Below are positions 1 through 24,885 of a stretch of DNA of 24,885 bases, one piece after another (the first letter of the stretch is position 1; every line of letters begins with the position of its first letter). The stretch is taken from IMG/VR virus record IMGVR_UViG_3300050821_004154, positions 1 to 24,885 of that record; one strand, written 5' to 3'. The stretch comes from a virus. The notes under the pieces are model-generated. The model was not told the DNA's origin and did no database searches. It saw only the letters and a list, made by a program, of their open reading frames with translations. A program made the position numbers and the translations under genes.

Positions 1-2
1 AG

Positions 3-1115
3 TTCATCACCAGACCAGAGCCGAAACGAGTCGTCCCCTGGCGAAGCCCCAGCGAAAAGCAACGATTCCTCTACTCCAACGATCCCGGATGCCTCGGGTT
101 GGAGCCTGTCCTAGACCTCAAGTCCGGCAACATCACCACCGGGAAGATGGCGATCGCCAAGCTCTATGGCAAGACCCGGAACGAGGCAATCATTGCCCTC
201 GGGAAGTTGAACAAAATTGATGAAACACTTTCGACTTTCGCGAAGTCTAGCATGTCTGCTGTTACTCGGATGTACCCTCACTTCAACGTGCATGGTACCG
301 CGAGCGGACGACTATCCTCGTCAGACCCGAATCTCCAGAACATTCCCGAATCGGTACGTTGCATTTACGTGCCTAGTCATGCCGACTGGAAAATCGTCGA
401 TGTCGATTACTCCAACATTGAGAATCGCCTCACTGCGATCTTGGCCGGAGATACAGAACGTCTTAGAAAGTATGAGGACCCGAAACATTCGGATTATAAG
501 GTGCTGGTTAACCGAGCCTATGGAATTCCCTATGATGAGATAATCAAGGACAACTCTCGCGAGGCACCTTACGGGAAGTGCAAAGCGATCGTGCTGGGGA
601 TCAACTACGGCCTCGGCGCTAAGAAGATCAGCAAGATGTATGACATGGACTTGAAGGAGGTTCATCACCTTTTAGACACATGGAAATCAGAGATCAAATT
701 AACGAGCGCGTGGCAGCAGAGGACGGCGGAGCAAGCAGGCCGCGAGGGACTCTTGACTACCCCGTTCGGACGGAAACGTTGGTTCTGGACCTCCAGTACC
801 TACACCGAGAGTTTGAGCTTTTTACCTCAAAGCTGCGCCGCCGATATAATCTTCCGAGCGATGCTTGGTTTGATGTACGAACGGATTGGGTGGCCTGTAG
901 AGAAGGTTCTAAAGACGGTTTCGATAGCGAAGAGTATACCATCAAATACGAATCTACTCCTTCAGGTCCACGACAGTCTAGTTTTCGAATCAGCGCCAGA
1001 CAAGGTCGAAGAGTTAGTTATCGCGTTGAAGACTGTGATGGAGCAGCCCTGGAAGGAACTCGGGGGCTACAAGATTCCGATCAGCGTAAAGGTAGGTGAC
1101 TCGTGGGGAGATTGA
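3..1115 (+). CDS. Family A DNA polymerase (PolA-like), C-terminal part, 5' end cut by window
   Basis: Phage replicative DNA polymerase of the E. coli Pol I/T7 family. The frame is open from the left edge, so the N-terminus (any 3'-5' exonuclease domain) lies outside the window; the TTG at 99 is not a real start. Visible in order: the TASGRLSSSDPNLQNIP template-contact region (nt about 297-347), motif A VDVDYSNIENR with the catalytic Asp (396-431), motif B K-x7-YG with KAIVLGINYG (582-611), and motif C QVHDSLVFE with the second catalytic Asp (about 966-992). Aligned by eye to Pol I, the 762 position in motif B is Leu (codon 594-596), the R754 position is Tyr, and motif C has HDS instead of HDE. 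Family assignment is firm; the consequences of these substitutions are inference. The next small ORF overlaps its end. Confidence 0.96.
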   Translation, partial: FITRPEPKRVVPWRSPSEKQRFLYSNDPGCLGLEPVLDLKSGNITTGKMAIAKLYGKTRNEAIIALGKLNKIDETLSTFAKSSMSAVTRMYPHFNVHGTASGRLSSSDPNLQNIPESVRCIYVPSHADWKIVDVDYSNIENRLTAILAGDTERLRKYEDPKHSDYKVLVNRAYGIPYDEIIKDNSREAPYGKCKAIVLGINYGLGAKKISKMYDMDLKEVHHLLDTWKSEIKLTSAWQQRTAEQAGREGLLTTPFGRKRWFWTSSTYTESLSFLPQSCAADIIFRAMLGLMYERIGWPVEKVLKTVSIAKSIPSNTNLLLQVHDSLVFESAPDKVEELVIALKTVMEQPWKELGGYKIPISVKVGDSWGD

Positions 1116-1312
1116 AGGCATGGTGGCGATGGATGAATGGCGATGATCCTCTCTGGTTTCACCACTTGATTCACGGAGGTCCTTCCCTTTCGGAAATCTG
1201 GAAGACTCGGGACTGGGGGCATGATTGCGCCGAGCGTGGATGCCTCCTCGCCAAAACGGGGTTAGACAGTGTAACTAAATCAGATTCTGAGGGGTCTAAA
1301 CAAAGTGGCTAA
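1103..1312 (+). CDS. Small hypothetical protein (69 aa) containing repeat copy 1
   Basis: Not recognised. GTG start overlapping the last 13 bases of the polymerase gene, with a weak AAAGG-type ribosome site just upstream; an in-frame ATG at 1133 is an alternative. The N-terminal half is rich in Trp and His (WWRW, WFHHLIHGG) and is followed by HDCAERGC, so metal binding is conceivable but unproven. The last third (LLAKTGLD) is encoded by an antisense copy of the bipartite repeat, and the same residues recur in the histidine phosphatase for the same reason. Its position in an unbroken chain of overlapping rightward genes supports it being real. Confidence 0.55.
   Translation: MGRLKAWWRWMNGDDPLWFHHLIHGGPSLSEIWKTRDWGHDCAERGCLLAKTGLDSVTKSDSEGSKQSG
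1243..1265 (-). repeat. Bipartite repeat copy 1 (antisense, near a gene end)
   Basis: On the minus strand reads TAACCCCGTTTTGGCGAGGA (the same 20 bases as copy 4), flanked by extra matches. It lies in the last third of the rightward gene at 1103-1312, where it encodes LLAKTGLD. Confidence 0.85.
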
Positions 1313-1442
1313 GGTGATTCGAATTCCAATGATTTGTAGCGGCGCTTGGCGGAAGTACAAGGGATTGAAAGAACCAAAATGCGCTGGTGGTAATGGTTGT
1401 TCAGTTTGTTGGCGAATCTATGAAGCGAGGCAAGGACGATGA
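1305..1442 (+). CDS. Very small Cys-containing hypothetical protein (45 aa)
   Basis: Not recognised. GTG start at 1305, eleven bases after GAGGGG (1288-1293), overlapping the stop of the previous gene; the stop overlaps the next ATG as ATGA (1439-1442). Four cysteines (C11, C26, C32, C35) include C-x5-C-x2-C, a spacing compatible with a small zinc-binding knuckle. ATG at 1329 is an alternative start. Supported mainly by the exact fit between its neighbours and the cysteine pattern, so moderate confidence only. Confidence 0.5.
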   Translation: MAKVIRIPMICSGAWRKYKGLKEPKCAGGNGCSVCWRIYEARQGR

Positions 1443-1717
1443 TCAAGCAAGGCGAAGTAGCTTTTTTAAAAACAACTGGCGAGGCGGTGTTCGTGCTGGA
1501 CTTGCCACAAGCAGGTGAAGTTACAGTTCGACGCCCGAACCCTAGTCAGAATGGGTTGTTTCACATGGTGGAGAAATTCACCTGCGCGGAACTACAAACC
1601 CTTGATGAACAGCGTGCGCAGTTTGCTGCTGAGAATTCCAAATTAATGGAGAAGTATGGTCCTAAAGTCGAAGGTCTACCTTCCGTTGATTCAAACAACG
1701 GGTTCTCCAGTAATTGA
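1439..1717 (+). CDS. Hypothetical phage protein (92 aa)
   Basis: Function unknown. Starts MIKQGEVAFLKTTGEAVFVL and reads like a small beta-rich domain (residues 1-35: VAFLKTTGEAVFVLDLPQAGEVTVRRP) followed by a charged helical part (residues 45-75). The 'VLDLPQAGEVTVRRP' type of sequence looks familiar from small uncharacterised phage proteins near replication genes, but I cannot name a family. ATG start overlaps the upstream stop by four bases, with AGGCAAGGAC just upstream. Its 3' end overlaps the next small gene by 62 bases in another frame. Confidence 0.75.
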   Translation: MIKQGEVAFLKTTGEAVFVLDLPQAGEVTVRRPNPSQNGLFHMVEKFTCAELQTLDEQRAQFAAENSKLMEKYGPKVEGLPSVDSNNGFSSN

Positions 1718-1832
1718 CCTCGATGGCCTTAATCCTGAAGACAAACTCAGAATAACTCAAGTGGGATTTCGTCAGTGGCTGGACGAGGCTGCTGACGAAC
1801 AGGAGCATCGATTTGGTCGGAGAGGTCTGTGA
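1656..1832 (+). CDS. Small hypothetical protein (58 aa)
   Basis: Not recognised. ATG at 1656 preceded by GGAG (1648-1651, short spacing); stop TGA at 1830-1832. The central part VIDLDGLNPEDKLRITQVGF and the acidic segment WLDEAADEQEHRF look like a folded, charged helical protein rather than random translation. It fills the otherwise unexplained gap between the 92-aa gene and the ATPase gene, overlapping the first by 62 bases and the second by 20. A TTG at 1686 is an alternative start. Confidence 0.55.
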   Translation: MVLKSKVYLPLIQTTGSPVIDLDGLNPEDKLRITQVGFRQWLDEAADEQEHRFGRRGL

Positions 1833-2967
1833 ATGTCTACCGAAAGAGAGCTGGTTTACAAGTTGGATGAAAGCATGGCCTCTGGCCGAATCCCCCCGAT
1901 CATACATATTGTTCTCGGGAATGGCGTGCCTTGGTGCGGCACTCGGCCGCAGAGTTTACTTTTCCTTGGATGTCCACAAGGTATACCCACTTTTGAATCT
2001 GCTGCTGATTGGTCCAAGTGGTATTGGGAAATCGACCGCGATGCGGGATATTGCGGTAAATCACCTGATTCCGCCTTTACCGGAAGACATCAAACCGAAT
2101 CTATTGACGGGCAAATCCACGAAGGAAGCGATCCATCAAGATCTCGTGGTAATGCCGAAGTCGATCATCTTAGCATCCGAGCTGGCAAATCTGTTCAGCA
2201 AGGAGAAGTACAACGAGGGGATGATTCCCTACATGACCGATCTCCTCGACCTGGCGCCAGCGAGAGTAAGGACAAAGTCTGGCGGGAATATGATTATCCA
2301 ACGACCGGAGTGCTGCGTGATGGGTGGATCGACGAAGCAATGGTTGCAAGACATGCTTCCGAGTACGGCCGGGGAAGGCGGCTTCTTACCGCGCTTCTTG
2401 ATAGTCAAAGAAGACTACAAGTTCCAGAGGATAGCCGATCCACGTCGGCACATGAATGATCAGCAACGAGCCGAACTGGCGACTGAGCGGGAGAAAGTGG
2501 TTTATGACTTCGTTAAACTCGTCCGAATCAACGAAGGACTTATCGACTTCGACGACTATGAAGCCAGCGACGCTTATACAGAATGGTATAACACCCTCAA
2601 CCCCGAAAGCGGAAGCCTTGCACCCTTTTACGCAAGAGCTGGTGCTCACGTCCTCCGTCTTAGTCTGCTTATTGCTTTGTCATGTTCACGTCAGGTTATC
2701 GTGGCTGATGATGTACGCGCTGGCATCTGTTTGTATACCTATGCCACTCAGAAGCTTGCTGATGTTATCATTCCGATGTCTCCTGAAGGTAAAAAAGCAT
2801 CGCGAATTATGGAAACCATTGGGAATATGGCCTTGAGTGGGACAGAGATTCGGAGGGCGATGCGGAATTATTGCGGGAGTCAAGATGTTGATCGGATGTT
2901 GGGCGATCTAGTGAGGGACCGAGAGTTGATATTAGAAGAAACTCTTTATAGAAAGCCGATGCACTGA
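1813..2967 (+). CDS. AAA/P-loop ATPase, DUF3987-like primase-associated helicase family
   Basis: Likely replication helicase or primase-associated ATPase acting with the PolA-type polymerase. The protein (384 aa) has Walker A GPSGIGKST (residues 67-75), a Walker B-like strand SIILASELANLF (117-128), a sensor-like CCVMGGSTKQWL (168-178), and a possible arginine finger in GGFLPRFLIV (R194). The C-terminus (about 325-384) looks like a winged helix, including the stretch SGTEIRRAMRNY. The start is TTG at 1813 because a clean AGGAG lies seven bases upstream (1801-1805) and no ATG in this frame has a comparable site. The stop overlaps the next ATG as TGATG. Family name is by resemblance; P-loop ATPase is firm. 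Confidence 0.85.
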   Translation: MVGEVCECLPKESWFTSWMKAWPLAESPRSYILFSGMACLGAALGRRVYFSLDVHKVYPLLNLLLIGPSGIGKSTAMRDIAVNHLIPPLPEDIKPNLLTGKSTKEAIHQDLVVMPKSIILASELANLFSKEKYNEGMIPYMTDLLDLAPARVRTKSGGNMIIQRPECCVMGGSTKQWLQDMLPSTAGEGGFLPRFLIVKEDYKFQRIADPRRHMNDQQRAELATEREKVVYDFVKLVRINEGLIDFDDYEASDAYTEWYNTLNPESGSLAPFYARAGAHVLRLSLLIALSCSRQVIVADDVRAGICLYTYATQKLADVIIPMSPEGKKASRIMETIGNMALSGTEIRRAMRNYCGSQDVDRMLGDLVRDRELILEETLYRKPMH

Positions 2968-3725
2968 TGGCCCTTAGTAAGTATAGACAATTCGCTTTAG
3001 ACAACCAATTGTGTTTAGATTGTCATGCGCCTCGTGGTCCTGAGCGACAACGTTGCCCGGAATGTTTAAAGAAAGCTAATGATAGGCAAAAGTTGTACAA
3101 GAGCGGTCAGCCTGATTACATCAGAGCCAAAGCAAGGGAACGTCACCGACGTGTTCGAGAGCGCGTTCTGGCGAAATACGGAGGCTGTTGTCAGTGTTCA
3201 AACTGCAAGGTTTCAACTTATGAATTCTTGGCCATTGATCACAAACAAGGTGGAGGTTGTAAGGAACGTCGAGAAAAGAATTTTCCGAACGCGCAAAGTT
3301 TTTATAATTACCTAGATAAGCAACCCGTATTGAATACTTATCAAGTCCTTTGCCACAATTGCAATTCTGCCAAAGGTTATTACGGTACTTGCCCGCATCT
3401 CAAGGAGAACGAATGTCAAAACCAAAAACTTGGGTCTGCCTCTTCGACATCCATTACCCCAAGTATGATAAGCGAACCTTCAACGCCGCAATGCAGTTTA
3501 TCCGAGACAGCAAACCTGCTGGCATTTTACTCGGAGGCGATCAGCTCGACAATGAAGAAATTTCACACCACAATCGTAACAAACCCCTCTATAGGGAACG
3601 TGCTAGCTACCGACGAAACAGTGAAGGCTTCGATCGTGACATCCTCCGACCACTTGAAGAAGCTGTGGGACGCGGTGAAAAAGTATGGATCATCGGGAAC
3701 CACTGTGATTGGGAACGTCAACTGA
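2967..3725 (+). CDS. HNH endonuclease with N-terminal zinc finger; C-terminal tail doubtful
   Basis: DNA-cutting His-Me finger nuclease, probably a free-standing homing-type or recombination endonuclease. Residues 16-33 form a CxxC...CxxC zinc knuckle (C16, C19, C30, C33). Then comes a basic linker with KARERHRRVRERV, a second cysteine set (C74, C75, C77, C80), the catalytic region IDHKQGGG (D91, H92) and VLCHNCNSAKG (C129, H130, N131, C132, N133). The recognisable domain ends near residue 147 (about nt 3407). The remaining roughly 100 residues (Ser/Thr-rich) lie out of frame over the phosphoesterase gene and probably do not represent selected protein. ATG overlaps the previous stop (TGATG); no strong ribosome site. 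Confidence 0.85.
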   Translation: MALSKYRQFALDNQLCLDCHAPRGPERQRCPECLKKANDRQKLYKSGQPDYIRAKARERHRRVRERVLAKYGGCCQCSNCKVSTYEFLAIDHKQGGGCKERREKNFPNAQSFYNYLDKQPVLNTYQVLCHNCNSAKGYYGTCPHLKENECQNQKLGSASSTSITPSMISEPSTPQCSLSETANLLAFYSEAISSTMKKFHTTIVTNPSIGNVLATDETVKASIVTSSDHLKKLWDAVKKYGSSGTTVIGNVN

Positions 3726-4180
3726 TTGAAGAGAATCCGGAGCTTGAAGGAATTATTGAACGACCTGAACTTCTTAAATTAGATCAGCGCGGTTGGAAGG
3801 TTGTGCCATTGGGTCATGCCTATAAATTAGGCGAATTAAATGTGATTCACGGAGAAATTCTCACAGGAATCGGCAATCAAGCTGGTGCCTTTCCCGCTAA
3901 GAAAGCAATAGAATTTTACGCCGGCAATGTACTGGCGGGGCACACTCACGCGCCACAATCTTTCACCAAGATTTCTCCTGTGGAAGCAAAAAAGAAATAT
4001 ATGGCCTGGATATCTCCGATTGTCGGAGCCACCAACCCTGGCTACCTTCGCAACCGGCCAACTGCCTGGCTGAATGGCTTCACGATCGTTGAACTGCGGG
4101 ATAAGGGGTTCTTCAACCTCTATCCGGTGGTGGTGTTTGACGGGGAGTTTAGTTATGGCGGAAAGTTGTACAAAGGATAA
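3413..4180 (+). CDS. Calcineurin-like metallophosphoesterase
   Basis: Two-metal phosphoesterase (255 aa), by family a phosphatase, nuclease or nucleotide hydrolase; the substrate cannot be told. All signature blocks are present: FDIH (D12, H14), GGDQLDN (D43, D46), GNHCDWE (N96, H97), VIHGE (H146) and GHTHAPQ (H177, H179). The start is ATG at 3413 because AAGGAG (3402-3407) sits five bases upstream, the best ribosome site in the left arm; the frame is open further upstream but that part overlaps the HNH domain. Its stop TAA is also the first triplet of repeat copy 2. It overlaps the HNH reading frame by 313 bases. Confidence 0.93.
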   Translation: MSKPKTWVCLFDIHYPKYDKRTFNAAMQFIRDSKPAGILLGGDQLDNEEISHHNRNKPLYRERASYRRNSEGFDRDILRPLEEAVGRGEKVWIIGNHCDWERQLIEENPELEGIIERPELLKLDQRGWKVVPLGHAYKLGELNVIHGEILTGIGNQAGAFPAKKAIEFYAGNVLAGHTHAPQSFTKISPVEAKKKYMAWISPIVGATNPGYLRNRPTAWLNGFTIVELRDKGFFNLYPVVVFDGEFSYGGKLYKG

Positions 4181-4199
4181 CCCCGTTTATGCGAGGAGA
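4178..4199 (+). repeat. Bipartite repeat copy 2 (sense, bridging stop and start)
   Basis: TAACCCCGTTTATGCGAGGA. The first triplet is the stop of the phosphoesterase and the internal ATG is the start of the HD phosphohydrolase. Identical over 20 bases to copy 5. Confidence 0.92.
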
Positions 4200-4806
4200 T
4201 CAGGAATATATTCGAACCTATATAGGCCACAAATGCTGGCCATGTGATCCCCAGCCTGAAGATATCCACATCGAAGATATCGCTCATGCGCTTAGCCTGC
4301 TGTGTCGATTCACCGGGCACGTTCGCGAGTTCTACTCGGTCGGAGATCATAGTCTAAGGGTCTCCGAGTTGTGCTCGCCAGAGAACAAACTCTGGGGTTT
4401 GCTGCATGACGCGAGCGAGGCGTACTTGGCGGATGTGGCTCGACCCGTGAAGCGGAACGAAGTATTCGGGGCTTACTACAAGAAGGTAGAGGCGGGGTTG
4501 ATGGCCGTCATCGCCCAGAAGTTCAATCTGTCAATGCCTGAACCCCCGGAGGTTAAGACCTTTGACAACATCCTGCTTCGAACGGAGCAGCGAGACTTGA
4601 TGCCAGTCGCTAAAGACGGGCCAATAGGAGACAATGATAGATGGAAGGACTCGGTGGAACCGCTACCATACAGGCTAGTACCCAGGCCGCCGGAGGAAAC
4701 AGAGGAGTTGTTTCTAGATCAGTTCAAGCAGCTCAGCAAAAAGCCTCCAAGGTCCCAGCTTGGCAAGGAGTCGTGGCGTATTTCCCTAACGCCCTTCTTG
4801 CCGTAG
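4189..4806 (+). CDS. HD-domain phosphohydrolase (YfbR/nucleotidase-like)
   Basis: Predicted metal-dependent nucleotide or deoxynucleotide phosphohydrolase (205 aa) adjusting nucleotide pools during replication. The metal site is clear: DHS (H54), LLHDASEAYL (H73, D74) and FDNILLRTEQRDLM (D126). This architecture (IRTYIGH...IEDIAHALSLLCRFTGH) is common in phage and bacterial HD proteins related to YfbR, a fold also used by the dATPase DatZ of Z-genome phages. The ATG at 4189 lies inside repeat copy 2, eight bases after the phosphoesterase stop; the nearest purine-rich ribosome site (AAAGGA, 4173-4178) is eleven bases away. The last 166 bases overlap the next gene, and the conserved part ends near FLDQFKQL (about 4735). 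Confidence 0.9.
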   Translation: MRGDQEYIRTYIGHKCWPCDPQPEDIHIEDIAHALSLLCRFTGHVREFYSVGDHSLRVSELCSPENKLWGLLHDASEAYLADVARPVKRNEVFGAYYKKVEAGLMAVIAQKFNLSMPEPPEVKTFDNILLRTEQRDLMPVAKDGPIGDNDRWKDSVEPLPYRLVPRPPEETEELFLDQFKQLSKKPPRSQLGKESWRISLTPFLP

Positions 4807-5036
4807 CCGCGATTTCGAAGATGGGGGCTGAAAAGCACAATGGTGGCATATTGCCAACCAAGTGGCGAGATTATCCGGCGGAAGTTTATGCAGATGCTTT
4901 GGCAAGACATTTGTTTGATGAGAGTAAAGGTTATTACGATTCTGAAAGTGCTATGCTCCACGCTGGTCACCTTGCTTGGAATGCTTTGGCAAGATTAGAG
5001 AAATTACTGGAGAACATCCCACTTAAAGCTCAATAG
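4641..5036 (+). CDS. dATP/dGTP diphosphohydrolase-like protein (131 aa)
   Basis: Resembles the short phage domain annotated as dATP/dGTP diphosphohydrolase (I believe PF18909). The conserved pattern runs from KVPAWQGVVAYFPNALLAVA (37-56) through EKHNGG (64-69), W75, DALARHL (85-91) and YYDSESAMLHAGHLAWNALARLEKL (98-122). The histidines H90, H107 and H110 and acids E102 and D100 are candidate metal ligands. The ATG at 4641 has AGGAG (4626-4630) ten bases upstream. The first about 36 residues overlap the HD gene in another frame and look unconserved (Ala/Gln-rich). Last gene of the rightward operon, directly before the terminator. Enzymatic role is inferred from the family. Confidence 0.8.
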   Translation: MEGLGGTATIQASTQAAGGNRGVVSRSVQAAQQKASKVPAWQGVVAYFPNALLAVAAISKMGAEKHNGGILPTKWRDYPAEVYADALARHLFDESKGYYDSESAMLHAGHLAWNALARLEKLLENIPLKAQ

Positions 5037-5055
5037 ACGTTAGCGTCGCAACAAA

Positions 5056-5080
5056 AAAGCCCCCAGAATCTGGGGGCTTT
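5056..5080. terminator. Bidirectional rho-independent terminator
   Basis: An 8-bp GC stem (5059-5066 GCCCCCAG pairing with 5070-5077 CTGGGGGC, loop AAT) is extended by three A-U pairs. Six A before it give a U run for leftward transcripts, and TTTCGTGTTT follows for rightward ones. It lies between the converging last genes of the early and late operons, exactly where both need to stop. Confidence 0.93.
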
Positions 5081-5097
5081 CGTGTTTCTAGCTGCTG

Positions 5098-5412
5098 CTA
5101 CAGCTGAAGCTTAAATGGGTTGAAGTCTTTTTCGACTAGTTCTCGTTCATCAAGGATTCGATAAAAGCGGCGACCATATTCAATGATGGTTTCAATGCTA
5201 GTCTTCTTCCAACCCTTTTTGATCAACCACTGCTTGAATTCCAGGACATCGGAACGGAATATGTCGCGAGGCTTTCTATCTGGGCCAAAGAACTTTATGA
5301 AGGTTTCGTAGGCCTTGGCCGCCCACATCCAAGTGCCGCGCTTCTTGTACCAGTACTGCGATTCCCAGAGGAGTTGGAGGTCGCGAAGTGATGGATCAGG
5401 AGGAAGGATCAT
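5098..5412 (-). CDS. Orphan tyrosine-recombinase core-binding (SAM-like) domain protein
   Basis: A 104-aa protein resembling the N-terminal DNA-binding domain of phage integrases. It has a helix YWYKKRGTWMWAAKAYETFI (20-39), then FFGPDRKPRDIFRSDVLEFKQWL (41-63), GWKKTSIETIIEYGRRFYRIL (67-87) and a terminal NPFKLQL. No catalytic domain (R...HxxR...Y) follows: the gene stops at 5098 and the terminator starts about 20 bases later. It may bind DNA on its own, for example as a regulator or a directionality or packaging factor, or be a remnant. No good ribosome site precedes the ATG; a 10-bp hairpin (5422-5453) sits just upstream. It is last in the late operon. Fold call is by pattern only. Confidence 0.65.
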   Translation of the reverse strand: MILPPDPSLRDLQLLWESQYWYKKRGTWMWAAKAYETFIKFFGPDRKPRDIFRSDVLEFKQWLIKKGWKKTSIETIIEYGRRFYRILDERELVEKDFNPFKLQL

Positions 5413-5421
5413 AAATGGATA

Positions 5422-5453
5422 AAGGGCCGATTAGATTGATGTCATCGGCCCTT
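5422..5453 (-). other. Perfect 10-bp inverted repeat upstream of the integrase-like gene
   Basis: AAGGGCCGAT (5422-5431) pairs perfectly with ATCGGCCCTT (5444-5453) around a 12-base loop. In the late transcript it lies between the 1629-aa gene and the 104-aa gene, ending nine bases before the ATG at 5412. It could attenuate, protect or process the RNA, or bind protein as DNA. There is no U run, so it is not a standard terminator. An AGGAGG (5474-5479 on this strand) lies upstream of it with no long ORF attached. Confidence 0.75.
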
Positions 5454-5511
5454 AGTCAGGTGGTCACAGTAGGACCTCCTATTAGTTTAGACCCTCCGAA
5501 AGATCAAAAGG

Positions 5512-8500
5512 TTACTGACCAGTAAAATCTTTCATAAACTGTGCCCGTTGCTCGGGCAGAAGCCGGGTGGTGTCCAGTTCCTTGCGGGCGTAGGCGTTCA
5601 AGATAGCGCGCTCCTTCGGAGTCGCCTTGGCGAACACCTTGGCTTTCAGCTCAACTGGCAGGCGATAGTAGTCGCGGTATATCTCTGGCATCATGGCAAG
5701 CTTGATAGCCGTCTGAAGGTCCTTGGGATTCATCTGACCCGAGAGAATTAACTCCCGAACTCGTTTGGCATCGAGGCGATTTTCTGAAATGTCCTGAACG
5801 ATTTCTTGAATATGATGGCTAGTGATGTCATTTGGGTTGGAGCCAAGAGCGTATTGATGAGCTAAGGCAGCAGCATCGGAACGATATTTTGAACGAGTAA
5901 TTCCGAAACTAGACATTGCGCCAGTCTCTAAACGATCTACGGTGCGACCTTCGCCTCCGCTTCGTGTAAAACTTTGAAGTGGAATCGGTACTACACCTTT
6001 GACAAAGTCAATGGCTTGACCTCCGAGATCACGCTTGCGACCGAAGTCGTCCTTGCCGAACATCATCTCACCGAGAGGCTTAGTCATTGTTGGGTTAAGA
6101 CGATGCATTACAAAGCTCGAAGGTTCCTGAAGTAAGTTCCAAATATCTCCTGGTAAGCTACGCATTTTATATTCGTAGCCTTTAATCACGAGAGAAAACG
6201 GGCGGTCCCAATGCGGATCATCGTCCAGGACTTGATTTACAACACGAGCACTGACATACAATCCAACGGCGCCTCGAATCAATGCGGCTTGTTGTTCACG
6301 GCCAAAGGGGGTTAAAGCTTGGCCCGCAAAGCGAGCCCGAGCTTCAAGGAAATCTGGCGCAAGGAAAGCGAAACGAAGTAAAGCCTGTGTTTGAGGGCTA
6401 CGGCCCATTGTGATGTAATTCAGTTCTCCGAAGGCAGCATTGGCTTGATTTGAAGTAATTTCTGCAATTTGATTCGTGGTGATCTTACCAGCTTGAATAG
6501 CTCCGTCAAAACGTTTCAGATTCCGATCATAAGCTTCGACTGCCATTTGAGTTTTCAAACGCGGAATATAATCCCCGAAAAGATAGTCACTGTATTTCTG
6601 GAGATACTGGCCTAGTCCGGGGACTTTTCCAGCGAGACCTCCCGCCGCAAGACCTTCATCGAAAGCGGCAGCCGGATCGAAGTTTCCGATTACAAGGCCA
6701 TGATCTAAAAGCCTCCCCACGCGAGGATCGGCCAGATCAATTGCCTTCGGATTGAAAGGATTAACTTTGTGAAATAAAGCGTGCGTACCTTCTTGAATCT
6801 GGTGAAAAGGAGACATCGACAAGAGCGTAGCTTTGAAGAATCCCGAGCCTTTCAAAAGGGCGGTTTGAACTGGATGAGCCTGCGCCCACTTGCCTCGATT
6901 GATAACATTGTCAAGCTTCTGCGCATGATCAGGGTGAACCCGGAGGTCCCCCTTCATGAAGATGGGAGTCCCGTCAGCATCCTTTGTAGCCCAGGTCCAC
7001 TTAGTGAGAGCGGAGTGATCCAGAAGGCGGTAATCACCTGTCTCATCAGGGCCGGCTTTCGGGTAGATTACATACGCGGATGGCTTCTCACCCGTCTCAG
7101 GTGATTGGCTGCCAGTTTCATAAATTGCTTTGCCAGTGCCGGAGGGAGCGACAATTGGACGACCATCTTTGGCGAGGCCGGCAGATAAGTCTCGAACAAG
7201 AGTTCGAGAAGCTATCGCCTGATTGAATGCTTTGTCCCATGAGGCCACGAGGAAGCCAATGTCCTTGTTAACAGGAGTGTGACCAGCTTGTTCCCCCTCG
7301 AAGTAAGATTCGAATACCCGGCGTTTAGCGGCATTGAAATCAGTCTTCAAAAGACCAGAGCGATGCAGAACTGAAAAGAAGTTTTGCATGTTCTGTTGGT
7401 CTTTGGGCTTCCAAATTTGCGGAACATAATTATCAAGTCCGTCCTTAAGGACATCCATCTGGATGGCCTCTTTGAGGCGGCGTTCGAAATGGTTTTGAAT
7501 AAAACCGGCAAGATTCTTTTCATCGTCGGTCAGTGCGCGAGCGGCCTCATAGCCCGCACGAAGGGAACCCTTCGAACGAGTAGCTCGATCAGCTAGAATC
7601 GCATCATCGCCCCCGGCTTGAATCCAATTCGTAATGGCCTCGCGTCGGCGAGGCTCGGGGAGTTTCTCCTTGATGGCCTTAGTGAATTGACGCAATTCCC
7701 AAACGGAACGATTCAAGGCTCCACTGAAACGACCAATCGAAGTATTATAATCGCCTTGCTCTGGTGGTCGCATGTACATGTCTTTCAGGGCTACGGCTTG
7801 CGCGCCCATCCGGCCAATAGACATCTGAACCTTATCCCAACCTTCGGTGATGGTTTTATCCAGACGTTCTGCGAGACGCATTCGACTATCATCCGGAGGG
7901 ACTGCTTTCATCGAAGATTCAAGTTTTGCGGTTAGATCATCGAGGGCATTGACGCTTTGGCGAGGCGGTCTGGGTTTCTTGTCCGGGAACATCGTCCAGA
8001 ACCCACGCTCGTCCTTGAGGTTGAACATGCGTTCCAGTTCTTCGCGAGCGGGGTCTTTAATGCCAGGAATTTCAGGAGTACCAACAGGCCCGGCTTCCAC
8101 CCCCTCAAATCTCGCAGCCGTCAATGTACGGCCTTGATTATCACGAGAAAATCGCAAGGCTATCCCGTCGCCACGATCATTCTTAAAATATTTTATTAGC
8201 TCGCCGTTGGTTCCGGTTTCTGCGCGATCAAGCCGAAATCCGTGTTCTCTGATTGTCCGAACCGTCTCGTAACTATCTTTTGGATTGATTACTTCCCGAA
8301 GTAATTTACCATCGAAGGCTGCTCGCTGATTTTGTTCAGAGCGTTCTACGTCCGGATGTTTTGACAGGGCCCGATCAACCATGTCATGCAACCCGCCAAG
8401 CAAACTATCCGCCTTGCGGTCCAGCTCTGCATTCGGTTCGAGACGCTCCTCAATTGGAGACTTCTCCGGCGTCTTCGCAAACTCCGCCCCTCCCGCCATT

Positions 8501-10401
8501 CGCTGGATGATGTCGTCGTGCGACATATCAAATATCTTCGTGAGAACCTTGTAGGCCTGATCCAAAGCCTCGGGCGAGGACTTCTCGTCGCGAAGCACGT
8601 CCAGATAGATTTTCATCCGGGCCTCGCGGCCTCCGGGTCCCCAACCAGCCCCACTGCTTCCACCAAGACTTCCTCGTTCCTTTTGCATGGCTTCAGCCAC
8701 GAATCGCTTCGCGGTTCCTTCGGCCATGTTAGGATGGCGCTTAAGATATTCCTGGACACGTTGATCAAACACCGCCTTATCAGGAAGGGCGGGAGTCTTA
8801 GCGGCGGGAGGTTGAGGCGGACGTTCCCCTAAATCTCCTCGCCGAGAACGGGGTTCGGGAGAGGGGGCAGTAGAAAAACCCACTTTCTCTTGAAGCTTGG
8901 GAGCCTGAGCAGGAGGTTGGGATGCGATAAGGTCTTCAGCCTGTTTCTTCTGCTTCACTACGAAGTCTCCCTCTAACGAGGACTTCTCGGTGGTACGAAC
9001 GGGTTCTCCTGGTCTCTTGGTCGCTTCGGGGGTCTGAACGGGTTTTGTTTCGAACTGGGTCCCCGAGGGGCCCGGTTTACTTCCCCCCACTTCGGGACGC
9101 TTGGTCTGGAAGGCCCGAGCGATCTCATCGGCATGTTGAGGATACTCCTTCATTAAGGTGGCAACTTGTTCGGGTTCCGTAAGCCCTTCCTGGCGAAGCT
9201 GCATCCCACGGCGGAACACATCTTCAACAAACATGTTTTCAGGGGCGCGTTTGACTTCTTTCGAAGTAATACCTGCAACTTCTTTAATCTTTGCGACTCG
9301 GTCTTGAACTGAAGGTTCCTTAACTTCAAGGTCCACCGGTTGATTTTTTAAAACTTTAGGTTTAACAACCTCCGGCGGTTTAGCCGTTTCAATCGGTTTA
9401 GGTTTCAATTGCTCAACCTTTTCAGGTTGCGTCATCGGACGAGTTTGCGTTTTAGCAATTTCAGCTTGATGTGTTTGTTCTAATTGAGCCTGAAGGTCTT
9501 TAATCTTAGCGTGAACATCTGGTTCGGTTGGAATTGGTTTTGATTCAGGAAGTTTAGCTTCCGCATGTTTGCCAAATTGTTCTGGAAGTTGTTCATCGCG
9601 ATTTGCAAATAATCCACTTTGAGCTGCTTTGATTACAACTTGGGCAGCGGTCTTACTAAGTTCTGGTAACGTATTTCCTTTGGCAATATCAATCTGAACT
9701 TTAGCTTCGGCTGCTTTCTGAAGCGCAGCTTCATCAACTTGACCGCCCGCTGGCCGAGCCGCACGAAGATCGCCTTTAGCGTTTTCAACTGCTTGTGAAT
9801 ATTTGCCTTTTAAAAATTCTTCAGCGCCGCCGACACCAGCTCCAGTTAAACTGCCAATCTCATTCCAGAATTGTTGCGCTTCTGGGCTACCACCTAAAAC
9901 CTTTGAAAGTTTTCCGGCTCCGTATCCACCAACCATAGACCCAGCAAAGGCTTTCACTGCTCCGGTTGGAGAAGCCACAGCTCCCGCCAGCATCATAGGA
10001 GTTGCGGTTTCAAAAGCACCGCTGATGGCTTTAGCTCCGCCTTGATAGATATCTTTACGTCCACCTTCGGCCATTTGCTCTACGCCTTGTGCCATTTGCC
10101 CAGGGCCATAAACACCAGACCATTCAGGAGTTGGGCGGCGCTGAATTGGTTGCATATCCGGACTTAAAAATTGTCGGCCAACTGGTGCATAATCAGATGC
10201 TTTATCAGACCAGAATGAATGTTCTGGTGGAATCGAAGGCTTCCCTGGAGCGCTCGCAAGAGCAGCATTGACCTCCGGAAGATATTGTTTCGGACGCCAT
10301 GCTTGTTCCATTTTGGCAACAGCCGCATCCTGAGATGCGGCTTGAGCTTTATACCATTGGCCGTCGGGGCCTTGTTTGGTGTACCACTGATCAGTAGGCA
10401 T
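5512..10401 (-). CDS. Giant internal virion / DNA-ejection protein candidate (1629 aa)
   Basis: By size and position (after nozzle and tail genes, at the end of the late operon) this is most likely an internal virion protein ejected with the DNA, comparable in role to T7 gp16; I see no lysozyme or transglycosylase motif. Layout: a WYTKQGPDGQWYKA opening (5-19); a Gly/Ala-rich hydrophobic segment (about 133-170) that could cross a membrane; a long low-complexity Lys/Pro/Glu region (about 280-560); and a helical, aromatic-rich C-terminal two thirds (about 650-1629) with segments such as GFLVASWDKAFNQAIASR. ATG overlaps the previous stop as TAATG. Base composition changes inside the gene (see findings). 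Repeat copy 7 lies inside it. Confidence 0.75.
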   Translation of the reverse strand: MPTDQWYTKQGPDGQWYKAQAASQDAAVAKMEQAWRPKQYLPEVNAALASAPGKPSIPPEHSFWSDKASDYAPVGRQFLSPDMQPIQRRPTPEWSGVYGPGQMAQGVEQMAEGGRKDIYQGGAKAISGAFETATPMMLAGAVASPTGAVKAFAGSMVGGYGAGKLSKVLGGSPEAQQFWNEIGSLTGAGVGGAEEFLKGKYSQAVENAKGDLRAARPAGGQVDEAALQKAAEAKVQIDIAKGNTLPELSKTAAQVVIKAAQSGLFANRDEQLPEQFGKHAEAKLPESKPIPTEPDVHAKIKDLQAQLEQTHQAEIAKTQTRPMTQPEKVEQLKPKPIETAKPPEVVKPKVLKNQPVDLEVKEPSVQDRVAKIKEVAGITSKEVKRAPENMFVEDVFRRGMQLRQEGLTEPEQVATLMKEYPQHADEIARAFQTKRPEVGGSKPGPSGTQFETKPVQTPEATKRPGEPVRTTEKSSLEGDFVVKQKKQAEDLIASQPPAQAPKLQEKVGFSTAPSPEPRSRRGDLGERPPQPPAAKTPALPDKAVFDQRVQEYLKRHPNMAEGTAKRFVAEAMQKERGSLGGSSGAGWGPGGREARMKIYLDVLRDEKSSPEALDQAYKVLTKIFDMSHDDIIQRMAGGAEFAKTPEKSPIEERLEPNAELDRKADSLLGGLHDMVDRALSKHPDVERSEQNQRAAFDGKLLREVINPKDSYETVRTIREHGFRLDRAETGTNGELIKYFKNDRGDGIALRFSRDNQGRTLTAARFEGVEAGPVGTPEIPGIKDPAREELERMFNLKDERGFWTMFPDKKPRPPRQSVNALDDLTAKLESSMKAVPPDDSRMRLAERLDKTITEGWDKVQMSIGRMGAQAVALKDMYMRPPEQGDYNTSIGRFSGALNRSVWELRQFTKAIKEKLPEPRRREAITNWIQAGGDDAILADRATRSKGSLRAGYEAARALTDDEKNLAGFIQNHFERRLKEAIQMDVLKDGLDNYVPQIWKPKDQQNMQNFFSVLHRSGLLKTDFNAAKRRVFESYFEGEQAGHTPVNKDIGFLVASWDKAFNQAIASRTLVRDLSAGLAKDGRPIVAPSGTGKAIYETGSQSPETGEKPSAYVIYPKAGPDETGDYRLLDHSALTKWTWATKDADGTPIFMKGDLRVHPDHAQKLDNVINRGKWAQAHPVQTALLKGSGFFKATLLSMSPFHQIQEGTHALFHKVNPFNPKAIDLADPRVGRLLDHGLVIGNFDPAAAFDEGLAAGGLAGKVPGLGQYLQKYSDYLFGDYIPRLKTQMAVEAYDRNLKRFDGAIQAGKITTNQIAEITSNQANAAFGELNYITMGRSPQTQALLRFAFLAPDFLEARARFAGQALTPFGREQQAALIRGAVGLYVSARVVNQVLDDDPHWDRPFSLVIKGYEYKMRSLPGDIWNLLQEPSSFVMHRLNPTMTKPLGEMMFGKDDFGRKRDLGGQAIDFVKGVVPIPLQSFTRSGGEGRTVDRLETGAMSSFGITRSKYRSDAAALAHQYALGSNPNDITSHHIQEIVQDISENRLDAKRVRELILSGQMNPKDLQTAIKLAMMPEIYRDYYRLPVELKAKVFAKATPKERAILNAYARKELDTTRLLPEQRAQFMKDFTGQ
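8836..8856 (-). repeat. Bipartite repeat copy 7 (diverged, internal to the 1629-aa gene)
   Basis: On the minus strand GAACCCCGTT-CTCG-GCGAGGA: both arms nearly intact, spacer longer. It encodes PEPRSRRGD in the low-complexity part of the giant protein. Confidence 0.6.
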
Positions 10402-11675
10402 TATTGAACTACGTGCGGATTTTCTTGGGAGCCAAGCGAACCCCGTTTAGGCGAGGAGGTACCTTTTCCTTCCGGAGGCAATACCTGTGTCTGCGGATAT
10501 TGGTTTTTGAATTCAGCATTCGCTCCATCAATCTGTGCTTGAATGCCATCATTCTTCTGCTTAATGTAAGAGTCCACATCCTTGTCGGATACTAACATAT
10601 TGCTATCGCCCGAGGTGATTCGTTGAAAAAGAATGTCTTGGCGAGCAGCATCTCGATGTTGAGGATCGTCTTGTTTTAAGAGTTTTCCTTGGAGGCCTTT
10701 AATGTTTTCATCGTGCTGTTTTTGGGCGTCCTGGAGATTTTTGAAAGGTTGCTCCGCGTGTTCGCGAGCACCGGCGCCAGCTCCCATAACTTGAACCTTT
10801 TGGTTCTGAGCTTTCTGATTTGCAGTGGCGATTTGTTTTGGAGTTGCGGTATTCGGGTCCACCCCAGCGACTCGAAGCTGTTCGCGAGTGGCCACATCCA
10901 GATCGCCTTCCTGGCCCTTGCCTCTTCCGGGACCAGCCTCAAAGGCCCAGCCAGCAGGTGCGCCAGGAGTTTGATAAGAAGTTCGGCCATTGACGCCGAT
11001 GCTACCTTCTTGCCCAGGATGATAAAGATATGTGCCACCTTCTACGGGAACGGGTCGAGTGGCATTCAATTTATCTAGACCGAGTTGATTCTTTTCTGTT
11101 TCTAATTGAACACGATCACGTTGAATATCAGCTTCGTCGGAATAATGTTTTATTTGCGCTTGCCGTAAGAGACGTTGCTCGCCTACATCGCGAAGCCCTT
11201 CCAGCATTCCCGCCGATTCGAAAGGCCGAGCAAATTGTTGCCGGTAAAGACCTTCTTGAATCCGATGACCGCCAATCAAACCTTCGGCTACGCCTTGCAT
11301 AGATTCACCGGGAGTCATTCCACCATGGGAGGCGGCAAGGCTATACAGTCCGCCTTCAAGAGCATGAGATAATGTAGGGTGGTTGCCAAAGAATCCGGTG
11401 TTCGGAAGTAAGGTATTTTGTTTAACTTGACCAGCTTCCAGAGGTTGGACGCCTGCGGCTTTTGCTGCCGCATTCATAGCCGGATCATATGTGAACTGGC
11501 TATAATCCGGTTCATTGGCCATGTTAGCAAGTTGCCCAAGCATGGGATCACCAGACACACCTCTGCTACCATAAGGGCTTCGCATCCCTCGTTCGAAGGG
11601 AGTTTCAGAACGATTGGCTGCGGACATCATGCGGAGGTCCCAAAGGGAAGTCTGGCGCATATTGGGATTCAGCAT
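10401..11675 (-). CDS. Internal virion protein candidate (424 aa, or 434 aa from CTG)
   Basis: Not recognised by sequence. The protein has a Met/Asn/Gly-rich N-terminus (to about 120), a helical charged segment QRLLRQAQIKHYSDEADIQR (167-186), a long Gln/Lys-rich helical region (260-370) and an unstructured C-terminus encoded in part by repeat copy 3 (TSSPKRGSLGS). Its place between a glycine-rich protein and the giant protein suggests an ejection or tail-internal protein. The ATG at 11675 has no usable ribosome site, whereas a perfect AGGAGG (11714-11719) stands eight bases before an in-frame CTG at 11705; the true start may be that CTG, adding ten residues (DQYNPFQG included). Confidence 0.7.
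   Translation of the reverse strand: MLNPNMRQTSLWDLRMMSAANRSETPFERGMRSPYGSRGVSGDPMLGQLANMANEPDYSQFTYDPAMNAAAKAAGVQPLEAGQVKQNTLLPNTGFFGNHPTLSHALEGGLYSLAASHGGMTPGESMQGVAEGLIGGHRIQEGLYRQQFARPFESAGMLEGLRDVGEQRLLRQAQIKHYSDEADIQRDRVQLETEKNQLGLDKLNATRPVPVEGGTYLYHPGQEGSIGVNGRTSYQTPGAPAGWAFEAGPGRGKGQEGDLDVATREQLRVAGVDPNTATPKQIATANQKAQNQKVQVMGAGAGAREHAEQPFKNLQDAQKQHDENIKGLQGKLLKQDDPQHRDAARQDILFQRITSGDSNMLVSDKDVDSYIKQKNDGIQAQIDGANAEFKNQYPQTQVLPPEGKGTSSPKRGSLGSQENPHVVQ
10438..10457 (+). repeat. Bipartite repeat copy 3 (antisense to gene, near its end)
   Basis: GAACCCCGTTTAGGCGAGGA on the plus strand, about 40 bases from the stop of the leftward 424-aa gene, where it encodes TSSPKRGS. Confidence 0.82.
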
Positions 11676-11697
11676 CCCTTGGAACGGATTGTATTGA

Positions 11698-11865
11698 TCA
11701 GCCAGCGGAGCTACCTCCTGATTTCATATTACCAGAACTCATTCCAGTTCCGCTTTCGGCGGGTTGGATCATGGTTTTAAAGAAGGGATTTGTGGGACGC
11801 AAACGTTCTAACATTTGTTTCTTCTGCATCATCAACTTCTGAAGCCAGTAGAGATTGGGGTTCAC
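11698..11865 (-). CDS. Small hypothetical virion-operon protein (55 aa)
   Basis: GTG start overlaps the upstream gene's TGA (GTGA), and the stop lies within the start region of the next gene. The sequence begins NPNLYWLQKLMMQKKQMLER (a basic amphipathic helix), then RPTNPFFKTMIQP and a Ser/Gly-rich tail SSGNMKSGGSSAG. Function unknown; it fills the only gap in an otherwise continuous chain of coupled genes. The next gene's Shine-Dalgarno (AGGAGG) encodes part of its tail. Confidence 0.65.
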   Translation of the reverse strand: MNPNLYWLQKLMMQKKQMLERLRPTNPFFKTMIQPAESGTGMSSGNMKSGGSSAG

Positions 11866-12602
11866 TGAGGTGTTTGTGGACCCATTATACTAAGAAAAGG
11901 ATTAGGTGCGCCTGAAGATAAAGCCCCAGGAGCCATACCGCCCATTAGATTTGGATTAACTCCGGCCATTCCTCCCGGCATTGAAGAACCAGTAATGCCG
12001 CCCCAAGTGGAAGGATTCATAAAGCTAAGTCCCCCACTTCCGTTGGAAGAATCTCCCGCCATTGCACCGGCAGTAAGGCCAAGACTGGCTCCGCCTGTGG
12101 CACCCGCGAGACCAATTCCGGCAGCACCGCTGAGGACTTGAGGCAACCAAGTACCAAGGCCGCTTGGGAAGTTTTGAGATTTGAAACTTCCACTTTGCCC
12201 AGTTAACTGAGGCGAGAAACTTAAGCCTGTACCGGCAGCGGACATTTGACGTTGCAAAGCCCCGAGTACATTTTGAATCTTGGATTGAGAAGTCAATGCT
12301 TGGTTGGCGCGACCAGTTTGTGCAAGTTGAGCTTGTTTGAAACCAGCTCCGGCTTGGCCACCCATTCCAGAGGTCAGCATGTTCTGCATCAAGGCGGCCA
12401 TGTTGTTGCCACCAGCTTGCTGCGCGCCTTGGGCGGATTGAGCTGCCCCTAAAGTATAGGATGGATTACCAAAGGGACTGTTGATATAGCCACCAAGTAC
12501 ACCACCAGCTCCACCCACGAGATTGTTATACGTGCTTTGAGCAAGGGGATTGAATTGAAGGCCACTAGTATTAGTGCCAGTAGTATTATTGGTTGTTCCC
12601 AT
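11862..12602 (-). CDS. Gly/Ala/Ser-rich internal virion protein candidate (246 aa)
   Basis: Low-complexity protein rich in Gly, Ala, Ser, Gln and Met. The N-terminus is Thr/Asn-rich (GTTNNTTGTNTSG), followed by a helical Gln-rich middle (residues about 50-125, KQAQLAQTGRANQALTSQSK). A hydrophobic glycine-zipper-like segment VLSGAAGIGLAGATGGASLG (about 156-175) could insert into a membrane. Small glycine-rich proteins with one membrane-active segment are typical of podoviral ejection proteins, so a gp14-like role is suggested by context; no specific family is recognised. ATG overlaps the upstream stop (TAATG). Confidence 0.7.
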   Translation of the reverse strand: MGTTNNTTGTNTSGLQFNPLAQSTYNNLVGGAGGVLGGYINSPFGNPSYTLGAAQSAQGAQQAGGNNMAALMQNMLTSGMGGQAGAGFKQAQLAQTGRANQALTSQSKIQNVLGALQRQMSAAGTGLSFSPQLTGQSGSFKSQNFPSGLGTWLPQVLSGAAGIGLAGATGGASLGLTAGAMAGDSSNGSGGLSFMNPSTWGGITGSSMPGGMAGVNPNLMGGMAPGALSSGAPNPFLSIMGPQTPQ

Positions 12603-12937
12603 TAGAGATTAACTCGCCATCGGTAATCAGGTTGTTTGGAAAGGCGTATACCGCCTAATTCTTCTAAAATCTTGTGATACTCCGGATCATTGGCGGGAGT
12701 GTTGAAGTAATATTCTGTTACTCCTGAACCAGCCATGATATTTTCAATTCCCCAGAGAAATTTGTACATCTTTTGTTTAGGTGCGCCATTAAAGATAACT
12801 GGATCAAGTTCTTGTGCTACTCGCCATACCGCTCGCATTTCCCCCATTGCTAACACCCGCGACATTGGAGTTAGGTTTGATTCATGCTCAATTTCTTTAA
12901 CCTCTTCAGGTGTTGCCAATCTAATGCGTTCTAACAT
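12602..12937 (-). CDS. Conserved hypothetical phage tail-region protein (111 aa)
   Basis: Acidic-basic mixed protein. Key stretches are ATPEEVKEIEHESNLTPMSRVLAMG (8-32), AVWRVAQELDPVIF (36-49), KMYKFLWGIENIMAGSGVTEYYF (56-78) and SKQPDYRWRVNL at the end. This pattern (membrane-free, 'ELDPVIF...FLWG.E...G..EYYF') looks like a recurrent small protein found near tail genes in podoviruses, but its function is not known to me. Very good ribosome site (GGAGGGG) before the ATG. Confidence 0.8.
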   Translation of the reverse strand: MLERIRLATPEEVKEIEHESNLTPMSRVLAMGEMRAVWRVAQELDPVIFNGAPKQKMYKFLWGIENIMAGSGVTEYYFNTPANDPEYHKILEELGGIRLSKQPDYRWRVNL

Positions 12938-12945
12938 ATCCCCTC

Positions 12946-13149
12946 CTAGTATTTGAATATAAAATGAATGATAGCCGAAACAGCTATAATAATGCCTCCG
13001 CTAATCCATGCAATTTTATTGAGACGCCCGACTGCCATTTCAACTCGATCAATACGCCCAGGCTGCCCATTACCAACTAAAGTTTTCATCTGAGTATCGA
13101 GTCGAGCCAATGCGTCTACAACGTGTATTTGAAACTCCACTTCAGTCAT
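12946..13149 (-). CDS. Putative holin / XhlA-like hemolysin (67 aa)
   Basis: Small protein with a soluble helical N-terminus (residues 1-45, with VVDALARLDTQMKTLVGNG and RIDRVEMAVGRLNK) and a single C-terminal membrane segment (about 46-64, IAWISGGIIIAVSAIIHFIF) followed by a short KY tail. This is the layout of the XhlA/hemolysin group that works as holin or holin partner in many phages. Its ATG overlaps the preceding stop (TAATG). Most likely the membrane component of lysis, working with the Tlde1-like enzyme encoded at 19675-20040, although the two are not adjacent. Confidence 0.7.
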   Translation of the reverse strand: MTEVEFQIHVVDALARLDTQMKTLVGNGQPGRIDRVEMAVGRLNKIAWISGGIIIAVSAIIHFIFKY

Positions 13150-13679
13150 TAGAAGTTCTTGTACCTCGATCCTGAAAGGTCTACTCCGCCTGTGCTACCA
13201 CCGCCACCAGCTACACCAGTCTGTCCACTAGTTCCTGTATAAATTTGACAAAGAACGTGGACATTGAAATTACCATGAAGTACACTGGCATCTACGTTTG
13301 CGACCATTTGACGATGCACATAATCCCAACCTACCCAGTAATAGGTACTCGGATTTAAATTCAATGTTCCACCAGTCGTTCCATAAACATGTTGCTGACC
13401 GGGTGCGGAAGATTTTGCTACCGGACGAGGAAGGGTTTGTGCTTGCCAGTTTTTATCTTTAATAAATCCAGGCGACCAAGTTAGCGCAGAACTACTTCCA
13501 GTCCAAGTGAATGTTAGATTATTCGTAGTTGGCACTGCATGAATCGGATCAGCGATTGTAACTTGTTGAGTTACGAAATCACTGTTAGCTTTGAGAGCAC
13601 CAACTTGAGATTGAAGATTATCTATTTTATCAATTTGATTGTTAACTTGAACCAAATCAACAGTTGCAATTCTAGGCAT
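13149..13679 (-). CDS. Tail-associated protein with N-terminal coiled coil (176 aa)
   Basis: Residues 5-33 (VDLVQVNNQIDKIDNLQSQVGAL included) form short heptads suited to trimerisation. The body is a beta-rich domain (about 50-150: NNLTFTWTGSSSALTWSPG, STYYWVGWDYVHRQMVANVD). The C-terminus is Gly-rich (GVAGGGGSTGGVDLSGSRYKNF). Located directly after the nozzle gene, it may be a small fibre, cap or decoration protein; family not recognised. Coupled to the nozzle gene by TAATG. Confidence 0.7.
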   Translation of the reverse strand: MPRIATVDLVQVNNQIDKIDNLQSQVGALKANSDFVTQQVTIADPIHAVPTTNNLTFTWTGSSSALTWSPGFIKDKNWQAQTLPRPVAKSSAPGQQHVYGTTGGTLNLNPSTYYWVGWDYVHRQMVANVDASVLHGNFNVHVLCQIYTGTSGQTGVAGGGGSTGGVDLSGSRYKNF

Positions 13680-16600
13680 TATAAGTCATCCATGGCAATA
13701 GCCGATATTGCGTATGAACCTAAAAAAGGAATTTGGGCATTGGTGGAATTAAAAGTGAATTGATAATAACGATGACGGGTTTTTGCGCCCGTGAGATACA
13801 AGTTCCAAGTTCCAAAAGGCGATTGTTTAAGCGGTCTATTATAAACAATTGGACGAGGTGAACTTACGAAGTCCGCAAGATTATTGGCCCCATAAACATT
13901 CATGGTCATCCCGGTATTACCATAGATTTGAACCTCGTTCAACATCTTTCGACGAGTTGGTTCTCCGAGATGCATCCAAGTAGTGGTAGCAGTTACTGGG
14001 ATAGTCGTACCGCCATCATTTAAATAAGTTGATCCATAGATATTTAAATCAAGACCAGATCCATTTATGAATAGCCATTGTGACAAGGCAGCTTGAGTGA
14101 CATTGTACATCAAAGATAAACTACCGCCTGCTGGTTGCCATACAAACCACTGTCGTGCCCGAAGGTCAAATACCAAATGCGTATCGCAATAAGTTGATTG
14201 CTTATAAGGAATAGCTAGAATATAAAGATCATATTCGCCATCGGCAACATAGGCAGCATGAGCTAAGAGCGGAGCTGTAGGTTGCTGAGCATTAAGGATA
14301 TCCTGAACGGGTGTTCCAATATCTACATAAGTATTGAAATCACTTTGGATAACTTTGAAATCCGGCGTCATCCAGATACAACCTGAAGGAGCGCCTTGCA
14401 TGAAAATGGTCTGCCAGACTTCTTGATTGATTAGACCTACTTCCGGATGAACGATTTGAGGTTCTTGGAAGTTTGCAGGACTATTACCAATCAAACGTCG
14501 AATGTGATTTTGGGTTCCAATATATAAAGTAGTGCCATCCGTTAATAATCCGGAGACAGATTCCGCCCCATCCGAAACATCAAAGTAGTTACTACCGGGC
14601 CATGCTTCTTCATATTTCCCGGCAATGAATCCATCAGGAAGCGTTAATTCAGTAACAGATTTTGAAAAGAATACACTGTGTGTTGCCCCTGGAACTCCGG
14701 CCATCCATAAACGACCTTGATGCTTTAGAAGAAGATTTCCGGCTGGAGGTTGATCATTTAATGTTACGCCAAATTCATTTCCAGAAGTATCTGTATAAAG
14801 CAAAGGTTGATCTAACACTAAGGTCGGATCAGGAGTCGCATCAATTACGGTAGTTACTCCATTTGGAATAGCAAACGTGGTCGTCCCGGCGATTCCAGAT
14901 TCTGTTGCAGAATCATTACTGGCAGTAAAAGCCGCAGTAAATGTAGTACCAGAACCTCCGGTAACGGTCAATGACGCTCCGTTGATATAGTCGCCATGAA
15001 CTAAACCTTCGATGGTTACAATACTTCCATTGGCAAATGTTTGCGCAGTAATTGTTCCGCCAGTTCCATTTCTATTGAAACGATCTTGATATCGAAAAGT
15101 AAATTGGGTTGAAGAAATAACTTTTAAAATGGTAAAAGTGCCATTGAAAAAAGGCACACTATTTCCGGCAATGGTTACGTTTTGTCCGGCACTTAGATTT
15201 GCCGTAGAAGTAGTAACTGTTACTGTCGCATAACCTTGGCCAAGGGGAGCAGCTCCTGCTACATATTGAATAGTAGAAATTGTTAATGTAGGAGGAGTAT
15301 TTTCAAAAGTTCCTGTGACTGTGAGAACATTGCTAACAATTGCCCACGAAGAAACAAGCATGTAGGTTCCTGCAAGAACTGGAACCTCATAAAGAATACT
15401 CGGATCACCGCCGTCTGCGGTGGCCAGAAGATACTTGGTATCAACTTGTGGATCATTAAAAGTAGCCAGTAGCAGATTAAAAAAGGTATCACTACACGGT
15501 CCTGTGGTTACAGATGGCGGACTCAAATCACTAAAATGCCCAGTTAAAGAATTGTTTGCGACCAAATAATAAGTTCGGCCGATCACAAGAGTAACTCCTC
15601 CGCCAGAAGTTTCACTAATAATTCCAACACCATTGCCGCTAGTGAGTGAAGTTCCGGGGTTTGCGCCACCAACAACGGTCATAGTTACATATGAAATGTT
15701 GATTGTATACCCGGAAGTATATTCACCGTTAGCGGTTTGAGTGGCAATGGTAACACCAGTTCCAAAAAAAGATACTCCGAAATTTGGATTTGTAATATCA
15801 TACGGAACAAAAGAAGTACCCCAAAGATCACTTGCTGACCCGACATTCAAAGTATGTGGATTGCCGTCAATCGTTATCGGTAAAGTGACTGAAGTTCCAA
15901 TTTGCGTTCCTTGTTTAATAAGTTGAACAGTCAAATTCCCTGTGTTTCGAATCGATGCATTAAAAGCGACTGCTTCATATGTGATACTGAGTTGGATACC
16001 TTCTACTGTCGGGCTAGGATAAAACGTAAAAAAATTCGTCGCAAAAATAGTATCTGTGGTAAGTTGATTACTGATGAGATTAAAAGTTCCATCTAAGATA
16101 CTAAAAGTCTGCTGGATATTTGTATAGGCACCAGAAGCGACGCTGTTAGAAAACACTCCTGGCGGATTAGTCCAAGGATTCGGATCAGGAGCATAAGTAA
16201 TATCTGTAGCTATTGTTCCGGTATTAGGACCAACAGTGACCAATTGACCACTGCCTTCTCCGGTAACATTATTCTGTGTAACATCCGAAACATTAATACC
16301 GATATTGGTAACACCCCCTGTATTGGCACCATTCCACTTTAAGGAATCCCCAGTAAGGTGAGTTGTGGTATTGAGAATATTATCCCCGTCACAAAAATAT
16401 TGATAGTTCCTAGATGTAACAGAGCGAACAATTCCGGCTGCTGCTACTGGAGTAAAAATATTAGGATTGTAAACCGTTCCATTTTCATTAAATCCCATGA
16501 CATTGGAAAGTCCTGCTACAATAATTGCTCTAGTTCCAGTGGCATCAGATTGAAAATCATATAAACGATTTGGCGAATTTGAAAGCCCGGCAAACTGTGC

Positions 16601-16810
16601 ATACCCCCATCGTTGATTTAGGATGCCTTGAGTAATGGGCATGACATTTGTCAATGCTTGCCACATTGACTGGTCTTGCGCGGGTGGCTTGACATAAGAA
16701 TTCTGCCCCGTCGCCGCAAAGTTATCTCGCATGTAACGAATAGGGGGTTTCGGCGTTTGAGATACAACGACCGGGTCAAGCGGCTGAATTGGAGTAGAAT
16801 ACCAGGACAT
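13679..16810 (-). CDS. Tail nozzle / tubular-B-like beta-propeller protein (1043 aa)
   Basis: Large beta-rich tail protein, probably the nozzle below the adaptor (T7 gp12 role). The N-terminus has MWQALTNVMPITQGILNQRWGY (about 48-69), then repeated propeller-type blades with RLYDFQSDATGTRAIIVAG. The C-terminal half has GRLWMAGVPGATHSVFFSK (about 700), DGTTLYIGTQNHIRRLIG and WMTPDFKVIQSDF, ending with a beta sandwich-like YYQFTFNSTNAQIPF region. Between these are inserted immunoglobulin/FnIII-like segments (about 400-470, including GRTYYLVANNSLTGHFSDL, and about 530-600, including SAGQNVTIAGNSVPFFNGTF). Role follows from order after the adaptors; exact family not proven. Confidence 0.8.
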   Translation of the reverse strand: MSWYSTPIQPLDPVVVSQTPKPPIRYMRDNFAATGQNSYVKPPAQDQSMWQALTNVMPITQGILNQRWGYAQFAGLSNSPNRLYDFQSDATGTRAIIVAGLSNVMGFNENGTVYNPNIFTPVAAAGIVRSVTSRNYQYFCDGDNILNTTTHLTGDSLKWNGANTGGVTNIGINVSDVTQNNVTGEGSGQLVTVGPNTGTIATDITYAPDPNPWTNPPGVFSNSVASGAYTNIQQTFSILDGTFNLISNQLTTDTIFATNFFTFYPSPTVEGIQLSITYEAVAFNASIRNTGNLTVQLIKQGTQIGTSVTLPITIDGNPHTLNVGSASDLWGTSFVPYDITNPNFGVSFFGTGVTIATQTANGEYTSGYTINISYVTMTVVGGANPGTSLTSGNGVGIISETSGGGVTLVIGRTYYLVANNSLTGHFSDLSPPSVTTGPCSDTFFNLLLATFNDPQVDTKYLLATADGGDPSILYEVPVLAGTYMLVSSWAIVSNVLTVTGTFENTPPTLTISTIQYVAGAAPLGQGYATVTVTTSTANLSAGQNVTIAGNSVPFFNGTFTILKVISSTQFTFRYQDRFNRNGTGGTITAQTFANGSIVTIEGLVHGDYINGASLTVTGGSGTTFTAAFTASNDSATESGIAGTTTFAIPNGVTTVIDATPDPTLVLDQPLLYTDTSGNEFGVTLNDQPPAGNLLLKHQGRLWMAGVPGATHSVFFSKSVTELTLPDGFIAGKYEEAWPGSNYFDVSDGAESVSGLLTDGTTLYIGTQNHIRRLIGNSPANFQEPQIVHPEVGLINQEVWQTIFMQGAPSGCIWMTPDFKVIQSDFNTYVDIGTPVQDILNAQQPTAPLLAHAAYVADGEYDLYILAIPYKQSTYCDTHLVFDLRARQWFVWQPAGGSLSLMYNVTQAALSQWLFINGSGLDLNIYGSTYLNDGGTTIPVTATTTWMHLGEPTRRKMLNEVQIYGNTGMTMNVYGANNLADFVSSPRPIVYNRPLKQSPFGTWNLYLTGAKTRHRYYQFTFNSTNAQIPFLGSYAISAIAMDDL

Positions 16811-17289
16811 TAATTATCTTGTTTCAATAAAGTTCGCCAAGCATTGCCACCTTGAATGTGTTTTACTGTATAGGCCGCCGGGGAAGCAAGCCCGATATAA
16901 AACCACTGCCTGCAATTTAATAGTTTACCAACCAATGCCGGCCCGAAAACTACGGGTACATAGAACTCCCACTCACGTTTTTCTAATTGGCCGAAGGTTG
17001 GTTTGTCATTAGGAAGCAGGAAGGTATTTCCTTCAATAGCTACTCCGTGACGTAACCCAATTACTGTTTCGTGGGAATCATAATAGGCAGCGGCTTGTTC
17101 AATTACTAAAGCCCCTCCGAATACAACCCAATCTATATTGTGACGTTTTTCTTGCCAAGTATCGGGAGGCAATGGCGGCAACGGTTTACTATAATCCGGG
17201 GAACTTGACTGTACTTGTGGTGCATCAGGAAATTCCTGTGCAGCACATGATATAACCCCGAATAACAATAACCCCAATAATATCTTCAT
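16810..17289 (-). CDS. Predicted lipoprotein or secreted membrane protein (159 aa)
   Basis: Signal peptide KILLGLLLFGVIS followed by Cys15 (possible lipobox VISC), then a Pro/Ser-rich linker with FPDAPQVQSSSPDYSKPLPPLPPD and a domain with two hydrophobic helices (VVFGGALVIEQAAAYYD at about 56-72 and FYVPVVFGPALVGKLLN at about 108-124). Proteins with a 'PDAP' stretch after the signal peptide are, to my knowledge, typical of Acidobacteria, so this may be a host-derived gene. Function unknown: superinfection exclusion, envelope modification or a lysis accessory are possible. ATG overlaps the adaptor stop (ATGA). Confidence 0.75.
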   Translation of the reverse strand: MKILLGLLLFGVISCAAQEFPDAPQVQSSSPDYSKPLPPLPPDTWQEKRHNIDWVVFGGALVIEQAAAYYDSHETVIGLRHGVAIEGNTFLLPNDKPTFGQLEKREWEFYVPVVFGPALVGKLLNCRQWFYIGLASPAAYTVKHIQGGNAWRTLLKQDN

Positions 17290-18425
17290 GGTGTAAGCAA
17301 GGACAGATCGATCGTCTCGATCGTAGGCAGATAGCCACCGATACTCGAAGGATCAGGACTGACGTAATCAGCAAAGCGGTTCTGTTGGTTACGATCACGA
17401 ACCATTGCTGTCAGCCCCATTTTATAAGTCTGAAACCACTCCATGGCCTCAGGTCCGCGAGATAAGAATTTCAAAGCCAGCCAATTTACTCCGGCAACCA
17501 TAATATCGAAATACCGATCAGGAATTTGAATCGCCTGCGTAAAAGAAGTAATGGCCGTTTCTAATTCGTAATAACGAAACTGAATGATGTAACCATTATA
17601 AGTGGCGCAAAGATTATCGGATGGAGGCGTAACACCAGTAGTAGTTAACCCGCTAATTGGCTCTGTCCAATTAGTACCGATAGCAATTGGACTGGCATTT
17701 TGTTTGGTAGCATTCTGTGGAACAACATTTGTGGCCGATGCATATATATTCCAGTATGCATAAGGAACGCCCGCGTCATTCGTGGGAACAAGGATTGTCG
17801 GACTAAGCGCAGTGGCCAGAGAATTAGCAGAAATATATAATGGCGTGGTATAATCAGGTGCAGTAGATTCATTCCCAAGCGCATCAACAAAGGTCGCTAC
17901 TAAATTGTAAGTACGAGCCGGAAGTGCACCCCCGATTGCGGTTGTTACCAATACCGGTTCTGGTTGCGGAGCTTGATTATTTTGCTGGTCCGGGGCCGGG
18001 AACACATTGAGAATGTAAGGCGTATCGACATTGTTCCGGTACACGCAAGGACGCCCAGGACGAGAAGTTCCATCAGTATAAGATAAAACGGCAGATACGG
18101 GCATTGCAGCAACTGAACCAAGTTCGATAAAATTGGAACGGTCATAAACGGAACCATGTTGAATCCATTTCAGATTAGTAATATTGAGGCCGGTGTCATA
18201 GCTGCCTGGAGGATTTTGACCAGCCGCCCCGATCCAATAAGCGGTTACTCCTTGGCGAGTGATAAAACTCTGCACATCCGCAAGCATGAAATCCCACTTC
18301 GTTGCGCGAAGGATATCATAAGTAATACGATTGCAATAATCTAAAAGAACCGGGTGATTAGTCCCGATCTGATTCATGATATCAGTCGTAGCGGAAGTAA
18401 CAATCTGCTGAACAGTTGTTGCCAT
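17286..18425 (-). CDS. Adaptor (tail tubular A-like) protein, paralog 2 with inserted Ig/FnIII-like domain (379 aa)
   Basis: Head-to-tail adaptor candidate. N-terminal helices (1-45, QQIVTSATTDIMNQIG and LLDYCNRITYDILRATKWDF) and the C-terminal block IMVAGVNWLALKFLSRGPEAMEWFQTY (308-334) match the upstream 220-aa gene (AGVNWLA and EAM-WFQ-Y shared). Between them, residues about 155-272 carry a beta-sandwich-like insertion (LPARTYNLVATFVDALGNES, then PYAYWNIYASATN) absent from the paralog and reminiscent of carbohydrate- or surface-binding FnIII-like domains. Starts right after the paralog's stop. T7 gp11-like role is inferred from order (capsid, adaptor, nozzle). Confidence 0.82.
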   Translation of the reverse strand: MATTVQQIVTSATTDIMNQIGTNHPVLLDYCNRITYDILRATKWDFMLADVQSFITRQGVTAYWIGAAGQNPPGSYDTGLNITNLKWIQHGSVYDRSNFIELGSVAAMPVSAVLSYTDGTSRPGRPCVYRNNVDTPYILNVFPAPDQQNNQAPQPEPVLVTTAIGGALPARTYNLVATFVDALGNESTAPDYTTPLYISANSLATALSPTILVPTNDAGVPYAYWNIYASATNVVPQNATKQNASPIAIGTNWTEPISGLTTTGVTPPSDNLCATYNGYIIQFRYYELETAITSFTQAIQIPDRYFDIMVAGVNWLALKFLSRGPEAMEWFQTYKMGLTAMVRDRNQQNRFADYVSPDPSSIGGYLPTIETIDLSLLTP

Positions 18426-19088
18426 TTATCTGATCACTCCCATACGATTACCGGCTTTGAGTTGCTGATACAATTGAAACCACGACATTGCTTCTTGCTG
18501 ACGACCAATATAAGCCATAGCTAGCCAGTTAACTCCTGCACATATTACATCCTTACCATCATCGGGAACAATCAAGGCCGCCGTTAAACTGGACAGTGTA
18601 GAAACTAATTTCTCATAAGTAACACTAAGAGTAGAAGTATATGCGGTCGAAAGAGGCGCAGGTCGAACAATAAATGTAGTTGGCCCGACAAAACGAAAGT
18701 ATTCGGGAGTTCCCCCAAACTTATAAGCCTGGTGAGGAAGAGGGGCCTGTTGAGCCGGACGCCCTTGAGATTCATCAACTCCTGCCGCAGTGGGACTTGG
18801 TTGATCAAGATCGACATCTGCCGGAGTTAAGCTTTGATTAAAGGTAGTATCGAAAACACTTACAATTCGACGAATTGGAGTAGTCGGCGTTAAAGTATAA
18901 GCATTCTGCTCGGCAATAGTAGTAACAAAGGTTGTAGTCAAGTTCTGATTTACATACAAAGTAGTATGCAATACATCCTTATGAACTCGGTCCACCCAGT
19001 TCATAATAGTGACAGCATCATTACCAGAGTTCGAAAGAACCTGTCGAGTATCTACGTTAACTGCATTTACAATATCTTGAACTATCAT
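18426..19088 (-). CDS. Adaptor (tail tubular A-like) protein, paralog 1 (220 aa)
   Basis: Compact version of the adaptor fold. The N-terminal helices are DIVNAVNVDTRQVLSNSG and IMNWVDRVHKDVLHTTLY, followed by a beta region (50-170) and the C-terminal helical block VICAGVNWLAMAYIGRQQEAMSWFQLYQQL (181-210) shared with the following gene. Likely forms the ring beneath the portal. Overlaps the histidine phosphatase stop (ATGA). Two neighbouring paralogs suggest a duplicated or hetero-oligomeric ring. Confidence 0.82.
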   Translation of the reverse strand: MIVQDIVNAVNVDTRQVLSNSGNDAVTIMNWVDRVHKDVLHTTLYVNQNLTTTFVTTIAEQNAYTLTPTTPIRRIVSVFDTTFNQSLTPADVDLDQPSPTAAGVDESQGRPAQQAPLPHQAYKFGGTPEYFRFVGPTTFIVRPAPLSTAYTSTLSVTYEKLVSTLSSLTAALIVPDDGKDVICAGVNWLAMAYIGRQQEAMSWFQLYQQLKAGNRMGVIR

Positions 19089-19666
19089 CGACCGTCCCAG
19101 ATCATAATATACTTCCAGTCTAACCCCGTTTTGGCGAGGAATGTCACGCTGGCCTCGGGAGTTATCTCCTGAACATCCCCTACGGGGTTGCCCCCAATGA
19201 TGCTTTGTAATGCATTGATATTTCTAGAATGCGTTGTAATGCAAACCGCTTCGTCTTTAGCCTCGACATAGGCCATAACTTTCTGAAGGAAATCCTGCCA
19301 CCGGAGGTAAAACCTCCGATAAGATTCGCCATGCGGAGCCTTGATGTCCGGGTAGTTCTTTAGATATTCCATCTTGTCTTTGACTTGGCGGGCCTCCTTG
19401 CCCATCAAATCTCCGAGGTTCCAAGGCAGCGCCCCGTTGTTCGTCGTGACTCGTGTGTCGCCATGACTGATCATTTCAGCCACTCGGAGGGCTCGCTGGA
19501 GCGGGGAACTGATAATTCGGGAGAATCGGAGGTTCTCTTTCTCCAAGAATTTGACCGTCCGTTCGATCCGTTCGACTCCCTCTCGGTCGAGAGGCGGATT
19601 CAAAAGGGCATCGACCTTGGTGTCATAGGTCGTGTTGCCGTGGCGAATCAAATAAATTCCTCGCAT
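19085..19666 (-). CDS. Histidine phosphatase superfamily (phosphoglycerate mutase-like)
   Basis: Phosphatase of 193 aa. The RHG catalytic motif sits at the very start (RGIYLIRHGNT, H9), SSPLQRALRVAEMI supplies the second arginine, GESYRRFYLRW the acid region, and CITTHSRNI the second catalytic His. Substrate unknown; nucleotide or sugar phosphates are typical. The start is taken as the ATG at 19666, giving the usual motif-at-residue-8 spacing; the frame is open upstream but overlaps the lysin gene. No Shine-Dalgarno precedes it; instead the ATG lies inside repeat copy 5, and copy 4 in inverted orientation encodes part of its C-terminus (TFLAKTGLDW). An unusual gene to find between capsid and adaptor genes. 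Confidence 0.9.
   Translation of the reverse strand: MRGIYLIRHGNTTYDTKVDALLNPPLDREGVERIERTVKFLEKENLRFSRIISSPLQRALRVAEMISHGDTRVTTNNGALPWNLGDLMGKEARQVKDKMEYLKNYPDIKAPHGESYRRFYLRWQDFLQKVMAYVEAKDEAVCITTHSRNINALQSIIGGNPVGDVQEITPEASVTFLAKTGLDWKYIMIWDGR
19121..19140 (+). repeat. Bipartite repeat copy 4 (antisense, end of histidine phosphatase gene)
   Basis: TAACCCCGTTTTGGCGAGGA, identical to copy 1. It is 36 bases inside the end of the leftward histidine phosphatase gene and forms an inverted pair with copy 5 at the gene's start. Confidence 0.88.
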
Positions 19667-19677
19667 AAACGGGGTTA
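19658..19677 (-). repeat. Bipartite repeat copy 5 (sense, bridging stop and start)
   Basis: On the minus strand TAACCCCGTTTATGCGAGGA, identical to copy 2. It contains the stop of the Tlde1-like gene and the ATG of the histidine phosphatase gene. Confidence 0.92.
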
Positions 19678-20040
19678 GGACGTGACGGTTAGATCGGTAT
19701 CGCCAGAGGAGGCAATCAGGTTTCGAAGGGGTCGTCCAAGGATAATGCAACCATCTGAGGCTGAATGATTCATAGCTGGGTTATCACCATGAATGAAAAA
19801 AGCCGATCGGCCAAACATCGTGTTGGTTGGCGATGGAGTTAAGGGCATCGCGAATTTCCCTACTTCATTGTCATCACGAGGTTGACCGATCGTATAGTTG
19901 CCTTGCGGAAGTGGACCCACGTCCTTGACGTTGCACATGGCGGGGTTGTTTAGGCCGTCGCCATGTCCGGAGTAACCAAGGCCGGCTTGGTTACCTTCGG
20001 CATCCAACAACGTTCCGGACGTGATTTTAAAAGTCCACAT
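19675..20040 (-). CDS. Tlde1-like (DUF2778) L,D-transpeptidase/carboxypeptidase, candidate lysin
   Basis: Short 121-aa enzyme: FKITSGTLLDAEGNQAGLGY, YSGHGDGLNNP, GPLPQGNYTI (42-51), FGRSAFFIHGD (76-86, H84) and SASDGCIILG (93-102, catalytic Cys98). This is the Tlde1 fold known from type VI effectors that cleave or exchange peptidoglycan stem peptides. Here it most likely acts as the phage's endolysin or a virion-associated cell-wall enzyme. No signal peptide, so export would need a holin (candidate at 12946-13149). ATG overlaps the preceding stop (TAATG); its own stop TAA is part of repeat copy 5. Confidence 0.85.
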   Translation of the reverse strand: MWTFKITSGTLLDAEGNQAGLGYSGHGDGLNNPAMCNVKDVGPLPQGNYTIGQPRDDNEVGKFAMPLTPSPTNTMFGRSAFFIHGDNPAMNHSASDGCIILGRPLRNLIASSGDTDLTVTS

Positions 20041-20345
20041 TATTGAAGCGTCGGCATAGGCGCAGAGGCACCGTCCGCAGTGCGGACGATACCATCTTGT
20101 GCCATGTCAGGTTGCAGAAGCCGCACACAAGATCGATTAAAGACCTTGATGCGGTCCTTGACAAAGGAAGCGATCTGCGCAGGGAGATTATAAGTCTCTC
20201 CTTTAACAAAGGCCTCCTTGTTCAAGTGGATCGTCGGGAAGGGTTTCCCCAACGGGTCTTCTTCAGGAATCGTAACAAATTGCCACGTCTCCTTTGGAGT
20301 TCCATAAAGTTCGGCAATAGTGGTTAGTTTCTTTTCTGCGGGCAT
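20040..20345 (-). CDS. Conserved hypothetical head-region protein (101 aa)
   Basis: Small protein with VTIPEEDPLGKPFPTIHLNKEAF (24-46), YNLPAQIASFVKDRIKVFNRSCVRLLQPD (52-80) and a disordered end. The pattern (short beta strand, 'LP..IA..V.DRI..FNRS..RLLQP') looks like small proteins encoded after the capsid gene in podoviruses; role unknown, possibly head decoration or completion. Strong double AGGAGG/AGGAG ribosome sites precede the ATG, which overlaps the previous stop (TAATG). Confidence 0.78.
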   Translation of the reverse strand: MPAEKKLTTIAELYGTPKETWQFVTIPEEDPLGKPFPTIHLNKEAFVKGETYNLPAQIASFVKDRIKVFNRSCVRLLQPDMAQDGIVRTADGASAPMPTLQ

Positions 20346-20572
20346 TAGACTCCTGTGCCTCCTGTGCCAGAATAGCCGCTGTCCATGTGACCGCTGCCGC
20401 CCTGGTCTGAGACTTCAGGGGAAACTAGACCTGCGTCCTGGTGGCCAATCTGACCTAGCCACGGAGACCGCATTCCCTTGTCGTACTTCTGATCCATCTG
20501 CGCATGTCCATCAGGCCGACGCATGTTAATAATAGTGTCGCCTGGACCGGACTGCTCGAATGAATGACCCAT
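20345..20572 (-). CDS. Hypothetical protein, Gly/Ser/Asp-rich (75 aa)
   Basis: Not recognised. Hydrophilic and probably disordered: GHSFEQSGPGDTIINMRRPD, then MDQKYDKGMRSPWLGQIGHQ and a Gly/Ser-rich end (SDQGGSGHMDSGYSGTGGTG). It lies immediately after the major capsid gene, separated by a hairpin; a small capsid-associated protein is possible. AAAGGAAA serves as ribosome site. Its 3' end carries the strong ribosome sites of the next gene. Confidence 0.7.
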   Translation of the reverse strand: MGHSFEQSGPGDTIINMRRPDGHAQMDQKYDKGMRSPWLGQIGHQDAGLVSPEVSDQGGSGHMDSGYSGTGGTGV

Positions 20573-20579
20573 AGTATTT

Positions 20580-20608
20580 CCTTTCCGGAAAGGGGGCTCA
20601 CGCCCCCT
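20580..20608 (-). other. Stem-loop pair after the major capsid gene
   Basis: AGGGGGC (20591-20597) pairs with GCCCCCT (20602-20608) over a TCAC loop, and a perfect 14-base palindrome centred on TTTCCGGAAA (20580-20593) overlaps it, so two alternative hairpins compete. On the transcribed strand no U run follows. Placement just behind the most highly expressed gene suggests partial termination or mRNA stabilisation. Confidence 0.75.
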
Positions 20609-20615
20609 AGCCTAG

Positions 20616-21632
20616 TTAGTTCGTGATGCTGTTCGCACCCGAAGAACGGACACGTCTAATCCAGTTCTGATTGGTAATTACCGACTTGAAAGCGAACTTC
20701 CAGCCGATTTTACGCGACTGCTGCAAGGGGTCAAGCTGACCGCCAGGAGCAACAACGTACACGCGAAGGTTCTGCAAATCACTGATCTGGAACGCGAACC
20801 GTGCAATACCGAACGAGGTGTAAACCTTGCTGGATTGACCGGCCGAGGTCTGAGCAGTAGCCGCAAACGCCGGGGAGTTCGAGCGAATAACGCGGAACCC
20901 ACCAAGCATTCCCACTTCACCGCGCCAGATTTTTTCCGGCGCACGGAACTGATTGGAAGCCTTGAAGTCCGGGTCCTTCAGAAGTCCAGCATAAACCTGC
21001 GGAGGAGTGACGAAAACATACTCGCCACCTTCGAAAGGTCGTCCGCCTTGATCCTGAAGTGCGGCATCAAGTTCAACCAGGTCGGGGTAACCGACCAGAT
21101 CGCTACCAAGCAGATTGGTGTCACCAGCTCGGTTGTTAGGATAGTACGTGTTGGTGGCGGCGTTTAGAACGTTAAAAATAAGCTGGTCATAGGTTTCTGC
21201 CGCTTGCAAACCTAGGACATAGATCGTCCGCTCGATCACATTGTGACGAGCTGTGATCTCTGAAAGATCAGACAATCGCACGACCGAACCGTATTGTTCA
21301 ACCGTGGCTTCAATTTGGTTTAGGGTAAGACCCACAGCATCCGGGGGGATGCCCTCAGTTAACTGCGTGGGAGTCGCGGCCACCGTGAGTTTCTCTTCAC
21401 GTACGAATCGAATCGTTTTCGAAGAGTTCGAAGGCAAGGGATGCTTGTCGCCGAACTGATCCAAAATGGTGTTGAACTCTGCGACTTCAAGCAGACGAGC
21501 CGACATATATGTAATAAGTTCGGCGGCTGTTGAACCCGCGTTACCCGCAGTCCCGAGAGTGACGGTTACAACGTCAGGGCCAAACCCGAAGAGGACGAAC
21601 ACAAAGTTCGTCAGAAACTTAATTAGATTCAT
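20616..21632 (-). CDS. Major capsid protein, N4-gp56 family
   Basis: HK97-fold capsid subunit (338 aa). Typical blocks are TVTLGTAGNAGSTAAELITY (23-42), ARLLEVAEFNTILDQFGDKHPLPSN (45-69), a strand of the type KTIRFVREEKL, LTEGIPPDAVGLTLNQIEATVEQYGSVV, ERTIYVLGLQAAETYDQLIF and a C-terminal GIARFAFQISDLQNLRVYVV. The N-terminus is odd: NLIKFLTNFVFVLFGFG is hydrophobic, unlike most capsid proteins of the family, which begin close to the TVT..GTAG block. The ATG has AGGAG only three bases away. Followed by a hairpin and preceded by the scaffold gene. Confidence 0.92.
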   Translation of the reverse strand: MNLIKFLTNFVFVLFGFGPDVVTVTLGTAGNAGSTAAELITYMSARLLEVAEFNTILDQFGDKHPLPSNSSKTIRFVREEKLTVAATPTQLTEGIPPDAVGLTLNQIEATVEQYGSVVRLSDLSEITARHNVIERTIYVLGLQAAETYDQLIFNVLNAATNTYYPNNRAGDTNLLGSDLVGYPDLVELDAALQDQGGRPFEGGEYVFVTPPQVYAGLLKDPDFKASNQFRAPEKIWRGEVGMLGGFRVIRSNSPAFAATAQTSAGQSSKVYTSFGIARFAFQISDLQNLRVYVVAPGGQLDPLQQSRKIGWKFAFKSVITNQNWIRRVRSSGANSITN

Positions 21633-21661
21633 ATTCTCCTCGTGATTGGGCCCGCTGTGGA

Positions 21662-22651
21662 TTACAGACTGACATCTTCAAACCGCATTCCTTGGAAACG
21701 CGCATCCCCATCTTGAATGAGTTGCTTGCGCGCATCATTGCCAGTGGGTTTGTTTCCCCGCCAAGTCGCTTCCTGCCAACCTTGTGTGTTGGTCACTGGC
21801 GCTGGAGGTGTTAGAGCTGAAGACTGAAGAGTCGGCTGTTGTCGCACAGTCGGGTTTACTTGGGGTGATACATTCGTGGTTTGCTGTGCTTGTTGGGGTT
21901 GACCTTGCTGATTCATGCCTTGATAGATGAGATACATTGATTTGTAGACCTCAGGGAGGCGTTGAGCCGCCACGGGATCATTCTCACCAATCTGAACCAT
22001 TTCCTTATACAAAGGAAAACTGTCCATGACTTTTTTATAGCCAGGACCTTCGATAAACTTTCCAAAGTCCGGAACTTCAGCGGTCGCCTGACGAATGGCC
22101 CGGAACCGATTAGTCTCGGCTAGGGTCGCACGCCACGGATCAAGCTGAGCTTGAATGGCTTCCTGCGTATGCTGAGACATTAGTTGTTCATATCGAACAC
22201 GATCTTTGTTTGTCGCAGCTTGCGCTACTTCATCGAAGAAATTAGGATTCCCATAATATTTATAAGGAGAATTGGTAGGCTGAGAAGTTTGAGACTGGGC
22301 TTGTGGCCGTTGTACTTGAACTTCATCTTTTAGAACAGCATTCGGATCAAGTCCATTTTTGGACAGAAAATCACGATACTTTGCAATGACCGAATCCTTG
22401 TGGGAGATACCAGCCACAGCGTCCTCAGCAGTATTGTAGACAGTTTCACCAGCTTTGATAAAAGGCTGATTAGTTGTCACGGCTTGTGGCTGCTGCTGGG
22501 GGTTTGTTCCAGACGCAACTTGTGGTTGCGACGCGGTTTGGACCTCTGGATTCAGGAACAATGAATCCCAGTCCTGATCTGCTCCCGGTGCTTTGCTCAT
22601 ATCAACTTGATGTGTGCTATAACCGGGTGACACGTTATTTACATCGGGCAT
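21662..22651 (-). CDS. Scaffolding protein candidate (329 aa)
   Basis: Gln/Pro/Asn-rich, acidic protein placed directly before the capsid gene, the classic scaffold position. Low-complexity N-terminus (ASQPQVASGTNPQQQPQAVT), a helical middle (KDSVIAKYRDFLSKNGL; FFDEVAQAATNKDRVRYEQLMSQHTQEA; RFRAIRQATAEVPDFGKFIEG), a second Gln-rich linker and a short basic/acidic C-terminus (NDARKQLIQDGDARFQGMRF). No enzymatic motif. AAGGA provides the ribosome site. Role from position and composition. Confidence 0.78.
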   Translation of the reverse strand: MPDVNNVSPGYSTHQVDMSKAPGADQDWDSLFLNPEVQTASQPQVASGTNPQQQPQAVTTNQPFIKAGETVYNTAEDAVAGISHKDSVIAKYRDFLSKNGLDPNAVLKDEVQVQRPQAQSQTSQPTNSPYKYYGNPNFFDEVAQAATNKDRVRYEQLMSQHTQEAIQAQLDPWRATLAETNRFRAIRQATAEVPDFGKFIEGPGYKKVMDSFPLYKEMVQIGENDPVAAQRLPEVYKSMYLIYQGMNQQGQPQQAQQTTNVSPQVNPTVRQQPTLQSSALTPPAPVTNTQGWQEATWRGNKPTGNDARKQLIQDGDARFQGMRFEDVSL

Positions 22652-22676
22652 TTTAGTCCTTGTGGGGCTGTGAATT

Positions 22677-23066
22677 TCACCCTTGTGAGGTGAGGTCGTC
22701 TTGGCCGACGAGAGTGATAGATCGAGCTATCTTGCGGAATTCCTCCGCCTCATCGACTGAAGCAGGGCGGCGTTGTGGCTGCTCCTGCGTTAAAAGTTTG
22801 ATGTCTCGTTCGATTTCGCCGGCCCAATAGATTCCTGCTTGGCAGTATCGGAGCTGTTGCTCGTCGAGCTTAAAGCCTTCTCGAAGAGTCGTTTCCATTG
22901 CAGCCTTCTTAACTCGGAATCGTTGCATGAGATACTGGAAAGCTGGCAAGATTGCAAGTGTCTTAAGGCTTTCTCGCAAATCTCCTGTAAGCTCTGGGAG
23001 CTTGGTGGTTTTGTCGAACTCGACAATATGGTAAACATGTTCAGGTTCCCTCTTGAATATATGCAT
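22677..23066 (-). CDS. Hypothetical protein between portal and scaffold (129 aa)
   Basis: Charged, mostly helical protein. It begins HIFKREPEHVYHIVEFDKTT, then helices LRESLKTLAILPAFQYLMQRFRVKKAAMETTLREG (31-65), LRYCQAGIYWAGEIERDI and VDEAEEFRKIARSI. Family not recognised; a head assembly or packaging helper is likely from context. Strong GAGGAG ribosome site just upstream, in the short gap that also holds the end of repeat copy 6. Confidence 0.75.
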   Translation of the reverse strand: MHIFKREPEHVYHIVEFDKTTKLPELTGDLRESLKTLAILPAFQYLMQRFRVKKAAMETTLREGFKLDEQQLRYCQAGIYWAGEIERDIKLLTQEQPQRRPASVDEAEEFRKIARSITLVGQDDLTSQG

Positions 23067-23077
23067 TTCTCCTCTTT

Positions 23078-23200
23078 CTAACCCCGTTTGTTGGCGAGGA
23101 GGGTTATAGCTATGACAACCGATGAAATGGCTATCACTATTTGAGACACTGATGCTGCGATATTTAACAGTGTTTCAAAGCCTATTTGCGCTTCCTGCAT
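23078..23200 (-). CDS. Single-pass membrane peptide (40 aa)
   Basis: Starts MQEAQIGFETLLNIAAS, with one hydrophobic helix (about 13-35, VSQIVIAISSVVIAITLL) and a short basic end ANKRG. ATG at 23200 has a clean AGGAG five bases upstream (23206-23210). Its stop TAG and the last codons (LLANKRG) are encoded by the antisense of repeat copy 6. The location after the portal gene is unusual for a membrane peptide; it could be a second holin-like, antiholin or ejection-related peptide. Function unknown. Confidence 0.78.
   Translation of the reverse strand: MQEAQIGFETLLNIAASVSQIVIAISSVVIAITLLANKRG
23079..23100 (+). repeat. Bipartite repeat copy 6 (antisense, at gene end)
   Basis: TAACCCCGTTT then GTTG (four-base spacer counting from the arm) then GCGAGGA. 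On the minus strand it encodes the last codons and the TAG stop of the 40-aa membrane peptide gene. Confidence 0.85.
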
Positions 23201-23210
23201 ATGAACTCCT

Positions 23211-23255
23211 GGGGGCTATGCGCCACGTGGTAAACCACTTGTTCGAGCATCCCCC
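23211..23255 (-). other. Structured intergenic RNA/DNA stem-loop between portal and membrane peptide
   Basis: GGGGG (23211-23215) plus ATGC (23218-23221) pair with GCAT (23247-23250) plus CCCCC (23251-23255), with a two-base bulge; inside, GTGG (23227-23230) pairs with CCAC (23235-23238). The outer stem base directly touches the AGGAG of the next gene. No U run. It may regulate translation of the 40-aa peptide or mark an RNA processing site. Confidence 0.65.
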
Positions 23256-23261
23256 TTGCTC

Positions 23262-24885
23262 CTAGTCTGATTCGCCTGGAGTATTGCCCAGGCCTTCGAG
23301 GCCTAGGCTAGTGGCTCCCATGTTTTGGGCGAAGTCTTTGATATGGGACATCAACCCGGCTCCAGGAATCTTGCCTTCGAACTGCGCCTTACGAGGCCGT
23401 CCGTCTTTCCCGGTTGAGGTCTGAGGTTTCGATTGCGCGATTCGCGCCTTTCCTTCCACGTCCATCATGGCTTCGAGCATCATCATCTCGATGTTCTTTT
23501 TCTCAGTGGCCATTTGTTGCATCTGAACTTGAGGCGGAGTATAAAGAAGTTTATTGACGTTCCGAACCTCGAAGGCTTTGAACAGTTCTTTCAAGGCTTC
23601 GTATTGATTGAGGAACGGCGATTGAGAAGCCAGATTAAATAGCGCAAGTAAATTCCGTTGGCGAATGACGCGATTACTCGCATAATTTGCAGCAACGAGA
23701 TCAAAATCCAAGGTACCAATCAGTTCCTCCGGTTGCATAACCACCCACTTTTTGATAGCTGGGTTTTCTCCGGTGATCTGAAACTCCATCGGGTCTGTGA
23801 TGTATTGTTGAACCATGCTAGCGCACATGGTTAAGGCGGGTTGAAGAATTTCTAGTTCAAGATTGCGAATGAACATTTTGAATCGAAAGTTCGATTCATT
23901 CATTACGGAGCTGATGCCTGTAGCAGTTTTGTTGTTCGAAGGAGAGCCTACTCCTTTTGAATAAAAGTCGCTGACACCTGAGGTGTTCTCGACGAGCATC
24001 TTGTAGACTTCCAGAATTTGGTAATCTCCCGGTGAAGGCGTGAAGAACGGGAGGGGCATGATAACTTTAGAAGGGTCTCCAACGACAGGGACCTTACCAC
24101 CTGGCGTATTGAACGAGTTGAGCGCTTCGTGATCGATGTCGGCATTGGTATCGAAAGCATAACGATGATTGATTCCTAAGTTCCAATTGTCCGTGATCAT
24201 GTTCACGAACTTGCACATGCCCTCAGTCAAATCTGAAATGATCTCGATTGCCCCGAGACCGAAGATTTCATTCGGTAGTCGAATAAAATTTGACATAACG
24301 ATCGGGCACTTTTTATGCATGAAGGGGATCGGACCGCTATATAAAAGTAGCGGAACCCCCGCATACACGGATCGCTTAAAGGGCGAATAGCCGGCTGCGC
24401 GATAACTTGCACGCAGGTCCTTCCAGGAAATCGCCTCAGCGTCCTCGCCATAGGTTATAATAGATTGAGTTTGCGCATATTCATCCCAGTGTTCGGCCAG
24501 GCGAATCACAGTATCCATCGGATTTTCTGGCGGACGAATATTATTGCTGACTCGTTTAACGAGAGTATCAAATGCTTCTGGGATATAGAGTGGTTGCTTC
24601 GACGGGTCCTGCATGGCCGCCTGAAGGCTTTGGGTTTGCTCCCGCATCATTTGTCCGAGGGTTCGCTCTGTGAGGTGAGCAACAATTCCTCCATCGGGAT
24701 CAACGAGAAGATCATAAACGTCGATGGGCAAAAATCGTGGACGGTTACGAGGAACCTGCTTTTGGGCCGGGCGGTATCCGAGAATGACAGGCTGCATAAC
24801 AGGCTGCATGGTGTTGGGGTCCATAGCTGGTTGCACAATCGGATTACCATCAGGCCCAATCGCTGGTATAGGTTGCGAATACGTG
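23262..24885 (-). CDS. Portal protein, N-terminus cut by right edge
   Basis: Dodecameric portal candidate; at least 541 residues are visible and the frame stays open to the window edge, so the GTG at 24836 need not be the start. Recognisable features: FLPIDVYDLLVDPDGGIVAH; the core KKCPIVMSNFIRLPNEIFGLGAIEIISDLTEGMCKFVNMITDNW; KVPVVGDPSKVIMPLPFF; GVSDFYSKGVGSPSNNKTATGISSVMNESNFRFKMFIRNLE (portal stem/clip region); then a helical C-terminal tail (barrel) and a disordered end. Order portal-scaffold-capsid supports this. Terminase genes are expected beyond the right edge. Confidence 0.88.
   Translation of the reverse strand, partial: TYSQPIPAIGPDGNPIVQPAMDPNTMQPVMQPVILGYRPAQKQVPRNRPRFLPIDVYDLLVDPDGGIVAHLTERTLGQMMREQTQSLQAAMQDPSKQPLYIPEAFDTLVKRVSNNIRPPENPMDTVIRLAEHWDEYAQTQSIITYGEDAEAISWKDLRASYRAAGYSPFKRSVYAGVPLLLYSGPIPFMHKKCPIVMSNFIRLPNEIFGLGAIEIISDLTEGMCKFVNMITDNWNLGINHRYAFDTNADIDHEALNSFNTPGGKVPVVGDPSKVIMPLPFFTPSPGDYQILEVYKMLVENTSGVSDFYSKGVGSPSNNKTATGISSVMNESNFRFKMFIRNLELEILQPALTMCASMVQQYITDPMEFQITGENPAIKKWVVMQPEELIGTLDFDLVAANYASNRVIRQRNLLALFNLASQSPFLNQYEALKELFKAFEVRNVNKLLYTPPQVQMQQMATEKKNIEMMMLEAMMDVEGKARIAQSKPQTSTGKDGRPRKAQFEGKIPGAGLMSHIKDFAQNMGATSLGLEGLGNTPGESD

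Follow-up and report, generated by a model that had tools for sequence, protein, structure and literature searches.

Paired Leu762 and Tyr734 in a phage family A DNA polymerase of a His762 clade: a candidate compensatory exchange at the dNTP site

The window, which is the whole 24,885-nucleotide stretch of viral DNA analysed here, begins with the 3' part of a phage polymerase gene (Table 1). The encoded enzyme carries Leu at position 762 and Tyr at position 734 (E. coli numbering). These two residues probably form a compensatory pair at the dNTP site of a working polymerase, within a clade whose O-helix has been rebuilt. Several hundred phage enzymes were compared, and the outcome suggests that Leu is tolerated at 762 through a joint change to Tyr at 734, a second position that touches the nucleotide. 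The dNTP-binding O-helix of the clade appears to have been rebuilt with His762, joined in most members by Tyr754. Within the window's small subgroup, His762 would have been exchanged for Leu jointly with the exchange of His734 for Tyr, and Tyr734 and Leu762 would act as one functional unit. The side chain responsible for placing the sugar and phosphates of the dNTP, bulky and with a hydroxyl group, would thus come from 734 and not from 762. Leu would thereby become tolerable at 762, with Tyr734 doing some of what the lost residue did. What we observe directly are the residues, how they nest in the tree, and a near-perfect Leu762-Tyr734 pairing across several lineages. We infer that the enzyme is catalytically active, that 734 compensates directly for 762, and that the corresponding atomic contacts are made.

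Table 1. Positions of the polymerase residues and neighbouring genes in the window
Feature	Position	Strand	Remarks
polA 3' part, family A DNA polymerase domain	3..1115	+	370 aa; 5' end outside window
Motif A DYSNIENR	405..428	+	D705 and steric gate E710 equivalents retained
Tyr codon TAT at His734 equivalent	495..497	+	proposed Leu762 partner
Tyr codon TAC at Arg754 equivalent	570..572	+	placed by alignment to clade
Motif B KAIVLGINYG	582..611	+	K758 to G767 equivalents
K758-equivalent codon	582-584	+	
Leu codon CTG at Phe762 equivalent	594-596	+	
Tyr766-equivalent codon	606-608	+	
Motif C HDS	969..977	+	D882 codon 972-974; Ser883 codon 975-977
DUF3987 / phage helicase-primase-like gene	1813..2967	+	PF13148, 65 bits; phrog_5311 helicase, 71.9 bits
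Stand-alone core-binding (SAM-like) tyrosine recombinase domain, no catalytic domain	5098..5412	-	weak matches

The product of the first reading frame matches PF00476 (DNA_pol_A) with 152 bits against a cut-off of 34.3 in a Pfam search. The catalytic Asp pair, K758, R668, and the steric gate E710 are all present. The motif B Arg754 is missing, and both the profile and the fold still match; its loss makes the enzyme a variant of family A, not a non-member. An AlphaFold model made from a 29-sequence clade alignment (mean pLDDT 88.6) has the right-hand Pol I fold, and its residues 189-201, among them the counterparts of Tyr754 and Leu762, form one helix. The top 30 Foldseek matches listed are mostly Pol I structures of Taq and Bacillus, with TM values of 0.74-0.78 referred to the query. 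The DUF3987 gene that follows is likely a replication partner of the polymerase.

A preliminary description of the window had reported Leu at 762 and Tyr at the Arg754 position, and both readings stand. A phmmer comparison with Taq pairs the Arg of that enzyme with the R in 'SREAPYGKCK' by means of a four-residue shift. Despite this result, Tyr is the residue that sits in the Arg754 place, because three clade members (L048, L066, and L018) have an Arg exactly four residues ahead of K758, where the other members have Tyr. Among the clade rows listed, the upstream Arg of SREAPY occurs only in the window's three-member subgroup, and a DpoZ-like insertion that conserves an Arg was rejected, as this upstream Arg is not conserved across the clade. 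No conserved Arg was found restored nearby in the alignment; a Lys or Arg lies one to three residues ahead of K758 in 52 of 68 Tyr754 matches. Sequencing error is ruled out because two relatives (79% and 78% identity) carry the same residue pattern as the window, Leu762 included. A second change, the Tyr that replaces Pol I His734, had been overlooked.

The clade to which the enzyme belongs is characterized by His at 762. An IMG/VR scan with alignment yielded 35 loci at 33-79% identity, among the best 80 of 266 relatives; a first scan had yielded 17 loci, mostly on the same contigs. In the clade alignment, which includes the contig of L068, every locus except the window's two nearest relatives has His762, and this residue is also found in the remoter Microcystis phage Mel-JY34, Manatee Spring phage MW202489, and Desulfofustis phage LS06-2018-MD01. 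A maximum-likelihood tree was calculated from 64 sequences and 349 columns, with positions 754, 762, 765-767, and 883 removed and 734 kept, and with seven duplicate, truncated, or intein-bearing rows omitted. Ultrafast bootstrap support is 100 for the Leu762 trio (the window, L035, and L036) and 100 for this trio together with five His762 sisters. The next two nodes outward have support of 99 and 96, and all remaining members are His762 enzymes. The window does not form a monophyletic group with other Leu762 polymerases and is nested among His762 enzymes; the tree indicates that its Leu762 arose separately, inside the His762 clade. Elsewhere in the clade, one group has Arg in place of Tyr766, and a second group has Gly or Ala there.

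Such enzymes may have been missed by an earlier survey. As reported for Keown 2022, only sequences with F, L, or Y at 762 were retained (PMC9069017), and a sizeable group of His762 phage polymerases would be dropped by a screen of this kind. His762 in phage PolA was not found in PMC main texts, among the matches listed. It is present in 75 of the 217 clusters that we sampled, a figure that does not measure abundance, since His762 enzymes served as queries for part of the sample. The complete polymerase of one relative, L004 (8663-11137), is 825 aa long and has an N-terminal uracil-DNA-glycosylase superfamily domain (PF03167, 45.5 bits) upstream of a 3'-5' exonuclease domain (PF01612, 26.8 bits); a literature search for a fusion of this type in SPO1 gave no paper. 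In L018/L068 (IMGVR_UViG_3300047462_000272, 3027-6416), the polymerase reading frame is 1130 aa, and motif B holds, by eye, an intein-like insert of ~300 aa between HGC and DGAMG.

The pairing of 734 with 762 was examined in a sample from five further scans (best 80 loci each at most) and annotated phages, with positions read off a profile anchored to E. coli numbering. Matches were obtained in 453 of 455 sources, giving 467 in all. Of these, 439 passed a filter for D705, Lys or Arg at 758, D882, and readable positions. Among the 28 that were dropped, 12 show both positions, and all 12 fit the pattern described below (given as 762-734: His-His 7, Leu-Tyr 4, Phe-His 1). Within the filtered set, Leu762 is accompanied by Tyr734 in 119 of 119 matches and Phe762 by His734 in 117 of 117, while His762 is found with His734 (96) or Tyr734 (22). 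Tyr762 occurs in 85 matches, 53 of which align directly to His734. The other 32 have K, D, E, N, or R in the column and were taken as T7-like misalignments, because a D-x-H adjoins the column in 85 of 85; they were counted as His734 in the parsimony analysis and in the tally of distinct sequences.

Removal of redundancy leaves the pattern unchanged. At 80% identity there are 217 clusters (Leu-Tyr 32, Phe-His 82, His-His 61, His-Tyr 14, Tyr762 28), and the 381 distinct sequences comprise Leu-Tyr in 101 of 101, Phe-His in 110 of 110, His-His in 75, His-Tyr in 22, and Tyr762 in 73. Most Leu762 sequences were found by using Leu762 queries. A scan conducted after the rule was formed gave Leu-Tyr in 80 of 80 loci (best 80 kept; 41 clusters); its queries had Leu762, so that it informs only on the state of 734, and it may overlap the earlier set.

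At position 734, the window trio reads DYK, its sisters read EHK or EHR, and unrelated Leu762 enzymes share the Tyr. In 29 columns, the window group has a fixed residue that none of its five nearest His762 sisters carries. After 762 itself, 734 is the best match to the remaining Leu762 enzymes, with the window's state in 30 of 30 other Leu762 clusters and 14 of 185 non-Leu clusters. Column 742 is third (18 of 30 Leu762 clusters versus 16 of 169 non-Leu clusters), shifting toward the Leu762 state, and the rest differ by <0.1 between Leu762 and non-Leu762 clusters. Parsimony was applied to a 221-tip tree from which columns 734, 742, 754, 762-767, and 883 had been removed. Leu762 is gained four times on this tree (in the window group, in L287, in a large clade, and in an Enterococcus/Paenibacillus group), and each gain falls on a branch that also gains Tyr734, which has seven gains in total. 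On the window's branch, His762Leu occurs together with His734Tyr. Random placement of the seven Tyr734 gains over 439 branches would produce this agreement with a chance of ~2e-8, which is a rough figure. The largest Leu762 gain covers 26 tips, the L287 gain is a single sequence, and the deep nodes are weakly supported (0.08-0.5).

A universal rule is broken by the DpoZ of Vibrio phage phiVC8, the one DpoZ examined, which was sought deliberately as an exception. This enzyme has Leu762 (L455) with His734 (DLH), and thus Tyr734 is not strictly required by Leu762. DpoZ is not on the 221-tip tree; if it were added, the pairing would hold in four of five Leu762 lineages. Judged from these alignments, the pairing is strong, not absolute. 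A coupling of 734 with 762 was not found in PMC main texts, among the matches listed.

We take Taq H639 and T7 H506 to be the counterparts of position 734, and human Pol gamma H932 is presumably the counterpart of His734. In Taq, H639, R659, K663, and F667 are reported to touch the incoming dNTP (PMC6345897), and H506, R518, K522, and Y526 of T7 are described as hydrogen-bond donors that align the substrate (PMC5984650). The T7 change Y526L lowers activity by 97% and leaves the phage unable to complete its cycle (PMC13228545). Changes at 734 are also reported to be harmful: Taq H639Y alone has a k/kwt of 0.15 and incorporates 2,707 versus 5,986 nt per error (PMC11666352), and human Pol gamma H932Y has ~200-fold lower dNTP affinity (PMC4362329). 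A single change at either 734 or 762 is thus costly in these enzymes, which are built for the other state. The authors of the T7 study, published in 2026, infer in the first part of their Discussion that natural Leu enzymes carry compensating changes, none of which is named there, and the study leaves open which changes let natural Leu762 enzymes work (PMC13228545). The Tyr734 pairing offers a single, cheaply testable candidate for this compensation.

The preliminary description had also considered the loss of the motif B Arg unusual, and it is: Tyr754 occurs in none of 82 Phe762, 28 Tyr762, or 30 other Leu762 clusters. In contrast to this, it was right that motif C reads HDS but not that this is a further oddity, as Ser883 is common (93 of 217 clusters). 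Tyr754 is present in 42 of 217 clusters, of which 40 are among the 75 with His762 and two are the window group's own Leu762 clusters, so that all 42 belong to His762-derived lineages. Where His762 enzymes lose Arg754, the replacement is always Tyr, with about seven gains and three reversals by parsimony; in L250 there is a gap in the 754 column, and Tyr754 is uncertain. Two Phe762 clusters have Lys at 754. A non-aromatic residue at 766 is found in 13 of 217 clusters, all with His762 and 12 of them with Tyr754, and has two origins by parsimony. Because Tyr754 and a non-aromatic 766 are confined to His762-derived lineages, His762 seems to be a permissive state for both. The corresponding Arg of KlenTaq, R659, is among its least tolerant positions (PMC6345897), and natural enzymes that lack this supposedly non-mutable residue may aid polymerase engineering. 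Six loci (L045, L051, L052, L053, L062, and L064) have Arg instead of Tyr766 and a motif C that is back to HDE; they are without the Lys or Arg ahead of K758 that is usual in Tyr754 enzymes.

We give roughly even chances to a wider reading of these data, in which the sequences define an undescribed His762 superclade. In this superclade, His762 would make Arg754 dispensable (R754Y about seven times, with Tyr766 then lost twice), and Leu762 would be reached, both inside it and in other lineages, via a near-obligate exchange to Tyr734. Positions 734, 754, 762, and 766 would then form an evolvable dNTP module, and 762 would be a poor marker of lifestyle.

The published Leu762 clades (Leu I and Leu II; Nasko 2018, Keown 2022) have Leu762 in common with the window, and those Leu762 clades sampled here also have Tyr734. 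The window differs from the published clades in its separate origin within the His762 clade, in having Tyr754 and not Arg, and in its Ser883 and DUF3987 neighbour. An SF2 non-ring helicase as neighbour, a trait of the published Leu762 clades, was sought with one profile, PF00271, which matched 0 of 19 perhaps incomplete records of the family and 14 of 14 controls. Mel-JY34, MW202489, and the Desulfofustis phage resemble the window in their HDS motif C, and two of them, Mel-JY34 and the Desulfofustis phage, also have a DUF3987 or primase gene closely behind that for the polymerase. Unlike the window, all three phages keep Arg754 and have His762 in place of Leu; MW202489 combines Tyr734 with His762. 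The phiVC8 DpoZ shares Leu762 and Ser883 with the window, whereas its His734 and Phe766 are different. Its motif B Arg is reported to be kept structurally, ahead of an O-helix insertion, and Leu455 is named (PMC8599892). With the insertion, the span from R440 to K451 is 11 residues instead of 4, and an adenylosuccinate synthetase gene lies two genes from DpoZ. Taq has the fold of the window's model, and T7 gp5 and E. coli Pol I share the catalytic Asp pair, K758, and steric gate Glu. These three enzymes differ from the window in having Tyr or Phe762, His734 (T7 His506 being read as D-x-H), Arg754, and Glu883.

Other explanations of the pairing and of the altered active site were considered. 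Tyr734 and Leu762 might be mere clade markers fixed by drift, with a pairing that reflects shared ancestry and has no function. That most Leu762 tips fall under the single gain of 26 tips, on a tree whose deep branches are weak, fits this idea. However, the window's polymerase is 59-63% identical to two sisters that have His734 and His762, and 24-29% identical to four other Leu762 enzymes; despite this distance, Tyr734 is common to the window and the other Leu762 clusters. Moreover, among the window's other 27 group-specific residues, only that at 742 is clearly enriched in Leu762 clusters. We therefore regard drift as unlikely, and it is still the least improbable of these alternatives. Relaxation in a degenerate, dead, or accessory polymerase would account for the loss of a residue called non-mutable in Taq (PMC8599892), yet the equivalents of R668, D705, E710, K758, H881, and D882 are kept in every tabulated clade member, and the reading frame stays open across relatives at 33-79% identity. 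The replacement of Arg754 in His762 enzymes, about seven times and always by Tyr, bears no mark of decay either, and we consider this explanation the most improbable of all. Hardly more credible is adaptation to a non-standard base (2-aminoadenine) by a DpoZ-like polymerase, for which the genes at 4189-5036 would be DatZ and MazZ. These genes do have suitable matches, to an HD phosphohydrolase (phrog_318, 202.4 bits, 4189-4806) and to a dATP/dGTP diphosphohydrolase (PF18909, 59 bits, 4641-5036). The PurZ family, PF00709, was nevertheless matched in 0 of 18 records, several of them short fragments and the window's own partial, whereas 14 of 14 control genomes were positive. With the DpoZ model NF038380 (cut-off 500), the window scores 46.6 bits; of the gene, it contains the polymerase portion only. 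On these two profile results the idea of a Z-genome was set aside.

The preliminary description had linked Leu762 to slow, temperate-type replication and had taken an orphan integrase-like domain as relevant to lifestyle. An association of Leu762 with temperate phages is indeed in print, and concerns other Leu762 phages (PMC6302109); in the window, Leu762 is of separate origin, within the His762 clade. The orphan domain does exist, as a stand-alone N-terminal domain with weak similarities (Phage_int_SAM_4, 17.9 bits with a cut-off of 27; phrog_1 integrase, 20.1 bits). The Leu762 trio has the recombinase N-terminal domain only (window, 5098-5412, minus strand; G002/L003, 5030-5404, minus strand; G001/L002, 15954-16304, plus strand) and no catalytic domain. 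A complete integrase was sought with PF00589, which has no match in the window, G001, or G002, and matches all five nearest His762 sisters (0 of 3 versus 5 of 5; these are linear, perhaps incomplete records, and the sample is small). This contrast is opposite to the one expected if Leu762 marked temperate phages, although the presence of recombinase matches in the sisters might itself speak for a temperate background. Four sister matches (G018, G019, G020, and G004) are above the cut-off, and the one in G003 is below it and degenerate. The position of the stand-alone domain, with the early genes on one side and the large late gene on the other, is taken in both G004 and G003 by a longer recombinase gene. 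The G004 protein is 328 aa with a Phe where the catalytic Tyr is expected (STTCKF; by eye), and the degenerate G003 protein is 237 aa. In G018-G020, the matches are at a comparable distance, 4-7 kb downstream of polA, two each in G018 and G019 and one in G020.

Across the 19 records searched, matches to PF00589 were also obtained in the more distant G023 and G025 and not in nine other His762 records (G021, G022, G005, G006, G008, G024, G010, G014, and G026). The lack of a recombinase is therefore not special to Leu762 across the clade, and the contrast between Leu762 and His762 holds only against the five nearest sisters. The serine recombinase profile PF00239 matched 0 of 19 records, which, being linear, give no proof of absence, and the repressor profile HTH_3, the one used, matched 0 of 8 linear, perhaps incomplete records. 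A search of genome contigs for chromosomal (prophage) copies yielded two distant relatives, neither of them in the clade. All records used for lifestyle are linear and perhaps incomplete, the window's being a 24,885-base fragment. Leu762 carries no usable information about lysogeny here; the idea that it denotes slower replication of the temperate type, and that the integrase-like domain points to lysogeny, is quite improbable. In viral ecology, residue 762 is read as an indicator of how fast a polymerase works and of the lifestyle of its phage.

Several further features of these genomes were observed. The stand-alone domain has opposite orientations in the window and in L002, and precedes the large late gene in both. 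In G018 (55717-57486) and G019 (30342-32194), two tyrosine recombinase genes are adjacent and in opposite orientation. The window's reading frames at 4189-4806 and 4641-5036 overlap, forming a DatZ/MazZ-like pair without a PurZ match in the 18 records. The protein encoded at 2967-3725 (252 aa) contains CxxC pairs and the stretch CHNCN and resembles, by eye, an HNH-type endonuclease; it had no Pfam, PHROG, or NCBIfam match. Finally, a histidine-phosphatase-like protein is encoded within the late gene block (19085-19750, minus strand), and its closest match is to the alpha-ribazole phosphatase model TIGR03162, with 68.3 bits, under the cut-off of 162.9.

Follow-up and report, generated by a model that had tools for sequence, protein, structure and literature searches.

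Elements at two gene junctions and their relatives in the window

The window, that is, the whole 24,885-nt stretch analyzed here, carries an HD-hydrolase gene (4189 to 4806, plus strand) behind a phosphoesterase gene and a histidine phosphatase gene (19085 to 19669, minus strand) behind a Tlde1 gene. The same 20-mer, TAACCCCGTTTATGCGAGGA, lies at both junctions (4178 to 4197, plus strand, and 19658 to 19677, minus strand), and at each it spans the upstream TAA stop and an in-frame ATG-CGA-GGA, with GAGGA after the ATG, exactly as an earlier reading of the sequence alone had described. The chance expectation of this 20-mer in the window is 0, even with up to 3 mismatches allowed. Both exact copies are real, but the supposed two-copy element is a family of seven in the window and of about 90 in the clade. 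The 20-mer recurs with 2 mismatches at 1245 (minus), 10438 (plus), and 19121 (plus), these strands being those of the 20-mer, and a spacer-variant copy occupies 23074 to 23102. All seven window copies are directional and bipartite, and they have both arms in common; the five others differ from the exact copies in the center.

The copies are described here with the strand of the element, CCTCG arm first. Copy 1 (1246 to 1265, plus; CCTCG-CCAAAA-CGGGGTTAG) lies upstream of genes 28-27-35 (a small gene, a DUF3987 gene, and the phosphoesterase gene). Copy 2 (4177 to 4196, minus; CCTCG-CATAAA-CGGGGTTAT), the first of the exact sites, is antisense over the phosphoesterase stop and the HD-hydrolase start, the ATG of which it contains. 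Copy 3 (8837 to 8857, plus; CCTCG-CCGAGAA-CGGGGTTCG) is antisense within a gene for a 1629-aa protein, and copy 4 (10437 to 10456, minus; CCTCG-CCTAAA-CGGGGTTCG) precedes the start of that gene by 38 nt, within the end of the preceding gene. The histidine phosphatase gene is flanked by copy 5 (19120 to 19139, minus; CCTCG-CCAAAA-CGGGGTTAG), at its 3' end in a slot conserved in the related genomes G008, G010, G012, and G004, and by copy 6 (19659 to 19678, plus; CCTCG-CATAAA-CGGGGTTAG), the second exact site, which is antisense over the Tlde1 stop and the histidine phosphatase start and the slot of which is filled in several related genomes. Finally, copy 7 (23078 to 23099, minus; CCTCG-CCAACAAA-CGGGGTTAG) lies 14 nt before a small gene that precedes the capsid genes, in a slot filled in 8 of the 8 clade genomes that have this gene. 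The center CCAAAA is common to the copies at 1246 and 19123; the two exact copies are identical because they share the center CATAAA in addition to the arms.

The phage belongs to the phiEco32-like soil-phage group, which is almost exclusively metagenomic. The identity of its head protein with annotated phage records does not exceed about 34%, and the bacterial genome set searched for a host yielded no MCP relatives. The related genomes G004 and G008 also show a peptide-bond-making gene set in a leftward-transcribed region, consisting of three phiEco32-like COOH-NH2 ligases (G004, 48146 to 49141, 52650 to 54206, and 58536 to 59915), a glutamine amidotransferase (G004, 51622 to 52635), and a RimK-like ATP-grasp protein (G008, 58071 to 58805).

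Further copies were found by scanning viral contigs, and 62 loci of relatives were recruited via the major head protein. This yielded 89 distinct copies in related soil-phage contigs, with 12 to 18 copies per whole record of 66 to 68 kb in the window's clade (clade A). The consensus is (WAWYY)T-CCTCG-[CNNNNAA, 6-8 bp]-CGGGG-TTAG, in which two conserved arms of about 11 bp enclose a low-information center of 7 bp in most copies and of 6 or 8 bp elsewhere; measured from CCTCGC to ACGGGGT, the spacing is mostly 5 and otherwise 4 or 6, with a spacer that is free in sequence. The left arm is preceded by a T in 88% of the copies, inside an A/T-C/T-rich, G-poor hexamer. Outside the clade, the element is absent from those MCP relatives that were searched whole, and a match to the element pattern in L006 is probably due to chance.

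Placement of the elements relative to genes

A role in start-codon use or translational coupling is unsupported because four window copies are in the sense orientation 13 to 45 nt ahead of a start codon and the two exact copies are antisense, with their ATG falling in the variable center of the element. Across the clade, sense copies occupy the stop-to-next-start gap or the final codons of the preceding gene, many of them 4 to 18 nt ahead of start codons, and many antisense copies supply the stop of the upstream gene as CTAACCCC, the next gene starting within the element or a few bases past it. An ATG on the strand of the 20-mer is present in just 19 of the 89 distinct elements. The claim that neither gene at the two junctions has a good Shine-Dalgarno sequence holds for the histidine phosphatase, where the TAA-ATG distance is short enough for ordinary coupling, but not for the HD gene, in which AAGGA precedes the ATG by 11 nt.

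Three window copies (8837, 10440, and 19123) are situated within coding sequence. The first of these is kept inside the gene for the 1629-aa protein (gene 26) in four genomes, with the neighboring codons diverged, and at the end of the phosphatase gene four genomes have invariant CTC and GGG codons in the element, with variable synonymous positions on its flanks. Comparison of G008 with G007 shows an insertion of about 118 bp between the terminase stop and the element, which is therefore not tied to that stop.

Alternating orientation and bracketing of gene modules

Neighboring copies alternate in orientation in 84 of 107 pairs, compared with 0 of 5,000 shuffles, a result that, like the P values given below, is optimistic because the clade genomes are not independent; furthermore, several tests were chosen after the data had been seen. 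The elements bracket gene modules in this alternating orientation. The median distance is 1.2 kb in outward-pointing pairs, some of which are less than 100 bp apart, and 4.1 kb in inward pairs. Outward pairs recur around the terminase genes (G004, G005, G008, and G029) and around the phosphatase gene (the window, G008, G010, and G011).

Homology between related genomes often ends at elements. For example, at position 4200 of the window, matching 39811 of G011, a different gene follows the phosphoesterase, and genes 14 and 17 differ in place around elements between genomes. Gene adjacency is kept at 33% of the element junctions versus 47% elsewhere, and alignment ends fall within 30 bp of elements at roughly double the base rate, which is hardly more than at ordinary gene junctions. 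An element acting as a recombination hot spot was rejected, given that homology breaks are just modestly enriched relative to ordinary gene junctions. The sequence-only reading had suggested, alternatively, the joint left by a gene cassette; the alternating module brackets, the ends of homology at elements, and the recombinase-core-site architecture partly support this suggestion.

Site families in other lineages

Relatives that lack the window's element (G015, G025, G029, G024, and G016) carry site families of their own, which have other arms and, on alignment, the common plan arm-C-NNNN-AA-arm. The G029 family (CACCAGG-CNNNNAA-CCCCTC) has 22 members, 21 of them of length 7, and the G015 family (CCTAC-CTAAAAA-GGGGTT) has 9. 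Clade A slots are filled by elements of G029 (5 of 9 occupied slots; P = 0.007), almost always in the matching orientation, and in G025 an element lies 15 nt ahead of gene 8, which is exactly the clade arrangement. Such concerted change of whole site sets would need a protein that acts in trans and has a specificity of its own. The arms are weakly dyad symmetric, over no more than their inner 4 to 5 bp, which are nearly symmetric in clade A (CGAGG/CGGGG); in G025 the symmetry takes the form ACCC/GGGT, and in G029 and G015 it is weak or absent.

In G029, which encodes an intact recombinase, the centers are identical in 4 of 8 outward pairs versus 0 of 8 inward pairs (P = 0.0005), the pattern that strand exchange between sites would require; no center matching between paired sites was found in clade A. 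G029 also contains a long CTTCGCAGCA/CTCCGCAGCA tandem repeat (48906 to 49290).

The association between sites and recombinase has exceptions. G020 encodes a full recombinase, yet its repeat, AGTTGTCCCGGCGAGG, has no C-N4-AA center; G024 and G016 have sites and no 290-aa recombinase in the stretches examined, G024 having another integrase; and G023 has an orphan core-binding gene and no clear site family. By k-mer counts in the first 45 to 50 kb, phiEco32, 7-11, Rollin, Y3, and API480 show no obvious comparable family. In the cultured Pseudomonas phage Rollin (L163), whose head protein is a distant relative, AAAAGGTAGTAAC(T) occurs 4 to 6 times in the first 50 kb.

A tyrosine recombinase and an orphan core-binding domain

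A PF00589 tyrosine recombinase of about 290 aa, integrase/Xer-like by sequence, is encoded in G015, G025, G029, and G020; its gene is located behind the large virion gene 26 in G015, G025, and G020 and in the same neighborhood in G029. The same slot in the window, G004, G005, G008, and G011 holds the N-terminal core-binding domain alone (104 to 124 aa), and the clade A records yielded no convincing catalytic domain. The window protein (5098 to 5412, minus strand; 104 aa), a predicted orphan core-binding (SAM-like) domain of a tyrosine recombinase, is our candidate for the element-binding protein. Its AlphaFold2 model has a pLDDT of 90, and its Foldseek matches, none of which reaches an E value of 0.001, are almost all recombinase core-binding domains (TMq of about 0.6 to 0.8), the best being those of Tn1549, lambda, and XerA-type recombinases, with phi3T SroF lower. 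Pfam matches the orphan domain with weak E values (0.0043 in the case of the window protein). The pN/pS ratio of 0.33 to 0.45 among the closer four genomes (the window, G008, G011, and G004) suggests that the protein is maintained. Scans of IMG/VR with the core-binding and recombinase alignments added few contigs to those already known. A second, larger tyrosine recombinase (about 400 to 440 aa) is encoded in G015 (56890 to 58143), G025 (31586 to 32902), and G024 (163 to 1356), and none was seen in the window's clade; the lineages that carry it may be temperate.

Just upstream of the core-binding-domain gene is a promoter-like motif of the phage ECF-sigma type, GTAAC-N-GGGTCTAAAC (5485 to 5515, minus strand). 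A repeated motif of the form GTAAY-N-GGGTCTAAA occurs upstream of genes here (5515 to 5485, minus) and at 1271 to 1301 (plus) in the window, as well as in G004, G005, G008, and L007, and is arranged divergently ahead of the terminase genes. It is similar to the promoters used by the sigma factor of phage 7-11 (GTAAtg-16-aCTA; PMC8948821), and the clade encodes an ECF-like sigma factor (PF04542). A terminator-like hairpin (window 5050 to 5086; GCCCCCAGA-ATC-TGGGGGC region) lies between convergent genes.

Interpretation and alternatives

The explanation that we favor, and consider somewhat probable, is that the elements are core-type sites of a phage tyrosine recombinase that are now probably read by an orphan DNA-binding domain, similarly to SPBRE by MrpR; physical binding, past recombination, and a present regulatory role of the elements are what we infer from the genomic patterns. 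Each site would have a central region of 6 to 8 bp (C-N4-AA) between two recognition arms, each about 11 bp long, and the sites, scattered genome-wide in alternating orientation, would bracket gene modules. In those sister lineages that encode an intact Xer-like recombinase, strand exchange between center-matched sites could invert or exchange modules. In the window's clade, the enzyme appears to have been cut down to its DNA-binding domain, so that the sites are most likely bound and not recombined, and they may act at the ends of transcription units as operators or boundaries.

More tentatively, with the balance tilting somewhat against it, we propose that phiEco32-like soil phages possess an undescribed genome-organizing system, in which a phage's own Xer-like recombinase and about 8 to 22 alternating sites divide the whole genome, including the terminase and capsid genes, into bracketed segments, and the stand-alone core-binding domain of one clade still reads the old sites as boundary or control sites. 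If so, modular phage genomes would carry built-in, lineage-specific joint sites for their own recombinase, which bears on the organization of phage mosaicism; furthermore, loss of the catalytic half would be a second route, besides that of MrpR, from a recombinase to a genome-wide DNA-binding protein. Because sister lineages differ in whether they have the catalytic domain, this transition is testable.

A less likely reading, to which we would give perhaps a minor share of belief, is that the elements belong to an unrelated phage regulator, as operator- or stoperator-like or promoter-proximal sites, and that the recombinase-domain gene is coincidental. The sites keep their positions while their sequences change in concert, many sense copies closely precede start codons, as in the slot before the capsid genes, and the stoperators of cluster A mycobacteriophages are likewise dispersed, asymmetric, and lineage specific; stoperators, however, predominantly point in one direction relative to transcription, whereas the elements alternate (PMC6550527). 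Such a regulator would also leave the common 6- to 8-bp C-N4-AA center and the recombinase-family gene unexplained, and an HTH_3 match is absent from clade A. The stoperator repressor is not known to derive from a recombinase.

It is improbable that, as in the dif modules of Acinetobacter, the sites are still recombining in the window's clade, whether via the host Xer proteins or via a catalytic partner that escaped detection. Alternation, bracketing, the relocation of genes 14 and 17, and the homology breaks would all fit such activity, but clade A has no convincing catalytic domain, the arms are unlike those of pdif sites, the center length varies from 6 to 8 within one genome, and paired centers are unmatched. 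An RNA-level element, either an mRNA hairpin or sense and antisense copies that flank a module and pair in processing or stabilization, is very improbable: CCUCG and CGGGG could pair in the sense strand and opposite copies are complementary, but hairpin energies are near shuffled values, the S strands of G029 and G024 form no hairpin, the centers of flanking copies are unmatched in clade A, and there is no Rfam match. The nonstandard translation-initiation or coupling element proposed in the sequence-only reading can practically be dismissed, for although in both exact copies a TAA stop is followed within eight bases by an ATG, only 2 of the 7 window copies supply a start codon, the other 5 and most of the 89 do not, several copies are intragenic, and the slot ahead of the phosphatase gene in G010 and G011 reads TTGGAG where the window has ATG.

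Several known classes of elements were also considered and rejected. A promoter would require a second hexamer at promoter spacing, which the element lacks, and its orientation is not constant. No PF00940 match to a T7-type polymerase was obtained, but the control gave no match either, so this result is not decisive. REP/RAYT elements were rejected because no PF01797 match was found in 10 records (the control was positive in 5 genomes) and the hairpin is not conserved, and plasmid-type parS/ParB because the same number of records yielded no PF02195 match. An integron attC site, considered because of GTTAGAC, lacks its second half and is of the wrong size.

Comparison with known systems

The PeSL regulatory cassettes of T4-type phages, reportedly described by Arbiol et al. 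in 2010, are said to combine a promoter with a terminator stem-loop and to be repeated intergenically at module joints. The elements described here are similarly repeated at such joints, but unlike PeSLs, they show neither promoter nor terminator stem-loop. The SAS and ESAS repeats of cluster K mycobacteriophages also lie near start codons, and ESAS are inverted repeats with a variable spacer; SAS, however, are start-codon associated and mostly in one orientation, whereas the window elements are neither (PMC3203893).

The closest parallels are with two recombinase-related systems. Alternating sites with free centers that bracket modules are the signature of the Xer dif/pdif modules of Acinetobacter plasmids, in which many short bipartite sites with a variable center alternate as C/D and D/C and bracket modules, including one without an ORF (PMC13141974, PMC6449649). 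The 6- to 8-bp center of the elements matches the center length of the dif family. Unlike pdif modules, the elements are located in phage genomes, around core genes such as those for terminase and capsid; their CCTCG/CGGGG arms are lineage specific and bear no resemblance to XerC/XerD-type pdif arms; the recombinase is phage encoded or reduced to a DNA-binding domain; and the center is 6 to 8 bp rather than 6. MrpR (YopR) of the Bacillus phage SPbeta has a tyrosine-recombinase fold, has lost recombination, and binds the dispersed SPBRE (PMC10516654). Clade A similarly pairs a recombinase-fold protein without catalysis with a dispersed phage element, for which binding or repression by the window protein is putative; however, MrpR keeps the catalytic-fold CAT domain, whereas the window protein is a core-binding domain alone, and SPBRE, unlike the window element, is a promoter-region motif of 15 bp (PMC10516654). 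Since the arms are not pdif-like and repression by the window protein is only putative, the window's system is by test a member of neither; it combines features of dif modules with those of MrpR and SPBRE.
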